Shown here in pieces: positions 1 to 64,000 of a DNA stretch of 64,000 nucleotides (position 1 is its first letter; every line of letters starts with the position of its first letter). Origin of the DNA: Vibrio coralliilyticus (lineage in GTDB: Bacteria; Pseudomonadota; Gammaproteobacteria; Enterobacterales; Vibrionaceae); the NCBI RefSeq assembly GCF_024449095.1, contig NZ_CP024627.1, positions 1,798,001 to 1,862,000 on the forward strand. The letters run 5' to 3'. Position numbers and translations under genes: made by a program. The notes under the pieces were generated by a model that did not search any database, was not told where the DNA came from, and saw only the letters and a program-made list of their open reading frames with translations.

Positions 1-579
1 GGTCAACAGAAGATAATCGCGACAATCAAAGGCAAGCCTGCTCATGCTGGATTAGCCCCAGAAGAAGGGATAAGTGCTATCCAAGTTGCAGCAGAAGCCA
101 TCAACAATATGAAATTACTCCGCATTGACAATGAAACAACTGCAAACATTGGCATTGTAGAAGGAGGAAATGCGACTAACATCGTTATGCCAGAACTCAA
201 AATTTTAGCTGAAGCACGTTCACTTAATGATGATAAGTTGACGCAGCAAGTTTCTCATATGATTGAAACATTTGAGCAAGCCTGTCAGCAACACGGTGCT
301 GACGTAGAGATTAAATCCACTCGCGCATACAATGCATTTGTTATTGCAGACGATCATCCGCATATTGAGTCCGTTAAAGCATCATTCGAAGCCATCGGCG
401 CCACACCTTACACCAAAGGCACAGGCGGTGGCAGTGATGCAAATAACTTTAACGCGAAAGGGTTAACAACAATCAACGTTTCAACAGGTATGGCAAAAGT
501 GCATACTACTGAAGAATATATCGCAGTTGATGATATGGTAAAGATATCTCAATTTGTCAAACACTATCTTACTCATTAA
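1..579 (+). CDS. M20 family peptidase, PepT-like (5' truncated by window edge)
   Basis: The reading frame is open from base 1 to the TAA at 577-579, so the N-terminal catalytic part lies outside the window. The visible 192 residues start inside the lid/dimerisation domain, with the M20 signature KPAHAGLAPEEGISAI near the edge, and continue into the second half of the catalytic domain (GTGGGSDANNF, where the Asp is a probable metal-proximal residue, then TTINVSTGMAKVHTTEEY). This arrangement fits the cytoplasmic zinc tripeptidase-like M20 family (PepT/YqjE type) that trims small peptides. The exact substrate cannot be told from this fragment. A weak hairpin follows the stop. Confidence 0.85.
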   Translation, partial: GQQKIIATIKGKPAHAGLAPEEGISAIQVAAEAINNMKLLRIDNETTANIGIVEGGNATNIVMPELKILAEARSLNDDKLTQQVSHMIETFEQACQQHGADVEIKSTRAYNAFVIADDHPHIESVKASFEAIGATPYTKGTGGGSDANNFNAKGLTTINVSTGMAKVHTTEEYIAVDDMVKISQFVKHYLTH

Positions 580-592
580 ATATCACTAAATT

Positions 593-617
593 AGAGCCAG
601 CTTATATTACTGGCTCT
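593..617 (+). terminator. Hairpin after the M20 peptidase
   Basis: An 8-bp perfect stem (agagccag / ctggctct) with a 9-nt loop lies 14 bases after the stop codon. Only two T residues follow, so intrinsic termination would be weak; it may instead protect the 3' end. Confidence 0.45.
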
Positions 618-776
618 TAACACACCTTTCTTGATTAAATATCACTCAGTAAAGTAGCCATTAATATCTGATTACTTTCTCTCCACTATTTCTCAGATAT
701 TTTATAGTCAATAATATTGATAGCATAAATATAGCTTGTTAAACTGCATCGTCTTAATAACAATACATGCATAATA

Positions 777-1298
777 ATGTTTATAAGAACTGCATTACTC
801 ACCGTCATTTGTGCTTTTTCTCCGTTGTCATTCGCAGAATCCTCAGAAAAAGGAATAACTGAGCAAATCTATCACTCTGGGAGCAATTACTTATCTGAAA
901 GCTATGATGCTTTCTCACCCAATAACAGAACTTTTGAACTTGTTTTGAAAGATCAAGGTTCCGATAAAACCGTGGTATTTCAGAAAAACGAAAAGTCCGA
1001 TTTAGTGCGGATATACGCGACTAACTTAAACAAAAGTCATTACGTTACTAGGCCTATATCAGGCAAGATTCAGATTCGTTTTAGCCAAGACCCAGACGTC
1101 TATGATCTGACCACCAATCGTCACTACATTAGGCCCACGCTAACTCGTCTAAGTAAAGAAAGAGATGCCAAGCTGTTCGCGAGTTTAAAATCTCGTAAGG
1201 TAATGTTCGTAAAGCTCGACGTGTTAGGTAAAGAACACGTATTAAAAATTAATATTGATAACCTAGAAGAACTCTTAATAATGGGAACTTTTATCTAA
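777..1298 (+). CDS. Hypothetical secreted or periplasmic protein
   Basis: This encodes 173 residues. Residues 1-20 form a clear Sec signal peptide (short basic start, hydrophobic core, SFA before the likely cleavage site). The mature part is hydrophilic with beta-rich character and has no motif, cysteine pair or membrane segment that I recognise. No strong Shine-Dalgarno precedes the ATG, but the signal peptide supports this start. It stands alone between convergent neighbours. Function is unknown. Confidence 0.6.
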   Translation: MFIRTALLTVICAFSPLSFAESSEKGITEQIYHSGSNYLSESYDAFSPNNRTFELVLKDQGSDKTVVFQKNEKSDLVRIYATNLNKSHYVTRPISGKIQIRFSQDPDVYDLTTNRHYIRPTLTRLSKERDAKLFASLKSRKVMFVKLDVLGKEHVLKINIDNLEELLIMGTFI

Positions 1299-1322
1299 TA
1301 TCTATATTCAAAAATTTATTAA

Positions 1323-1360
1323 TGAGCTTATGTTAAAGTTAAAAAAGTAATATAAGCTCA
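1323..1360. repeat. Perfect 9-bp inverted repeat after the secreted orphan
   Basis: The arms tgagcttat (1323-1331) and ataagctca (1352-1360) are perfectly complementary across a 20-nt A/T-rich loop. It sits between convergent genes and could be a 3' hairpin for the rightward gene. There is no T tract, so it is not a canonical terminator. Confidence 0.4.
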
Positions 1361-1528
1361 CTAATGGATATTTAAAATAGTCTATTCTCTACCAGTAATT
1401 ACTCAAAAATTAATTGATAGATTAGAAAATTAAAAACTGGAAAATAACCGTGTAACGAATAGCCTGATAAACAATATGCACCCGAAAATATTGACAAAAC
1501 AATCAATTTATTCTCTACAGCCAGCCAT

Positions 1529-2050
1529 TTACTCCCTACACGGTATCCAGTACCTTGCCAAAAGGTTGGGAAACACTTTACCCATAACAATGTTTTCTAA
1601 TTGACCACCATTCGCTTCAATCACTTTTCGGGATGGCCAATTATCATCATCTGCAATCACAAGTGCGTCGGATATCCCCAGCTTGCGGGCTTCCACCAAG
1701 GCTAACTTCAGCATCAGCTTACCGTTACCTTGACCTCGGAAACTAGGGGCGATGTCATACCCGATATGACCGGCCTCAAAAGAAAGGAATTCATTTTCAA
1801 TATGATGACGAACCCGAATAGCTCCTCGAATGCTCTTATTTTCATCAATCAACCAGAAATGACTACAAGAGACGTAACCCGGTTTTAAATCGATACCCAA
1901 GGATTCATTGGAAAGTCGACTTACATAGCGTTCGATATCACTCTCACCTTCCTCATAGTAATCTGCGTTCTCAGGATCATTGTGCTTGAAATCTTGGTAG
2001 AATCGAGAAAATGCCTCTTTGAATTGCAATGAAGGGGGGATTAATCTCAT
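1529..2050 (-). CDS. GNAT family N-acetyltransferase
   Basis: This encodes 173 residues with a GNAT fold. The acetyl-CoA pyrophosphate loop is RGQGNG in the middle of the protein, preceded by the beta4 strand AGHIGYDIAPS and followed by a C-terminal alpha/beta unit (ANGG). The acceptor substrate is unknown. The ATG at 2050 is preferred because GAGG lies 10 bases upstream, while the TTG one codon earlier has poorer spacing. It is the last gene of the leftward run and begins 5 bases after the stop of the GNAT before it, so the two are probably cotranscribed and translationally coupled. Confidence 0.85.
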   Translation of the reverse strand: MRLIPPSLQFKEAFSRFYQDFKHNDPENADYYEEGESDIERYVSRLSNESLGIDLKPGYVSCSHFWLIDENKSIRGAIRVRHHIENEFLSFEAGHIGYDIAPSFRGQGNGKLMLKLALVEARKLGISDALVIADDDNWPSRKVIEANGGQLENIVMGKVFPNLLARYWIPCRE

Positions 2051-2055
2051 CAATT

Positions 2056-2592
2056 CTATTCCTCACTCTCAGAATTATTTTTTAGATCATATTGATAGAA
2101 AACCACTCGATGTTCATTCGTGGACTGTTTTACAAAGCCAAGCTTTTCTAAAAGTTTCAACGATACAATGTTTGACTCATCAACACCAGCGACGAGCTCT
2201 CTCCAGCCACTTTTGTTCGCAATAGAATCAATAAACCCAGTGAGCAGCTCACTAGCCAGCCCTTGCGCCCAATACTCTTCTGCGAGTAAATAGCCGATAT
2301 GAGCACTACCGCTGTCTTGATAGACAAATACGAACCCTGCTAACGCACCATCGTTAACTCTCACTACGTAAAGCATGCTTTCATCATTCATTTTGCTTAA
2401 CCAGCTATCTGCTGATTCATTAGACCTGACTTGGTGAAAGTACGGTGGTAAATTCTCAACAACCTTTTCTGTCAAGGTTGCTTGAATTTCAGATAGAAAA
2501 TGAGCATTGCGGTCACCATCTTTAAACTGCTTTATGGTTAACCTGTTTGTACGATATGCTTCCACCGGAACCTCCCTTACTATTAAACTCAT
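2056..2592 (-). CDS. GNAT family N-acetyltransferase, RimJ/RimL-like
   Basis: This encodes 178 residues. The N-terminal RTNRLTIKQF and the acetyl-CoA loop YWAQGLASEL are typical of the Acetyltransf_3 (RimJ/RimL) branch, which acetylates N-terminal amines or small molecules. The C-terminal EKLGF motif closes the fold. Its ATG overlaps the TGA of the upstream 74-residue gene by 4 bases, which indicates coupled translation. No substrate can be assigned. Confidence 0.85.
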   Translation of the reverse strand: MSLIVREVPVEAYRTNRLTIKQFKDGDRNAHFLSEIQATLTEKVVENLPPYFHQVRSNESADSWLSKMNDESMLYVVRVNDGALAGFVFVYQDSGSAHIGYLLAEEYWAQGLASELLTGFIDSIANKSGWRELVAGVDESNIVSLKLLEKLGFVKQSTNEHRVVFYQYDLKNNSESEE

Positions 2593-2813
2593 CTGTGTTT
2601 ATGGTGCTTTTTAGCTAGCCTTTCGTTGCCCCGTTTATAGTTGCCAGTTACTCTTGCCATCAGTTGCTGTTGGTCATGATTTGAGAGCGCACTGACCTTC
2701 GAAACGAAATCAGATGCCTGTTTTCCACGCAATATGGTAACAATCTTACCGTTACGCAAAATCCTCAGTTCAGTCCGATTCTCTTCAAAGGAAAAACCTA
2801 GGTCAGATCCCAT
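2589..2813 (-). CDS. Small hypothetical basic protein
   Basis: This encodes 74 residues with a very basic tail rich in Lys, Arg and His (KRGNERLAKKHHKHR). The start at 2813 is chosen because GAGGAG lies just upstream and the neighbouring nucleotidyltransferase stops at 2815; a longer reading to 2909 would overlap that gene by 95 bases. No domain is recognised. It lies within the coupled series of genes and stops inside the start of the next GNAT. Confidence 0.55.
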   Translation of the reverse strand: MGSDLGFSFEENRTELRILRNGKIVTILRGKQASDFVSKVSALSNHDQQQLMARVTGNYKRGNERLAKKHHKHR

Positions 2814-2814
2814 A

Positions 2815-3585
2815 TTAGTACTCCTCGACTTCAAACTGGTAAGCGACTCGTCTACCCCACCCGTTTGCCAATTGCCGAATATCCTCAATACCATAGGGTT
2901 GACCTTCAATCATGCGTAGCGCAAGTTCAACACTCTGTGACTCTTTTGGATAATGGCGTAATACGGCTTTTGCACACCACTTTATCTCCACATGCCAACT
3001 GTTGTCCTTTTCTGCGATCAAGGTGTAAGCGCTACGGAGGATCTTCTTAGCCAACATTTTACCAATATACTTATGGTTAGACTCATTAAGCTCATCACAT
3101 GCTTGAGTAATGAAAGATAAGAGATCACCGTTGAGAGCAAAACCGATTTTTCGGTTTGGTTTCAACAGATGGATTTTCTGGGACAAATCATCACCTGACA
3201 CACAACAACAGCAGTGCTTTAACCAAAACTGCCAGTGATAAATTTCATTTGGAGAAAGGATTGCTTCTAGATGGCCAGGATCGAAGTCTATCTTGCTGAA
3301 AATAGTTAGCTCTTGCTCTAATTCTGATTTGGTGACCTCAAGTTTTCGTTCGGTTTCAAGATCTAAAGGCTTTGCAAAAACAATAGATAAGTCTAAATCT
3401 GACTCAAACTCAACCGCAGTTCCCCTAGCTACACTCCCGTATAGATAAAGGCTATGAATTTTTCCTGAAAAAGTGTCACATAAACAGCTAACCACACGAT
3501 CAACTGACTGCCTAAACGCGGGCTGAATATAGGCGACTGAACAATGATTGAGAATGTAACCTTGCTCGTCCAACCCGTTATTCAT
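2815..3585 (-). CDS. Nucleotidyltransferase domain protein (Pol-beta-like fold)
   Basis: This encodes about 256 residues. The nucleotidyltransferase signature is complete: GSVARG (residues 50-55) followed by DLDL (63-66), the two metal-binding aspartates of the family. Members transfer NMP groups to small molecules (as in aminoglycoside adenylylation), proteins or RNA. The middle carries a cysteine cluster (HCCCCVSG) and a helical C-terminal half as in kanamycin-type enzymes. The start is uncertain: ATG at 3585 gives an 8-base overlap with the GNAT before it, while ATGs at 3594 and 3615 overlap more. The substrate is unknown. Confidence 0.75.
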   Translation of the reverse strand: MNNGLDEQGYILNHCSVAYIQPAFRQSVDRVVSCLCDTFSGKIHSLYLYGSVARGTAVEFESDLDLSIVFAKPLDLETERKLEVTKSELEQELTIFSKIDFDPGHLEAILSPNEIYHWQFWLKHCCCCVSGDDLSQKIHLLKPNRKIGFALNGDLLSFITQACDELNESNHKYIGKMLAKKILRSAYTLIAEKDNSWHVEIKWCAKAVLRHYPKESQSVELALRMIEGQPYGIEDIRQLANGWGRRVAYQFEVEEY

Positions 3586-4132
3586 TGGTTTCATCAAGTT
3601 TGTCACGCCACTCATGTTGTAATATTGCCATAACTACCGTGTCCCACCAGCGCCCTTTAAAATACCGGTTCTCTTTGAACACCGCTTCCCTGCGCATACC
3701 CAAGTCAGAGCAAAGCTTAAGAGCCGCGCGGTTTTCCTTAATCGTTTCGGCGTATATCCGATGCATATTAAGCTCACGAAACCCATAATTTGCCAAAGCC
3801 GTCGCAGCTTCATAAATCAAACCACTTCCCTGAAATGAACGTGCTATTCCACATCCCATTGATGCATTATGCTCATCTTCCAATCTCAAGCATACCGTAC
3901 CAATAAAGATGCCTTGCTGTTTATGTTCTATTGCAAGTTGGTAACTTCTTCTTGGTATTTCGGCAGCCTGTTGAATAAACAATTTGGTCAATTGACGGTA
4001 TTTTTCTGCTTTGCTGTCCGCTTCGTCATAGAAACGTTGATACTTTACGTCTTGAGATATCGCCACAAACGCGGCTTCATCTTCTAGCGACATGTCTCTG
4101 ATAACAAGTCTTGGTGTTTCTAGCCTAAACAA
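3578..4132 (-). CDS. GNAT family N-acetyltransferase, RimJ-like, TTG start
   Basis: This encodes 184 residues of the RimJ/RimL type: it begins MFRLETPRLVIRD, has the CoA loop FQGSGLIYEA and ends the fold with ENRAALKLCSDLGM. The initiator is TTG at 4132. It is supported by AGGGAAAG 3 bases upstream and by family alignment, because the first in-frame ATG would remove the conserved first strand. The RBS overlaps the stop of the preceding GNAT. The substrate is unknown. Confidence 0.82.
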   Translation of the reverse strand: MFRLETPRLVIRDMSLEDEAAFVAISQDVKYQRFYDEADSKAEKYRQLTKLFIQQAAEIPRRSYQLAIEHKQQGIFIGTVCLRLEDEHNASMGCGIARSFQGSGLIYEAATALANYGFRELNMHRIYAETIKENRAALKLCSDLGMRREAVFKENRYFKGRWWDTVVMAILQHEWRDKLDETNE

Positions 4133-4141
4133 TTGCTTTCC

Positions 4142-4606
4142 CTAAAGGTGCTTTTCCATAACAAAATTGGTCAGTACCTGACCACGCATCTCAACCTGTT
4201 GCTCTTTCACTACTTTAAACCCCATCCGCTCATAGAAAGGACGAGCAGTAATGCTCACCTCCGAGTAGAGGCGGCTGATACCCTTGTCGTTCGCAACCTT
4301 TAGCACATGCTCCATAAGCGCCCGACCAACGCCCTTACCCTGAAAAGCGTGATGACAAAAGAAATGATCAACTAATCCGGAATCTTGCAAATCGGTATAC
4401 CCCGCGACTTGACCGTTCATTTCAGCGATGTAAGGGTTAATTTGGGACATTGTTTTTTTCCATGTTTCAATGTCCCATCCTTCTGGCGCCCATGCTTCAA
4501 CCTGATCCTGACTGTAATGCTGGCGATTTACATTCCGGACTGTATGGAAAAACACTTCCCAAAGCGCTTTAGCATCTTCTGACTGATATTGACGAATAGT
4601 GATCAT
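4142..4606 (-). CDS. GNAT family N-acetyltransferase
   Basis: This encodes 154 residues. The CoA loop is FQGKGVGRAL, and the C-terminal motif FYERMGF is typical of YafP/YiaC-like GNATs. The ATG at 4606 is chosen because AAGGGGAG precedes it; an upstream in-frame ATG at 4663 lies inside the terminator hairpin of the preceding gene and is not credible. That terminator suggests this gene opens a new transcription unit, or receives read-through. The substrate is unknown. Confidence 0.83.
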   Translation of the reverse strand: MITIRQYQSEDAKALWEVFFHTVRNVNRQHYSQDQVEAWAPEGWDIETWKKTMSQINPYIAEMNGQVAGYTDLQDSGLVDHFFCHHAFQGKGVGRALMEHVLKVANDKGISRLYSEVSITARPFYERMGFKVVKEQQVEMRGQVLTNFVMEKHL

Positions 4607-4643
4607 AACGCTCCCCTTAGATTGCAGGTCTTTGTTATAACAT

Positions 4644-4674
4644 AAAAAAAGCTCGCTAATCATTAGCGAGCTTT
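4644..4674 (-). terminator. Strong intrinsic terminator inside the accessory run
   Basis: A perfect 12-bp stem (aaagctcgctaa / ttagcgagcttt) with a 3-nt loop is followed on the minus strand by seven U residues. It lies 4 bases after the stop of the two-helix membrane protein gene. Confidence 0.9.
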
Positions 4675-4678
4675 ACCT

Positions 4679-5101
4679 TTAAATAGCAGCCTGTAGCTTT
4701 TCTTCAACCTGTTTTAAAATTTGGTATTCTTCTTTATCACAGCCACGAACAATCGACACCCAGTGATCACCCGTTTCATCAGTTCCTTTAAACTCCGCAC
4801 GCAATTCATACTTACGCCACGTAACAAAGGCCATAACGAGGGTTAACGCTAAAGTATACAGTCCGAACTGAGGAACAAATGCCCATGTAGCTGCAGACAA
4901 CACCAATGCCAAAGATAACACTCGAACAATATTTTCTTTGATACCTAATCGACGAACTTCAAAACGCTTGATTTTGCTCAACTTATAAGCGTCAGACTTA
5001 ACCACTAACTCGTTAGAAGTAAGCATGAAGTCTTGCTCGCTTACCGTTCTGCGAAAACGAAACAAATCCACTAGCTTGTTACTATGAGTGATTTTACTCA
5101 T
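4679..5101 (-). CDS. Hypothetical membrane protein with two transmembrane helices
   Basis: This encodes 140 residues. An N-terminal hydrophilic domain of about 57 residues is followed by two hydrophobic helices (about residues 58-95) and a soluble C-terminal part. The start at the ATG of 5101 has GGAG at 7 bases; a GTG one codon upstream is closer than ideal. No family is recognised. The N-terminal region resembles small PH-like domains of bacterial membrane proteins (strand-rich, then a hairpin of helices), but this is only an impression. Confidence 0.6.
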   Translation of the reverse strand: MSKITHSNKLVDLFRFRRTVSEQDFMLTSNELVVKSDAYKLSKIKRFEVRRLGIKENIVRVLSLALVLSAATWAFVPQFGLYTLALTLVMAFVTWRKYELRAEFKGTDETGDHWVSIVRGCDKEEYQILKQVEEKLQAAI

Positions 5102-5158
5102 CACTTTTCTCCATGTTATGAAAAATGTACAAAAACTACGACATACATGGAGTTACTT

Positions 5159-5269
5159 ATGAGTACAGAGAGATTTATAAATCAAGAAAATACAAAAGGC
5201 AAGAATAATTGTGCGAATCTGCTAAAGATAAGTCCTATGTTACAAAGAGTTAGCTACATCAGACCTTAG
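5159..5269 (+). CDS. Possible small protein gene, 36 residues
   Basis: This ATG has a well-placed Shine-Dalgarno (GGAG, 6 bases away) and lies on the strand opposite to all its neighbours in a 157-bp gap. The product would be hydrophilic (MSTERFINQENTKGKNN...). It overlaps the stop of the converging reductase gene by 11 bases. No homologue is known to me, and chance occurrence is possible. Confidence 0.25.
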   Translation: MSTERFINQENTKGKNNCANLLKISPMLQRVSYIRP

Positions 5270-5777
5270 AGGGCTCTCGACAAATACTCTCACTAAACCA
5301 TTCAGCAATGGCACGAGCTCGCCCAAGGTCTCCTTCTTCGCTAACAGGAAGATAAGCAAAGCCTCTAAACTCAAGCTGCATGTAGCGAGCAGTAAGCTTA
5401 AAAGGTTCAATAAAACAATCTGGTAATTCATGATTGTAGCCAGTCGAGATAACAGATATTTCCTTACCTTTCAGCTGGCGTCCAAGTGGCTTTTCTATGG
5501 TCAACAGATCTGACAAGCGATCGAAGAACACTTTCAGTTGTGCCGACATGGAATACCAATAGACGGGCGAAGCGAACACAATGTGATCATAGGTGGTAAG
5601 CATGCGAATCAAAGGAATAAAATCATCGCTGCGATTTTCGTGTAGATAGTCATAGTAAGAGAGTTGGTAATCCGCTAAATCAAACACCGGAGCATTTGTC
5701 ATCTCAACAAATTTATTCACTAAATAACGCGTATTACCATCTGTTTTTGACGTCCCCAAGACCACGGCTACCTTCAT
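5259..5777 (-). CDS. NAD(P)H-dependent FMN reductase-like flavoprotein
   Basis: This encodes 172 residues with a flavodoxin-like fold. The N-terminal phosphate-binding loop GTSKTDGNTRYL follows the first beta strand, and SPVYWYSMSAQLKVFFDRL is the characteristic flavin-contacting segment of the NADPH:FMN reductase/NAD(P)H dehydrogenase family. It probably reduces quinones, nitro compounds or azo compounds with FMN as cofactor. The RBS AGAGGG is well placed. It lies within the leftward run, 24 bases upstream of which the DUF2007 gene ends. Confidence 0.8.
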   Translation of the reverse strand: MKVAVVLGTSKTDGNTRYLVNKFVEMTNAPVFDLADYQLSYYDYLHENRSDDFIPLIRMLTTYDHIVFASPVYWYSMSAQLKVFFDRLSDLLTIEKPLGRQLKGKEISVISTGYNHELPDCFIEPFKLTARYMQLEFRGFAYLPVSEEGDLGRARAIAEWFSESICREPSKV

Positions 5778-5801
5778 TAGAATTCCCTCTAGTTTAGTAA
5801 G

Positions 5802-6203
5802 CTAAGCCATTTTTTCGGTGAAATGTCCGCAATCGCTACATTTATAACCGTGTTTATAGAAAAACAGCGGAAAGCCTAAAAGAATAAAGACTAAAAAAGC
5901 GGGTCGCTTACCTTTGGTAAACGGCTCTAGTTTTAGGCTACCACAGTTAGGGCAATGATCTTGTGAAGTGGAACTTTCTTCAGAGCATAAAGCATCAGAA
6001 TAGTCGGTATTAAGGATAATGGTCGCTTGCTCGGCATCCTCTTCCTGAACCATTAAACGAACTCCGCCAATCGCATTTGAATAGAGCCACTGGGTGTTAA
6101 CGGTATGTTCGTCAGCAATATTGCTTTCAATTCCAGCGGCTTCCAAGCTCACTTTCGCAATATGAGCCTCATGAGGGAAAGAAAAACGAGCTACAACTAC
6201 CAT
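5802..6203 (-). CDS. DUF2007 domain protein with zinc ribbon and one TM helix
   Basis: This encodes 133 residues. Residues 1-65 match the DUF2007 'putative signal transducing' pattern (short ACT-like fold, RFSFPHEAHIAKVSLEAAGI). It is followed by a CPNC pair (Cys84, Cys87), a hydrophobic helix (about 102-116) and a second CSDC pair (Cys122, Cys125), so one zinc site could be formed across the membrane-proximal segment. RBS AGGAGAGG. The role is unknown. Confidence 0.72.
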   Translation of the reverse strand: MVVVARFSFPHEAHIAKVSLEAAGIESNIADEHTVNTQWLYSNAIGGVRLMVQEEDAEQATIILNTDYSDALCSEESSTSQDHCPNCGSLKLEPFTKGKRPAFLVFILLGFPLFFYKHGYKCSDCGHFTEKMA

Positions 6204-6226
6204 ACAACCTCTCCTGCGCTAAAACA

Positions 6227-6787
6227 TCACTCTTCGCATGCCATTTTGGACGTGTCACAGTCAGCTAACGCCAACTTGTACTCTGCTCTGGCACTTTCAC
6301 TCAAATAGACCGCCATACCTTCAAATAGGTTCCATAGCTCTTGGCCATATTTCAACTTAAACTCTTCGCTTGCTAACACCAACTCAAGTTCATTGGCAAC
6401 AGTCAACTCACAGAACTGGTGTAATTGATCTTCCGTCATCTCGAATACCGAGCCCGTAAATCGGTCACGAAACTGGATGAACGGTTTAGAATCAAACTGA
6501 GGAAACACATAGTCTCTGTCGCAAGAGCAATAGAGATAAACCAGAGCTTCTGCTTCTCGACCAATAACCGCGGCGATTTCGCTTCGCATTTCCAGTGAGA
6601 CCATGCTTTCATCAAATCCAGCGGTTCCGTATGCAGCATGGAAGTGGCCAGCGCTCCTGACCGTATCACTCGCCTGCCATTTTGCCAGCAAGGACTCTGT
6701 TCCAATCAAGTGGGATTCAAGAGAACCGTTTAAGTGCTGAAAGTCACCTGCTCCTAGAGATTTCAAGCGTTCAAAGTGTGTGTTCAT
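6227..6787 (-). CDS. DUF6817-type protein
   Basis: This encodes 186 residues. The block LIGTESLLAKWQASDTVR, then AGHFHAAYGTAGF, is the pattern I associate with DUF6817 proteins, which look like degenerate HD-type domains with histidines near the N-terminal half. No catalytic function is established. It sits between a GNAT and the DUF2007 gene, separated by 14 and 23 bases, consistent with one operon. Confidence 0.6.
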   Translation of the reverse strand: MNTHFERLKSLGAGDFQHLNGSLESHLIGTESLLAKWQASDTVRSAGHFHAAYGTAGFDESMVSLEMRSEIAAVIGREAEALVYLYCSCDRDYVFPQFDSKPFIQFRDRFTGSVFEMTEDQLHQFCELTVANELELVLASEEFKLKYGQELWNLFEGMAVYLSESARAEYKLALADCDTSKMACEE

Positions 6788-6801
6788 AATTGATTTCTTT
6801 T

Positions 6802-7278
6802 TTAGTCGGGAATGACCTTAGACATGTTGTAACCAGTGACCACAAACCCCAACTCTTCATATAGCTTCCGAGCCCGCTCATTGTTGAAGGCAACACGCAA
6901 TTTAATCTGTTTAATACCGACATCTTTCATTTTCGCTTGCAAAAGCTCGATAGCCTTACTACCCAAACCTTGCCCTCGAAAGGCTTCCATAACGTAAAAG
7001 TCGTAGATAAATGTCGACCCTTCTTTTTGATTAACGCAATGCCACAAGTAACCTGCCAGTATTGATTCGCCATCTTCTTCAGCATCAATACACATCAGAG
7101 ACTGCCCCTTCGATTCAACACCATCGGGAAAACAACGCTTCAAAGCCTGATGAGAGAGTTCAAGAGATTTTTCAGCAGCGTGGCCTTGATTCTCTGCAAT
7201 ATCCTGCGCATAGGCCTCGGCCGCATAGTGATAAAAATCCGCAAACTCTTGCGTTCGCATTTCTCTTAGCTTAACCAT
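6802..7278 (-). CDS. GNAT family N-acetyltransferase
   Basis: This encodes 158 residues. The strand FIYDFYVMEAFRGQGLGSKA contains the acetyl-CoA loop, and ARKLYEELGFVVTGYNM is the usual C-terminal GNAT ending. An AAGATAAG element precedes the ATG. It starts 9 bases after the stop of the next GNAT upstream. The substrate is unknown. Confidence 0.85.
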   Translation of the reverse strand: MVKLREMRTQEFADFYHYAAEAYAQDIAENQGHAAEKSLELSHQALKRCFPDGVESKGQSLMCIDAEEDGESILAGYLWHCVNQKEGSTFIYDFYVMEAFRGQGLGSKAIELLQAKMKDVGIKQIKLRVAFNNERARKLYEELGFVVTGYNMSKVIPD

Positions 7279-7287
7279 ACTTATCTT

Positions 7288-7770
7288 CTAACCTCGACCA
7301 CAAACTGATGTCATCATGATATGTTGAGGGCCAACAGGCCCCCCCAAATAGAGTTCTTCAGTATCGGTAAAACCACTACGTAGATAGCATCGATAGGCGG
7401 GCTCGTTTCGACAGTTTACTGTGAGATAAAGCGAGTTGACTTGTGGATAGACTTCACCAACATACTGGGGAAGCAATTTAAGTGCATCACGTGCAATACC
7501 TTGCCCCTGTAGATTACGATCAATCAACAATGCTCTGATTCCAATACCGTCTTCCGGGCAGAAACTGAATTTCTCAGCATAGCCTATATCAAGAAGAAAG
7601 AAGCCGACGGGCTGATCACCTTTCATAATCACGTAGGGGTGTTCACTTTCTTTCAGTTCGGGGATCATTTCACCAATGTTATCAACGGTAAACTGAGCTT
7701 GTTCAGGTGTAACGCTTAATGCATGTATAAGGTGTGCTTTTTCAGCACTGTACTTTTCTATAGAAATCAT
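7288..7770 (-). CDS. GNAT family N-acetyltransferase, spermidine/aminoglycoside-type
   Basis: This encodes 160 residues. The CoA loop is LQGQGIARDAL and the terminal unit is YRCYLRSGF. The overall pattern (short, with ALLIDRNLQGQG) resembles PaiA/SpeG-like small-amine acetyltransferases, but that is weak evidence for the substrate. ATG at 7770 lies 2 bases after the TAA of the preceding GNAT, with GGA as a short RBS inside that gene's end; an upstream ATG at 7797 would overlap the preceding gene. Confidence 0.82.
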   Translation of the reverse strand: MISIEKYSAEKAHLIHALSVTPEQAQFTVDNIGEMIPELKESEHPYVIMKGDQPVGFFLLDIGYAEKFSFCPEDGIGIRALLIDRNLQGQGIARDALKLLPQYVGEVYPQVNSLYLTVNCRNEPAYRCYLRSGFTDTEELYLGGPVGPQHIMMTSVCGRG

Positions 7771-7772
7771 AA

Positions 7773-8267
7773 TTATCCAAATAATTTTTCCAGCCAAACG
7801 GAGCTTATATAGAGTCCATTTTTCTTTGCATAGGAATCAAAAACACCCACTTCTCGGAACCCAAACTTCTTATGTAAAGCAATTGAGGCCTCGTTTGGTA
7901 GAGCAATACCAGATAGCGCACGATGAACACCCTGCAGCTTTAACTCCTCCATAAGTGCTTGATATAATGCAGAGCCGGTACCATTTCCTTTTACTTCAGA
8001 TGAAAGATATATCGTCACTTCTACCGTGTCTGCAAACGCCTCAGATGGTCGGTATGGTTGCGAACAGACAAATCCAACAATGTTTCCCTGATGCTCGGCT
8101 ACCAATAATTGATGCTTAGTGTTTGGTGAAAATTGTTCAAACCAATTTAAACGGCTTTCCAATGTCAAAGGTCTTTCTTCGAAGCGAGCATTGGTATTGG
8201 CAATGTAATAGTTGAAGATATCGGTGATTGACCGAACATCGCTGTGAAGTGCAGTTCTAATCTTCAT
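7773..8267 (-). CDS. GNAT acetyltransferase, phosphinothricin acetyltransferase-like
   Basis: This encodes 164 residues. The start (IRTALHSDVRSITDIFNYYI), the FEERPLTLESRLNWF block and the ending ALHKKFGFREVGVF are the pattern of the Pat/MnaT branch, which acetylates phosphinothricin, methionine sulfoximine or similar amino acid analogues. The CoA loop reads VKGNGTGSALY. Its ATG overlaps the TAA of the DUF4440 gene by one base (TAATG), so the two are translationally coupled. Confidence 0.83.
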   Translation of the reverse strand: MKIRTALHSDVRSITDIFNYYIANTNARFEERPLTLESRLNWFEQFSPNTKHQLLVAEHQGNIVGFVCSQPYRPSEAFADTVEVTIYLSSEVKGNGTGSALYQALMEELKLQGVHRALSGIALPNEASIALHKKFGFREVGVFDSYAKKNGLYISSVWLEKLFG

Positions 8268-8677
8268 TACTGAATCTCCGTAGACTGTGCTTCAATCTCA
8301 AACGGCTCACAAGGCGTGCCTTGATGATACTTCAACTGCCATTTTTCGCCCGTAAACACCCAAACTGAGGAACGTTTGGTATACAAACTTGCGCTTCCCT
8401 TAGAATCTACCCAAGCAGATTTATACAGCAGCAATTGAACAGACGGTTCAAGCGCAATACATTCAAATGATTGTGAATATATCTTGCCTGTTGAAGGCTC
8501 CTCATTCTTCATCAGCTCTAACATCGATTGCAGATCAAAGCTTCTGCCTGAGCGCCCCACTTCAACGAAATCAGGGTGAAGTAAACGCATAACCTCATGT
8601 TCGTTCTGGCGGGTTTCATATTGTTGAAGCAAGACTTCTTGTTCAATGAGGAATTTCATCCGTGTAGTACCTGTCAT
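8267..8677 (-). CDS. DUF4440 / SnoaL-NTF2-like protein
   Basis: This encodes 136 residues. The pattern LLHPDFVEVGRSGRSFDLQSM followed by YKSAWVDSKG...YTKRSSVWVF...WQLKYHQGTP is the cone-shaped NTF2-like fold of DUF4440 proteins, which act as small-molecule binders or isomerases. The ATG at 8677 follows GAAAGG at suitable spacing; a longer reading to 8761 lacks an RBS. This is the first gene of the leftward run, so its promoter probably lies in the gap shared with the divergent yaiL-like gene. Confidence 0.75.
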   Translation of the reverse strand: MTGTTRMKFLIEQEVLLQQYETRQNEHEVMRLLHPDFVEVGRSGRSFDLQSMLELMKNEEPSTGKIYSQSFECIALEPSVQLLLYKSAWVDSKGSASLYTKRSSVWVFTGEKWQLKYHQGTPCEPFEIEAQSTEIQ

Positions 8678-8832
8678 TACATGCCTTTCAATAGACTGAA
8701 GATTATCACTCCCGACTGCCATATGAAACACGTCAATTGATAAAGAAAACTTAACGCACATTCTTCACATATCTTTATTTGCAGGCCCCGTCCCTATAAA
8801 ATACGCAAAACATTTATCAACACGGATACCCC

Positions 8833-9354
8833 ATGGCAAAACTTACTCTGCAAGAACAAATGCTGAAAGCTGGTTTAGTGAATGAAAAAAAACTAAAGAA
8901 GGCCAAAAAAGGTTCAAAAAAATCACGCGTACAAGCTCGTGAAGTAAAAGCCGCGGTCGAAGAACAAAAACGTCAACAGCAAGAGCGTGATAAAGAGCTA
9001 AGCAACCAACAAAACGAGCAGCGTCTGAACAAAGAAATTCAGTCGCAAATCAAACAGTTGATTGAGATGAACAAAATCGATCAGAAAGATGGTGATATTA
9101 AATACAACTTCACCGATGGAACACTCATCAAATCCCTTTACGTTGAATCGATTATCCGCGAACAACTTATCAAAGGTATCCTTGCTATTGCCCGTCATGA
9201 AGATGGTTATGCGGTGATCCCCGGGGTTGTTGCAAACAAAATTGCACAGCGTGATGACCAGGTGATCATTGAGCTCAAAGAGCCAGAATCAGACGTGCCA
9301 GCCGAAGACGATCCTTATGCAGACTATGTAGTCCCAGACGATCTGATGTGGTAA
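8833..9354 (+). CDS. yaiL: YaiL-like DUF2058 nucleoprotein/polysome-associated protein
   Basis: This encodes 173 residues, near the usual length of the family. It begins MAKLTLQEQMLKAGLVNEKK, the DUF2058 hallmark, followed by a very basic coiled segment to about residue 75 (Lys, Arg, Gln and Glu rich) and a C-terminal compact domain (IIREQLIKGILAIARHEDGYAVIP). The E. coli relative is annotated as a polysome-associated or nucleoprotein/polynucleotide-associated factor of unclear role. A good terminator follows. Confidence 0.88.
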   Translation: MAKLTLQEQMLKAGLVNEKKLKKAKKGSKKSRVQAREVKAAVEEQKRQQQERDKELSNQQNEQRLNKEIQSQIKQLIEMNKIDQKDGDIKYNFTDGTLIKSLYVESIIREQLIKGILAIARHEDGYAVIPGVVANKIAQRDDQVIIELKEPESDVPAEDDPYADYVVPDDLMW

Positions 9355-9359
9355 TGATG

Positions 9360-9394
9360 AAAGCCATTCGAGTATCGAATGGCTTTTTATTTTA
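9360..9394 (+). terminator. Intrinsic terminator after yaiL-like gene
   Basis: A 12-bp perfect stem (aaagccattcga / tcgaatggcttt) with a 3-nt loop is followed by a T-rich tract. Confidence 0.9.
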
Positions 9395-9453
9395 AAGTCA
9401 GTTAACTAGGTGGTTGGAGAGTTTTCCCTTTAGTATCAGCTATATATACCTAG

Positions 9454-10119
9454 TTACTCGCTCATGTCTTCTTCATCAAATATAACGTTGTAGTTTTCTG
9501 TATAAGTACACTGTGGCTGACGACTACAAGTAAAGAAGCGTCGACCTTTAAACTCTCCTTGCGATGCGGTTTTAATCACCATTGGGCTACCACAACGTTT
9601 GCAGAAACGCACCTCTTTATCAGGTTCGATAAGATCAATATGAGAGGCCAAAAGACGTCTAAGTTTCCCCACTTGATAGCTATGCTTAACGGATGTACCA
9701 ATCAAAGGAATCCCTGACGATTTACAGACATGCATTAAAAGCTTCTGGCGCTCTATTTTGCCTTTGTCCAATGCCCGACCATCATCGAGTTCAATAGCGA
9801 CACGAACTTGCAATGTGCGTGGATCACAAACAACATAATCGAAATAGCTTTTAGCAATCCGATTATTGGCGATAAACCATTGTTTTTTATCCGTAGCCAA
9901 CGGTGTCACAACATTAGCCATATTCACCTTTGACATCACCACACCATGCTGGCCAACTGCAGTAATCAAAGCGTTGTAAAACGCCGATTCCTGCATATTC
10001 ATTAATGGCCCTTTTTTCTTATAAGCACTGTCTTTCAGCTCGTCCTGTTTTAGATAACGCTTTTGAACAAAAACAAAAAATAAAACCAACAAGACGACAA
10101 CGATGAAAACACTTTCCAT
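9454..10119 (-). CDS. DUF2726 protein with N-terminal TM helix and topoisomerase-type zinc finger
   Basis: This encodes 221 residues. Residues 1-18 form a hydrophobic membrane anchor. The central part (about 50-160) matches DUF2726, a restriction endonuclease-like fold with the acidic pair in VAIELDDGRALDK and a KIERQKLL helix. The C-terminus carries a C4 zinc finger of the topoisomerase I type (FCKRCGSPM ... FFTCSRQPQC). A membrane-anchored nuclease-like protein is implied; a DNA or RNA substrate is inference. A 9-bp inverted repeat (9403-9411 with 9448-9456) overlaps its stop. Confidence 0.78.
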   Translation of the reverse strand: MESVFIVVVLLVLFFVFVQKRYLKQDELKDSAYKKKGPLMNMQESAFYNALITAVGQHGVVMSKVNMANVVTPLATDKKQWFIANNRIAKSYFDYVVCDPRTLQVRVAIELDDGRALDKGKIERQKLLMHVCKSSGIPLIGTSVKHSYQVGKLRRLLASHIDLIEPDKEVRFCKRCGSPMVIKTASQGEFKGRRFFTCSRQPQCTYTENYNVIFDEEDMSE

Positions 10120-10217
10120 TTCGCTTTAACTACTCCCACTGGTGAGAAAACGTATGAAACTCTTAAAGAATTTATACGCTAACTTAAAGTATCTGTCAGT
10201 TTTTATATAGGAATAGG

Positions 10218-11024
10218 TTACTGTTTGTGGGATCCAGCCTCAGGTAAGCTCAAATTAATCACAACTCGATTTTCAGGCTTAATCTGCTCAAACGTCAATC
10301 GCCAGTATTTCTCTAACAAGCGATCCATAAGGCCACTCTCTCTTGCCCGAGTTAAAGCCTCTTCCAAAATGGGTTGGTAATGTGCTGCATCATCAGAAAG
10401 GTAGAAATAGAAGTCGTTTTCGTATGTTAATAGTAAACGTTGTTCTATCGCTAAATGGGTATTCTGAGACGCCTCTCTAAGGATTTCGGTCATTCCTCTC
10501 GGAAAATAATTGACGCTCCCTTCAGGGGTTAGTTTGGAATACAAAGAGCGCCATTCACCGTCTTCCGTATAGACTGGCAATTGATTGGCTTTCCAGACCT
10601 CAACATCGTACCATTGCATCCCTAAACCAGCGACTAGCCCTGACTCTTTTAGATCTTGTAGCGTATTAATTGTATCGAATTTATTTTGTAGCTGAGGGGG
10701 AATAAGGAGCACTCTTTTACCGATCAATCCATTCGTTAACGGCACTCGAACAGGGATGTATTTTTTATTTCTCTCTTCAGTGGCAATCAACCAAGTTAGA
10801 GATAACTGATTTCTTGCCACCATTTTTGTCGACCTTTTTTGAGGAATATGCTCTTGAGGCACCTCAATTGTGACACTGTAACCAAGTTCAGATAAAGATT
10901 TATGCAAAAGTTCATGATAGAAGACGTGCCCCCCATCAACTTGAGACGGCAATACAAGTTGCACTGCTTGATGAGCGAATGCACCCTGGCAAAATATGAA
11001 TAGAAAAAAACCGATTAGACGCAT
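10218..11024 (-). CDS. Periplasmic solute-binding-like protein (PBP type 2 fold)
   Basis: This encodes 268 residues with a signal peptide (MRLIGFFLFIFCQGAFA). The mature part looks like a divergent type 2 periplasmic binding protein: it lacks the tidy family-3 N-terminal motif, but the ending ALTRARESGLMDRLLEKYW is typical of the final helix of this fold in Vibrio and Shewanella proteins annotated as ABC-type amino acid-binding. No permease or ATPase gene is adjacent. It is 36 bases downstream of a second binding-protein gene and lies on the same strand as the kinase/regulator pair upstream. Confidence 0.7.
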   Translation of the reverse strand: MRLIGFFLFIFCQGAFAHQAVQLVLPSQVDGGHVFYHELLHKSLSELGYSVTIEVPQEHIPQKRSTKMVARNQLSLTWLIATEERNKKYIPVRVPLTNGLIGKRVLLIPPQLQNKFDTINTLQDLKESGLVAGLGMQWYDVEVWKANQLPVYTEDGEWRSLYSKLTPEGSVNYFPRGMTEILREASQNTHLAIEQRLLLTYENDFYFYLSDDAAHYQPILEEALTRARESGLMDRLLEKYWRLTFEQIKPENRVVINLSLPEAGSHKQ

Positions 11025-11060
11025 CTATACTTGTCCTGATACTACTGTAACTATTCCAAA

Positions 11061-11822
11061 TCAGCGATAGATTTCAACAATCTCCTGATACCTTGATATA
11101 CTGGCCTCATTGATCGTTTTCTTCATTTGATCGATACCGCGCTGCAGTTTCTCAGTCAATTTTTCATCAACCGCTAAATTAAAAGCATAGTAGAGTTCAC
11201 CTTCGCTGAGCACAAAGACAGGTTCATAATCGTCCGTATCTTGGCCAATTTTCTTTAACCACCATTTAGCAACATTTTCTTCATATGCCCATAAATCAAT
11301 ACGCCCTTTCGCTAATTGTTTGGCCAGTGTTTCAGCGACAGAGTTTTCTTGCATAGAATCTCTTGGAACGCCAAGTTCCAACATTAACTGTTCACCGACA
11401 TCATCGCGAATGACACCAATACGATATTGAGCAAAGTCCATCGCATTCTCAATACTAATATTTCGGGACTTCTTGGCCATAACCACAATTCGTGTGGTAC
11501 TCAAAGGGCCAACCCATTGAAATAAGTGTTCACGAAGCCGAGTGCGGGTAGTGGCAAAAAGCACGGCATTAGGCTTAATCAAAGCCGTTCTATATGCTCG
11601 CGCCCATGGCTGAACCTTGATCTCTTCTTTATTGATTTCAACCCCTTGAGATTGTGCAGCCGCTATCAGCAAGTCAATCGAGATGCCTTTTGCTTCACCA
11701 TCTTGAGTAAAGTTATATGGGGGGTACTCTTCGGTCAAAAAAACAAGTTCATCGAGCTCTACCGCTCCAATCGGTAGTGAGAAAACAAAGAGCGATAAAG
11801 ACAGGCTGAGTATATATTTCAT
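11061..11822 (-). CDS. Periplasmic amino-acid-type solute-binding protein (SBP family 3)
   Basis: This encodes 253 residues. A signal peptide (about 1-20) precedes the family 3 motif FLTEEYPPYNFTQDGEAKGISIDLL and a bilobed fold typical of HisJ/GlnH-like proteins (IGVIRDDVGEQLM, then a C-terminal helix). No transporter genes are nearby. The ATG at 11822 follows AGAGGCGG; an upstream in-frame ATG at 11858 lacks a signal peptide start. The RBS is part of a strong hairpin (see 11825-11875), which could make translation conditional. Confidence 0.78.
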   Translation of the reverse strand: MKYILSLSLSLFVFSLPIGAVELDELVFLTEEYPPYNFTQDGEAKGISIDLLIAAAQSQGVEINKEEIKVQPWARAYRTALIKPNAVLFATTRTRLREHLFQWVGPLSTTRIVVMAKKSRNISIENAMDFAQYRIGVIRDDVGEQLMLELGVPRDSMQENSVAETLAKQLAKGRIDLWAYEENVAKWWLKKIGQDTDDYEPVFVLSEGELYYAFNLAVDEKLTEKLQRGIDQMKKTINEASISRYQEIVEIYR

Positions 11823-11824
11823 AG

Positions 11825-11875
11825 CCGCCTCTAGCAGTTTTAATATTTCATCTATCAATAAAACTGTAGAGGCGG
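11825..11875 (-). promoter_or_regulatory. 5' leader hairpin that pairs with the ribosome binding site
   Basis: On the minus strand, CCGCCTCT (11875-11868) pairs with AGAGGCGG (11832-11825), and AGTTTTA (11865-11859) pairs with TAAAACT (11842-11836), across a small internal loop (2 and 3 nt) and a 16-nt apical loop. The 3' arm contains the Shine-Dalgarno of the binding-protein gene, and the ATG is 2 bases beyond it. The structure should mask the RBS when folded. It lacks a U tract, so it is not a simple terminator. Confidence 0.5.
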
Positions 11876-11910
11876 ATAGTACATCCGTCTAGGCAGTTAG
11901 GAGAAGAAAG

Positions 11911-12597
11911 TTATCGTGATGCACGTTTATAGCAACGTTCTGGCCTTCCGACAGTCCCATAGTTAAGATCTGCCACCAACTCTCCAGCACTGATCAGGTA
12001 CTCAAGGTAGCGTCTCGCGGTAGTCCGACTAGCGCCGATACGCTCTCCAGCTTCATCTGCTGTCATACTCTCACAGCCAGAAAACAATGCGCGTATTTTG
12101 TCTAGCGTCACGCCGTCAATACCTTTTGGCAGCCTCTGCACATTTGTGTCAGCGGGTGAAGCAGTTTGCATCATCTTATCCACTAAGTTTTGATCCAAAT
12201 CTAGTGCACACGTTAGCTGATGCTTTTGAGCTACATACTTTTTCAAAGCAGCCTCAAGTCGAGGGAAAACTACCGGCTTTAATAAATAGTCAACCACTCC
12301 ACCACGCATCGCCTGTTGTAAAGTATCAACATCACGAGCTGCTGTGATAAGAATGACGTCACAGCTCTGATTTCGAGATCGAAGCGCCTGGAGAAGCTCT
12401 AATCCTGTACCATCGGGAAGATACACATCAAGCAGCAATAGATCTGGGCTAAGTACGTCTAGCTGAATTTCTGCTTCCACTTTGGTTGTGGCAATACCAA
12501 TAACATCGTAGCCATCTATTTGTTCCAAATATCGCTGATGCAACTGAGCGATATTGAGATCATCTTCAATGATCATCACTCGTGTTACGGATGTCAT
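11911..12597 (-). CDS. Response regulator, CitB/DcuR/DpiA family
   Basis: This encodes 228 residues. The receiver domain (1-120) has the acidic pair EDD at 11-13, the phosphorylatable Asp57 in LLLLDVYLPDG and the Lys of LLKPV. The C-terminal part has a winged-helix-like HTH (MTADEAGERIGASRTTARRYLEYL) and the closing GRPERCY typical of the CitB/DcuR group, which control C4-dicarboxylate or citrate metabolism. Its ATG overlaps the kinase stop by 4 bases. The target genes are not evident, as no dicarboxylate transporter is adjacent; the two binding proteins downstream are candidates. Confidence 0.87.
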   Translation of the reverse strand: MTSVTRVMIIEDDLNIAQLHQRYLEQIDGYDVIGIATTKVEAEIQLDVLSPDLLLLDVYLPDGTGLELLQALRSRNQSCDVILITAARDVDTLQQAMRGGVVDYLLKPVVFPRLEAALKKYVAQKHQLTCALDLDQNLVDKMMQTASPADTNVQRLPKGIDGVTLDKIRALFSGCESMTADEAGERIGASRTTARRYLEYLISAGELVADLNYGTVGRPERCYKRASR

Positions 12598-14213
12598 ATC
12601 TGTTCTTCCTTTGGTAGATATACCGTCATTCTAGCTCCATAGGGAGCGTTATTTGTGATTTCTAAAGCGCCGTGATAACGCATGGCGAATTCATTCACAA
12701 GATGTAAGCCTACTCCACGGGTGCTTTCATCTTTGGTAGAGACGCCACGCTCGACTAATTGTTCTGAAGAGAGTTGAGAAGGCAGCCCACAGCCCTGGTC
12801 GGTAACTTCTAAAATCACTTCATTACCAAAGTCACTGATGGACACCTCTATCTGGCGTCGAGTAGGAGAAAAAACAGGGTCAGTTGTGACGGCACTGCGC
12901 GTGGCGTCAAAAGCGTTATCAATGAGATTACCTAATATCGTCACTACATCCTCTGCGTTGATGCGCTCAGGTAATGGCTCAAGCCGAGAACCATCTTCAA
13001 CCACTAACTCAAGTCCTAGCTCTCGCGCTCTTTCTGTTTTTCCTAACAACATGCCTGCGATTAATGGTTCCTTAATCGTTTCTCGCAAGAATTCAATCAA
13101 AGATTGATAATGAGCCGTTTCCTGGCCAATAAGATGCTGCACCGCATCGAGTTCCCCCATCTGTACCATTCCACTGATGGTATTTAACTTATTACGATGC
13201 TCGTGGGTCTGGGAGCGAAGCATTTCTGCGTACTCTTTCGTTTTTGCCAGTTGCTCTGAGAGTTCATTCAACTCATCCCTTAATCGAAAACTCGACACTG
13301 CACCTACCACTTTACCATCGACAATAATTGGGCTTCGATTCGCGATCAGCCTTTGCTTATTCAGATAAAGATTTATATCGTGATCAGTCCTAGCACTCAT
13401 CAGAACACTATGCAAATCACTCTCTGGCAGCACATCGTTCAGCGGCTTATTCAAGCATTGATTCTTGTCGAGGCCAAGAATTTGGCAAGCACTCTTGTTG
13501 ATCGAACGTAGTCGGCCAGATTGATCGATACTCAAGATCCCCTCTTTAAGAGTCTCCATTGTCACATCTAACTCGACATATAGTCGGCCTATTTCTTCAG
13601 GCTCGAAACCAAGAATGGCTTTCTGGAAGCGACGAGAAGCATAACTCGATATGATAGCGTTGGCGGCCACAACCAATAACGCCATCACTATCAAAAAAGC
13701 AAGAAATGGTTCAATACGATCCTGAAGGCGATCAATCAAATAGCCGACAGAAACCACACCAATAATATTTCCGTTTGAATCAAAAACTGCCGCTTTTCCT
13801 CGAACGGAATAGCCTAATGAGCCTTGAGCAAAAGAGATGTATTCCTTTCCTTCAACCAGAGCACGATTGTTATCGCCCCCTTTCATTGGTTTACCAATGC
13901 GATCGTCGATAGGGTGGATGATTCGGATACCCTCTTTATCACCTATGACGATAAAAGCGGCACCAATTAACTCGGTAAGATTACGATAACGGTGTTGATA
14001 TTCTGAGCCTCCGCCCTCTTCGATCATATTGACCACAAAGGGAGACTTAGCTAGAAATGAAGCCACTCCTAAGGCTTTCATTCCTACTTCCTCTTCCTGT
14101 GCCTGCTTGACGTAAAAGAAGCCAGCCGCTGTCAGCAGCAATAACTCTATCAAGCCAGAAAGTGTCATGATAATCAGCATTCTTTTACGAAAGCTGATAC
14201 TGCTCCATTGCAT
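12594..14213 (-). CDS. Sensor histidine kinase, DcuS/CitA family
   Basis: This encodes 539 residues. A first TM helix (about 12-34) is followed by a periplasmic single-Cache domain (35-165, with GVASFLAKSPFVV and GKAAVFDSNGNIIGVVSVGY), a second TM helix (168-190), a cytoplasmic PAS domain (about 215-310) and a kinase core with the H-box THEHRNKL (probable His337), the N-box NLIDNAFDA and the G-box GVGLHLV. This order is the CitA/DcuS design, which senses carboxylates in the periplasm. ATG at 14213 follows AAGGGAGAG; an upstream ATG at 14336 would add a meaningless N-terminal extension. Confidence 0.88.
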   Translation of the reverse strand: MQWSSISFRKRMLIIMTLSGLIELLLLTAAGFFYVKQAQEEEVGMKALGVASFLAKSPFVVNMIEEGGGSEYQHRYRNLTELIGAAFIVIGDKEGIRIIHPIDDRIGKPMKGGDNNRALVEGKEYISFAQGSLGYSVRGKAAVFDSNGNIIGVVSVGYLIDRLQDRIEPFLAFLIVMALLVVAANAIISSYASRRFQKAILGFEPEEIGRLYVELDVTMETLKEGILSIDQSGRLRSINKSACQILGLDKNQCLNKPLNDVLPESDLHSVLMSARTDHDINLYLNKQRLIANRSPIIVDGKVVGAVSSFRLRDELNELSEQLAKTKEYAEMLRSQTHEHRNKLNTISGMVQMGELDAVQHLIGQETAHYQSLIEFLRETIKEPLIAGMLLGKTERARELGLELVVEDGSRLEPLPERINAEDVVTILGNLIDNAFDATRSAVTTDPVFSPTRRQIEVSISDFGNEVILEVTDQGCGLPSQLSSEQLVERGVSTKDESTRGVGLHLVNEFAMRYHGALEITNNAPYGARMTVYLPKEEQI

Positions 14214-14393
14214 AAACTCTCCCTTATCGACCAACGAGGCTAACACCCAATTAACATTTATACGAGTTAATGAGCTGTATTTTGTGAGGCCTACAAAGCA
14301 AAGCATAGTTGGAGTGGATAGCCGGCATTTACCCATTCACTACAAGCGTGAGTTGAGAGTTCAAATGTCCATTCATATAAAACCAGTAGAATA

Positions 14394-14409
14394 AGTGATT
14401 TTGATCACA
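14394..14409 (+). promoter_or_regulatory. CRP-like binding site
   Basis: The sequence aGTGAttttgaTCACa matches the TGTGA-N6-TCACA consensus at 9 of 10 positions. Its centre is about 62 bases before the transcription start predicted from the TATAAT at 14453-14458, which is the usual class I position. It could also act on the kinase/regulator operon, which starts 180 bases away on the other strand. Confidence 0.55.
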
Positions 14410-14427
14410 AGAGATTTAGAACATTTT

Positions 14428-14458
14428 TTGTACTGACAGCTCAATTTAACTGTATAAT
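14428..14458 (+). promoter_or_regulatory. Promoter with a perfect -10 box for the small divergent gene
   Basis: A consensus TATAAT (14453-14458) is preceded by a poor -35 (TTGTAC at 14428-14433, 19-base spacer). A weak -35 together with an upstream CRP-like site is typical of an activator-dependent promoter. Confidence 0.5.
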
Positions 14459-14559
14459 TATTGAGCATGAACGTGTAGGAACACTAGATGTAGACAGTAG
14501 GCAACAGACTAAAAAAATTATAACCCACTGTCTGCGATATAATGTCAGAAGGAAAGACA

Positions 14560-14784
14560 ATGAAACGGGATATGTTTGGCATCTGCCTGTCAAAATCTAT
14601 GCTGTCACACAACTTGTCCAGCACCTTTACTCATGTAAGGGCTTACGAGCAGTCCAGTCATGATAACGAAGTGAAAGTGATGCACGCCTTTCCACAACTA
14701 TCAGGGCAAGAGCTGCTCACGACCATTAAGTCTTCCAAGCGGTTACTGTGGCGAGCTGAGTATGTCTGCTTAAGCCAAAAGTAA
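14560..14784 (+). CDS. Small hypothetical protein, 74 residues
   Basis: This encodes 74 residues without signal peptide or membrane helix; three cysteines are scattered. The ATG at 14560 is preceded by AGAAGGAAAG. It has a CRP-like site, a TATAAT box, a 95-base leader with a stem, and its own terminator, so the transcript looks like a real unit of about 360 nt. I do not recognise the protein, and the transcript could also act as an RNA. Confidence 0.5.
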   Translation: MKRDMFGICLSKSMLSHNLSSTFTHVRAYEQSSHDNEVKVMHAFPQLSGQELLTTIKSSKRLLWRAEYVCLSQK

Positions 14785-14800
14785 TAGGCTAGACAAAATC

Positions 14801-14828
14801 AAAGGGAAGCAAATCGCTTCCCTTTTTT
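14801..14828. terminator. Intrinsic terminator, probably used from both sides
   Basis: A 10-bp stem (aaagggaagc / gcttcccttt) with a 5-nt loop is followed by T residues on the plus strand and preceded by an A-rich stretch. It separates the small plus-strand gene from the converging TPR gene. Confidence 0.85.
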
Positions 14829-14834
14829 AATGGC

Positions 14835-16013
14835 TCAGCCTGTAGTCTGCTGCTGTTGTTGACTGACTTCCCTTAATTGAGAGAGGTATTTAATCCAACT
14901 TTTCGCTTGGCTTGAAGGTTCAATATTGTTTGCTCGTTTTGCTTGAACCAACGCTTTATCCAACTGGTTCAGTTTATACAGCGCTCTCGTTTTTGCCAGT
15001 GCGACATCTGCATCGCGGCCTTTCACTTTGTCCAACACTGATAATGAATCTTTGTAATAGCCTTGCTGAACCATCAGTTGAGCGACGCTCCAGTGATACT
15101 TAGCATCTTTCTTAGCCGCCAACTTCCAAATAGATAAAGACTTATCCCACTCTTTTGCCAATTGCCAGTAAGTCGCTTGCTCTGACAATAGCTGTACATC
15201 CGTATCTGCCTCATCCAATTCGCTAATCTCTATCGCCGCTTTTTCGGGGATGCCACGTTTAGCGTACATCTGAGCCAACATGCGCCTGTCACTTTGACTT
15301 AAAGGCAAATCATTAAGCTTTGCTAGTGCTAATGTGTCCAGTGCCTCTTTGTCTTTACCAATGCGCATTTGCAAACCAACCAGCTGACGCCACCAGCTTA
15401 GCTTATCGGGCTGAATGGTAATCATTTGTTCCAGCGTTGGAATGGCTGCACTCCAGCGTTTCAGTTCCAACTGAGCCCCCAGCTTGAGAGATAAAGACTG
15501 AAGGAGCCTTTTCTTTTCCACTTTCATGTACTGGTCAGCAGCAGAGACAACTTTCTCCCATTGCGACAACTGATAATGAGATTGCGCGATTCGCAGCCAT
15601 AAGTCCTGCGCTTTTTGAGTTTCCGGTACCGACTTAACCAATGGGTAATAGTGCTTAAGCGCTTTGGCAAACTTTTGATCATTTAGATAAAGGTCTGCCA
15701 ACATACGCTGGCTTACCCACGCTTGCTCATCTCGAAGCAAACCACTTTCAACGGCATACTCCATTTTGGAAATCGCTTGCTTGGTATTTCCATCCTGCCA
15801 ATAAAAAACTGCCAGCATACGAGCGACGAATGCTTTGTCATAATCACGTGAGGTCTCGATGTCTTTAAGCACAGCAATCGCCTCTTTCAATTGTTCTTGC
15901 TGCGCCAATTCATTTGCTTTTTGAACACGAACAGCAGTGTATTGAGTCAACTCCTGTGCCAAAAGCATTGGCGAAGCAAGAAGCAAAACAGTAAGGACGA
16001 ATCGTTTCATCAT
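14835..16013 (-). CDS. TPR-repeat protein of the TonB2 operon
   Basis: This encodes 392 residues: a signal peptide (about 1-19) followed by consecutive TPR-like helical pairs along almost the whole length. It is the last gene of the TonB2 cluster and starts inside the tonB2 stop (ATG at 16013 overlapping TGA). In vibrios a periplasmic TPR protein follows tonB2; it may support TonB2-dependent uptake of siderophores or other ligands. A direct role is inference. Confidence 0.8.
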   Translation of the reverse strand: MMKRFVLTVLLLASPMLLAQELTQYTAVRVQKANELAQQEQLKEAIAVLKDIETSRDYDKAFVARMLAVFYWQDGNTKQAISKMEYAVESGLLRDEQAWVSQRMLADLYLNDQKFAKALKHYYPLVKSVPETQKAQDLWLRIAQSHYQLSQWEKVVSAADQYMKVEKKRLLQSLSLKLGAQLELKRWSAAIPTLEQMITIQPDKLSWWRQLVGLQMRIGKDKEALDTLALAKLNDLPLSQSDRRMLAQMYAKRGIPEKAAIEISELDEADTDVQLLSEQATYWQLAKEWDKSLSIWKLAAKKDAKYHWSVAQLMVQQGYYKDSLSVLDKVKGRDADVALAKTRALYKLNQLDKALVQAKRANNIEPSSQAKSWIKYLSQLREVSQQQQQTTG

Positions 16014-16627
16014 TTGTCTAACTTAAACTCCACTCTAGCCGTTTTATTCGGTTGAGAAACGGCCGCTCCATCAACTACTTTAGGTTGATATTTCCACTTC
16101 TTAAGCGCTTGAATCGCATTGCGTTCAAACATGCGCTTCGGGCTGGCTTCCACAACCTCAATATCTGTCGGACGACCTGTAGGATCGATGGTAAATTTCA
16201 GCACTACGTACCCTTCCGCTTGGCGCTTCATAGCTTTCGTCGGATACTTTGGCTCAACACGGTATAGAGGCATCGCCTCCTGATTCACGCCAAAATCACC
16301 AAACGTTGGCGCACTGATAGCCACACCTTCTATGCTCGTATTTAAGCCAAGAGATGGCTGAGCGATAGGCGAGATTTTCGACAGCTCTGTTTTGGCTTGC
16401 GATGTAGGCATCTGCTCAGGGACTTCTGGTGCTTTAGGTTGCTCAGGTACCGTGCGCTGACGACGCTGAACATCTTGCTCGTTTTCCACCATCACCATAT
16501 TGAAACTCAACGACTCATTAGACTCATTTATTTTGCGGTGTTCGCTATCAACCATCCAAGCCATAAAACTGAAGATAGCTAAAGCACAAGTGATAGCAAA
16601 AGGCGTAGCAATGAACAAACGTCCCAC
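16010..16627 (-). CDS. tonB2: TonB2 energy transducer
   Basis: This encodes 205 residues, shorter than E. coli TonB. An N-terminal TM helix (about 8-28) precedes a short proline-containing linker (PEQPKAPEVPEQMPT) and a TonB C-terminal domain with the typical PLYRVEPKYPTKAMKRQAEGYVVLKFTID opening and YQPKVVDG end (motifs spread over residues about 115-200). The start is GTG at 16627, overlapping the exbD2 TAG by one base. It transmits ion-motive energy from the inner membrane complex to TonB-dependent receptors. Confidence 0.92.
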   Translation of the reverse strand: MGRLFIATPFAITCALAIFSFMAWMVDSEHRKINESNESLSFNMVMVENEQDVQRRQRTVPEQPKAPEVPEQMPTSQAKTELSKISPIAQPSLGLNTSIEGVAISAPTFGDFGVNQEAMPLYRVEPKYPTKAMKRQAEGYVVLKFTIDPTGRPTDIEVVEASPKRMFERNAIQALKKWKYQPKVVDGAAVSQPNKTARVEFKLDK

Positions 16628-17031
16628 TACCTTTTCTCCGCAGCTAATGCAATGTTCTTAACGCCCGCACCTTTTGCCGCATCCATCACTTTCACCACTG
16701 TGCCACTATAAGCATGCTCATCGGCCTGGATAACAAGGGACGCGTCTGGCTTATCAAGTAACAAGTGCTCAAGTGTGGCTTGTACACGTTCAATATCAAC
16801 ATTGCGCTTATCAATATAAATATCGTTTGCCGAAGTGACCGCGACAAAGATGCCAGCATCTTTTTGGCTAACCACATTCGATGCCTGAGGACGATTAACT
16901 TCCACACCAGATTCACGAACGAACGAACTGGTGACGATGAAGAAGATCAACATGATAAAAACGATATCAAGCATAGAAGTCAGATCGACCTGAGCTTCAT
17001 CTTGTTTATGGTGGCGTCGACCGAGTCTCAT
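16627..17031 (-). CDS. exbD2: ExbD2 biopolymer transport protein
   Basis: This encodes 134 residues with one TM helix (about 17-38). The conserved intramembrane Asp is in VDLTSMLDIVFIMLIFF, as in ExbD/TolR. The remainder is the periplasmic domain (LVIQADEHAYSGTVVKVMD). The ATG overlaps the exbB2 stop by 4 bases. It forms the proton channel with ExbB2 and drives TonB2. Confidence 0.92.
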   Translation of the reverse strand: MRLGRRHHKQDEAQVDLTSMLDIVFIMLIFFIVTSSFVRESGVEVNRPQASNVVSQKDAGIFVAVTSANDIYIDKRNVDIERVQATLEHLLLDKPDASLVIQADEHAYSGTVVKVMDAAKGAGVKNIALAAEKR

Positions 17032-17585
17032 CGCTGACTCCTTAAAGATTTTTCTAGTTTAATTTCTCTCAATTGACAGGCTTTGATCAACCGCGCATGG
17101 AAAAACATTCCAGTCAACGCTGCAACCATACCTGCCATTGTGGGTAAGGTAGCGAGTGAGATACCTGAAGCCATCAATTTAGGATTGCTGCTACCTTGGT
17201 TAGCCATCACATCAAAAACAGAGATCATCCCCGTTACCGTACCGAGTAAGCCCAGCATTGGACATATCGCAACTAGAACCTTAATGATGTTCAGGTTTTG
17301 ATAAAGCTGACTGCGTGCTTGTGAAAGCCAGCCCTCGCGGATAGAACGAGCATACCAAGAGGTTTGGTCACTCCTCTCGCGCCAAGCTTCAATCCAACTC
17401 ACTCTCTGCTTTGGAAACTCAACAAGCAGATAAAGGATACGCTCCAGAATCAATAACCAACACAAGGTAACCACACCCAACAACCACCACAGCACCTGAC
17501 CACCCTTCTGCATAAAATTTTGCAGTGTGAGTAGCCAGTCACTACTAGCCAAGGATTCAGGTAACAATGCGAATAGTGCATCCAT
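17028..17585 (-). CDS. exbB2: ExbB2 proton channel protein
   Basis: This encodes 185 residues, the short form found in TonB2 systems. The MotA/TolQ/ExbB domain has three TM helices, with the signature PMLGLLGTVTGMI and LATLPTMAGMVAALTGMFFH. Its ATG overlaps the ttpC TAA by one base. Confidence 0.92.
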   Translation of the reverse strand: MDALFALLPESLASSDWLLTLQNFMQKGGQVLWWLLGVVTLCWLLILERILYLLVEFPKQRVSWIEAWRERSDQTSWYARSIREGWLSQARSQLYQNLNIIKVLVAICPMLGLLGTVTGMISVFDVMANQGSSNPKLMASGISLATLPTMAGMVAALTGMFFHARLIKACQLREIKLEKSLRSQR

Positions 17586-18943
17586 TACGCAACATTCCCC
17601 AACGCATCCTGAGTCGGTTTCAGATCTTTCTCTGCTTGTTCAGCCACAAGTGAGATCCCCTGCTTCTCAAGAATGTTGCGAATCGCTTCTGCTTGCGAGC
17701 TCAGAATATTGTGAGCTAGCAGCAATGGCATCGCTGCAATCAAGCCAAGTACAGTGGTCACGAGCGCCATTGAGATACCACCCGCCATCACTTTCGGATC
17801 ACCGTTACCAAATTGAGTGATCACTTGGAATGTTTCAATCATGCCTGTCACAGTGCCAAGAAGGCCTAACATCGGTGCCAAAGCCGCGAGTAGCTTAAGC
17901 ATGGACAAGCCTTTTTCTAGCGTTGCTTGTTCATCAACGACCGCTTCAAGTAGACGCAACTCCAACGCTTCAACGCTGCGGTTTTTCTCTTTGCAGTAAA
18001 CAGATAAAACACGTCCGAGTGGATTATTACCTGGGTTTTGCGGTGATTTAAGCTGGGCACGAATTTTCTGGCGTGCAATAGATAGGCTTACACCGCGAAC
18101 AACGGCAATGATCAAACCAATCGCGAGCAACCCAAGAATGATTTTACCCACGACACCGCCTGCTTGCAGTCTATCCACAAGGCTTGGGTTGTGAGCAAGT
18201 TGTTCAAGCATGACACCACGAGATGGGTCAAGAACCACAGTCTCAACCTTACCATTTATGAGAGAAGATAAAGCGGAAATCGTCGGCGCTTTTTCAGGTT
18301 GCTTGATATAAGCCTGCGCTTCACCTTTTAGCGCATTCCAGTTCAGATACCCTTGCTCTCCAACCAAACCGATAGAACCGAGTCGAAGTGCAGATTCAGT
18401 CTGGGCAATACCATCACCATTCACAAAACGAACTTTCGTGAGAGCCACTTCACCACTAGCAGTGATTTGCTCTTCCATCGCTTTCCAAAAACCATTTAAC
18501 TGAACCATAGAGGGCAATGTTGTGGCTGCGACAATCTCTTTAACAACGTCAGAATGAGTCTGTGCATCGACTGACGTGACTGAGTATTGCAACTCAGATT
18601 CAAGCTCTTTCGCGTTCTGACGAACAACACCAAACACTTCCCCTAAGCTGCCTGTTTCTAAGCGAAGTTTTTCTTCCAACCGAGCTAGAGTGTTCTCATT
18701 GTCACTGAATGTGGCAGCTAGCTTGTCATTTTGCTTTTGTAAATCGTCGCGCTGTTTGATTAACTGTGCTTTCAGGGCTTTGAGCTCTTGTTCCGTTTGT
18801 TTAAAACCGGACTCTCTTTCGATGTTGTGCTGCGCTTGCTGCTTGTTCTCTGCTTGTGCTTTATTGACTAACTCAGACGAGGCTTGTGCATTGAACGCTA
18901 ATCCAGATAACGCAATCAAGGTAGCAATTAATGTACGTTTCAT
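17585..18943 (-). CDS. ttpC: TtpC, TonB2 complex-associated ExbB-like protein
   Basis: This encodes 452 residues. It has a signal peptide (about 1-21), a long periplasmic coiled-coil part (about 25-130, dense in Lys, Gln and Glu), a first TM helix (about 268-285) and a C-terminal MotA/TolQ/ExbB domain (PMLGLLGTVTGMIETF and LVTTVLGLIAAMPLLL). The combination is diagnostic of TtpC, which vibrios need for TonB2-dependent siderophore uptake. RBS GGAGG is 8 bases before the ATG. Confidence 0.92.
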   Translation of the reverse strand: MKRTLIATLIALSGLAFNAQASSELVNKAQAENKQQAQHNIERESGFKQTEQELKALKAQLIKQRDDLQKQNDKLAATFSDNENTLARLEEKLRLETGSLGEVFGVVRQNAKELESELQYSVTSVDAQTHSDVVKEIVAATTLPSMVQLNGFWKAMEEQITASGEVALTKVRFVNGDGIAQTESALRLGSIGLVGEQGYLNWNALKGEAQAYIKQPEKAPTISALSSLINGKVETVVLDPSRGVMLEQLAHNPSLVDRLQAGGVVGKIILGLLAIGLIIAVVRGVSLSIARQKIRAQLKSPQNPGNNPLGRVLSVYCKEKNRSVEALELRLLEAVVDEQATLEKGLSMLKLLAALAPMLGLLGTVTGMIETFQVITQFGNGDPKVMAGGISMALVTTVLGLIAAMPLLLAHNILSSQAEAIRNILEKQGISLVAEQAEKDLKPTQDALGNVA

Positions 18944-19708
18944 TTATTTCGCCTCCGCAACGTTAAGAGAAACCGGAAGCGTAATCAGGCTTGGTGCCAC
19001 TTGTTTCGCCGCAACGTTAAAAGCCTTGTCTAGCTCTGACTTCATTGAACTGTCAACGCTCTGCCATTGCTTTTCTGATTGATTCCATGACCAAAATTTC
19101 GTGCCATTTAAACTGCGTGCAACCAGTGAAACTCGACCCAGATGAAGAATATCGACCTCACGCTCGCCATCATTCACTGCAATCTGGTCTTGATACAAGC
19201 CAAGCTTAGTACCGTAATCAAGTTCTATCTGATACGCCTCTAAAATACGACGATACTTCTCTGCGTCACTAACATCCGCACGGGTCATCATTTTTTCTAA
19301 CTTGGCGACACGCTCCTGACGTTGTGCTTGTTTGATCGGCACATCATCAGCGATTAAAGCTTGTAAACCCGATAGCATTTGATACATCAATGGGACGACT
19401 CCCTGACGAGTTGTTTTGATCTCATCTATCTGACTTTCAAGACGATTTGCTTCTTGCTGCTGGCTTTCTACCAATGCAGTTAAGTGAGATCGATAAACAT
19501 CAAGATTCTTGACTTCTTCCTGAAGTTGCTCGATTTCAGCTTGAAGGCTAAGCGTATTTTCAGCACTGACATCAATGCGCTTCTGGCTCGCTGCGGATGA
19601 AGAGTGGGTTTTACTTTGAATAGATTGAGCACGGTCAAGGCTCGAGGCCGCTGCACTGAAGCCTACAGCCGTAACCATCAACGCCAAACTGGTTTTAAAT
19701 AGATTCAT
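18944..19708 (-). CDS. DUF3450 periplasmic coiled-coil protein of the TonB2 operon
   Basis: This encodes 254 residues: a signal peptide (MNLFKTSLALMV..SAAA), a coiled coil (about 45-100) and a DUF3450 C-terminal part. It is the first gene of the operon and ends one base before ttpC begins. The ATG at 19708 gives a proper signal peptide; a TTG 24 bases upstream lacks an RBS. In vibrios this family accompanies ttpC, and a structural role beside TtpC is likely but unproven. Confidence 0.82.
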   Translation of the reverse strand: MNLFKTSLALMVTAVGFSAAASSLDRAQSIQSKTHSSSAASQKRIDVSAENTLSLQAEIEQLQEEVKNLDVYRSHLTALVESQQQEANRLESQIDEIKTTRQGVVPLMYQMLSGLQALIADDVPIKQAQRQERVAKLEKMMTRADVSDAEKYRRILEAYQIELDYGTKLGLYQDQIAVNDGEREVDILHLGRVSLVARSLNGTKFWSWNQSEKQWQSVDSSMKSELDKAFNVAAKQVAPSLITLPVSLNVAEAK

Positions 19709-19740
19709 AAGGGTATTTTTCAATGATGTCAAACAGATTA

Positions 19741-19800
19741 GTGAGAAGCAATCTCATTTTCACTCGACCGACATAGTAACGCGATTAGATAAAATTTCAA
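19741..19800 (-). promoter_or_regulatory. Promoter of the TonB2 operon with a Fur-like dyad
   Basis: On the minus strand a -35 TTGAAA (19800-19795) and -10 TACTAT (19778-19773) are separated by 16 bases. Just downstream, aaaatgagattgcttctcac (19760-19741) is an imperfect dyad (ATGAGA / TTCTCA) resembling a Fur box. Iron control of tonB2 operons is known, but this site matches the consensus only partly. Confidence 0.35.
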
Positions 19801-19870
19801 TAAACCATATGCTCAATATGCATTTAGAGGTAAGTTGAGCCTTCTGCACTAAGTACTATACAGGGGATAC

Positions 19871-20647
19871 TCAACGCTTTTTCTTCAATCCAAACGCCCA
19901 AATCGCCCCCAACAGTCCCCGTAATTTAACTTTGGTCGCTCTCCAATGAGTTGCAGGGGTGCGTGGAGCCACCTTGAGTAGGTGATCATAAGCGTTTTGG
20001 TCAAATTGGACTTGCCCACCATGGGCGAGTAACAAGGTTTGAGGCGCCATCTGGTATACACGATGTAAAGATTCACGGTATTTATTAGGATGAAAGATCG
20101 GGAATGGAGCAATCAAACGTTTTTTAACTTCTACCATTAAGTCCGCGACATAAAGAATATCTTGCTGCTCATGGTGAAGGGATAAATCGCGATCAGTATG
20201 ACCTGGTGTTTCCAGTACTATCCAGTCTTCAAAACTGGGAATAGCTTGCCCGTCAGTAAGCATGATATCTGGGTGCAGGTGCCTCGAATACCATAATTTA
20301 CGCTTAGGGCGTTTCATTCTTCCCGCAACCCAACCAGCTAACGCAAGATCCGTCCAGTGCATTAATACGCCATCCAATCCAGCATACCACTGCGCTTCCT
20401 TCTTAGCAGAAACGATTTTACATCCCGTCAGCTTCCTTAGTTTATGCGCCGCACCCGCATGATCTGGGTGCATATGAGTCACAACAACAACTTTCAATGT
20501 ATGAAAAGGCTGCCCAATCGTTTCGGTGATGTAACGCTCTAAATAAGGGATGTCTGCCCTACTCGCTCCGTCCAGTAACATTAACTTATCCGGATATTCA
20601 GCGAGATACATTTTCTGAATATAACCATCAATAGTATGTAGCTTCAT
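19871..20647 (-). CDS. Metallo-beta-lactamase-fold hydrolase
   Basis: This encodes 258 residues. The metal ligand motif THMHPDH (His58, His60, Asp62, His63) and the later PGHTDRD and VADLM elements mark the glyoxalase II-like MBL fold. No signal peptide is visible, so it is cytoplasmic. The substrate is unknown; lactonase or thioesterase activity is possible. The C-terminal tail is very basic (KVKLRGLL...GLKKKR), which is unusual for the family. Confidence 0.82.
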   Translation of the reverse strand: MKLHTIDGYIQKMYLAEYPDKLMLLDGASRADIPYLERYITETIGQPFHTLKVVVVTHMHPDHAGAAHKLRKLTGCKIVSAKKEAQWYAGLDGVLMHWTDLALAGWVAGRMKRPKRKLWYSRHLHPDIMLTDGQAIPSFEDWIVLETPGHTDRDLSLHHEQQDILYVADLMVEVKKRLIAPFPIFHPNKYRESLHRVYQMAPQTLLLAHGGQVQFDQNAYDHLLKVAPRTPATHWRATKVKLRGLLGAIWAFGLKKKR

Positions 20648-20761
20648 TTCACTGCCACTCTTAACAATGTATTTACATCTGCCAATGTAGCAACAAGCCT
20701 AAGAATAAACAGAGTGAGCGCTTATAGGTGTGAAGTCGGACCAGTTACTGAGTTATACGGA

Positions 20762-21637
20762 TTAGCGTTTTAGCCTGAAAAGACGACCGTCTGTCCGATA
20801 GAAGAGCAGAGCAAGCAAAATAAGACAGCACCCTAATAACTTATTAGAAGATAGCTGCTCACCATACCAAAGGATACTCAAGATAACAGTCCATATAGGC
20901 TCAAGTAACATGATCAACGCGGCATTGCCCGGATTACTGTGCTTTTGACCCAGCGTCTGCATCACGTAACGCAGACTCGTCGCCAAAATAGCGCTAGCCG
21001 CAAACCATGCCCAAATACTCGAATTAACACTAACTGGAACAGTTTCAAATATTGCCGAAGCAACCAAAGCAATAATTCCAGTGGCAAAGAGTTGGAGACA
21101 AGTCAGCATCAGCACCGGCATACTTTGCGCTAAGCGACTATTTACATTGAAATGTAGCGCGAGCAAGCACGCATTAGCCAAAAACCACAATTGCCCAGCG
21201 GAACTGTTCCATTCCCCTTTGAGTGACAAAAATGCCAAGCCTGATACCGCAATCGGCATCGCAATCCAAAAAGCACGCTTTGGGCGTTCTTTATACAAAG
21301 CCCAAGCAACAATTGGCACAATGATCATAGATAGACTAACGATAAATGCGCCTTCCCCAAGGGTTTCACTAACGGCAATAGCGTGTACCCAAGCCAAAAG
21401 AGCCAAGGCAAGAATACAGCCACCACCCATTGCTTGAGCAAGTAGTCTGAGATTAAGTTGTTTGAATGATTTAAAACAGAACGGGAGTAAACACACAGAA
21501 GCAACCAAAAAGCGTAAGCCGACAAAGCCAAATGGTGGTAGCCCCTGAATCGTTTCTTTCGAAAAAATCCAGCCCAAACCGGCCAGTGCAGTGGTAACAA
21601 CAAGAATCCAAGCAGCTTTGCTTTCTGAGTTCAACAT
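20762..21637 (-). CDS. EamA/DMT family transporter
   Basis: This encodes 291 residues with ten hydrophobic helices in two EamA repeats. The second repeat ends with LLEPIWTVILSILWYGE, the usual DMT signature. It probably exports a metabolite; the substrate cannot be inferred. The ATG follows AAGAGAA. Confidence 0.82.
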   Translation of the reverse strand: MLNSESKAAWILVVTTALAGLGWIFSKETIQGLPPFGFVGLRFLVASVCLLPFCFKSFKQLNLRLLAQAMGGGCILALALLAWVHAIAVSETLGEGAFIVSLSMIIVPIVAWALYKERPKRAFWIAMPIAVSGLAFLSLKGEWNSSAGQLWFLANACLLALHFNVNSRLAQSMPVLMLTCLQLFATGIIALVASAIFETVPVSVNSSIWAWFAASAILATSLRYVMQTLGQKHSNPGNAALIMLLEPIWTVILSILWYGEQLSSNKLLGCCLILLALLFYRTDGRLFRLKR

Positions 21638-21860
21638 AAATTCTCTTAATTATTATTCTGTTAATTCATGAATTTCCGATAGTCTCAGATTTATTCAACA
21701 ATTACCAAGAAAAGTCTTATTACATTTTTTCAGTCAATAACATGCATCTTTAAACTATTCATAATACCTATCAGAACCGTCTATGAGACTAATGTTAGGC
21801 AGAATTAACGTGTATTTTCACCATTGCAGCACCGCAAGCAGACGACCTGACATTTAGAAA

Positions 21861-21890
21861 AACACTGTATAACACTGTATAACACTGTAT
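21861..21890. repeat. Three perfect tandem copies of a 10-base unit
   Basis: The unit aacactgtat occurs three times without interruption. It contains CTGTAT, which is one half of a LexA operator, so three half-sites lie on the same face of the helix about 200 bases before sulA. The purpose is unknown; replication slippage may also explain it. Confidence 0.9.
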
Positions 21891-22066
21891 AGAAAATGAT
21901 GTTTCAGATCACACTTTCTCATCCTTCCCTTACATCTGGACTCCAGACCAAAAACAAAAAATACTCTTATAAAACAGGCATATAAAACAATCCAATCAAA
22001 AGAACAACGTTGTTAACGTACAAAAACACAGCAAATATTGCTTGATCAGTTCACCCAACCAAACTA

Positions 22067-22082
22067 CTGTATACACATACAG
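22067..22082 (+). promoter_or_regulatory. LexA (SOS) operator of sulA
   Basis: ctgtatacacatacag matches the gammaproteobacterial consensus CTGT-N8-ACAG exactly, with an alternating A/T-rich centre. It is 22 bases before the sulA ATG, which places it over the likely promoter start region. Confidence 0.85.
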
Positions 22083-22104
22083 CATGTATGTAAGGACAGT
22101 AACT

Positions 22105-22500
22105 ATGTTTCAGATACACAGAACAAATCGCTCAGTTTCTAAATTCAATGTTTTGGCTCAACCTACTCAGCCAATGAACATTGCAGACTCGACACTCAGC
22201 CGTTTAGCAGGGCTGTCTAACAAGAAGCAATGGATACTGTTCACCGCTGAGTGTCCTCGACCAGACTATGATCAGTTTTCTTCATACAATGTCAGCTGTA
22301 AAAAAATCATTCAGATGAAGCCTTCACAGACCCAATCCGAATTTGAGATCGTAATGAAAGCAATCAAATCCGGTAACGCTAGCGCTGTTGTCGCATCAGA
22401 TAACATTGAACCCGTAGAACAATCTATGCTCCGCGATTTAGCTGTTCAGCACCGCTGCGAAGTCTTCTTTGTTGCAAGTAAACTCTCTCGATTTCACTAA
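22105..22500 (+). CDS. sulA: SOS-induced cell division inhibitor, SulA-like
   Basis: This encodes 131 residues. The block LAGLSNKKQWILFTAECPRPD is a RecA-like/SulA core motif, followed by KAIKSGNASAVVASDN and a C-terminal hydrophobic strand. The start at ATG 22105 follows TAAGGA; the in-frame ATG at 22042 lies upstream of the LexA box and is excluded by the operator position. SulA blocks FtsZ assembly during DNA damage. The LexA box is independent support for this identity. Confidence 0.78.
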   Translation: MFQIHRTNRSVSKFNVLAQPTQPMNIADSTLSRLAGLSNKKQWILFTAECPRPDYDQFSSYNVSCKKIIQMKPSQTQSEFEIVMKAIKSGNASAVVASDNIEPVEQSMLRDLAVQHRCEVFFVASKLSRFH

Positions 22501-22519
22501 TTACATTGCACTGCCTTCT

Positions 22520-22545
22520 GCCTCTCTTCATTGAGAGGCTTTTTG
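22520..22545 (+). terminator. Intrinsic terminator after sulA
   Basis: A GC-rich 7-bp stem (gcctctc / gagaggc) with a 6-nt loop is followed by five T residues. Confidence 0.88.
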
Positions 22546-22578
22546 TTTTACGCTATTTTTAAGTTTCCGATAAGATTT

Positions 22579-22598
22579 AAAAGCAAACGTTTGCTTTT
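22579..22598 (+). promoter_or_regulatory. PurR-like operator before purC
   Basis: A perfect 20-base palindrome is centred on AAGCAAACGTTTGCTT, close to the PurR consensus (ACGCAAACGTTTGCGT). It is 97 bases before the purC start codon, a usual position for repression of purine genes. Confidence 0.75.
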
Positions 22599-22694
22599 TC
22601 TCTGGAAGGTTCATCTAGTTCTGGTATCATGCCTTGCAAATTGATTGCCTCTCACGCGCAATCCCCCATTTTTGACAAAGATAGGAATGTCTAA

Positions 22695-23798
22695 ATGAGT
22701 CTTGCTGATCAAGTTCTTGCTGTTAATGATGATCTTCCCATTCGTACCAACAAGCCAGTTCACAGTGGCAAAGTACGCTCTGTATACTGGTTAACAGAGG
22801 AAGACAGTAAACGCCTAATCAAAGAAAAAGGCTACGATGTTGCTGAAGATGCGCCGCTCGCCATCATGGTCATCAGCGATCGTATTTCTGCATTCGACTG
22901 CATCTGGCACGGACAGGGGGGACTGAAAGGTGTTCCCGGTAAAGGCGCTGCACTCAACGCGATCTCCAACCACTGGTTTAAACTCTTCAAAGAGAATGGC
23001 CTAGCTGACAGCCATATCTTAGATATCCCTCACCCCTTAGTGTGGATTGTGCAAAAAGCCAAACCTATCATGATTGAGGCCATTTGCCGACAGTACATCA
23101 CAGGCTCAATGTGGCGCGCTTATGAGAAAGGTGAACGCGAGTTCTGTGGTATTGAGTTACCAGAAGGACTCGAAAAAGATAAGGCCCTCCCTCAATTGCT
23201 AATGACCCCGTCTACCAAGGGGATCTTAAAAGGTATTCCCGGCGTTCCTGAAGCAGATGACGTCAATATCACTCGCCAAGACATTGTTGATAACTTCGCT
23301 GCATTCAATTTTTCTAAAGCGGATGATATTGCCCAATATGAAAAGCTACTCCGTGAAGGTTTTGTGGTAATTAGTAATGCTCTAGCCGAAATAGAGCAAA
23401 TCTTCGTCGACACTAAATTTGAATTTGGCTACGTACATGATGCGGCTGGAAATGAAAAGCTCATCTATATGGATGAAGTAGGCACACCAGATTCTTCACG
23501 CATTTGGGACGAACGCGAGTATGATGCTGGAAGGATCGTTGAAAACTCAAAAGAAGGTTTCCGTCAGTTTTTGCTTAATCATTTTCCTGACCCTGACATT
23601 CTCCTTAACAAAGAGCGTATGGATGAACGTGAAGCATTAGCTCGCGATAATGAGCTTCCACTAGAAGCTCTTATGGATATTTCCACGACTTATACCGAGA
23701 TTGCAGAAAAAATCACAGGAAAACCAGTCAGAATGGGCAATAACCCCAAACAAGAAATCATCAAGGTACTGAGTGAAGAATACGGCTTGATCGACTAA
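22695..23798 (+). CDS. purC: Phosphoribosylaminoimidazole-succinocarboxamide synthase (SAICAR synthase)
   Basis: This encodes 367 residues, the long type found in vibrios rather than the 237-residue E. coli form. It has [10 protein letters not shown] (ATP-binding start), [26 protein letters not shown] and the terminal [10 protein letters not shown], all diagnostic of SAICAR synthase. It joins CAIR and aspartate in purine synthesis in the cytoplasm. The PurR-like box upstream fits repression by purines. Confidence 0.95.
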
Positions 23799-23802
23799 AT
23801 GG

Positions 23803-23833
23803 AATACGCCCAAACATAAGCTTGGGCGTATTT
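23803..23833 (+). terminator. Intrinsic terminator after purC
   Basis: An 11-bp stem (aatacgcccaa / ttgggcgtatt) with an 8-nt loop begins 5 bases after the stop codon. The T tract is short (three bases, then tctc). Confidence 0.75.
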
Positions 23834-23984
23834 CTCAAAGGTTTGAGTTCCGATTAAATCTGGCACTTATTCATCTTTATCTCCTGTGTCATTACCTAGG
23901 TTCAAGAAGAAGTTTTGATCAAGCTCGTATCTAATTGGGGCCATCAAAGGTATAACTACTCCATCTTGTTTATTTGGCCTTTTC

Positions 23985-24896
23985 ATGGATTACCTTGCCC
24001 TTTCTCGAATTAGCTTAAAGCACCTGACGGTATTACAAGTATTATTGAGCACACACAGTGTCAGTAGTACCGCCCAAATTTTATGTGTAACCCCTTCCAG
24101 CGTAAGTAAAACGCTCACTCAACTGCGAACACAGCTTAAGGATGAACTGTTTTATCGAGAGAAAACTTCGTTAGTTCCCACACCGTTTGCATTATCTATT
24201 GCCACAGACGTACATAAAATACTTGCTTGTATGAACGGGATCCTCCACCAAGGTGAATTCGAGCCTAAGAATTTTATCGGAACAATAGCGCTTTCGATGC
24301 GTGAGAGCACCTTCGAGCTATTTTCTGGGAGAATTACTGAGATCAACGCTCAGTTAACGTCAGCTAACATCCAGATTTTCGCCAAGGAGCAACTTAGCTT
24401 TGATGCCCTGCTGCGTGGACAAGTTGATTTTATGATTTTACCTCACGATATCAGCCAACCACCAACGAGAAGCCGAGACCTTGTCTGGGAACAGATTCAA
24501 GACGATGAAATGGTCTGCCTGATGAGTCCACAGCATCCTTTGGCTAACCAATCGCTGAACACTGAAGAATATCTCGCTTACCAGCACATTGGTATTTTAG
24601 ATAAAGACCTCTCTACGCCGTACTTTGAACAAAACCTTACTCAGCAATACTCGTCGAGAAACATCGCCATCTCCGTCGCTGATTTTGGTTCTGCTGCAGT
24701 CATCTGCCATCAGACTGAGTTCTTACTTACCTGTTCAAAAATGTGGGCTGAGAAGTCATTGCAGGCACAGTCTCTGATCCAAAAGCCTCTGCCGTTTTCC
24801 TATGGGAAAGTGGCTTATAGCTTGGTCTGGAATCAAGCCAGCTCGAATGACCCGGCCCTAAAATGGCTGCATTCTCAACTGATTAAACCTATTTAG
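23985..24896 (+). CDS. LysR-type transcriptional regulator
   Basis: This encodes 303 residues. The N-terminal HTH is ILCVTPSSVSKTLTQLRTQLKDELFYREK, in segments about 30-58, and the rest is the LysR effector domain (FGSAAVICHQTEFLL, typical of the inducer pocket). Its stop overlaps the stop of the converging yjjW gene by 4 bases. It could regulate the divergent/adjacent anaerobic pair, but no target is shown by the sequence. Confidence 0.85.
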   Translation: MDYLALSRISLKHLTVLQVLLSTHSVSSTAQILCVTPSSVSKTLTQLRTQLKDELFYREKTSLVPTPFALSIATDVHKILACMNGILHQGEFEPKNFIGTIALSMRESTFELFSGRITEINAQLTSANIQIFAKEQLSFDALLRGQVDFMILPHDISQPPTRSRDLVWEQIQDDEMVCLMSPQHPLANQSLNTEEYLAYQHIGILDKDLSTPYFEQNLTQQYSSRNIAISVADFGSAAVICHQTEFLLTCSKMWAEKSLQAQSLIQKPLPFSYGKVAYSLVWNQASSNDPALKWLHSQLIKPI

Positions 24897-25762
24897 ACAT
24901 ACACGCTAGGTAGCTGAATGTTTTGGTGAATCAGTGGCCGTAAAGCATCATGAAACTGCAACATTTGCGATTCAGTGCATTTCGGCCACTCTAACGCTTT
25001 ACCCATTACTCCATGATGCTGAAACGCATTAAGCCGCACATTAACGCTATCAGGCAACGTATTAATAAGACGTGCTACTTCTGTGACTTCTTTGTCCAGA
25101 TCGCTTCGGTTCGGGATATGGAGTAAGCGAAGCTCGTGCAATTTCTGCTTCTCAGCCAAATAACGTATTGATTGAACCACCTTGTGATTATCACGGCCAA
25201 CCAACCAGTGATGTGTCTCTTCCTGCCATGACTTCAAGTCAATCATTGCGCCATCAAGATAAGGAAGCACTCGATCCCAGCCCGACTGACTTAAGTACCC
25301 ATTACTGTCTATAAAGCACGTAAGATGGCTAAGTTCCGAATCGGCTTTGATGCATTTGAATAATTCTATGATGAAAGGTAACTGCATTGTTGCTTCGCCA
25401 CCCGAGATCGTGATGCCGCTGATAAACCATTTTTGCTCATTTATCAGCTCAATGATTTCTGATACCGAGTAGTGACTTACTTTAGGGCTAGAACGATGTG
25501 TGCACACATCAATGCACTGATCGCAATGCGTACATTTACTCTCATCCCATACAACTTTCTGGTTCGTGTCGAACGACAGAGCATTTTCCGGACACCCTTC
25601 GACACAATCCCCACAGTGATTACAATAATTAATCGTATGGGGATTATGGCAGTTAATGCAGTTAAAATTGCACCCCTGTAGGAAAAGGACCAGTCGGTTA
25701 CCTGGCCCATCCACGCACGAGAACTTGAGGATACGGCTAACGATGGCCTGCCTTTCGCTCAT
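24893..25762 (-). CDS. yjjW: YjjW, glycyl-radical enzyme activating protein
   Basis: This encodes 289 residues of the radical SAM superfamily. The 4Fe-4S motif is CNFNCINC (C-x3-C-x2-C), preceded by SCVDGPGNRLVLFLQG, and two ferredoxin-like clusters follow (CNHCGDCVEGC and CTHCDQCIDVC). These extra clusters mark the GRE activases. It should abstract hydrogen from a glycine of YjjI using SAM under anoxia. It is downstream of yjjI and ends the operon. Confidence 0.9.
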   Translation of the reverse strand: MSERQAIVSRILKFSCVDGPGNRLVLFLQGCNFNCINCHNPHTINYCNHCGDCVEGCPENALSFDTNQKVVWDESKCTHCDQCIDVCTHRSSPKVSHYSVSEIIELINEQKWFISGITISGGEATMQLPFIIELFKCIKADSELSHLTCFIDSNGYLSQSGWDRVLPYLDGAMIDLKSWQEETHHWLVGRDNHKVVQSIRYLAEKQKLHELRLLHIPNRSDLDKEVTEVARLINTLPDSVNVRLNAFQHHGVMGKALEWPKCTESQMLQFHDALRPLIHQNIQLPSVYV

Positions 25763-25771
25763 ATGCTTACC

Positions 25772-27313
25772 CTATTTGTAAACAGGCTGACTTTCCATAC
25801 TCACTACTCGTGGAGCCCGATCTAGGATCCCAGTATTGTTGGCGGCTTCTGCGCCAAGGAAAGTCGTATTCTTGCGCGACCCCTGATCTGAGAACTTCTC
25901 TATATCTGACAGTTTGATCATATAGCCAGTAACTCGCACCAAATCATTCGAAGCAACATTAGCCGTAAATTCCCTAAACCCTAGATTCAATGCTCCCTTA
26001 CACAGATTAAACATGGCTTCTGGGTTTGATTTCACCGTTTCGTCTATTGTCAGAATGTCACTTATACCAGAGATGTAATGCTGATGGTGCTTTGCGGTCG
26101 CTTGCACATAAGCGACAGGGTCTGGCTCGGTGCCATATGGAATGCGAACCCCCGGAGTCACTCCTTCATCAAGGCTTATTCCCCCTTGAGCATGTAGAAG
26201 CGCCTTGCCTTCAAGGCCGTATTTCACCTCTGAACCTTGCACGATTTCAGCCAGTTTCTCAGAAATTAGGTGGCCTAGCTCGTTCGCTTCTAAATCGTGC
26301 CCATAGCAACCCTTTTCTCCCGACTTCTCCATAAGAAGATTAACCGCTTCAGCCATACCGTAGATGCCAAACATTGGCGCAAAACGCGCTTCGTCAATCA
26401 AACCTTCTTTGGTTAAGAAGCCTTTAAAGAAATTTGACTTCTCATGCAAATGTGAACTTCGTGAGTCCATCAGCTCAACCATTAATTCACTGTAATAAGG
26501 CAGCAGTTGATTGAGAAAGTCTTCAGTGTCTGATGCTAGGTTCGCCAACAGCTTAAGGTTCATTCTGACTAGAGTGTTCGACCCACCAGCCAAAGGCAGA
26601 GAATTGTAACAACTCACAATACCAAATCGCTTCTCGCCGTAGCTACTCGCGTGCATTGGATAGTTCGCAATATGAGGTTTACTGCACTCACAAATGTTAC
26701 TGGTTGCCTGACGTAACAAGTCATCTGGTGTCACGTTCGGGTCATACATAAAGGTCAGATTTGGCGCGATTTGCTTGAGCTCAGCGTCTATCTTCAAGAT
26801 CGTCCGACAAATAATATTATCCGAGGGGCCAATATTAACGTGCATAAAAGCATCAGGCAGAGTTCGATCTAGCATGATCCAAAATCGTTTGAGCTTCTGA
26901 TAAATCGCCTGCTCACTTAATTCACCCACGTAAGGTAACAGTACATCATCAAGCTGGCCTAGATATACCGGGATATTGGTCACTGACGGCACATGATGAT
27001 AAATGATGGTCAGCAAGTTGATTGCATCGTCAAAATCACTCGCAGGTTCAAGCTCTAAATACTCAGAGCCTTGCTGAAGAAACTTGGCATAATCAGGCAA
27101 GACATAGCGCGGTTTAAATGGTGCGTGACCTTCAAACATGTCGCAAACAATGCCTTCTTCCATTGCAAGACGGACAGGCTCTGAGACAGGCATATAAGGG
27201 AGGCTTGCCTCTGCTTCTAAGGCTAAGAATTGATTCTTCTGTTTAGGGTTTAATTTGGCATCAGTGACAATTTCTTGTACACGTTGTTGGAAAGAGTTGA
27301 GAGCTTCAGACAT
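25772..27313 (-). CDS. yjjI: YjjI family glycyl radical enzyme
   Basis: This encodes 513 residues, shorter than PFL. Near the C-terminus, VRVTGYMIKLSDIEKF carries the probable radical glycine (Gly463, 50 residues from the end), as is usual for this class. The candidate active-site cysteine is in FGIVSCYNSLPLAGG. The biochemical reaction of YjjI is not established. The ATG follows AATAAGGAA, and a dyad TTGAAA-tatc-TTTCAA (27369-27384) lies upstream. Confidence 0.9.
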   Translation of the reverse strand: MSEALNSFQQRVQEIVTDAKLNPKQKNQFLALEAEASLPYMPVSEPVRLAMEEGIVCDMFEGHAPFKPRYVLPDYAKFLQQGSEYLELEPASDFDDAINLLTIIYHHVPSVTNIPVYLGQLDDVLLPYVGELSEQAIYQKLKRFWIMLDRTLPDAFMHVNIGPSDNIICRTILKIDAELKQIAPNLTFMYDPNVTPDDLLRQATSNICECSKPHIANYPMHASSYGEKRFGIVSCYNSLPLAGGSNTLVRMNLKLLANLASDTEDFLNQLLPYYSELMVELMDSRSSHLHEKSNFFKGFLTKEGLIDEARFAPMFGIYGMAEAVNLLMEKSGEKGCYGHDLEANELGHLISEKLAEIVQGSEVKYGLEGKALLHAQGGISLDEGVTPGVRIPYGTEPDPVAYVQATAKHHQHYISGISDILTIDETVKSNPEAMFNLCKGALNLGFREFTANVASNDLVRVTGYMIKLSDIEKFSDQGSRKNTTFLGAEAANNTGILDRAPRVVSMESQPVYK

Positions 27314-27368
27314 TGTCTATTCCTTATTGTTTTTAAGGATTTTAAACGTCTACTCTCCATGTCGACAA

Positions 27369-27384
27369 TTGAAATATCTTTCAA
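27369..27384. promoter_or_regulatory. Palindrome in the yjjI upstream region
   Basis: ttgaaatatctttcaa is a 6-bp dyad with a 4-base centre lying about 60 bases before the yjjI start. It resembles an FNR/CRP-type dyad in style but does not match the FNR consensus TTGAT-N4-ATCAA, so the regulator is unknown. Confidence 0.3.
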
Positions 27385-27416
27385 CCTTCTTTTCCATTTT
27401 GGAAATCAAAGCAAAT

Positions 27417-27453
27417 AAAAAAAGACTCAGTAGCAACCGAGTCTTTTGTTTTT
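27417..27453. terminator. Terminator between the chemoreceptor and yjjI
   Basis: An 8-bp stem (aaagactc / gagtcttt) with a 10-nt loop is flanked by an A run on one side and a T run on the other, so it should end the leftward chemoreceptor transcript. Confidence 0.82.
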
Positions 27454-27464
27454 TAATTAGGCAC

Positions 27465-29348
27465 TTAAAGCTTAAATCGACCAATTTCTTGTTCAAGCTC
27501 GTACGAAAGCTCTGAAAGCTGAGCGGCTTGAGCTGCAGCATCATGAGCTTCATCCGCAAGCTCATTTGATACGTCTCGGATACCCACTGTGTTACGTGTA
27601 ATTTCAGACGTTACCGATGCTTGCTCTTCTGCTGCAGACGCAATCTGTGTGGCCATATCGCTGATTTGCTCAACCGCTGATTGAATTTGAGTTAAGCTGA
27701 CCGCTGCTGAATCCGCGTCAGTCACACTGGTGTCTGCAAGCTGGCGGCTATCACCCATAATGCTTACCGCTTTGCCAGTGGTATTTTGGAGTGTTTCAAT
27801 CATCTGTTGAATTTCTTGCGTCGAGGCATGTGTGCGCTGGCTTAGAACTCGAACTTCATCAGCAACGACTGCGAAACCACGACCTTGTTCACCAGCACGC
27901 GCCGCCTCAATCGCCGCATTCAGAGCAAGCAGGTTCGTTTGCTCAGCGATATCTTGGATGGTCGAAAGAATCGTACTGATGCTGTTACCGTGAGCTTCCA
28001 ACTCTTGGATCACATCCGTTGCAACTTGAACTTCTTGTGCCAGATTCTGAATTGAAGACTGAGTCTGCACAACCTGCTTGCCACCATGAACACACGCCGT
28101 CACCGCCTCCGTTGAGTTTTGTGCGGTATTGTCTGCATTGCCTGCGATTTCTTGGGTTGCAGCGGCCATTTCATTAATCGCAGTCGCAACCATGTTAATT
28201 TCATCTTGCTGGAGACGAATACGTGCGCTGCGCTCTTCGGCGTGCTCTGCCGTCTGCTTAGCTTGTTCAGACAGTGACGCTGATACATGACTTAGCTTAG
28301 AGACCATGACATGCATATTGCCAACAAAGGTGTTGAAGTTCGTCGCTAGCTGGCCGACTTCATCATCGCTGCGTGGCTCAAGGCGCTGTGTGAGATCCCC
28401 TTCACCAGAGGCAATTTCTTCAAGTGCTTGAGAGACACGTCCAAGATCGCGGAACAAGAAACTCACTAGCCAAGACACAACAGCGATAACAACGATTGTG
28501 ATAATCGTTGCCGTCAGCAGTAAGTTTTTCAGTAATGCGGTGTGCGCTGCTTCTTCTGTTTGACGGTCCATTTCAATAGCAAAAATCCACTGTGTGCCCG
28601 GAACCTTTTTGAAGAAGTAGAACTTTTCTTGCCCTTTACGTTCAATGATTTCCATGACACCAGAATTCGCCGCTTGCTCGATAGCATTCATGGTTAGCTT
28701 TTTAGATAGCGTATTCACCGGCTTCAGGGAAAGATCTTTGTTCGGGTGCGCGAGGAATGTACCGTTTTGCGTGTCAATCAACATCGCATAGGCATTTTCA
28801 CCGGCATCTAAGTTGATAACGTCGTCGATCAGCTGGTCAATCAATACATCCGCACCAACAACACCCACCAATTGGCCATTACGACGAACGGGCTCGGCAA
28901 TGGTCACTAAGAGTGCATTGGTAATCGCATCTTTATACGCTGTAGTTATGATCTGGCGACCAGATGCATTCGCATCTTTATACCAAGGGCGAACTCGCGG
29001 ATCGTAGTCGGCACGGTTACGCTCAGGGTGAGAGCGGAACATCTCACCTTGTGGCGTACCTAGGAAAATATCGTCAAATCCGCCCGCTTTACGAGCTTGT
29101 TGAAGAAAAGGCACAACCTCTTGCTCTTGACTGTAATCATTGAACGCTTTGGCAATATCTTTACGAATGGCAATCCAGTCAGAAATTCCTTCCGAAGCAG
29201 CAGTCGCTAGACTCTCTGCTCGGGCATTAACGCCGTTACGAGTTTGTTGAAAAAGTTGGTCGGCAGAAAGCCAAGTAAGTGCACTCGCCATTAGCACAAC
29301 GGCTAATAAGCTGGCACCGATGAGTTTTTGTTTCAGTGACAGTTTCAT
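27465..29348 (-). CDS. Methyl-accepting chemotaxis protein with dCache amino-acid-type sensor
   Basis: This encodes 627 residues: TM1 (about 8-27), a periplasmic double-Cache domain (about 35-275), TM2 (about 280-300), HAMP (about 300-355) and a 40-helical-heptad-type MCP signalling domain whose hairpin tip is [20 protein letters not shown]. The Cache domain shows the residue pattern known for amino-acid binding: Tyr115, Arg120, Trp122, Tyr123, Asp125, Tyr138 and Asp167. It is therefore predicted to sense amino acids or amines; this rests on motif reading only. A terminator follows. Confidence 0.88.
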
Positions 29349-29656
29349 AATAGTTAATAATATTTGTGGAACAGACAGAGACTGCGAATTTTATAGACTA
29401 TTTATCATTCATGCACGTAATATTATTGAAATATTATTTAGCTGTAACTGACTGTATTAACGCTATTTTTTTGGCGTCATACCTTTGTCACTAATAGTGT
29501 TACCAATAATTTATAAAAAGCCTATTTGCTCTCTAAGTTTGGCTGTATATTTTAAATAATGAGAGGTCCATTTCACCTTTACTATTGGTTACTTAACTAA
29601 AACTCTGGATATAAAAAAGCCGGGTCGCTGCCCGGCTTTGAAGATAATGTCAACGA
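29349..29656. other. Intergenic region between the chemoreceptor and gyrA ends
   Basis: These 308 AT-rich bases hold the promoter region of the chemoreceptor and the gyrA terminator. No gene or recognisable operator was seen; a sigma-28 type promoter was looked for and not found. Confidence 0.4.
29613..29639 (-). terminator. Intrinsic terminator of gyrA
   Basis: A 9-bp GC-rich stem (aaagccggg / cccggcttt) with a 6-nt loop ends in six U residues on the minus strand, 18 bases after the gyrA stop. Confidence 0.92.
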
Positions 29657-32287
29657 TTATTCTTGTTCGTCTGTATCCGTCTCTGAGGTTGATTCTGGTG
29701 CAGCTTGGGCCGTTTCCCCTTCCTGACCTTCCATTTCCTCACCTTCTGGTAAGTCCACTTCTTCAACTTCATCGATACGCTGCAGACCTACAACGTTCTC
29801 GTCTTCGGCAGTTCGGATAAGAGTGACACCTTGCGTATTACGACCTACTTGGCTCACTTCCGCAACACGTGTACGAACCAGAGTACCAGCGTCGGTGATC
29901 ATCATCATCTCATCGCCTTCTTCTACTTGTACCGCTCCGACTACAGGACCATTACGCTCAGATACTTTGATGGACACAACACCTTGAGTCGCGCGGCCCT
30001 TCGTTGGGTATTCTGCAAGTTCTGTACGTTTACCGTAACCGTTTTGTGTCACAGTCAGAATATCACCTTCGTTCGAAGGAACAATCAGTGAAACCACCTG
30101 ATCATCTTCGGCAAGCTTCATACCACGAACACCGGCAGCGGTACGACCCATAGCACGGACTTTGTCTTCGCTAAAGCGAACCACTTTACCTGCTTGAGAG
30201 AACAACATGATGTCACTATCACCGTTGGTGATATCAACACCAATGAGTGAATCATCTTCACGTAGGTTGACCGCAATCAGACCATTAGAACGTACGTTCG
30301 CAAACTGATCTAAAGACGTCTTCTTAACCGTTCCATCACCGGTGGCCATGAAGATGAACTTCTCTGGGCTAAATTCTGAAACAGGTAGAATCGCGGTAAT
30401 ACGTTCGCCTTCTTCAAGAGGAAGAATATTGACGATTGGCTTACCACGCGCAGTACGACTTGCTAACGGTAATTGGTAGACTTTCAGACGGTAAGTTTTA
30501 CCGCGAGTCGAGAAACATAAGATGTTGTCGTGAGTATTCGCAACGAGAAGACGTTCGATATAATCTTCGTCTTTCATCTTAGTTGCACTCTTACCTTTAC
30601 CACCACGACGCTGAGCCTCATAATCGCTTAGGATTTGGTACTTAACGTAACCTGCGTTCGAAAGGGTCACAACCACATCTTCGCGCGCAATCAGCTCTTC
30701 CATGTCAATGTCATGGCTTGCTGCTGTAATTTCAGTACGGCGTGCATCACCAAAACTGTCACGAACGGCTTCTAGCTCTTCACGGATGACTTCCATCAAA
30801 CGCTCGGTGCTTGCAAGAATGTGCATTAGCTCTGCAATTTCATCTAGTAGCGCTTTGTACTCATCAAGAATCTTCTCGTGCTCAAGACCGGTCAATTTGT
30901 GTAGACGTAGGTCAAGAATTGCTTGCGCTTGCTGCTCAGTTAAGAAGTACTGACCATCACGAATACCATATTGGTCTTCTAGCCATTCAGGGCGAGCTGC
31001 ATCGGTACCTGCTCGTTCAAGCATTGCTGCAACATTACCCAAATCCCATCCACGAGCAACAAGGCCAGCCTTCGCTTCTGCCGGTGTTGGCGCTTTACGG
31101 ATAAGGTCAATGATCTCATCAATGTTGGCCAGTGCTAAAGCAAGACCTTCAAGGATGTGTGCACGCTCACGTGCTTTACGCAATTCATAGATAGTACGAC
31201 GAGTCACCACTTCACGGCGGTGATCAACGAAGCACTTCAACATGTCTTTCAGATTGAATAGCTGCGGCTGACCATTGTTCAGCGCAACCATGTTGATGCC
31301 GAAAGTCGTTTGTAATTGAGTGTTAGCGTATAGGTTGTTTAGAACCACTTCACCTACCGCATCACGCTTACACTCGATAACAATTCGCATACCGTCTTTA
31401 TCAGACTCGTCACGTAGTGCGCTGATGCCTTCAACTTTCTTATCTTTTACAAGCTCTGCGATCTTCTCAATCAAACGAGCTTTGTTCACTTGATATGGAA
31501 TCTCGGTAACAATAATGGTCTCTTTGCCATTCTTGTCTGCTTCAACTTCCGCTTTAGATCGCATGTAAATTTTACCGCGACCAGTCTTGTACGCGTCTAC
31601 GATGCCTTTACGGCCACTGATAAGCGCCGCAGTCGGGAAGTCAGGACCCGGAATGTAGTCCATAAGCTCATCAATAGTGATATCTTCATTATTGATGTAT
31701 GCAAGGCAACCATCAATCACCTCAGTTAAATTGTGAGGCGGAATGTTGGTTGCCATACCTACTGCGATACCAGAAGCACCGTTAACCAGCAGGTTAGGAA
31801 TTTTTGTCGGAAGAACCGCTGGGATTTGCTCTGTACCGTCATAGTTAGGTACATAATCAACGGTTTCTTTATCTAGGTCAGCCAGAAGCTCATGGGCGAT
31901 CTTCGCCATGCGAACTTCGGTATAACGCATTGCCGCCGCTGAGTCACCATCAATGGAACCAAAGTTACCTTGGCCATCAACAAGCATATAACGTAATGAG
32001 AACGGCTGAGCCATACGTACGATAGTATCGTACACAGCGCTATCACCGTGCGGGTGATATTTACCGATTACGTCGCCAACAACACGGGCAGATTTTTTGT
32101 ATGGTTTATTCCAGTCATTACCTAGCACATTCATCGCGAACAAAACGCGGCGGTGTACAGGCTTTAGGCCATCACGCACATCAGGAAGAGCACGACCAAC
32201 GATAACGGACATCGCATAGTCAAGGTACGAACCACGAAGCTCATCTTCAATGTTTACGGGCGTGATCTCTTTAGCTAGATCGCTCAT
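29657..32287 (-). CDS. gyrA: DNA gyrase subunit A
   Basis: This encodes 876 residues, the usual length. The catalytic Tyr122 lies in [10 protein letters not shown]. The quinolone-resistance region has the wild-type Ser83 and Asp87 ([10 protein letters not shown]). The GyrA box QRRGGKG and the six-bladed beta-pinwheel repeats occupy the C-terminal third, followed by an acidic tail. With GyrB it introduces negative supercoils. It is transcribed divergently from ubiG. Confidence 0.98.
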
Positions 32288-32574
32288 AGAGCCAATATCC
32301 CTCTATTTATAGATCGTATGTACAATACGTTTAAGGTGCAAAAATATAACACACAAATCAACAGTTCGGCATTACTTTCCCTCTCCTTTTATCAGGTTGT
32401 GAGCTTGGTTGTGAATCAAATGCTGAGAAATTGCACACTCTAGTTTTATCTTGCTGATTAATGGTTATATTTTCACCACCTCAAGAGAAAAGTGATCCTG
32501 TCTATGGAGTGTTGAGAGTTAGGAGTTATAATGCCTTCCAGTTTCAAGGAAGCCGGTTGCTAAGTAGAGTAGTT

Positions 32575-33282
32575 ATGACCCAGTCACAAAATGTCGATCC
32601 AAACGAAATTAAGAAGTTTGAAGAAATGGCCTCTCGATGGTGGGATTTGGAGGGAGAATTCAAGCCACTCCATCAAATTAACCCGCTACGTCTCAATTAC
32701 GTTCTGGATAATGCCGATGGTTTATTTGGCAAAACCGTCCTCGATGTTGGCTGTGGTGGAGGTATTCTTGCTGAGAGTATGGCGAAAGAAGGCGCAACAG
32801 TGACTGGACTTGATATGGGTAAAGAGCCGCTAGAGGTGGCTCGATTGCATGCACTGGAAACCGGTACTGAGCTGACTTATATTCAGAGTACAATTGAAGA
32901 TCACGCTGATGCACACCCAGAAAAATATGATGTCGTGACTTGTATGGAAATGCTGGAGCACGTTCCAAACCCTCAGTCAGTCATCAGCGCATGTGCAGCT
33001 TTGGTTAAACCCGGCGGCCATGTCTTTTTCTCAACATTGAATCGCAATTTTAAATCGTACCTATTCGCTATCGTTGGCGCAGAAAAGCTATTGCGTATTG
33101 TTCCAGAAGGTACCCACGATCATGAGAAGTTTATCCGCCCAGCGGAGTTGATAAAAATGATTGACCATACCGACCTAACCGAAATGGGAATTACTGGATT
33201 ACACTATAATCCCATCACGGATACCTATAAACTCGGTAACAAAGTTGACGTCAACTATATCGTTCATACGCAAAAGTTTTAA
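32575..33282 (+). CDS. ubiG: Ubiquinone biosynthesis O-methyltransferase
   Basis: This encodes 235 residues. The SAM-binding motif I is [20 protein letters not shown], and [12 protein letters not shown] is the UbiG post-motif. It performs the two O-methylations of ubiquinone precursors. The ATG at 32575 is chosen because [15 protein letters not shown] matches known N-termini; a longer frame from 32461 extends into the gyrA-ubiG spacer. Confidence 0.95.
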
Positions 33283-33319
33283 TATTTAGACATACTATTC
33301 ATGTGACTAACCTATAGAG

Positions 33320-33348
33320 AGCGGTGGTATATATACCCCGCTTTTTTT
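33320..33348 (+). terminator. Intrinsic terminator after ubiG
   Basis: gcggtggtatatataccccgc folds into a stem (GCGG / CCGC enclosing GGTAT / ATACC) followed by seven T residues. Confidence 0.88.
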
Positions 33349-33548
33349 GTTGTTTTTCGCCCATTTTTGGGGCTCTGATTCCAAAATATACAGACTCAAA
33401 ATCACGCTCAGAATGACTGAAAGATCAAGGAATTTTTTTTTGTTTGTGGTTACTTATAAACCGATCCTAAAACGGTAATTTTATACAATCAATTAGACTC
33501 TAATCCCATCGGTTAGTATCCACTTACTGAAATTTTCAATTTTGTTAG

Positions 33549-33557
33549 TTATCCACA
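33549..33557 (+). promoter_or_regulatory. Perfect DnaA box upstream of nrdA
   Basis: ttatccaca is the exact high-affinity DnaA box. DnaA-dependent control of nrdAB is documented in E. coli. Here the box lies about 190 bases before the start codon. Confidence 0.75.
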
Positions 33558-33626
33558 AGTCATCCAAGATCTGTAACTTGAAAAGCACCATAGATAGCAC
33601 TATCTTGTAACTCGCACAGCAATGCA

Positions 33627-33663
33627 CCCCTATATGTTGTGTTTGGACTACAATATATAGATA
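33627..33663 (+). promoter_or_regulatory. Two NrdR-like boxes upstream of nrdA
   Basis: The first box cccctatatgttgtgt (33627-33642) matches the consensus ACAC-wATATw-GTGT at 13 of 16 positions. The second, ctacaatatatagata (33648-33663), matches at 11 of 16. Their centres are 21 bases apart, two helical turns, as expected for cooperative NrdR binding. Confidence 0.65.
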
Positions 33664-33749
33664 GACTTTGATCACAAAGCCGGAACAATTTTTACAAGAA
33701 TTACACGAAAACACGGCTTTTATCAGTTTTGTTAGGGAAATTAAGCAGA

Positions 33750-36032
33750 ATGAACCAACAACTAACCGTTACCAAACGTGACGGCCGCAAAGAAAATATT
33801 GATCTAGAAAAGATCCACAGAGTCATTACTTGGGCTGCGGAAGGTCTAGATAATGTGTCTGTCTCTCAAGTAGAACTTCGCGCTCACATTCAGTTCTACG
33901 ATGGAATCACAACAACAGATATCCATGAGACTATCATCAAATCAGCGGCCGATTTGATCTCTGAAGAAACGCCAGACTACCAATATCTAGCGGCTCGACT
34001 GGCCGTTTTCCACCTGCGTAAAAAAGCATACGGCCAGTACGAGCCACCAACGCTTTATGACCATGTGGCGAAGCTCGTCGATAAAGGCAAATACGATCAG
34101 CACATTTTGGAAGACTATACAAAAGCTGAGCTGGATGAACTCGATGCGTACATAGATCATAAACGTGACCTAGACTTCTCATACGCTGCGGTGAAACAGC
34201 TGGAAGGTAAGTACTTCGTCCAGAACCGTGTATCAGGCGAAATCTACGAAAGCGCTCAGTTCCTGTATATCCTTGTAGCTGCCTGTCTGTTTGCTAAGTA
34301 TCCAAAAGAAACTCGTCTTGATTACATCAAGCGTTTCTATGATGCAACGTCAACGTTCAAGATTTCCCTACCGACACCGATCATGTCTGGTGTACGTACT
34401 CCAACCCGCCAATTCAGTTCGTGTGTCTTGATTGAGTGTGGAGACAGCCTAGATTCCATCAATGCGACAGCAAGTTCTATTGTGCGCTACGTTTCACAAC
34501 GTGCAGGTATTGGTATCAACGCTGGTCGTATTCGTGCGCTAGGCTCAGAGATACGTAACGGTGAAGCTTTCCATACAGGCTGTATCCCTTTCTACAAGTA
34601 CTTCCAAACAGCAGTAAAATGTTGCTCTCAAGGTGGTGTTCGTGGTGGCGCAGCAACCGTATTCTACCCTCTATGGCATGGTGAATCTCAGGCATTGATG
34701 GTGCTTAAGAATAACCGTGGTGTAGAAGAGAACCGTGTTCGTCATATGGATTACGGTGTGCAGCTAAACCGCCTGATGTATCAGCGTTTGGTTGAAGGCG
34801 GAAATATTACCCTATTCTCTCCGTCAGACGTGCCGGGCCTATACGATGCGTTCTTTGAGAATCAAGACGAGTTTGAACGTCTGTACGTTAAGTACGAAAA
34901 CGATCCGTCAATCAAGAAAGAAACCGTTAAAGCTATCGAGATGTTCTCTATCTTGATGCAAGAGCGCGCTTCAACTGGTCGTATCTACATTCAAAACGTA
35001 GACCACTGTAATACGCACAGCCCATTTGATTCAGAGGTGGCGCCTGTTCGTCAGTCGAATCTATGTTTGGAAATTGCTCTTCCAACCAAGCCACTGACTA
35101 ACGTAGAAGATGACTCTGGTGAAATTGCTCTATGTACGCTTTCAGCGTTCAACTTGGGGGCCATCAAGTCTCTTGATGATTTCGAAGAGCTGTCTGAGTT
35201 GGTTGTTCGAGCACTTGATGCTCTGCTGGATTATCAAGACTACCCACTTCCAGCGGCATACAAATCAACGATGAACCGCCGAACTCTGGGTGTAGGTGTG
35301 ATTAACTACGCTTACTACCTAGCTAAGAATGGCGTGAAGTACTCTGACGGCAGTGCAAACGGCCTAACACACCGTACTTTTGAAGCGATGCAATACTACC
35401 TGCTCAAAGCATCTGTTGCTCTGGCGAAAGAACAAGGTAAATGCCCTTCTTTCCACGAGACCAACTACGCGAAAGGCTTGCTTCCAATTGATACGTACAA
35501 AAAAGATGTTGACCTAGTTTGTGACGAACCTCTTCATTACGATTGGGACGGTTTGCGAGAAGAGATCATGACTCATGGTCTACGTAACTCAACACTGACT
35601 GCTTTGATGCCTTCTGAAACGTCTTCTCAGATCTCGAACGCAACAAACGGCATCGAGCCACCACGCGGCTACGTGTCAGTTAAAGCATCAAAAGACGGTA
35701 TTTTGAAACAGGTTGTGCCTGAATTCACTGAATACAAAGATAACTACGAGCTTCTTTGGAACATTGGTTCTAACGATGGTTATCTACATCTGGTTGGTAT
35801 CATGCAAAAGTTTGTCGATCAGGCAATTTCAGCTAACACTAACTATGACCCTAGCCGTTTTGAAAGTGGCAAAGTGCCAATGAAGAAACTGCTACAAGAT
35901 CTTTTGACTGCGTATAAATATGGTGTGAAGACACTTTACTACCATAACACTCGTGATGGAGCGAGTGATGACCAGAAAGACGCAGTACAACCACAAGATG
36001 ACGATTGTGCAGGCGGCGGTTGTAAGATCTAA
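33750..36032 (+). CDS. nrdA: Ribonucleotide reductase alpha subunit, class Ia
   Basis: This encodes 760 residues, matching E. coli NrdA (761). It has an N-terminal ATP cone (about 5-95) and the catalytic cysteines in FSSCVLIECG, LCLEIALPTKP and CTLSAFNLG, and ends with the redox pair CAGGGCKI. It reduces ribonucleoside diphosphates in complex with NrdB. The ATG at 33750 gives the usual MNQQLTVTKRDG start. Confidence 0.97.
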   Translation: MNQQLTVTKRDGRKENIDLEKIHRVITWAAEGLDNVSVSQVELRAHIQFYDGITTTDIHETIIKSAADLISEETPDYQYLAARLAVFHLRKKAYGQYEPPTLYDHVAKLVDKGKYDQHILEDYTKAELDELDAYIDHKRDLDFSYAAVKQLEGKYFVQNRVSGEIYESAQFLYILVAACLFAKYPKETRLDYIKRFYDATSTFKISLPTPIMSGVRTPTRQFSSCVLIECGDSLDSINATASSIVRYVSQRAGIGINAGRIRALGSEIRNGEAFHTGCIPFYKYFQTAVKCCSQGGVRGGAATVFYPLWHGESQALMVLKNNRGVEENRVRHMDYGVQLNRLMYQRLVEGGNITLFSPSDVPGLYDAFFENQDEFERLYVKYENDPSIKKETVKAIEMFSILMQERASTGRIYIQNVDHCNTHSPFDSEVAPVRQSNLCLEIALPTKPLTNVEDDSGEIALCTLSAFNLGAIKSLDDFEELSELVVRALDALLDYQDYPLPAAYKSTMNRRTLGVGVINYAYYLAKNGVKYSDGSANGLTHRTFEAMQYYLLKASVALAKEQGKCPSFHETNYAKGLLPIDTYKKDVDLVCDEPLHYDWDGLREEIMTHGLRNSTLTALMPSETSSQISNATNGIEPPRGYVSVKASKDGILKQVVPEFTEYKDNYELLWNIGSNDGYLHLVGIMQKFVDQAISANTNYDPSRFESGKVPMKKLLQDLLTAYKYGVKTLYYHNTRDGASDDQKDAVQPQDDDCAGGGCKI

Positions 36033-36035
36033 TCA

Positions 36036-36093
36036 CTAATCCAACGATTGGATTAGCAAGGCTTAACAGATTATTTGCCCCTCTGAGAGGGGC
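36036..36093 (+). promoter_or_regulatory. Two adjacent hairpins in the nrdA-nrdB spacer
   Basis: The first, CTAATCCAA-cga-TTGGATTAG (36036-36056), is a perfect 9-bp stem. The second, GCCCCTC-tga-GAGGGGC (36077-36093), is a perfect 7-bp GC-rich stem. Neither has a U tract, so they look like mRNA stability or processing elements that could set the NrdA to NrdB ratio. Confidence 0.55.
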
Positions 36094-36113
36094 TTAAAAG
36101 GAATTGAGGCATC

Positions 36114-37247
36114 ATGGCTTACAGTACTTTTAACCGAAACAAAAATGACCAGCTAAAAGAGCCAATGTTCTTAGGTCAATCCGTAAACGTAGCTCGTTAT
36201 GACCAGCAAAAATTCGAAATCTTCGAAAAGCTGATCGAAAAGCAGCTGTCTTTCTTCTGGCGCCCAGAAGAAGTTGACGTATCAAGCGATCGTATCGACT
36301 ACAACAAACTTCCAGAGCATGAGAAGCATATCTTCATCTCAAACTTGAAGTACCAAACTCTTCTGGATTCTATCCAAGGCCGTAGTCCAAACGTCGCGCT
36401 ACTTCCATTAGTCTCACTACCTGAAGTAGAGACGTGGATCGAAACTTGGTCGTTCTCTGAAACAATCCACTCGCGTTCTTACACACACATCATACGTAAT
36501 ATCGTAAACGACCCAGGCTTAGTATTTGATGATATCGTCGAAAACGAGCACATCCTAAAGCGTGCTGAAGACATTTCGCAATACTACGACGACCTGATCC
36601 AAATGACGAATGACTACCATCGCTACGGTGAGGGGACGCATAACATCAATGGTGAGGAAGTGAAGGTGTCACTTCATGAGCTGAAGAAAAAGCTTTACGT
36701 ATGCCTGATGTCTGTCAACGCATTAGAAGCGATTCGTTTCTATGTAAGCTTTGCTTGTTCATTTGCCTTTGCTGAGCGTGAGCTAATGGAAGGTAACGCG
36801 AAGATCATTAAGCTAATTGCTCGCGATGAAGCCCTTCACCTAACGGGTACACAGCACATGATTAACTTGCTGCGTAACGGTCAGGATGATTTTTCCTTCA
36901 TGCAAATTGCTGAAGAATGTAAGCAGGAATGTTTTGATCTATTTAAAGCAGCCGCAGAGCAAGAGAAGGAATGGGCAGAGTACCTTTTCAAAGATGGCTC
37001 TATGATTGGTCTAAACAAGGACATTCTTTGTCAGTACGTTGAGTACATCACCAATATCCGTATGCAAGCAGTAGGCCTAGATGCCGCATATCCAGAAGCG
37101 ACCTCCAACCCTATCCCATGGATTAATGCGTGGTTATCTTCCGATAACGTACAGGTTGCTCCACAAGAAGCAGAGATCTCCTCTTACCTAGTCGGTCAGA
37201 TTGATAGTGATGTGCGCGCAGACGACTTTAAGGATTTCGAGCTGTAA
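36114..37247 (+). CDS. nrdB: Ribonucleotide reductase beta subunit, class Ia
   Basis: This encodes 377 residues. It holds the di-iron ligand pattern ([12 protein letters not shown] and the earlier [11 protein letters not shown]) and the radical-bearing Tyr in SYTHIIRN. The C-terminal tail ends with an acidic stretch that binds NrdA. It begins 81 bases after nrdA, with GAGG before the ATG, and its stop overlaps yfaE (TAATG). Confidence 0.97.
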
Positions 37248-37525
37248 TGCCCAACATAAAAATCAATGGGATCACTGCGATTCAATCTAATCCTTCTAAC
37301 ACCATTCTCGAAACAATGGAAAAGGCAGGAATTGAACCTGAATACAACTGCCGAGACGGGCATTGTGGCGCTTGCCGCTGCAAGCTAGTCAAAGGTGCAG
37401 TGGAATACGTTGGTTTTGCAATGGCATATACGCAAAGTGATGAGATATTACCTTGTATTTGCAAGGCTAAATCCGACATTGAAATTGAAAGCGTAAATTA
37501 TGCGTTAAAAGAAAAACGCGCATAA
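37247..37525 (+). CDS. yfaE: YfaE, 2Fe-2S ferredoxin that maintains the NrdB cofactor
   Basis: This encodes 92 residues with a plant-type 2Fe-2S pattern (CRDGHCGACRCKLVKG, then LPCICKA). In E. coli YfaE supplies electrons to regenerate the diferric-tyrosyl radical of NrdB. The start codon overlaps the nrdB stop, so translation is coupled. Confidence 0.93.
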   Translation: MPNIKINGITAIQSNPSNTILETMEKAGIEPEYNCRDGHCGACRCKLVKGAVEYVGFAMAYTQSDEILPCICKAKSDIEIESVNYALKEKRA

Positions 37526-37538
37526 CTATGCAAATTAT

Positions 37539-37568
37539 AAAAAGCCCGGCCTGTTATGCCGGGTTTTA
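37539..37568 (+). terminator. Intrinsic terminator after yfaE
   Basis: A stem cccggc / gccggg extended by A-U pairs ends in TTTT, 20 bases after the stop codon. Confidence 0.85.
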
Positions 37569-37577
37569 TTTTATTAT

Positions 37578-37829
37578 TTAGGCACGAATCTGAATACCGG
37601 ATAAGAACTCATCGGCGGTCAACATGGACACTGCTTTGTCGGCAATCTCTCGTCCGTCATCATCGAATAAAGACAGGCGGTAGCCTAATGAATTTTCTTG
37701 ATTTTTTTCTTCCGGAGCATGGAGCCACATAGAAATAACGTCCTGATTATCATCGCTAAGTGCCTCTCCTAAAACAACTTTCTGACTCGCCACCTGATAC
37801 CAAACCATTATTTTTGAATGATGGAACAT
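37578..37829 (-). CDS. Small hypothetical protein
   Basis: This encodes 83 residues, rich in acidic residues, without TM helix or signal peptide. ATG at 37829 follows GGGAGG, so the 6 residues before it in the longer frame are rejected. It sits tail to tail with the ribonucleotide reductase operon. I do not recognise the family. Confidence 0.55.
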   Translation of the reverse strand: MFHHSKIMVWYQVASQKVVLGEALSDDNQDVISMWLHAPEEKNQENSLGYRLSLFDDDGREIADKAVSMLTADEFLSGIQIRA

Positions 37830-37926
37830 GCTTACCTCCCTGAGCAAAACCCGCGACGAACTATCATTTTAAGCACAATTGAAGCAAATGCACGTTGCAA
37901 ATAAGCGACAAAGTTGGCATCTATTT

Positions 37927-37957
37927 AAAATCATCAATTTAAGTGATAGATGATTTT
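37927..37957. repeat. Perfect 9-bp inverted repeat
   Basis: aaaatcatc (37927-37935) pairs with gatgatttt (37949-37957). It lies in the gap between the 83-residue gene and the CinA-like gene. On the minus strand the T-rich arm ends a hairpin, so it may add to transcription ending of the CinA-like gene. Confidence 0.45.
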
Positions 37958-37979
37958 CTTCTAAGAAATATTTATGAAA

Positions 37980-38025
37980 GCATGCGAGTAATAAGAAACA
38001 TATTCATTCACTTATTACTGCATGC
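37980..38025. repeat. Long inverted repeat after the CinA-like gene
   Basis: gcatgc-g-agtaataag (37980-37995) pairs with cttattact-gcatgc (38011-38025), 15 pairs with one bulged G and a 15-nt loop. There is no U tract. It may be a binding dyad or an RNA-processing hairpin at the 3' end of the minus-strand gene. Confidence 0.55.
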
Positions 38026-38061
38026 TGCTCGGTAGGAGTTTGACAGTTTTTTAAGCTTGTT

Positions 38062-39303
38062 CTAGCCAGCAATAACACTATGAGGGACATACATTTCTTT
38101 TTCCCTGGTCAGCGAACTGTAATTAGGGAACATGGTTTTTCCTGAGAGATAGCGTCTCAACATGTCCGCTGCGACTGTCGTGATAATGGTCGTTTGGTCA
38201 GTTCTGGAAAACGTTCGGTTAAAGGTGAGTGTCTGCCCCCACTCCCCTTCTCTTGCCGACATAGCCACTGAAAAAGTTCTTTCTGTTACTTTACCTGTAG
38301 CGATGGCTATATCGGTCGCACATTTATCTTTAGTCGCACCTGCAAGTGCAAACGCAGCAGCAAGTTCATCGTTATCACTGTTCCCGACATCCACTTTATT
38401 ACCGAGTACCCACCCATGGCCGCAGTAATTAGCCGCTTCTTCGTTTGAGTGAAGCCATTGCGACAAACTACCGTGAGTCGATTGCTCCGCAGTCGAAATC
38501 GACAGCTTTTTCTCGAGAATCAAATGACCGACATTCTCTTGCATTGATTCATCAACGCTCACCACGTTACTTTCTATCAAGTTGAAAACCAGCTGAAGTA
38601 ACTTAACGCGGTTATCTAAATCACCTTTAGGGCCAAATAATTTGACTTCAATATAAGGCAGATAGGAACGGTAACCTAAGAAATAACCTTCGGGTAGCTG
38701 CACTTTATCAAGTTTATCTGACAACGCGGACTCTGAGGTCCCAAAAGTATGAAGTTTGCTACATTCATAACCAGTAACATCAGCATACTTCTGTTTCAGG
38801 TGTGGCAAAATCTGGGACTCTGTCATCAACTTAAATTCGCTTGGTACGCCAGGAGTAAAGTAAAAATCACAATCGTTAAAGTTCAACAAGAAACCGCAAG
38901 CAGTACCGATTGGATTATCCAGAATTACCGACCCTTGTGGCAACATAGCTTGCTTACGATTACTCTCTGGCATTGCAACACCGCGAGCACTAAAAAACTG
39001 CTCCAACTTCTCTAGCCATTCAGGATAAAGTTCTAACTCCTTATCCGAGGCTTGCGCTGCTGCTTCTGCACTAAGATCATCCGTGGTTGGGCCTAATCCA
39101 CCATTTACAATGACAACATCACAGTTAAAGCTCAACATCATCAGCTCTTCAACCAGCGCTGACTGGCTATCACCAACCGTTGAGCGTTTCGATAGGGAAA
39201 AGCCTTGTTGAAAGAATTTTTCTGACAACCAAGCCGCATTAGTATCAACGATATCGCCGTGAAGGACTTCTTCACCGGTACTTAACATCGCTATTTTCAA
39301 CAT
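38062..39303 (-). CDS. CinA-like protein with degenerate C-terminal domain
   Basis: This encodes 413 residues. The N-terminal half is the MoCF/CinA-type domain (MLSTGEEVLHGDIVDTNA and VIVNGGLGPTTDDLS), a known ADP-ribose pyrophosphatase-like fold. In the C-terminal domain the nicotinamide mononucleotide deamidase motif AESCTGG is replaced by AEQSTHG, so deamidase activity may be lost, as in E. coli YfaY. It precedes the leftward end of the nrd block and may be a core gene. Confidence 0.82.
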   Translation of the reverse strand: MLKIAMLSTGEEVLHGDIVDTNAAWLSEKFFQQGFSLSKRSTVGDSQSALVEELMMLSFNCDVVIVNGGLGPTTDDLSAEAAAQASDKELELYPEWLEKLEQFFSARGVAMPESNRKQAMLPQGSVILDNPIGTACGFLLNFNDCDFYFTPGVPSEFKLMTESQILPHLKQKYADVTGYECSKLHTFGTSESALSDKLDKVQLPEGYFLGYRSYLPYIEVKLFGPKGDLDNRVKLLQLVFNLIESNVVSVDESMQENVGHLILEKKLSISTAEQSTHGSLSQWLHSNEEAANYCGHGWVLGNKVDVGNSDNDELAAAFALAGATKDKCATDIAIATGKVTERTFSVAMSAREGEWGQTLTFNRTFSRTDQTTIITTVAADMLRRYLSGKTMFPNYSSLTREKEMYVPHSVIAG

Positions 39304-39384
39304 AATTATTTTTCCTTTCAGGAAGCCTTTGGTTTTGTGTCACAAACAAAGACAATCAAACTGCATGTTTTCATTGTTTGAGTG

Positions 39385-39411
39385 TAATTAAGAAACTAAG
39401 TTTCTTAATTA
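39385..39411. repeat. Perfect 12-bp palindrome in a divergent promoter region
   Basis: taattaagaaac (39385-39396) pairs with gtttcttaatta (39400-39411) across a 3-base centre. It lies between the CinA-like gene and a divergent DUF3943 gene, at a position fit for an operator that serves both promoters. The binding factor is unknown. Confidence 0.5.
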
Positions 39412-39496
39412 AGACAATTTCCGGTTTCCATTCCTCTTGCTTTAATGGATAATTGTGAGCCTGATCATAATAAGATATAGACTGTGGAGTTTATCC

Positions 39497-40393
39497 GTGT
39501 ACAAAAAACACATCACCGCTTTGATGTTGTTGGCTTCTGCTTGCGCCAATGCCAATATCTACGATTCTCCTCAACATATTGAGTTCTCTTATACCGTAGA
39601 TAACACCGAAAACTACAGTCTTTTCAGCAACTCTTATTCCTATAAGCCTAGCAATAGTTATGCCTTAGGTTTAACAGAAAGTGAATTAAAACTTGAAGAG
39701 CCAGAACTCCCTAGATATCTCACTGTACAAAGTGAGAAAGATTGGGATTACCTCAAAGGCCAAACTTACACCATTTTAGGTCTTAGTGTTGCGACAGTTG
39801 GCTTGATGACACTACTGCCGGAATCCATAACAAAATGGGATGAAGAAGATCGTGATTTGAGTGGTTTAGGTACAAAATGGAAAGATAATGTAACCTCAGG
39901 ACCGGTTTGGGACCGAGATGACCATTTCTTAAACTATGTCATGCATCCTTATTTTGGTGGTGTTTACTATACAGCAGCCCGTCACGCTGGGTTCAATGAA
40001 TTTGAATCTTTTTTATACTCTGCCACTCTGTCGACCTTCTTCTGGGAATATGGTGTTGAGGCTTTTGCTGAAGTCCCATCATGGCAAGATCTCTTCATAA
40101 CGCCCTTCTTTGGTGCCGTTGTTGGTGAGATGATGTTTGAGGCAGAACAAGACATCGTCGCGACTGGCGGTGAAGTTTGGGGCTCTCAAACCATGGGTGA
40201 CGTAACCTTGTTCTTCCTTAACCCTGTTGGGCACATCCACGGCTGGGTAAGCAATGCTTGGGGCGGCAGCGCTGAATTTCAATATAATAGTAAACCTTGG
40301 TTTGGTAATCAGGATGCCGCGAAATTTGCAATGGATGCTGGTGCCAGCTACGACAGCGTCTTCTATGGCGTAGAAATGAAAATCAGCTTTTAA
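39497..40393 (+). CDS. DUF3943 outer-envelope protein
   Basis: This encodes 298 residues from a GTG at 39497, preceded by GGAG at 7 bases; this start gives a good signal peptide (cleavage after ANA). The longer frame from GTG 39455 has no RBS and hides the signal. The mature part matches DUF3943 (NYVMHPYFGGVYYTAARHAGF), a family of outer-membrane-associated barrel-like proteins of unknown function. Confidence 0.78.
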   Translation: MYKKHITALMLLASACANANIYDSPQHIEFSYTVDNTENYSLFSNSYSYKPSNSYALGLTESELKLEEPELPRYLTVQSEKDWDYLKGQTYTILGLSVATVGLMTLLPESITKWDEEDRDLSGLGTKWKDNVTSGPVWDRDDHFLNYVMHPYFGGVYYTAARHAGFNEFESFLYSATLSTFFWEYGVEAFAEVPSWQDLFITPFFGAVVGEMMFEAEQDIVATGGEVWGSQTMGDVTLFFLNPVGHIHGWVSNAWGGSAEFQYNSKPWFGNQDAAKFAMDAGASYDSVFYGVEMKISF

Positions 40394-40413
40394 CCTGAAC
40401 TCAACAGTCATTG

Positions 40414-40442
40414 AAAAAGCGGCACTCAGTTGCCGCTTTTTT
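40414..40442 (+). terminator. Intrinsic terminator after the DUF3943 gene
   Basis: An 11-bp stem (aaaaagcggca / tgccgcttttt) with a 6-nt loop ends in T residues. Confidence 0.92.
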
Positions 40443-40492
40443 ATGCCTGCTGCACAACATTATCCCCATAACCTAGGAGACAAGGCTAAAGT

Positions 40493-40506
40493 TTGACCTA
40501 AATCAA
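40493..40506 (+). promoter_or_regulatory. FNR-like box upstream of the ACT protein
   Basis: ttgacctaaatcaa matches TTGAT-N4-ATCAA at 9 of 10 defined positions. It is about 74 bases before the start codon of the ACT-domain gene. This suggests oxygen-responsive control, but a single site does not prove it. Confidence 0.4.
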
Positions 40507-40579
40507 ACCTAACTTTTCTGCGACTCCTACACTCAATTTAGTTCTATAAAAAGAAATGCTTGCATTCAGGAGGCACATT

Positions 40580-41092
40580 ATGAATTGCACATTTATCGTC
40601 AACTTTGTTGGTAAAGCAACCCCTGCCACGATCAAGCAGTTGGCGGCGGTCACTCACGAGAATGGAGGTAAATGGTTAATCAGTAAAGTGAACTTTATTG
40701 AGAATCAGGTCGCTGCAGTCATCAAAGTGGAACTCCCTGAGGAGTCAGCGGATGCAGTTAAAGCGGCCTTTCGCAGCAACGATGAGTTATTGGTCCAGAT
40801 AGTCGACTCTGAAAGTAATACGCACAATGCCGATGCCATCTATCAGGTCCGCTTAGACTCCAATGACCGAGCGGGTATTGTTAATGAGATCACCCATGTT
40901 CTGGACAATCAAGGCATTAATATTCTAGATATGGACTGCCAGCGTGTGTTTATCGCGGGTGGTGGAGGCGTTAGCTCTAGCTTGTTCACGGCGAATATCG
41001 CATTGAAGTTACCGACCGAAGTTCAGATAGACGATGTAGCTAAAGAGCTTGAAGCCTTAAGCGAAGATATTCGAGTCATGGTGGAAGCATAA
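40580..41092 (+). CDS. ACT-domain protein related to GcvR
   Basis: This encodes 170 residues with two ACT-type modules (MNCTFIVNFVGKATPATIKQ and YQVRLDSNDRAGIVNEITHVL). E. coli GcvR is a glycine-sensing antirepressor of the gcv operon; this is a close but not certain match. The ATG at 40580 follows AGGAGG at ideal distance; the earlier ATG at 40556 lacks one. Confidence 0.78.
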   Translation: MNCTFIVNFVGKATPATIKQLAAVTHENGGKWLISKVNFIENQVAAVIKVELPEESADAVKAAFRSNDELLVQIVDSESNTHNADAIYQVRLDSNDRAGIVNEITHVLDNQGINILDMDCQRVFIAGGGGVSSSLFTANIALKLPTEVQIDDVAKELEALSEDIRVMVEA

Positions 41093-41100
41093 TAAACACA

Positions 41101-41126
41101 AAGAGCAGCGATTAGGCTGCTCTTTT
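41101..41126. terminator. Intrinsic terminator shared by the ACT gene and nspC
   Basis: A 9-bp stem (aagagcagc / gctgctctt) with a 6-nt loop is followed by T residues on the plus strand and weakly on the minus strand, between the two convergent genes. Confidence 0.8.
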
Positions 41127-41129
41127 AGG

Positions 41130-42263
41130 TTATTCGACACTCCACTGTGAGAGCGAGCGTTTGAAATCTGAATAATCGAATTCATTTAGCTTCTGAATTT
41201 CACCGCCTGAGCGTTCACAGTACACAGAAGGCATTCTTAAGCCGTTAAACCAGTTAAGCTTCACCATTGTATAGCCCGCACTATCTAAGATATGAAGACG
41301 CTGACCTATTTCCAATGGTTTATCAAAGCTAGCTTCACAGAACTGATCACCCGCCAAACATGAACAAGAGCCAATCACATACCCATGCTCACCTTTATCC
41401 GAAGCTTCTAGAATAGAAGCGGGTTCATTGTAAATTAGCGTATCCAAGCGATGAGCTTCAGTTGCAGAATCAACAATCGCTGTTTTTTTAACGTTCTCAA
41501 CGATATCCACCACGGTCACAACCAAGTCTGTTGTCTTGGTGATGATAGCTTCACCCGGTTCAAGGTACATTTGAACACCGTGCTTCTCAGAAAAGGCTTT
41601 AAGCGCTAAGCCAAGTTTTTCGATGTCGTAGCCCGGCCAGGTAAAAAACACACCTCCGCCCATACTCACCCAGTCAAGCTTATCCAAGTACTGACCAAAT
41701 TGCTCTGAGATGGAGCCAAGCAGACCGATAAACGCGTCGACGTCTTTGTTCTCACAATTCATGTGGAACATCACACCGTCAATATCTTCAAAGACTTCTG
41801 GATCAATATGGTCCGCTTGCACACCAAGACGAGAAAACTGACGCGCTGGATTCGCTAAATCTTGCCCGGCATAACTCACACCTGGGTTAAGACGTAAACC
41901 CAGCGAAGCCTTTCCTTCTACAATGTGTCTATATGCAGCCAATTGATTTTGTGAGTTAAAAATCATTTTGTCGCAAATATCAGCCACATCACGTACATCA
42001 TCCTCACTGTATCCGACACTGTACGCGTGAGTTTCACCACCAAAAGTTTCATGCCCCAGTTTGACCTCGAACGGGCCTGAGCTCGTTGTGCCATCCAAGT
42101 AAGGCTTGATGATGTCGAAAACACCCCATGTAGAAAAACACTTCAACGCCAATACCAGCTTCACACCCGAGATTTCTTTGAGTTGCTTGGCTTTTTCTAG
42201 ATTTTCGACCAACTTATCTTCATTGATCATAAAGTATGGTGTTTTCAGTTCGTTTTTTTGCAT
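41130..42263 (-). CDS. nspC: Carboxynorspermidine decarboxylase
   Basis: This encodes 377 residues, a PLP fold-III (alanine racemase-like) decarboxylase. The PLP lysine is Lys41 in [12 protein letters not shown]; the later [20 protein letters not shown] and [11 protein letters not shown] motifs are typical. It decarboxylates carboxynorspermidine (or carboxyspermidine) to norspermidine (or spermidine). It is the third gene of the norspermidine operon, 97 bases behind the dehydrogenase. Confidence 0.95.
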
Positions 42264-42302
42264 TTTATATTCTTACCCAATTAATACCGTAAAAATCGAA
42301 CA

Positions 42303-42326
42303 AAGCCGACACTAGTGCATCGGCTT
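42303..42326 (-). other. Intercistronic hairpin in the norspermidine operon
   Basis: On the minus strand aagccga pairs with tcggctt around a 10-nt loop that itself contains the palindrome cactagtg. It lies between the carboxynorspermidine dehydrogenase gene and nspC. A short U-rich stretch follows, so it could partly terminate and reduce nspC expression. Confidence 0.45.
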
Positions 42327-42360
42327 AATCTTATAAATCCAAATTAAGAACCATAAGTGC

Positions 42361-43605
42361 TTACTTTAGTTTGTGGATAACAGGTTGACCCGGCTCTAGT
42401 TCCTGAACATGCCAATCAAGACCAATGCTTGGCATAGTCTCAAGGAATGGGTCTGGATTGAGCTGTTCCATATTGAACACACCTTTATCCGCCCACTCAC
42501 CACGGAAGAACTGAAGTGCAGCGGTGATCGCTGGTACACCTGTGGTGTAAGAAATTGCTTGATGCTCAACGTCTTCGTACGCGACTTCATGATCAGCGTT
42601 ATTGTAGATAAATACGCTACGCTGCTTGCCATCTTTCGTACCCTGAACCCAAGTACCGATACAAGTTTTACCTGTATAACCCGGAGCAAGAGAAGTTGGG
42701 TCTGGCAGCAGTGCTTTAAGTACATGTAGAGGCTGTACAACCGTACCATCGTGAAGCGTTAGCGGATCTGGGCTTAGTAAGCCGATGTCACGCATGCAGT
42801 TGAAGTAGTTCAGGTATTTGTCACCAAAGCCCATCCAGAACTCGATACGTTTAGCTGGAATGAACTCTTGCATAGAACGAACTTCATCGTGCGCCATAGA
42901 GTACACTTTGTGCTTGCCCACTAGCGGGAATTCAAACTCAAGCATGCGCGAATGACACGGAACCTGTTTCCACTCTTCATTTTCCCAGTAGAAAGAGTCC
43001 CCTTGGATTTCAAGCATATTGGTTTCTGGGTCGAAGTTGGTCGCGAACTTCTTACCGTGATCACCTGCATTTACATCCATTACGTCAATGGTGTCGATTT
43101 CATCAAACAGATGCTTCACTGCGTAAGCTGCAAATACCGAAACCACGCCCGGATCGAAACCAGCACCCAAAATACCTGTGATGCCCGCTTCAGCGAACTT
43201 CTCACGGTAACCCCACTGCCAATCGTAAGCTTGAGGAACTTGCTGGCCTTCAGAACATAGATCAACAGCAACAGAGGTATCTAGGTAGTTCACTTTTGCT
43301 TGGTAACATGCTTCCATGATCGTCATGTTAACCCAAGGAGGGCCTGCGTTAATAACAAGGTCAGGCTGAACTTCTTTAATAAGAGCAACTAATGCATCAA
43401 CGTCATCCGCATCAACAGCACGCGCTTCCAGTTTCTTCGATGGATCTTTCAGGTTGTTTTTCTTCTGAATAGATTCGATGATTTTTTCACACTTGCTCAC
43501 GGTACGCGATGCAATGGTGATGTCACCCAGTACTTCGTTGTTTTGCGCAGCTTTATGTGCAACTACCCAGCCAACGCCGCCTGCACCAATCTGTAGAATT
43601 GCCAT
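42361..43605 (-). CDS. Carboxynorspermidine dehydrogenase (synthase)
   Basis: This encodes 414 residues of the saccharopine dehydrogenase-like family. The N-terminal Rossmann motif reads QIGAGGVGWVVAHKAA, and GPPWVNMTIMEACYQAKVNYLDT is the family core. In vibrios it condenses L-aspartate semialdehyde with 1,3-diaminopropane and NADPH. It lies between the fused aminotransferase/decarboxylase and nspC, so all three steps are in one operon. Confidence 0.93.
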   Translation of the reverse strand: MAILQIGAGGVGWVVAHKAAQNNEVLGDITIASRTVSKCEKIIESIQKKNNLKDPSKKLEARAVDADDVDALVALIKEVQPDLVINAGPPWVNMTIMEACYQAKVNYLDTSVAVDLCSEGQQVPQAYDWQWGYREKFAEAGITGILGAGFDPGVVSVFAAYAVKHLFDEIDTIDVMDVNAGDHGKKFATNFDPETNMLEIQGDSFYWENEEWKQVPCHSRMLEFEFPLVGKHKVYSMAHDEVRSMQEFIPAKRIEFWMGFGDKYLNYFNCMRDIGLLSPDPLTLHDGTVVQPLHVLKALLPDPTSLAPGYTGKTCIGTWVQGTKDGKQRSVFIYNNADHEVAYEDVEHQAISYTTGVPAITAALQFFRGEWADKGVFNMEQLNPDPFLETMPSIGLDWHVQELEPGQPVIHKLK

Positions 43606-43623
43606 AGTTTTCCGTTACCTTAA

Positions 43624-46521
43624 TTACGCCAGCTCAGCAGCTAGCTTATTGATTTTAATTAGTAAAGATTCAAAATCAGCCATCGTCAGGCACGGATTAA
43701 GAATCGTAAATTTCAATGCGGTTTTACCATCAACAATGGTTTCACCTAATACCGCAACGCCACGAGTCAACGCTTCTAGTCTTACGACTTTGTTCAGCTC
43801 GTCCAGATCCGCTACTTGAGCATTTGCTACGCGGAATAACACGGTCGACAATGATGGCTCAGCCAACAATTCTAAGTTGTCGTCGCTACGAACGAGCTCC
43901 GCCACTTGCTGAGTTTGTTCGAGAAGATGGTCATACATTGCACCCAATGTATCTGGACCAACATTCTGCATCGTCATAAAGACTTTCAATGCGTCGAATC
44001 GCTTCGTCGTCGCAATCGACTTATCTACCAAGTTAGGCAACTCATCATGCTCACGGTTGAGGTAATCCGCATGATGCAGCAGATACTTGAAGTTGTGTTT
44101 TTGTTTAAGTAACAAAGCCCCACAACTGATCGTTTGGTAGAACAGCTTGTGGAAGTCAACGCTGACTGAGTCTGCGCGCTCAATACCCGCTAGACGTTCT
44201 TTGTGGCGGCTTAAAATCAGTGCACCACCGTAAGCACCATCAACATGCATCCACATCTGGTGTTTTTGCGCTGCATCGGCAATCACATTCAAATCATCAA
44301 TTGCACCATGGTCAGTGGTTCCTGCCGTCCCAACGATGGCAAATGGAATCAACCCTTGAGATTTCGCCTCGCTAATCACTTCATCAAGATGAGCGACATC
44401 CATCGTGCCGTTGCTATGAGCATCAACGGTTAGCACCGCTTTCTCGCCTAACCCCATCCAAGATGCAGATTTCTGAACCGTGAAATGAGATTTCTTCGAG
44501 CAAATAATACGCAGTTTGTCGGCGTAATCCGGCAATCCAAATTTCTGAATAGAGTGCCCTGACAGCTTGTCTGCAATGCAGTCACGAGCCAGCATTAAAC
44601 CCATTTGATTACTTTGGGTACCACCACTGGTAAATATGCCATCAGCCTGTTTGCCAAGCTCGTATTTCTCACATAACCAATCCACCACTTTCTGCTCAAC
44701 ATAAGTCGCAGAAGAGGCTTGATCCCAGGAGTCCATTGACTGGTTTAGAGAGGCAATCATCGCTTCTGCTGCCACTGCAGACATTAACGGCGGGGTATGA
44801 AGGTGAGCGATACAGTCAGGATGCTGAGTGAAAATAGCATTCTTTGCTACTAGTTCAGCGGTATCCGTGATCACATCCGTCAGGCTGACATTTTTGTTGT
44901 TTAGATCAACGGCATTAATCGCCTGTTCTAACTGCTTTGGGTCAAGCCCTGAATAAGGCGCATCGACTTGTTCAAAGACCTGTTTCATTGCCGCTGTTGT
45001 GTGGTTCATGACTTTGCTGAACTCATCACTGCCAGACTCACCGGTATGAATGAAATGCTGTTTCCATTGTTGATTGGTGTCTTGTGGCTCAACATGGCTG
45101 CCACCAGCGACCAGAATCGCCTCTTCCAGCACTCGAAGTGCGAAGTCGATCTGCTCAAAGGTGATGATCAATGGTGGCAGGAATCGAATCACCGAACCGT
45201 CACGCCCGCCTTTTTCAACCATCAGCCCGCGTTCAAGGGCTGCTCTCTGAATCGCCAAGGTCAATTCACCATCAGCGACTGGCTCACCAAATTTATTGCG
45301 CTCTGTACCGGGTTTACGGATTTCCACACCAAGCATTAAGCCCTTGCCACGGACTTCAGCAATACAGTTGACTCGTTTTTGAATCGACTCAAGCCCCAAA
45401 CGCAAGTACTGACCAGCAACGTTCGCGTGCTCAACAAGATTGTCTCGCTCGATGATTTCCAGAGCTTTCGCCCCAGAGACCATCGCCAACTGATTACCAC
45501 GGAATGTGCCCGTGTGCTCACCTGGCAGCCAAGTATCATGTTTCTTATTGATGACCAGGAGCGACATTGGCATACCGCCACCAATCGCTTTCGATAGGCA
45601 AAGAATGTCTGGCACAATGCCCGCTTCTTCAAACGCAAAGTTGTAGCCTGATTTACCTACACCACACTGAATCTCATCAAAGATCAGTAAAATACCGTGC
45701 TCATCGCAGATACGACGTAGTTCTTTCAACCAAAACGCAGGCGCAGGTACAACACCGCCCTCGCCCTGCACAGGCTCAACAACTATAGCGGCTGGTTTCA
45801 TGATTCCAGCTTCATCATCATTGAGTAGACGCTCAATGTAACGGATACCGGCTCTTGCACCTTCATCACCACCTAAACCAAATGGGCAGCGCAGACTGTA
45901 TGGGAAAGGCATAAAATGTACGTCTGACATTAGGCCTGTGCGACGTGCTTTTGTCCCTAGATTGCCCATCATGCCCATCGTGCCATTTGTCATGCCGTGA
46001 TAAGCACCACGGAAAGCAAACATGGTATTGCGACCTGTGGTTTGCTTCGCAAGTTTGATTGCAGCTTCCACAGCATCCGCACCTGAAGGGCCACAGAACT
46101 GGAGTACACAGTTATCACTCAGCTCTTGAGGAAGAAAATTCTTCACCGAGCGAATGAAATTCGTTTTTGCTTCTGTTGCGATATCCAGTGTCTGATAAGG
46201 AAGACCAGAGTCGAGCTGATCTTTGAGTGCCTGATTGATTTCTGGGTGGTTGTACCCAAGAGCCAACGTACCCGCACCGGCAAGACAATCTAAAAATACT
46301 TGACCGCGAGTGTCTTCAACCAGTGCGCCATAAGCTTGCTTAATCGCAATAGGAAGGCGGCGAGGATAAGAACGTACCGCTGATTCGTGCTCGGCCTGAT
46401 CTTGTAAAACCCGATCAGGTGTCAGATCATAAACGCCTTCTACAGCAGGAATCTGGGTGGAAAGTGGTGTTGCGATAACAGTGACGTTCACTGGATTATC
46501 GACTTCAAAGGCTGTGCTCAT
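43624..46521 (-). CDS. Fused L-2,4-diaminobutyrate aminotransferase / decarboxylase
   Basis: This encodes 965 residues joining two PLP enzymes. The first half (about 1-470) is a class III aminotransferase with Asp282 in FDEIQCG and PLP Lys311 in LSKAIGGG. The second half (about 500-965) is a group II decarboxylase with PLP Lys792 in VDFHKLFYQ. The first produces L-2,4-diaminobutyrate from aspartate semialdehyde; the second decarboxylates it to 1,3-diaminopropane. This fusion is typical of Vibrio norspermidine synthesis. RBS AAAGGGATT. Confidence 0.94.
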   Translation of the reverse strand: MSTAFEVDNPVNVTVIATPLSTQIPAVEGVYDLTPDRVLQDQAEHESAVRSYPRRLPIAIKQAYGALVEDTRGQVFLDCLAGAGTLALGYNHPEINQALKDQLDSGLPYQTLDIATEAKTNFIRSVKNFLPQELSDNCVLQFCGPSGADAVEAAIKLAKQTTGRNTMFAFRGAYHGMTNGTMGMMGNLGTKARRTGLMSDVHFMPFPYSLRCPFGLGGDEGARAGIRYIERLLNDDEAGIMKPAAIVVEPVQGEGGVVPAPAFWLKELRRICDEHGILLIFDEIQCGVGKSGYNFAFEEAGIVPDILCLSKAIGGGMPMSLLVINKKHDTWLPGEHTGTFRGNQLAMVSGAKALEIIERDNLVEHANVAGQYLRLGLESIQKRVNCIAEVRGKGLMLGVEIRKPGTERNKFGEPVADGELTLAIQRAALERGLMVEKGGRDGSVIRFLPPLIITFEQIDFALRVLEEAILVAGGSHVEPQDTNQQWKQHFIHTGESGSDEFSKVMNHTTAAMKQVFEQVDAPYSGLDPKQLEQAINAVDLNNKNVSLTDVITDTAELVAKNAIFTQHPDCIAHLHTPPLMSAVAAEAMIASLNQSMDSWDQASSATYVEQKVVDWLCEKYELGKQADGIFTSGGTQSNQMGLMLARDCIADKLSGHSIQKFGLPDYADKLRIICSKKSHFTVQKSASWMGLGEKAVLTVDAHSNGTMDVAHLDEVISEAKSQGLIPFAIVGTAGTTDHGAIDDLNVIADAAQKHQMWMHVDGAYGGALILSRHKERLAGIERADSVSVDFHKLFYQTISCGALLLKQKHNFKYLLHHADYLNREHDELPNLVDKSIATTKRFDALKVFMTMQNVGPDTLGAMYDHLLEQTQQVAELVRSDDNLELLAEPSLSTVLFRVANAQVADLDELNKVVRLEALTRGVAVLGETIVDGKTALKFTILNPCLTMADFESLLIKINKLAAELA

Positions 46522-47246
46522 GATTTAATCCCTTTGAAATGTAATTCTCCTGCCATAGGTGAAATGCGAATAGCAGGTACAGTTATCCATTTCGTGTTAG
46601 CAACCCAAATAGCGCGTACACGAAATCGCTCCATCATTTCGATGGACTACATGTTCAATCGGTAAATCAAGGTTCAGTAATGCTGCTGTTTTGCAAAACA
46701 GGGCATTTAGGAAGAACTAAGCTGATTAATGGTTGTTTGTTATGTGAGTTCAATGTTGGGTTTCCCATAAACATGCCGCTACAGCGACAACAGTATCCCG
46801 TCTATCGGCAAAAGGGCTTGCCGATACCTACCCTACGTAACGCTCACTCAGCCTGAATGCTCGCCACGCGTATCCCCCAGAATGTCTTTTTTTGCGACTC
46901 ACCTCCGAGATTGCGCGCGAAGTTATCACAAAATGAAAACAGTTCGCAACATTTTTTGAGTTGGAACTTATCAAATACCAACTTGTGTAAAACTAAAGTA
47001 CATTTCCTTCGCTATTCTGCATACTTGACGAAGTACCTCTACCATTGAAAACTCGAACCCTTTCTCAATCTTCTATTAAGAATATTAGTTCATCGACTAA
47101 TCACAATAAGTGAAGCTTGCAATTTGAAGGCTCGCCATATAGTGCCAATTTCTTCATGATAATTTCTCCTTTTTTAGACATTTATGTACTACGATTTTAA
47201 TAACTTACCACTAAATACATAACTGCCTTTCAATAAGGAGGACGAT
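46522..47246. other. Long intergenic region upstream of the norspermidine operon and the TolC-like gene
   Basis: These 725 bases hold no credible gene on either strand apart from a 35-residue upstream frame on the minus strand (46774-46667). The part towards the operon has many complementary segments (see the next entry). A candidate minus-strand promoter is TTGCGA (46949-46944) with GATAAC (46927-46922), spacer 16, which would give a leader of about 390 nt. The distal part up to the TolC-like gene is AT-rich and shows no operator I can name. Confidence 0.5.
46589..46847 (-). promoter_or_regulatory. Structured 5' leader of the norspermidine operon
   Basis: Reading the minus strand, a closing helix GTGAG (46847-46843) with CTCAC (46748-46744) encloses three hairpins: TATCGGCAA / TTGCCGATA (46826-46803), a GTCGC / GCGGC stem with one G-U pair (46788-46775), and ATGTT-GGG / CCC-AACAT (46774-46753). 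Further down are a 16-base palindrome (46686-46701), a TCCATC / GATGGA stem (46630-46646) and a 9-bp stem ATTTCGTGT / ACACGAAAT (46626-46589). The multi-branch shape is like a ligand-binding leader, but it matches no riboswitch class I can recall. Confidence 0.5.
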
Positions 47247-48563
47247 GTGTCTACAAACAAGTTTGCACCAATCGTTGCTCTATTTGCCATTTATCACAGT
47301 TTCACTTTCGGTCAAACCCTCGAGCAAGCCGTCGCTATTACATTAGCTAGCAATCCCGAAATAAAAAGTGCTTTCAATGAGTATCAAAGCGCTATAAAGC
47401 AAGCAGATGCATCCAGTGGCGCTTATCTACCCTCAATAGATTTAGATGCTGGTATAGGCTATGAAGGAATAGATCCCGCCGATTCAACAGGTCAGAATGA
47501 TACGGATTTGACTCGAAAGGAAGCAACCTTAAGCTTGACTCAATTGTTATGGGACGGCAGTTCCACCATCAACGATATAAATAGAACAGCAGCTGATGCT
47601 GAGTCGATAAGGCTTCAGTTACTAGCAGATGCTTCAGACATAGCATTAAGAGTCACTGACATTTACTTAGAGTCAATTAAAGCCACTGAAGTATTAAAAC
47701 TATCTGAAAAAAACCTCGCGGTACACAAAGACATCTATAAAGATATCAAAAGGCGAGCAGAATCTGGAATAGGTTCCACCGCTGACGTCTTCCAAGTTGA
47801 AGCAAGACTCGCCAAAGCCCATGGTAATCTACTCGCCGCACAAAACAACCTCATCGACACCCACACACAGTTTAGACGCCTTGTTGGACAGGCCCCTCTT
47901 AGCCTTATTTACCCAAGAGCGGATGAATCAAAGATTCCACTCTCTTTAGATGAAGCAATCAAAGTGGCTTTTGAACAACACCCTGTAATTCAAGTATCAA
48001 AAGCAGATGTAGATTCCGCAAGGTATCAATACAAACAATCGAAAGGTAACCACTACCCCACTTTATCTGTAGAAGCGAGTCAAACTTGGAGAGATGATGC
48101 GGGTGGTGATGTTGGAAGTAGTAATGAATCTCTCGCTATGCTGAGGTTGAGGTACAACTTATTCAATGGAGGCTCCGATAGTGACTTGTCAGAGAGAGCA
48201 GCATACCAGCTCAATAAAGCTAAAGACCTGAGAGACAATTCCTACCGCCAAGTGGAAGAGAGTTTACGCTTATCATGGAGCGCACTTGATTTAACGTTAC
48301 AGCAAAAGAAATTTTTAGCCGATCACGTTGACTCGGCCTCTGCGACAGTCATTGCTTACGAAAAGCAGTATCGTATCGGTCAGAGAACATTGCTCGATCT
48401 CCTCAACACAGAGAATGAACTATTCGAAGCTCGTAAAGATTATCTAGACGCCCATTATTCGGAACAGTACGCCAAATATAGAGTCATGAATGCGACAGGA
48501 AATTTACTCAACGCTTTACTTGTTGATATCCCTATAGAGTGGACTGAAAAAGTGGAGTACTGA
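47247..48563 (+). CDS. TolC family outer membrane efflux protein
   Basis: This encodes 438 residues from a GTG at 47247 with the strong RBS AAGGAGGA. A signal peptide (about 1-22) precedes two TolC-type coiled repeats (LEQAVAITLASNPEIKSAFNEYQ and SLDEAIKVAFEQHPVIQVSKA). The closing GQRTLLDLLNTENELFEARKDYL is typical of type I secretion outer-membrane components. No ABC transporter, membrane fusion protein or large adhesin gene is adjacent. Confidence 0.88.
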   Translation: MSTNKFAPIVALFAIYHSFTFGQTLEQAVAITLASNPEIKSAFNEYQSAIKQADASSGAYLPSIDLDAGIGYEGIDPADSTGQNDTDLTRKEATLSLTQLLWDGSSTINDINRTAADAESIRLQLLADASDIALRVTDIYLESIKATEVLKLSEKNLAVHKDIYKDIKRRAESGIGSTADVFQVEARLAKAHGNLLAAQNNLIDTHTQFRRLVGQAPLSLIYPRADESKIPLSLDEAIKVAFEQHPVIQVSKADVDSARYQYKQSKGNHYPTLSVEASQTWRDDAGGDVGSSNESLAMLRLRYNLFNGGSDSDLSERAAYQLNKAKDLRDNSYRQVEESLRLSWSALDLTLQQKKFLADHVDSASATVIAYEKQYRIGQRTLLDLLNTENELFEARKDYLDAHYSEQYAKYRVMNATGNLLNALLVDIPIEWTEKVEY

Positions 48564-48565
48564 TT

Positions 48566-49183
48566 ATGAAACGCACCATTCTTTATTCATTGCCATTTTT
48601 AGGCGCCTCATTGTCTTTTCACATTCTCGCTTATGATGATCAGTATGAATACATTCAAACACCAAATGCCGAACAGACATCTGATTTAACCGATGATGAT
48701 CGTGATGGTGTCGTCAATGCACGAGATCTCTGTCCGGACACACCAATAGGTGCTCAAATCGACAATGATGGCTGTAGCTTGGAAGTCCTTAAAGAGGAAG
48801 AGCGGCAACTAAGGATTTTATTTGCCAATGATTCCTATGATGTAAGCCCAGTTTTTTCAGATCAAATCCGTGCGATGGCAGATTTTATGGAGAAATATCG
48901 TTCGGCTTCTATTGAAATCCAAGGCTATGCTAGTAAGACTGGCAACCCTGACTATAATTTGCAGCTATCTAAAAAACGAGCTTTCGCGGTAGAACAACAA
49001 TTGCTTTCTTATGGAATCAAACCAGAGAGGGTGACTATCGTTGGTTTCGGCTCAACTCATTTAGAGTCTGATGGTCAAGAAGAATTAGATCATGCACTGA
49101 ACAGACGAGTTACAGCCACTGTTGTGGGACTAACAGAAAAAGTGGTTGAAGAGTGGACCATATTTTCAACAATAGAACGCTAG
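48566..49183 (+). CDS. OmpA-family protein with a calcium-binding-type repeat
   Basis: This encodes 205 residues. A signal peptide (about 1-22) precedes a TSP3-type DDDRDGVVNARDLCPDTP segment (possible Ca2+ site) and an OmpA C-terminal domain (LQLSKKRAFAVEQQL, then the final GFGST). The usual peptidoglycan-binding HTD is replaced by GYASKTG, with no Asp at that place, which may weaken diaminopimelate binding. It starts 2 bases after the TolC-like gene ends and is surely cotranscribed with it. Confidence 0.82.
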   Translation: MKRTILYSLPFLGASLSFHILAYDDQYEYIQTPNAEQTSDLTDDDRDGVVNARDLCPDTPIGAQIDNDGCSLEVLKEEERQLRILFANDSYDVSPVFSDQIRAMADFMEKYRSASIEIQGYASKTGNPDYNLQLSKKRAFAVEQQLLSYGIKPERVTIVGFGSTHLESDGQEELDHALNRRVTATVVGLTEKVVEEWTIFSTIER

Positions 49184-49197
49184 AAAGATTCATAAGT

Positions 49198-49231
49198 AAA
49201 AGCCCCGATGTTTTCACAACGGGGCCTTTTT
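49198..49231. terminator. Intrinsic terminator between the OmpA-like gene and nhaA
   Basis: A GC-rich stem gccccg / cggggc with a 12-nt loop has five T residues on the plus strand and an A-rich flank on the other side, so it can stop both transcripts. Confidence 0.85.
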
Positions 49232-49247
49232 ATACTAGTAAATAGGT

Positions 49248-50429
49248 CTAGTGATTAGCTTCAGTCGCTGGCTTATCTGCCAGCGCTGTCTTTTTTGGTA
49301 AAGAGATGTGCAGTAGTACGTAGCCTATTATCGCGGCCGTCGTTGAGCCCATCAATATCCCGAGCCTCGCATAAGTATCAAACTCTGCGTTAACTGGGCC
49401 AAATGCCAGTGATGAGATAAAAATCGACATCGTAAATCCAATACCACACAGCACAGAGACCGCAAAGATATGTCTGAAAGTGATCCCCTCTGGCAACTTC
49501 GCCACGCCGGCCTTAACGGCAATCCAACTAAAGCTAAAGATACCCAAAGGCTTACCGAGCAGCAGACCAAGAGCAATCCCTAGAGGTAGCATTGAAGTCA
49601 GCCCTTCGACAGAAATCCCTTCAAGAGAAATACCTGCATTAGCGAAAGCGAATACTGGAAGGATACCAAAGGCTACGTATGGGTGGAGTGCGTGCTCCAT
49701 ATGTTTGAGTGGAGACCTCTCACCTTGATTTCCTTTAAGAGGAATCGCAAAACCTATGACTACACCCGCTAACGTCGCATGCACACCAGACTTGAGCACA
49801 GCAAACCAGAGTATTGCCCCGACGATCATATACGGTGTTAACTTAGTGACCTTCTTCGAGTTGAGCATAAACAACGCTGCGGTCATAGCAAAACCAACTG
49901 CAAGCGCAGAAGTTGATAAGTCACCTGTGTAGAAAAGCGCGATAATGACAACAACACCAAGGTCGTCAATGATAGCCAGTGCCAGTAAGAATACCTTCAG
50001 GCTGACTGGGACACGCTTACCCAGCAATGCCATAATACCTAACGCAAAAGCAATATCGGTTGCAGCAGGAATAGCCCAACCTTGAATGGCTTCAGCATTA
50101 CTGTAGTTAAAAGCAACATAGACAAGGGCTGGTGCGAGCATACCGCCTACAGCAGCGATCGCCGGGAAAATCGCGGTCTCACGAGATTTCAAAGCCCCTT
50201 CAAGAAGCTCACGCTTAACCTCCAGACCAATAAGAAGGAAGAATACGGCCATCAGGCCATCATTAATCCAGTGTGAAACCGACATGCCAAACACATAAGA
50301 ATGCAACACTGTTTGATAAGTATCGTTAAGTGGCGTGTTAGCTATAGTCATTGCGATTGCAGCAGCGATAACGAGAAGGATTCCCCCTGCTGACTCCATT
50401 TTGAAGAAATCGCGAATAATATCACTCAT
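49248..50429 (-). CDS. nhaA: NhaA Na+/H+ antiporter
   Basis: This encodes 393 residues, near the E. coli length of 388, with about 12 TM helices. It keeps Asp125 (counterpart of Asp133, in AATDIAFAL) and Asp155-Asp156 (counterparts of 163 and 164, in AIIDDLGVV), the ion-binding pair. It exports Na+ in exchange for protons, important in a sodium-loving organism. Confidence 0.96.
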
Positions 50430-50619
50430 GATATCGTCCTTTTATTTATTATGTTAATAAACGATGAACAAAGAATAGAGCTGAGTTTATAGATATCGAT
50501 TCTTCAGGAAAAATCGCTTGTTTGGATGTTTAACTTCGGAATTTTCGATATAAACACTCTAATGCAACGCTTATTCCTTAAGTAATTATAGGTAAATTCA
50601 AAAAATTACCAACACCAAC

Positions 50620-50658
50620 AAAAAACGCAGTTCCTCAAATAGTGAGAAACTGCGTTTT
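50620..50658 (-). terminator. Intrinsic terminator of the AttH gene
   Basis: An 11-bp stem (aaaacgcagtt / aactgcgtttt) with an inner ctca / tgag pair lies 25 bases after the stop and ends in U residues on the minus strand. Confidence 0.85.
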
Positions 50659-50682
50659 AGTCACTTAGTCGTTCGTTTTTAC

Positions 50683-51804
50683 TTAGTATCCTGTCAACTG
50701 CATAAAACCTTTCGCCTTATGAGTGCCCGTCGTTTGAATTGGCCCCTCCCAATAAGGAACAACGAACGGTAGCCAGAGCTGTTGGTTAAGCACCTGAGTT
50801 GTCAGGTTAATATTATATCGAGGGATATGAATATCCCATTGTAGCGGGATGCGTTTTCCGTTGCCAAATAGAGTCGATTCATGAGGTTCGATAGTTATAT
50901 CTTCTGCTGATAGATTAATCACCTTTCCATCATTGCGAGACAGTGTGCCAAATAAATAAGGTAATTGCTGGGCATGGCGATAACGACTAATTGATAACGT
51001 CGTTTCATCATCAAGATGAAAGACAAACCAATCCCAGCCTTTTTGCCCCTCAACAATGAGACCACTACCCCATTCCTTGCTCATCCAAGCGCTACCCTCA
51101 ACAGGTACCAACAGACCTGAATCTAATTGAAGAGCACCCTTTACTTTGATAAATGGGCTGGTGAGATTGTAAGACGCAATCGGCAGAAGATCGTGTTTTT
51201 CAACGTAGCCTTTATCACCCGGTAATACATAAGGCCCATGAGCCACGGCTTTTAGCTGAACATTGAAACTATCGCTCGCGGCACTCAACTGTCCCGGGAA
51301 CGGAGTTTGCCCTAGCGAGCGCCAAGACCAGTTATCAATCCAGAGACGAAAAGGCCGATTAGCCATACCCGCTTGACCAATACCGCCACGAGCGAGCCTT
51401 TGCTCTTTCCATACTTTATCTTTATCCGATACAACAACGTGGGATACATAAAGTTGAGGGTTTTGCCAACCCATTCCTTCTCTATCATCCATCGCCACTC
51501 TGAAGTAGCTCCATTGAATGCCGTACCGTTTGCCATTGATATCTTCAACATTAGCGAAAAAGTGCCACCATTCATGCTGATACTCATCATGAAAGTGAAA
51601 GTCTTGGGGTATTTTAACTGGGATATTTGGTAATACGGGCTCAAACACCTGGGTCGATTTAGATTGCATCACATTCTCAACAGAGCCCTGCTGAGTAACC
51701 GGAGGGGCAAGATAGAACCAAAGGTACACTCCTCCAGCAATCACACCTGCAAAAATAAGCAGCATCAATACGCCAATCACTTTGGCTTGGACTGATTTTC
51801 GCAT
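50683..51804 (-). CDS. AttH-like lipocalin/CrtC-type protein
   Basis: This encodes 373 residues with an N-terminal membrane anchor or signal (about 9-30) and a double beta-barrel typical of the AttH/CrtC fold (HDEYQHEWWHFFANVED, then EWGSG and WDWFVFHLDD). These motifs recur in carotenoid hydratase-like and AttH proteins. It starts immediately after the permease TAA, so it is cotranscribed with the ABC genes. It probably handles a lipid or lipid-like ligand in the periplasm. Confidence 0.8.
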   Translation of the reverse strand: MRKSVQAKVIGVLMLLIFAGVIAGGVYLWFYLAPPVTQQGSVENVMQSKSTQVFEPVLPNIPVKIPQDFHFHDEYQHEWWHFFANVEDINGKRYGIQWSYFRVAMDDREGMGWQNPQLYVSHVVVSDKDKVWKEQRLARGGIGQAGMANRPFRLWIDNWSWRSLGQTPFPGQLSAASDSFNVQLKAVAHGPYVLPGDKGYVEKHDLLPIASYNLTSPFIKVKGALQLDSGLLVPVEGSAWMSKEWGSGLIVEGQKGWDWFVFHLDDETTLSISRYRHAQQLPYLFGTLSRNDGKVINLSAEDITIEPHESTLFGNGKRIPLQWDIHIPRYNINLTTQVLNQQLWLPFVVPYWEGPIQTTGTHKAKGFMQLTGY

Positions 51805-54258
51805 TTATAACGCATCCCTTAGCGATTTCATTGGCGTATTTCGAATCATCCTCAACACAGGTAGCGCTCCAGCCAACATCAATGAGCCCATCGCCATTAA
51901 ACTGGTCTGGAAATACTCTTCAGGAATCATTTGCAGTTCAAGTGTCCAGCCGAAAGATTGCTTTATAACAATATCCACAACCAAGTTGGCCAAAGCAAGT
52001 CCGAGCGGCAATGCGATTAATATAGATATGGCACCGAAGACAAACAACTGCAGCCCTCCCATTACAACTAGCTCCTTACCAGACATGCCTAAACAACGCA
52101 GTAAGGACACATGCCTTTGCCTCGATACTTCGCCAGCTACGGTCGCAAAGAAAATACCAAACACAGCAATAATCAATGTAATATTGCCGAGTGTATCCGC
52201 AATGGAGAAGGTTCGGTCAAATACTCTCATTGCCTGCTTATGGATATGACCATTATCGAAAATACGCTCTGAATTCAAACGGAATACAGATTCCATACGC
52301 CGTTTAAGACCGATAGAGTTAACACCATCCTTGAGAACAGCGCCAAGTGCTACCGTCCCATTTCCTGCAAACGCATACAACCAATTTCGGTGGGAAAGCA
52401 GTACTTGGTTATACGGGTTACCGTAGTCGTAATAGACGCCAACCACTTGCCAGCCTTGTCCCAACTTGCCCGATAAATCAATGTAATCACCCGGACGGAT
52501 ACCAAGCTTTAACGCCATCGATTCACTGATCATCACGCCTTTAGAATGATGGAGATGATACCAGTAATTAGGAATACCCAGCTTGACCGTAAGAGAATCC
52601 AACTCGCCTTCTGAAGCGCCAGTGCTGACTACTTGAAGTACACCTTTGTTGGAGTTGACTTCTTTCTCCCAGCGCCACCAAACAGAATCCACTTCCGGTT
52701 GTTTAGACAGCCAGCCACTCATGCGTGCAGCCGCACTATTATTGGGGTAGATATATAAATCAGCAGCTAGACGTTGGCTTAACCATTTATCAGTGGTGTC
52801 ACGAAAACTCCCCACCATGGTTTCAACGCCGATATTAGCAGCCATTGCTAACATAAATGCCATGGTTGCCACCCCACGATAGCTCATGCTAGCGGCAGCA
52901 TCGGCAAAGAACCAACGAATCTTCACCCATTTAAGAGAATAAGAAAGACCATCGAAAACTTTCCATATCAGATACGGCGTAAACAAGGCGACACTCAATA
53001 GCATTAACCCAATGATTGCCAAGCCAGACTCCTGAGTTTGAGGAGCTTGATAAATCGCAATTGCAGCAACACATAATGCGCACGCTAATAAAGCCTGAAT
53101 GGCAAACTCAATGCCTGCAAAACGAACCAATGATAGACGAGCAGTTAATCGAATTGGCTGCGCTCGTAACAAGCGTACCAGCGGCCAGGCACAGGCAACA
53201 AAAGCACCAATCACTGTCATATATAGACTGTAAATGCTCGACTTCCAACTCCACGCGATGAGTAACCCAACGTTGGCATCATAAAGATCACCCAAGCTGG
53301 CTGATACCGATGGAATCAACTGGTTGGCAAGTAAAATGCCAAGGACACTTCCACAAAGCCAACTAACCAGAATGAGAACCAAAAGCTCCATACACAAAGC
53401 TTTCGCCAACTGCCACCCCGAGACCCCAGTCTGGCGCATCGCACCGACCAAAGGCTGTCTTTGAGTCAGAGATAATGACATCGCTTGATAGAAGATAAAA
53501 AGACCAACTAAAAACGCCAACATCCCCATTGCGCTTAAATTCATGTGGAAAGCCTTCGTCAGCGACTCCAACTCTGCACGAGAATTACGCATGATACTCA
53601 TGCCATTAGGCAGGTACTCTTTCAAACGAGCAAGCTTTTCAGGGGGCATCTCTCCGCATGCAATGACAGAAATACCTGAACTTCTTTCTAGCATACGTAG
53701 TAAAGAAATATCAGCAATAATTCGAGTACCATTTAATCGCTCTTGCGTGTCAACAACGATAGGGCCTAATTTGCTGCCATCACTCAAGACGATAAAATCG
53801 TTATCTTGCCATTTCATATGTGCCGCAAGATCTGAACTCACCATAATTGGATATGGGCTGTTCATTAACTTAAGAGAAGAGAAGTCATTTATGCTGGTCG
53901 CCGGATGGAACTGCAGCATCGCAACTGGATCCACTCCCACTAACATAAGGTCTGTACCATTGGCCATGCTCACGCGCAGACTTTCAAAGGGAGCACATTG
54001 GTTGAATCCATCACGGCGAAGCTGAACATAAAAGCCCTGTGGGATTTTATTGGTCACATGTTTAGGGCGTATACGATAAGGAAGAGGATTAGAGAAAAGT
54101 TTTTCACCGTGCTCATAACTTTGTCTAGCGTGTTCGTTGATAGAGGTTACTCCCACTAACAGCGACACACCCAACGTAAGACCAAGCCAGACAAGAAGAA
54201 TTTGAAAAGGATAGCGTCTGTAGTGCCCAAGCAGTGCTTTAACTACGGGCCATAACAT
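51805..54258 (-). CDS. FtsX-type ABC permease (AttF/AttG-like)
   Basis: This encodes 817 residues with about ten TM helices and two FtsX domains, as in the long permeases of the AttEFGH or LolCE-type systems. ATG at 54258 has GGAGGG before it and overlaps the end of the ATPase gene by 20 bases; the frame from 54315 would lie within that gene. It likely works with the ATPase before it and the AttH-like protein after it. Confidence 0.83.
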   Translation of the reverse strand: MLWPVVKALLGHYRRYPFQILLVWLGLTLGVSLLVGVTSINEHARQSYEHGEKLFSNPLPYRIRPKHVTNKIPQGFYVQLRRDGFNQCAPFESLRVSMANGTDLMLVGVDPVAMLQFHPATSINDFSSLKLMNSPYPIMVSSDLAAHMKWQDNDFIVLSDGSKLGPIVVDTQERLNGTRIIADISLLRMLERSSGISVIACGEMPPEKLARLKEYLPNGMSIMRNSRAELESLTKAFHMNLSAMGMLAFLVGLFIFYQAMSLSLTQRQPLVGAMRQTGVSGWQLAKALCMELLVLILVSWLCGSVLGILLANQLIPSVSASLGDLYDANVGLLIAWSWKSSIYSLYMTVIGAFVACAWPLVRLLRAQPIRLTARLSLVRFAGIEFAIQALLACALCVAAIAIYQAPQTQESGLAIIGLMLLSVALFTPYLIWKVFDGLSYSLKWVKIRWFFADAAASMSYRGVATMAFMLAMAANIGVETMVGSFRDTTDKWLSQRLAADLYIYPNNSAAARMSGWLSKQPEVDSVWWRWEKEVNSNKGVLQVVSTGASEGELDSLTVKLGIPNYWYHLHHSKGVMISESMALKLGIRPGDYIDLSGKLGQGWQVVGVYYDYGNPYNQVLLSHRNWLYAFAGNGTVALGAVLKDGVNSIGLKRRMESVFRLNSERIFDNGHIHKQAMRVFDRTFSIADTLGNITLIIAVFGIFFATVAGEVSRQRHVSLLRCLGMSGKELVVMGGLQLFVFGAISILIALPLGLALANLVVDIVIKQSFGWTLELQMIPEEYFQTSLMAMGSLMLAGALPVLRMIRNTPMKSLRDAL

Positions 54259-54910
54259 GAAGCTGCCCTCCTTGAAGACGAATTCTCCCTTCCATATGTT
54301 CGGCAACACGCTCACTGTGTGTCACGAGCAATAATGTACATTCCAACTGGCGAGTCAGTGTGGTAAGAAGGCGCATAACCGCTTCAGCATTACGCTCGTC
54401 AAGGCTTCCCGTTGGTTCATCAGCCAACAAGATTTTGGGTTCCATATAAAGCGCACGAGCAATAGCGGCTCGTTGCTGCTGGCCACCTGAAACTTCTTCA
54501 GGGTAACGCCCAAGTAATGGCATTAAATCGAGAGCAGAGAGGATCTGGCGCCATAGCCCTTTGTCCTCAGGAAGCCCTTTAAGCTGTCGACAGAAGCGAA
54601 TATTGTCAGCGACATTAAGGGTGGGAAGCAGGTTAAACTGCTGAAAGATAAGACCAATATTATTTCGTCGATAGGCCGTACGTTTCGTTTCAGCGATTTC
54701 ATGCATGGAGAAGTTAGGAAACCATATTTCTCCTGAATCGACCGTATCCAAGCCCGCGATCAAATTCAGTAGCGTACTCTTGCCAGAGCCACTTTCGCCC
54801 ATCAAAGCGACTTGATCACCTTGTTCTAATGTCAACTCAGCACCTTGTAAGACAGGGTGAAACTCACCACCATCGACATAGCCTTTACATAGGTCTGTTA
54901 GCTGAAGCAT
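54239..54910 (-). CDS. ABC transporter ATPase, LolD/AttE-like
   Basis: This encodes 223 residues with complete motifs: Walker A GESGSGKST, the signature SGGQQQRAAIARAL, Walker B ILLADEPTGSLD and the switch His in LVTHSERV. Its MacB/LolD-like form matches FtsX-type permeases. It is the first gene of a three-gene operon (ATPase, permease, AttH). Confidence 0.9.
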   Translation of the reverse strand: MLQLTDLCKGYVDGGEFHPVLQGAELTLEQGDQVALMGESGSGKSTLLNLIAGLDTVDSGEIWFPNFSMHEIAETKRTAYRRNNIGLIFQQFNLLPTLNVADNIRFCRQLKGLPEDKGLWRQILSALDLMPLLGRYPEEVSGGQQQRAAIARALYMEPKILLADEPTGSLDERNAEAVMRLLTTLTRQLECTLLLVTHSERVAEHMEGRIRLQGGQLHVMARS

Positions 54911-55033
54911 TAAAAGTCTCTTAATCGTTCAAAATTGGACTGTGAATCTACACTAAAACCACGCTGGGAGGAAGTATTTTGGATACTGGATCACAAGATA
55001 TGCATCAAAACACATCAGATGAACGATTCATGT

Positions 55034-56410
55034 CTAATTTTCGATCAAATTCTTCATCCAGCGTTGGGTTTTCATTCTGTACAAAGAGCCGCCCCATTTA
55101 ATGGCTTCTTCTGTTAAAAAGAGTAGGAAAACCCACTCAGGCTCCCAACCTAAGCCAATGGCCGCAAATGCTGCTAGGGGTATGCCAATTAGCCATTGAG
55201 CAATCAAGTCTTGATAGAGGCAGAACTTTACATCTCCCCCCGCTCTGAGCACACCAACGATCACCATCATCGGGACTGAACGTAAAATGATGCCAAAACA
55301 GAGAATCACCATAAACTTCTCGGCCAGTTCACGAGTCTCATCAGTCAATGCACTAAAAGCATCGAGCACCACGCCTTGACATAAGTACAAGATCAAGGCA
55401 ACGACAATGCCAACCATCAAACTCAGTATGGTCATGCCAATCGCCTGATAGTAAACCGCTTCATAGTGCTTTGCTCCGATTTGGTTACCGACCAAGACCG
55501 CTGCTGCATTGGACATGCCGATCAGTAATGCCAAAGCAATGGACTCAACGGGAGACATCACAGACAACGCAGCAAGACCTTGAACACCGGACTGACCCAT
55601 AATGGCGTGATAGGCAAACAGCCCCCCCGCCCAAGCAAGGAAATTAAACGTGGTGGGCAGAGAAAGTTTTAGAAAACGTACAACTCGCGACCACTCCACT
55701 ACTGCTTTGAGGTCTTGAATTCCAAACGCTAGAAGATGCTTTTTCGCGTAGATATAACCAAACAACGTGGCTACTTCAATCGCTCCGCTCATCACAGTTG
55801 CTATGGCGGCACCTTTGATTCCCATTGCAGGGAAGCCCAACTTACCGAAGATCAACACCCAGTTAAGAAAAATATTGGACACAATACCAATACCACTGAA
55901 AAAGGTACTGATACCGGGTTTGTGCATCGAACGCAGACCGACAGACATACTGGCCACACAAGCTACTGCAAACATGGTCACTGCTGTGATCACCAAGTAC
56001 TGACTACCTAACTGATTCACTTCCTGAGATTCGGTGGTCAAAGACATAATTTCGCTCGGGAACAGGATGAAAATCACCACAGTAAACGCAGCAAAAATCA
56101 TTGCTACCAGCCAAGTTAGAGCAGTACTTTCTTTGACGCCTTGCCGATCAGCCGCCCCCCAGTATTGAGCCGTAAGCAAAGCCCCACCAGTCGTTACTCC
56201 TACTAGCATGATAGTAGTAACAAACGTAGCTCTGGCTGCTACGCCGACCGCAGCTATCTCGGCTTCGCCTAATTGGCCAAGCATTAATACGTCCACTAGG
56301 CCACGACTGGAGAACATGATGCTTTGAAGCGTAATGGGTAAGGCGATAGCGATCATTCGTCGCAAAAACTCACCGCGTGTATGGAATAGAATCTGTGAGA
56401 CCGTGCTCAA
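55034..56410 (-). CDS. MATE family efflux transporter
   Basis: This encodes 458 residues with 12 TM helices in two MATE repeats (LITLQSIMFSSRGLVDVLMLGQL-type start, GVTTGGALLTAQYWGA, and GLRSMHKPGISTFFSGIGIV). It exports drugs or metabolites with Na+ or H+. Vibrio relatives are VmrA- or VcmB-like, but I cannot assign one of these names. Confidence 0.87.
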   Translation of the reverse strand: MSTVSQILFHTRGEFLRRMIAIALPITLQSIMFSSRGLVDVLMLGQLGEAEIAAVGVAARATFVTTIMLVGVTTGGALLTAQYWGAADRQGVKESTALTWLVAMIFAAFTVVIFILFPSEIMSLTTESQEVNQLGSQYLVITAVTMFAVACVASMSVGLRSMHKPGISTFFSGIGIVSNIFLNWVLIFGKLGFPAMGIKGAAIATVMSGAIEVATLFGYIYAKKHLLAFGIQDLKAVVEWSRVVRFLKLSLPTTFNFLAWAGGLFAYHAIMGQSGVQGLAALSVMSPVESIALALLIGMSNAAAVLVGNQIGAKHYEAVYYQAIGMTILSLMVGIVVALILYLCQGVVLDAFSALTDETRELAEKFMVILCFGIILRSVPMMVIVGVLRAGGDVKFCLYQDLIAQWLIGIPLAAFAAIGLGWEPEWVFLLFLTEEAIKWGGSLYRMKTQRWMKNLIEN

Positions 56411-56512
56411 TTACTCACCTCAAACGACAACACTATGATAGAAAGGGAAAAATATACCGTTTATTATATGATCAGCCTTGCTCATAAACCATATTATTAA
56501 TAAGGGGTCGAG

Positions 56513-57946
56513 ATGAAAAAAGTGCTAGTACTGGGCGCATCCGGCTACGTGGGTTCGCAATTGCTGCTTCAATTATGTAACAAAGGCTATCATGTAACAG
56601 CAGCGGCTCGGCAAATTGAGTATTTGAAAGCACGAGTTACTCCCCACCCCAACCTTGAACTCATTTATCTTGATCTCGCTGATCAAGAAGCAACACTTCG
56701 TACTGTACCAGAGTTTGAGATCGTGTATTTCTTGGTGCATGGGATGGCACACGGCCATGACTTCCTTGAATACGAACTCTCCCTCGCTGAAAACTTCAAA
56801 CTGGCCTTAAAAAACAGCCATATCAAACACGTTATCTATCTCAGCGCAATTCAACCTCAGACAGGTAATTCCGAGCATCTCAAAGCACGCCGAATGACGG
56901 GTGACATTATTCGCAAAGCGGGAATACCCGTCACTGAGCTACGAGCGGGGGTCATCATAGGCCCCGGCTCAGCGGCTTTTGAGATCATGAGAGACTTCGT
57001 CTACAACATGCCTCTACTTATCACTCCAAAATGGGTAGACTCGAAAGCCAACCCTATCGCGCTGGAAAACCTCAACCACTATTTGTTGTCGCTTATTGAG
57101 GAATCCCCTACCAGTCATGCGCTATACGAAGTGGGAGGAGCGGATACTCTCAGTTATCGTGAGCAATTCGAAACCATCAGCGCTGTAATTCGAAAGCCCA
57201 TCAAGCTCTGGTCAACATCATTACTGACGCCTCAACTCGCATCGCGCTGGCTGGGTATTGTTACTTCTGTTCCTTCCAGTATTGGGGCTGCTCTGCTATC
57301 TGGCTTAGAGCACGATTTTATTGCCAACTCCGACGACATTCGCCAACGCTACCCTCAAGCACTTGTCAGCTACGAACAAATGGTCAGAAAAAGCATCGAC
57401 GAAGAAGGTCATTTTGTTCGCAGCGAAGTTTGGGGGTTCGACCCTGCAGCTCTAAAGCGCTGGCAAGCTGGCTATGGCTATTACCCAAAACAAACAGGTG
57501 CCAGTATAGAAACGGATTTAAGTTCAGAACAACTGTGGGAAATAGTCAAACAAATTGGCAGCAGGAAAGAGGGTTACTTTTTTGCCAACCCAATGTGGCG
57601 TACAAGGGAATGGCTCGATCTATTTTTTGGCGGAGGGCGACCTAAGCGGCGCTCTCCTCTCGGGCCAGAGCTGCAAGTGGGTGATTATATAGACTCTTGG
57701 AAAGTGATTCGCTGCGAAAAAGAGCAATTTCTGTCCCTGCTGTTTGGTATGAAAGGCCCCGGCCTAGGGCGCTTGGAGTTTTCATTGGAAGACTTGGGCA
57801 GCAAACGCAAACTGACGGTCAAAGCGTGGTGGCACCCGCAAGGTTTAAGAGGCTTACTTTACTGGTTTGCCATGATGCCTGCACATCTGTTTATATTTAA
57901 AGGCATGGTGAAAGCCATTGTTCGAAAAGCAAAAGAGCTTCCTTAA
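56513..57946 (+). CDS. NAD(P)-binding SDR-like protein with C-terminal DUF2867 domain
   Basis: This encodes 477 residues. The N-terminal Rossmann motif GASGYVGSQLL and an atypical SDR body (about 1-290) are followed by a DUF2867 domain (about 320-460) resembling SRPBCC-type ligand binders. Related two-domain proteins are annotated as epimerases or nucleoside-diphosphate-sugar-like enzymes without proven substrates. It is a single gene with its own terminator. Confidence 0.8.
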   Translation: MKKVLVLGASGYVGSQLLLQLCNKGYHVTAAARQIEYLKARVTPHPNLELIYLDLADQEATLRTVPEFEIVYFLVHGMAHGHDFLEYELSLAENFKLALKNSHIKHVIYLSAIQPQTGNSEHLKARRMTGDIIRKAGIPVTELRAGVIIGPGSAAFEIMRDFVYNMPLLITPKWVDSKANPIALENLNHYLLSLIEESPTSHALYEVGGADTLSYREQFETISAVIRKPIKLWSTSLLTPQLASRWLGIVTSVPSSIGAALLSGLEHDFIANSDDIRQRYPQALVSYEQMVRKSIDEEGHFVRSEVWGFDPAALKRWQAGYGYYPKQTGASIETDLSSEQLWEIVKQIGSRKEGYFFANPMWRTREWLDLFFGGGRPKRRSPLGPELQVGDYIDSWKVIRCEKEQFLSLLFGMKGPGLGRLEFSLEDLGSKRKLTVKAWWHPQGLRGLLYWFAMMPAHLFIFKGMVKAIVRKAKELP

Positions 57947-57960
57947 CGGAAGCTCTTTTC
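57931..57960. terminator. Terminator overlapping the end of the SDR-like gene
   Basis: A perfect 12-bp stem (aaaagagcttcc / ggaagctctttt) with a 5-nt loop contains the stop codon in its loop. The T stretch is only four bases, but both flanks fit a shared terminator for the converging DUF2913 gene. Confidence 0.75.
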
Positions 57961-57980
57961 TAATCCAAAAGCACAGCAAG

Positions 57981-58640
57981 CTAAACTTGATAGCCGATTG
58001 GAATCTCAGCCAAATGATTTCCTTGGTTACCTGGATAAACCAGATACTCGCCATGGTACTTAACGTTTGATTTGTAGTCGGTAATCTTGTGTAGCATGAA
58101 CCCTGCGGCTGATGCTTTTTCAACAAACTGCGCGTGGTTACCACGAACAAACCAACTCATTGGTTTGATCAGTGTTTCGCCGTCAAAGCAGTCGTCACAC
58201 TGGTTAGTGCACAACGCGAAAGAGTTTGGACCTTCAGTAAAAATCTGAACTTTACCGCAGTTAAGAAGCGGCTCTGACGTTGACACTTCCCAACCATCTT
58301 CTTCCATCTGATCAAGAAATGTGTTGATTTCACTGTCCTTAATCACTCGCTCTGCTTCCCCTTGAGGGAAAAAGTCAGCATAAAACTTAGAAATACGCTG
58401 GAAGGTAAACATCAGCCCAGCTTCGTTACCTTTTGAGCGCCCCGCTTTTTGCCAGCGAGTGAGATCATCAACCACGCAGCGATGGAAGCGTTGTGATTTG
58501 AGAGCACGGGTCACCCAACGCACCAGATAATGATTGTTCGCCACAGGCGCATCTACAGCCTTACCTGATTTATGATCAGCGGCCAATTCTTCTAGAGCGG
58601 TATTGACCAAGTTTTGTATTTCAACAGTGTACTGAGACAT
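57981..58640 (-). CDS. DUF2913 family protein
   Basis: This encodes 219 residues with a helical N-terminal half and a cysteine-rich stretch (ALCTNQCDDCFDG). The overall form matches DUF2913 proteins of Vibrio and Aeromonas, of unknown function. ATG at 58640 overlaps the stop of the Bcr-like gene by one base (TAATG), so it is coupled to the pump gene. The longer frame to 58718 is inside that gene. Confidence 0.65.
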   Translation of the reverse strand: MSQYTVEIQNLVNTALEELAADHKSGKAVDAPVANNHYLVRWVTRALKSQRFHRCVVDDLTRWQKAGRSKGNEAGLMFTFQRISKFYADFFPQGEAERVIKDSEINTFLDQMEEDGWEVSTSEPLLNCGKVQIFTEGPNSFALCTNQCDDCFDGETLIKPMSWFVRGNHAQFVEKASAAGFMLHKITDYKSNVKYHGEYLVYPGNQGNHLAEIPIGYQV

Positions 58641-59845
58641 TACGCCTTTGTTCCAAATATCCAGTAAAATGCGGCGGACAGAATTGAACACGCCGTCATA
58701 ACAGTAATCATTGGCCAAGTGACGCCATCTGGCAACACAGCAACCACAACCCCAATAATAGAACCTGTGCCAAAGCGAAGCGTTCCTGCTAGTGAAGAAG
58801 CCGTACCTGCCATAGCTGGGTATCCACTGAGTAATAAGCCCATGGTATTACTACCAATGGTCGACAAGGTACCAATGAAAAGGACCACGAAAGGTACAGT
58901 GCCCCACAGCCCTAGGTCAAGCATCCAACCCAAAAATAGTCCCAATCCGGCGATAAGTTGTACCAAAAGAGCAAATCTGAGCATGGCATGGGAGCCGACC
59001 TTCTTAACCAGACGGCCATTAATCGTTGTCATAATGATCATCGCCACGATGTTCAGTGCAAACAAATAGCCGAAATGATTAGGTTGCACGCCATAAATAT
59101 CGATATAGACAAACGAACCTGCGGTGAGAAACGCAAACATACCTGCAAACGAAAATGAACCAGACAGAATTAATCCCATGGCAATCGGGTTTCGACATAA
59201 GCGGACATAGTTACGCATTGTGGTAGCAAATCGAAACGGTTGCTTATTCTCTTTGCTTAACGTTTCTGGGATTTTCCAAAGGACTAATGCAATCACTACC
59301 GCAGCAAATGCAGCCAGAATCCAGAAAATCGCACGCCAGCCAAACCAAACCGCCACATACCCCCCAATCATAGGGGCTATCAAAGGGGCAATGGTAATAA
59401 CTAAGGTCACAAACGACATAGCACGAGAAAAATCCTCGCGATCAAACATATCGCGAACCACAGCCTGAATGATGACAGCCGCCGCTGCGCCCGCAAAGCC
59501 TTGTGCTGTACGTACCCAAGTCAGGGCTTCTATGCCCGTTGTGGTGGCACTCACTACAGATGCAAGTCCAAAAAACAAAACACCTAAGATCAGAACGGGC
59601 CTACGGCCATAACTGTCAGCGAGTGGACCATGAATCAACTGACCAATGGCAAAACCTGCGGTATACGCGGTTAAGGTAATTTGCACTGCCCCGTCTGCCA
59701 CGCCTAGGTCACGGGCGATGGTCGGCATCGCGGGCAAGTACATGTCGATGGCGAGTGGCGTCAATGCGCCGATGGCACCCAGAACAAGAAAAAGAAGAAA
59801 AGTGATTTGGGGTGCTTTGGTTTGCTCTAATGCAGTATCAGACAT
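58640..59845 (-). CDS. Bcr/CflA family multidrug efflux MFS transporter
   Basis: This encodes 401 residues with 12 TM helices. The MFS motif GPLADSYGRRPVLILGV and the Bcr hallmark LTPLAIDMYLPAMPTIARDL are clear. It exports drugs such as bicyclomycin or chloramphenicol-type compounds with protons. ATG at 59845 follows TAGGAGAT. A perfect 19-bp dyad 120 bases upstream may control it. Confidence 0.88.
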   Translation of the reverse strand: MSDTALEQTKAPQITFLLFLVLGAIGALTPLAIDMYLPAMPTIARDLGVADGAVQITLTAYTAGFAIGQLIHGPLADSYGRRPVLILGVLFFGLASVVSATTTGIEALTWVRTAQGFAGAAAAVIIQAVVRDMFDREDFSRAMSFVTLVITIAPLIAPMIGGYVAVWFGWRAIFWILAAFAAVVIALVLWKIPETLSKENKQPFRFATTMRNYVRLCRNPIAMGLILSGSFSFAGMFAFLTAGSFVYIDIYGVQPNHFGYLFALNIVAMIIMTTINGRLVKKVGSHAMLRFALLVQLIAGLGLFLGWMLDLGLWGTVPFVVLFIGTLSTIGSNTMGLLLSGYPAMAGTASSLAGTLRFGTGSIIGVVVAVLPDGVTWPMITVMTACSILSAAFYWIFGTKA

Positions 59846-59965
59846 AAATCTCCTACTCGGTTGCGTTAGATATGCAGCTTCCGTGCTGCAACCAAACAGA
59901 AAAGAGAGACTCGCATCCACGAGTCTTGTAGCCGATCTATACTGAGCGATATCTCTATAAAAGAC

Positions 59966-59984
59966 TAGTTCCTAGTAGGAACTA
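59966..59984. promoter_or_regulatory. Perfect 19-bp palindrome upstream of the Bcr-like pump
   Basis: TAGTTCCTAGTAGGAACTA has two perfect 9-base arms around a single G. It lies 120 bases before the pump start and 21 bases after the rsuA stop. The shape is that of an operator for a dimeric repressor or activator. No regulator gene is adjacent. Confidence 0.65.
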
Positions 59985-60005
59985 AACTATTTCCAACTTA
60001 GATGA

Positions 60006-60707
60006 TTAGTTCCAGACTGATTCAATTTCTTCTTGCGTCAAGTAGCGATATTCACCAGGTTCCAACTCGTCATCCAGAATGATATTGCCGATACGTTCAC
60101 GGTGTAGGTGCTCTACTTTATTACCCAATGCCGCAAACATGCGTTTTACCTGATGGTATTTCCCTTCGGTGATGGTCAGCAGTACTTCTTTTTCTTCTTC
60201 ATCAACAATTTCCAGTTTCGCTGGCAAAGTGGCCGCCTTTTCATTGCGAAGTTCAATACCCTGCTCAAACTGTGCCACATAATCAGCCCCAACCGGGTCA
60301 ACCAGCCAAACGCGATAAGTTTTTTCACACTTGTGTTTCGGCGAAGTAATACGGTGTGACCACTGACCATCATCGGTGATCAACACTAGACCTGTTGTAT
60401 CTACATCTAAGCGCCCTGCAAAATGAAGATCTTCCATCTTCACTTCGTCGAGTAACATAAAGGCTGTTTGATTAAATCCATCTTCATGCGAACAGACAAA
60501 ACCATCGGGTTTAAACAACATGATGTAACGAGGACCCGGTTTCTGAATCTCACGTCCTTGCCATTCGACAATACAGTCGTCCGTCACTTTCACTGCACCA
60601 CTTTTCTGCACGATATCGTTGACGGTGACGTCACCACTTTTAATGATTTTTGTTGCTTCTTTACGTGTCGCACCCAGTGCATCACACAAGTATTTATCTA
60701 AACGCAT
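60006..60707 (-). CDS. rsuA: 16S rRNA pseudouridine(516) synthase RsuA
   Basis: This encodes 233 residues with an N-terminal S4 domain (about 1-55) and the catalytic GRLDVDTTGL, whose Asp101 attacks the uridine. HYQVKRMFAALGN closes the fold, as in the E. coli enzyme. It modifies U516 of 16S rRNA. It is divergent from radD, the same neighbour as in E. coli. Confidence 0.93.
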   Translation of the reverse strand: MRLDKYLCDALGATRKEATKIIKSGDVTVNDIVQKSGAVKVTDDCIVEWQGREIQKPGPRYIMLFKPDGFVCSHEDGFNQTAFMLLDEVKMEDLHFAGRLDVDTTGLVLITDDGQWSHRITSPKHKCEKTYRVWLVDPVGADYVAQFEQGIELRNEKAATLPAKLEIVDEEEKEVLLTITEGKYHQVKRMFAALGNKVEHLHRERIGNIILDDELEPGEYRYLTQEEIESVWN

Positions 60708-60780
60708 GAATACCTCATCTTAATCAGGTGAGGTATTATAGAGCCACTAGACTAAATAGTTGAGCTATTTCACACAATTT

Positions 60781-62520
60781 ATGTATACACTCCGCCCATA
60801 CCAAGCCGACTCGGTGAAAGCCGTTATCCACTATTTCCGCAAGCACTCCAGCCCAGCCGTCCTTGTGCTACCAACAGGAGCAGGAAAAAGTCTGGTTATT
60901 GCTGAACTCGCCAGATTGGCTAAAGGTCGAGTATTGGTCATGGCGCACGTCAAAGAGCTGGTGGAACAAAACCACGCTAAGTACGAGGGGTACGATCTCA
61001 AAGGGTCAATCTATTCTGCCGGTTTAGGCCGTAAAGAGACTGACCAACAAGTGGTGTTTGCATCAGTGCAGTCTGTGGTCAGAAACCTTGATGACTTCAA
61101 AAACCAATTCTCGCTACTGGTGATTGACGAGTGCCACCGCGTCCCTGATAACAAAAACACCAGCTACCAGAAAGTGATTTCTCACCTGCGTGAGCTGAAT
61201 CCAGGCATCAAAGTGCTCGGTTTAACTGCTACGCCTTATCGGCTTGGTATGGGTTGGATTTACCAATATCACACGCGCGGCCTGGTCAGAACAGAGGAAC
61301 CAAGGTTCTTTCGAGACTGCATTTTCGAGCTGCCTATTCGTTATTTGCTTGATGAAAAGTTCCTCACCCCTGCTCGCATGATGGACGCCCCCGTACTGAG
61401 CTATGACTTCTCACAGCTTAAACCAGCGACGACAGGCCGCTACAAAGAAGCGGAGCTGGACATGGTGATCGACAAAGCCAAGCGGGCGACCCCTCAGATT
61501 GTCGAGCAAATCATTCACCTCTCGAAAGACAAACAAGGCATCATGGTTTTCGCGGCAACGGTTAGACATGCTCAAGAAATCTATGGTTTGCTTCCTGAGG
61601 GCCAAACTGCTCTTGTGATTGGCGACACCCCAACACCTGAGCGCGACACCATCATCCAAGATTTTAAAGACCGTAAAATTAAGTACTTGGTGAATGTATC
61701 CGTATTGACCACAGGATTTGATGCTCCTCATGTCGACCTGATAGCAATTCTGCGCCCAACAGAGTCAATCAGCTTGTATCAACAAATCGTTGGACGAGGG
61801 CTGCGTCTTTCTCCGGGCAAAAAAGAGTGTCTGGTATTGGATTATGCAGGCAACAGCTACGATCTCTATCAGCCTGAAGTGGGCGATGCCAAACCTGACT
61901 CCGAGAGCGAAATCATTACCATCCCCTGCCCGGCTTGTGGCTTTAACAACAATTTCTGGGGAAAACTGGATAACAATGGCTTCTTAGTTGAACATTATGG
62001 CCGAAAATGTCAGGGCTTTTTCGAAGACGAAGAGACAGGTGAACGAGAACACTGTAACTATCGTTTCCGCGCCAAATACTGCGGGGAATGCGGCGCAGAC
62101 AATGACATTGCTGCGCGAATTTGTCACGAATGCGACGCCACCTTAGTCGATCCAGACAAGAAGCTTAAAGAGGCGTTAAATTTAAAAGACGCCTTAGTAT
62201 TCGAGTGCTTGTCGATGGATTTGAGTGTTCACAAGGATGATAAAGGCAAAAGTAGCCTCAAGGTTTCCTATGTGGGAGAAAACCAAGCTCAAGTGCATGA
62301 ATTCTGGTCTTTAACGACCAAGAAACAGAAGCAGACATTCAAAAATATGTTTGTTCGCCCTCACCTAGCGGACAAACATCGTCCTTTTGATGAGACTTCT
62401 CCGGCCAAAGTGGTCAATAATCAACATCGTTTCCGCCCACCCCAGTTTGTGATCGCGCGTAAAGCTGGCCGGTTTTGGAAAATGCGCGATAAAATCTTTG
62501 AGGATGAGCTGACCAACTAA
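60781..62520 (+). CDS. radD: RadD (YejH) DNA repair helicase
   Basis: This encodes 579 residues of the superfamily 2 helicases. Walker A is PTGAGKS (residues 31-37) and the DEAD-like box is IDECHR. Two RecA-like domains are followed by a C4 zinc-binding segment (CPACGFNNNFWGK, then CGECGADNDIAARICHEC). E. coli RadD is a DNA-repair ATPase. ATG 60781 is chosen since MYTLRPYQADSV is the family N-terminus; the TTG at 60760 lacks an RBS. Confidence 0.92.
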   Translation: MYTLRPYQADSVKAVIHYFRKHSSPAVLVLPTGAGKSLVIAELARLAKGRVLVMAHVKELVEQNHAKYEGYDLKGSIYSAGLGRKETDQQVVFASVQSVVRNLDDFKNQFSLLVIDECHRVPDNKNTSYQKVISHLRELNPGIKVLGLTATPYRLGMGWIYQYHTRGLVRTEEPRFFRDCIFELPIRYLLDEKFLTPARMMDAPVLSYDFSQLKPATTGRYKEAELDMVIDKAKRATPQIVEQIIHLSKDKQGIMVFAATVRHAQEIYGLLPEGQTALVIGDTPTPERDTIIQDFKDRKIKYLVNVSVLTTGFDAPHVDLIAILRPTESISLYQQIVGRGLRLSPGKKECLVLDYAGNSYDLYQPEVGDAKPDSESEIITIPCPACGFNNNFWGKLDNNGFLVEHYGRKCQGFFEDEETGEREHCNYRFRAKYCGECGADNDIAARICHECDATLVDPDKKLKEALNLKDALVFECLSMDLSVHKDDKGKSSLKVSYVGENQAQVHEFWSLTTKKQKQTFKNMFVRPHLADKHRPFDETSPAKVVNNQHRFRPPQFVIARKAGRFWKMRDKIFEDELTN

Positions 62521-62544
62521 GCGGCTCTGTCAATATTATTCACT

Positions 62545-62571
62545 TTGTATTCAGAAAAGATTTATTATACT
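62545..62571 (+). promoter_or_regulatory. Possible promoter of the PepSY gene
   Basis: TTGTAT (62545-62550) and TATACT (62566-62571) are separated by 15 bases, a slightly short spacer. It lies 30 bases before the PepSY ATG and after the radD stop. Confidence 0.3.
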
Positions 62572-62601
62572 CAGCCATAGAATTTCCGAGAAGGTAACAC
62601 T

Positions 62602-62994
62602 ATGTATCATAAGCAGTTAGTCTGCGCCCTTGCCGTCACATTTTGTGTTGTGCTTGCTTATCCCTCCTATGCGGACAAGCACCATGATGGGCACGCTCTC
62701 GTGCAAGATGTCCATAAAGCCGGGACAGAAATTGAATTCGAAGAAGATCAAGATGAAGTTTATGACGCTGTTCGTAAAGGTTATATTCGTCCCTTTTCCG
62801 ATCTTTATGCTGCAGTAGAACAAGACCTTCGCGGACGCATTATCAAAGTCGAACTTGAAGAAGATGATGACATCTGGATTTACGAACTAAAGTTAAATTA
62901 CAACAACAACATCATCAAAGTTGAGTACAACGCGAAAACGCTCGAGATGATGCTCATCAAAGGCCGCAATTTCAAACAAGCTCTTAAGAACTAA
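62602..62994 (+). CDS. PepSY domain periplasmic protein
   Basis: This encodes 130 residues with a signal peptide (about 1-24). The mature part has a single PepSY-type domain with strong acidic charge (FEEDQDEVYDAVRKGYI and VELEEDDDIWIYELKL). It is 12 bases before the response regulator, so it is cotranscribed with the two-component system and may modulate the sensor; this is inference. Confidence 0.82.
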   Translation: MYHKQLVCALAVTFCVVLAYPSYADKHHDGHALVQDVHKAGTEIEFEEDQDEVYDAVRKGYIRPFSDLYAAVEQDLRGRIIKVELEEDDDIWIYELKLNYNNNIIKVEYNAKTLEMMLIKGRNFKQALKN

Positions 62995-63006
62995 AAGAAG
63001 AACACC

Positions 63007-63666
63007 ATGAAAATACTTGTAGTGGAAGATGAACCTCGCCTTGGGGAACAAATCATAGAAGCCCTTGAACAGAACGGTTGGGTACCTGAACTGTCAGCAG
63101 ATGGCATTGATGCACTCTATCGTGCGACGTCCGAAGAATGGGATGCGATTGTACTTGACCTTGGCCTGCCAAAGCTTGATGGTTTGACCGTCCTAAAAGG
63201 TATTCGAGATGAAAACATCAACACACCCGTCATTATTCTGAGTGCGCGTGATACCCTAACTCAGCGCGTTGAAGGTCTTAATGCGGGAGCCGACGACTAC
63301 CAGACTAAGCCGTTCGAAATGGTTGAACTGATCGCTCGCATTCGCGCCCAGCTTCGCCGAGCCTCGGGTAATGCCTCACCGGTTATGCAAGTCGGCAACC
63401 TCAGCTTAGATACACGCTCATCTAAAGTCATGTGGCAAGGCCAAGCCGTTGATCTAACCGCACTCGAATACAAAGTTGTTGCTTACTTTATGCATAACCC
63501 TGAGAAGGTTATTTCTCGTACCGAGTTGGTAGAGCACATCTATAAACAAGACTTTGACCGCGATTCAAATACCATCGAAGTGTTTATTGGCCGCATTCGC
63601 AAAAAAATAGCCCCTAAAGTCATCAAAACAGTACGAGGACTGGGGTATCAGCTTAATGCCGAATAA
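63007..63666 (+). CDS. OmpR-family response regulator (QseB/PmrA type)
   Basis: This encodes 219 residues: receiver domain with Asp51 in VLDLGLPKLDG and acidic Glu7-Asp8, then a winged-helix DNA-binding domain (ALEYKVVAYFMHNPEKV ending at GLGYQLN). The closest group is QseB/PmrA. Its stop overlaps the kinase start. I considered the CarR/VprA name but the neighbours rsuA and radD do not support it. Confidence 0.9.
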   Translation: MKILVVEDEPRLGEQIIEALEQNGWVPELSADGIDALYRATSEEWDAIVLDLGLPKLDGLTVLKGIRDENINTPVIILSARDTLTQRVEGLNAGADDYQTKPFEMVELIARIRAQLRRASGNASPVMQVGNLSLDTRSSKVMWQGQAVDLTALEYKVVAYFMHNPEKVISRTELVEHIYKQDFDRDSNTIEVFIGRIRKKIAPKVIKTVRGLGYQLNAE

Positions 63667-64000
63667 AAAAACGCATTTACTCAAACGGCTCAGTCTAAAG
63701 AGCCGTCTAGTGCTGGCCGCTGTTGTCTGGCTAACAGCCATGATCATCGCGGCAGGTGTTACAGTACCTTCTCAAGTTTACGTCTACATGGAAGATGACG
63801 CTAAAATTCAGCTTGCTACTTACATGGATGAGATCGCGGCTACGATTGAGGCGGATGAGGAAGGCAATGTAACCATCACCACTCCTCTCTCGGACCCAAG
63901 GTTCAACCGCCCATACAGTGGACTTTACTGGTCCGCCAAAACAGATAAAGACTTACTGCGCTCTCGCTCCCTATGGGATAAAGTGCTAACCCCAAAAGGC
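63656..64000 (+). CDS. Sensor histidine kinase (3' truncated by window edge)
   Basis: ATG at 63656 begins inside the response regulator gene in another frame, with 115 codons visible. There is one TM helix (about 18-40, LVLAAVVWLTAMIIAAG) followed by a periplasmic segment that includes SDPRFNRPYSGLYW and RSRSLWD. These are typical of PhoQ-like sensors of the QseC/PmrB group. The kinase core is outside the window. Confidence 0.85.
   Translation, partial: MPNKKTHLLKRLSLKSRLVLAAVVWLTAMIIAAGVTVPSQVYVYMEDDAKIQLATYMDEIAATIEADEEGNVTITTPLSDPRFNRPYSGLYWSAKTDKDLLRSRSLWDKVLTPKG

Follow-up and report, generated by a model that had tools for sequence, protein, structure and literature searches.

The long leader in front of the norspermidine operon of Vibrio coralliilyticus raises the question of what kind of regulator it carries and how this regulator could act on the genes behind it. 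The operon lies on the minus strand of the 64,000-nucleotide stretch of DNA analyzed in this study (the window), as do the features discussed below. It comprises a fused diaminobutyrate aminotransferase/diaminobutyrate decarboxylase (43624–46521; Pfam PF00202 and PF00282, with NCBIfam TIGR00709 above its cut-off and a match to NF052646 below its cut-off), carboxynorspermidine synthase (42361–43605; NF043000, 869 bits, cut-off 800), and carboxynorspermidine decarboxylase, nspC (41130–42263; TIGR01047, 531 bits, cut-off 409). On these family assignments, the three genes behind the leader are the Vibrio norspermidine route. Norspermidine is described as a biofilm signal of Vibrio cholerae (PMC10914755).

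An initial annotation, made from the sequence of the window alone, had interpreted the leader as an undescribed riboregulator. The Rfam search that it called for showed that the family is already catalogued: cmscan identified the RNA at 46754–46914, with near certainty, as a member of the cis-regulatory family RF02951 (DABA-DC-AT), with 136.4 bits against a gathering cut-off of 56.1 (E 2.1e-32) and a match extending over the entire model (1–149 of 149). This was the sole match above its cut-off across the 64-kb window. The family is said to have been described by Weinberg in 2017, and the literature that we searched contained no ligand or mechanism for it. Within a sample of the order, RF02951 was restricted to the window's own family (21 of 295 genomes). 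The element comprises helices P1, P2 and P3 and a terminal hairpin, P4, and is a candidate sensor domain.

The covariation of the helices was examined with 87 non-redundant sequences. In P1–P3, a structure derived from the very alignment on which it was tested, 96.9% of the cells pair, and both sides have changed in 302 cells as compared with 81.2 (sd 11.2) in shuffled alignments, none of 500 shuffles reaching 302; structures slid along the alignment gave 28–58 such cells. P4 was taken from the Rfam model and stood outside the structure used for this test. The leader thus contains a covarying structured domain, P1–P3, as riboswitches do, and the covariation in homologous leaders that had been suggested as a check was found. 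The domain is differently placed and built from what had been proposed, however. The conserved element starts at 46914, 67 nt upstream of the claimed boundary at 46847, so that the box drawn earlier contains its 3' half only. The three-hairpin junction is not a conserved architecture: the 5-bp helix said to close it (46847–46843/46748–46744, GTGAG/CTCAC) is complete in 5 of 86 sequences, that of the window included, and its 3' arm consists of codons of an upstream ORF (uORF), which is described below.

Two further pairings could be drawn within this RNA. RNAalifold proposed that the GGG in the UAGANGGG segment (TAGACGGG, 46797–46804) pairs with CCC at 46760–46758, in the ribosome-binding site of the uORF; these bases are paired in 87 of 87 sequences and never vary, which provides no covariation support, and the invariance of the GGG and of the CCC (in ACCCAAC) supports the pairing neither way. 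The 5' CAAUC could pair with GAUUG in the P2 loop, and that loop varies. Regarding known regulators, the known spermidine riboswitch is a SAM-I variant, and none of the five matches that the 1-kb region of the leader gave up to E = 10 was to a SAM family. A search for a tRNA-like element found none. A scan for intrinsic terminators returned one candidate site, at P4, with 0.8 expected by chance.

The association of RF02951 with norspermidine synthesis is consistent. The aminotransferase part of the fused enzyme was found by tblastn downstream of the RNA in 104 of 109 loci (98.8% identical to that of the window in the most similar genome compared, G185), and decayed remains of the norspermidine operon follow in the other five, giving an intact or decayed operon behind RF02951 at all 109 loci examined. 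With the covarying helices, this upholds the earlier view of a structured cis-regulatory leader before the fused aminotransferase/decarboxylase. The idea that other genes stand behind RF02951 in some species was rejected, since the five BLAST-negative loci are truncated remains of the norspermidine operon. In these loci (L035–L039, genus g11), the leader RNA precedes operons that have lost the aminotransferase part; the decarboxylase part is left in L036, L038 and L039, and less is left in L035 and L037. An intact uORF is retained in four of the five, L037 having none. Among the matches listed, pattern matches of the same kind as genus g11 carry the name Aliivibrio.

The transcript probably starts at the first base of this RNA. 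Upstream of it lies a promoter (46920–46949) with the -35 element TTGCGA (46949–46944), an 18-nt spacer, and the extended -10 element TGATAACTT (hexamer 46925–46920). A TTG -35 element, an extended -10 element (TGnTAnnnT) and an A-tract are common to the 102 distinct upstream sequences obtained from the 109 loci: T at -34 is present in 98 of the 102, T at -14 and G at -13 in 88 each, T at -11 in 100, A at -10 in 89, and T at -6 in all. Because these elements are conserved, the transcript start is placed at about 46914, which would give a leader of about 393 nt. Both the promoter-like pair noticed earlier at 46922–46949 and the leader length of about 390 nt deduced from it are thereby supported. 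A generic sigma-70 scan reported no promoters here.

The principal finding concerns what follows RF02951 directly. The first codon past the last base of the model is the TTG start of a 28-codon uORF (46667–46753), which encodes MNSHNKQPLISLVLPKCPVLQNSSITEP and ends with TGA. Its ribosome-binding site (46754–46766) is formed by GGGA (46766–46763) and a strongly conserved ACCCAAC spacer; at least one of the words GGA, AGG or GAG occurs at most 16 nt before the uORF start in 108 of 108 loci, and CCAAC(A) is followed immediately by the uORF start, which is TTG, GTG or ATG. Our survey of 125 of 162 Vibrionaceae genomes with an RF02951 match (109 + 16 loci) found the uORF in 123 of the 125 loci, both exceptions being decayed. 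In the first set, 108 of 109 loci have the Thr-Glu-Pro-TGA end; the exception is L037, in which the leader runs into a deletion remnant. In the second, a later test set of 16 loci with weak RNA scores (28–56 bits), the uORF was present in 15, with 14 TGA stops and one TAA, the latter terminating a 33-residue peptide in L159 (G004, genus g5). The remaining test locus, L162 (G002, a 2.1-Mb genome; RNA 33 bits), has GTA at the start and ITK for ITEP, so that the switch appears to be decaying in this reduced genome. A further 117 stretches from named genomes among the matches listed, obtained with an RNA pattern that requires a start-like NTG and not the peptide and in species that partly repeat the first set, contained the uORF in 116 cases, all with TGA; 80 of these 117 listed matches were from Vibrio, Photobacterium, Enterovibrio, Grimontia, Aliivibrio and Veronia. 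Over the whole survey, 122 of 123 uORFs end with TGA. Release factor RF2 reads both TGA and TAA, and all 123 stops are therefore RF2-readable.

The codon pattern fits a translated frame. Among the 108 loci, the uORF has nine lengths (21, 23, 28, 29, 30, 33, 34, 40 and 52 codons) and three start codons (TTG 67, GTG 35, ATG 6). At its end, Thr is encoded by ACT (75), ACC (19), ACG (8) or ACA (6) and Glu by GAA (63) or GAG (45), while the Pro codon before the stop is CCT in 102. In 101 distinct sequences, the third-position entropies are 0.81, 1.35, 0.99 and 0.38 bits for Ile, Thr, Glu and Pro, respectively, and the letters past the stop are near random. Since a TEP end was the condition of entry, the invariance of the first two positions in the Thr, Glu and Pro codons is built in; hence the weight lies on the 108 of 109 loci that passed, on the varying third positions, and on two unfiltered features, Ile at position -4 (106 of 108) and TGA (108 of 108). 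In the 5.02-Mb genome from which the window was taken, the only match to a 15-mer pattern for ITEP-UGA lies at this uORF. The enzyme was searched for in 20 of the 35 Vibrionaceae genomes without an RF02951 match, and two of them, represented by loci L127 (G001) and L128 (G013), encode a nearly full-length relative of the fused enzyme, which in one of them is in pieces; neither genome has RF02951 or the uORF upstream of it, which indicates that the RNA and the uORF go together. It is very likely that a conserved, translated uORF directly follows RF02951.

Forty-codon uORFs in L019, L020, L023–L025, L027–L029, L031, L072, L073 and L076 contain a CPILQ(K/N)-like unit twice, with the ITEP end untouched, and the peptide seems to have grown by in-frame internal repeats. 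The 52-codon uORFs of L102, L104, L105 and L107 have a quite different middle and the same (I/L)TEP-TGA end. Searches of Pfam and NCBIfam with five peptides each and of the PDB with one peptide gave no matches.

The length and the N-terminus of the uORF drift, and only the (I)TEP-stop end is fixed; the leader thus contains, as in arrest peptides, a short ORF whose C-terminus is conserved at the stop. We propose that the conserved ITEP plus UGA (46667–46681) is a slow-termination, or ribosome parking, signal. In arrest peptides that sense a compound, the sensor residues keep a constant distance from the C-terminus. In the peptides of the uORF, one further block recurs, which is ISF-like. A permissive pattern located it in 81 of 86 peptides, at a distance from the end of 14, 15, 19, 24, 25, 31 or 43 residues (14 or 19 in 65 of the 86), and did not find it in the other five. 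Tunnel-sensing peptides differ in this respect from the uORF, in which the last four residues alone are fixed and the distance of the ISF-like block varies; we therefore place the sensing in the RNA. The termination signal itself has precedents in E. coli: Asp-Pro and Glu-Pro ends are reported to cause high ssrA tagging (Hayes 2002, as cited in PMC7246954), and Pro-Pro is reported to interfere with termination (PMC7246954, PMC3834316). In the own assay of PMC7246954, EP-stop reporters showed no drop in expression. Ribosome parking at the uORF stop is probably the working step.

How a parked ribosome could act on the operon is suggested by complementarity between the end of the uORF and the operon Shine-Dalgarno region (46525–46535; AAAGGGATTAA). 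In the window, GGATTAA (46531–46525) is complementary to TTGATTT (46670–46664) at the uORF stop. Of the 69 Vibrio loci, 43 (among distinct sequences, 30 of 55) have TCAAGG, the complement of the uORF Pro and stop codons CCUUGA, within the 28 nt upstream of the operon start; for other genes from these taxa, the count is 6 of 207. The preference for the Pro codon CCT fits this complementarity. The window lacks TCAAGG and uses the other register, TTGATTT with GGATTAA. The pairing predicted there between the uORF end and the operon ribosome-binding site amounts to 10.4 expected pairs against 0–5.8 with 12 foreign ribosome-binding sites, and pairing of the 4-base AAGG core with the last 9 bases of the uORF has a probability of 0.0.

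The comparison with foreign ribosome-binding sites was made for 100 of the 108 loci, leaving out four without a start by BLAST and four with an assigned non-ATG start. Vibrio loci have a mean of 4.21 expected pairs against 2.16 with foreign sites, and four Aliivibrio-like loci have 8.52 against 2.2. Per locus, this control is weak: a value of 3 expected pairs is attained at 40 of the 69 Vibrio loci but also in 230 of 828 foreign combinations, and 13 of the 69 loci exceed all 12 foreign sites. Outside Vibrio and Aliivibrio, there is no clear excess of pairing (1.53 against 1.42; n = 27, 12 of the starts being uncertain), and the 15 loci of other genera with safer starts have 1.58 against 1.19 expected pairs and TCAAGG in none. 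All of these counts, like those for the hairpins, are inflated by shared ancestry, as related species are not independent.

The RNA between the uORF stop and the operon start, 119–348 nt across 108 loci, folds better than expected. Situated 20 nt past the uORF stop, hairpin A (46630–46646; TCCATCG/TGATGGA) has counterparts in relatives, in which the sequence of the arms has changed and their complementarity has been kept. It was tested by counting stems against shuffles, the alignment having put the stems out of register. Of 55 Vibrio sequences, 40 have a stop-proximal stem of at least 6 bp, with 15.1 such sequences (sd 2.8, maximum 21) expected from 40 shuffles. Stems of at least 5 bp occur in 48 of the 55, 44 of them distinct, and start 18–23 nt past the stop in 39 of these 48. 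In other genera, a stem of at least 5 bp is present in 22 of 30 sequences against 15.4 (sd 2.5) in shuffles, and one of at least 6 bp in 6 of 30 against 6.5, with no excess. Since neither the pairing nor the stems of at least 6 bp give a clear signal in other genera, the output step may not be shared by the whole family, and the sensor RNA and the peptide look older than the Vibrio-type output step.

Two further hairpins were recognized by eye. The arms of hairpin B (46589–46626; ATTTCGTGT/ACACGAAAT) seem to co-change in an alignment of close relatives, and the region from +40 to +95, which contains it, folds with a mean z of -1.77 (n = 52). In the place of hairpin C (46549–46577), just upstream of the operon Shine-Dalgarno sequence, several relatives have a stem of other sequence; the corresponding region, -75 to -18 from the main start, has a mean z of -1.44 (n = 54). 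For the whole stretch from the uORF stop to the operon start, the mean z against shuffles is -2.69 in Vibrio (n = 56) and -2.21 in other genera (n = 30), as compared with -0.58 (n = 50) and -0.23 (n = 52) for coding-sequence controls. The RNA of the uORF, poor in G (G 0.12, C 0.26), is slightly more stable in its fold than shuffled versions (z -1.05, n = 37), and the RNA past the stop clearly so. The hairpins that the initial annotation had placed after its span are therefore borne out, among them the one at 46646–46630 by its complementary, changing arms. The palindrome at 46701–46686 is coding sequence of the uORF and is conserved letter for letter in none of the 11 close relatives compared.

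These observations can be combined in a two-stage model, for and against which we see the chances as even: RF02951 would sense, gate the uORF, and let a parked ribosome open the operon. More specifically, RF02951 (46914–46754) would most likely be an aptamer for norspermidine or another pathway compound; its 3' end is also the uORF ribosome-binding site, which folding of the RNA, with GGG:CCC across P4 as a candidate, would open or close. A ribosome that reaches Ile-Thr-Glu-Pro-UGA would release slowly and park there. In the Vibrio type, the uORF end would otherwise pair with the operon Shine-Dalgarno region and hide the operon start, and the parked ribosome would mask the uORF end, leave room for hairpin A, and free the operon start. 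At a high level of the end product, the RNA would close the uORF start, no ribosome would park, the operon ribosome-binding site would be hidden, and the operon would be off, a putative feedback by a pathway compound that is plausible; the G-poor uORF RNA might perhaps be open to Rho in the unparked state. Translation, slow release, the sensing part, the ligand, the direction of the response and the role of Rho are all elements that we infer. In its full form, with a norspermidine-pathway aptamer acting on the uORF ribosome-binding site, a TEP-stop parking signal and a lineage-specific output, the reading is tentative, and we rate it at somewhat less than even.

Other arrangements of the same parts have to be weighed. 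The leader peptide could itself be the sensor, as in TnaC and SpeFL, with a pathway compound in the exit tunnel blocking release at the Pro-stop and RF02951 setting the initiation rate only. Its TEP-stop end is extremely conserved, Pro-UGA with an RF2-read stop is also how TnaC ends (PMC8429421), and polyamine-related compounds act via the speFL and mdtU uORFs (PMC7815308). However, TnaC needs residues far from its end, while the only comparable block here stands at seven distances (14–43) and is missing from 5 of 86 peptides, and a large conserved RNA would be left unexplained; we consider a sensing peptide doubtful. Conversely, RF02951 could be a plain riboswitch or a protein-binding RNA that acts on the operon, the uORF being a small protein or a means of covering the RNA against Rho. 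The covariation of the RNA and the low G content of the uORF RNA speak for this arrangement. It is nevertheless unlikely: only the last four codons and the stop are strictly conserved, and length and N-terminus drift, which would be expected neither of a functional small protein nor of a frame that only keeps ribosomes on the RNA.

It could also be argued that there is no uORF and that the stretch behind RF02951 is a further RNA segment with a chance frame. The nearly fixed third position of the Pro codon (CCT in 102 of 108) does point to some RNA constraint. The codon pattern nevertheless contradicts this view and makes it extremely improbable: nine lengths are all in frame, start codons exchange, all four Thr codons are used, and the frame was found in 15 of the 16 loci of the later test set, one of which has replaced TGA by TAA.

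The two-stage model resembles known devices in part. The DABA-DC-AT motif of RF02951 is matched in sequence and structure over the whole model and in gene context, but the Rfam model stops one base before the uORF start. SpeFL/orf34 of speF in E. coli and Salmonella shares the polyamine gene, the long leader, the short uORF, a CU-rich stretch before the uORF stop opposite the main ribosome-binding site, and a ribosome at the stop that decides between Rho, release of the ribosome-binding site and alternative hairpins (PMC6386406). It differs in that the compound sensed by SpeFL is ornithine and the release factor blocked is RF1 (PMC8429421), and in that orf34 starts at +32 of its transcript (PMC6386406) and thus has no 160-nt RNA domain before it. 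TnaC, like the uORF described here, ends with Pro-UGA, an RF2-dependent stop at which parking controls the operon, but it requires Trp12, Asp16 and Ile19 besides Pro24 and serves a catabolic operon, and the accessible part of PMC8429421 describes no upstream structured RNA for it. MdtU of mdtJI in E. coli has a conserved C-terminus, a spermidine response, an involvement of Rho, and a predicted pairing between its C-terminal region and the main ribosome-binding site; it differs in controlling an exporter, and no upstream RNA domain is described in the accessible part of PMC7815308. SpeFL/orf34 and MdtU are likened here by description. In E. coli mdtJI, the stretch examined, which ends inside mdtJ, has no annotated uORF.

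The closest in composition is odc1 (uORF-25-1) of α-proteobacteria, in which a structured RNA and a conserved uORF with a UUG start precede ornithine decarboxylase, a polyamine gene, and for which a metabolite-controlled choice of start has been proposed (PMC8632094). It belongs to another lineage, however, and has a hairpin with a pseudoknot and a fixed 11-residue peptide. Its two starts are two nucleotides apart, whereas here the uORFs have 21–52 codons and end 119–348 nt from the gene.

The RF02951 RNA and the kind of device, including uORF-controlled polyamine genes and the RNA plus uORF of odc1, are therefore already known. The conserved uORF behind RF02951 was not found in the literature, Pfam or NCBIfam sources searched; the paper describing RF02951 is outside these sources and may mention it. 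As the uORF lies at the exact 3' end of RF02951, the start codon controlled by the RNA is most likely that of the uORF, and reporter fusions of the operon start only, or probing without translation, could therefore miss a response. The leader offers concrete targets, namely the TEP-stop, the TTG start and the complementarity to the ribosome-binding site, through which the control of norspermidine synthesis would become directly testable. If the two-stage model is true, an RNA-gated leader peptide joins SpeFL, MdtU and odc1 among the polyamine uORF switches. Farther upstream, beyond the promoter, an 18-codon ORF (47101–47157) lies behind a strong Shine-Dalgarno sequence (AAAAGGAG), and could be either a remnant or a further small gene.
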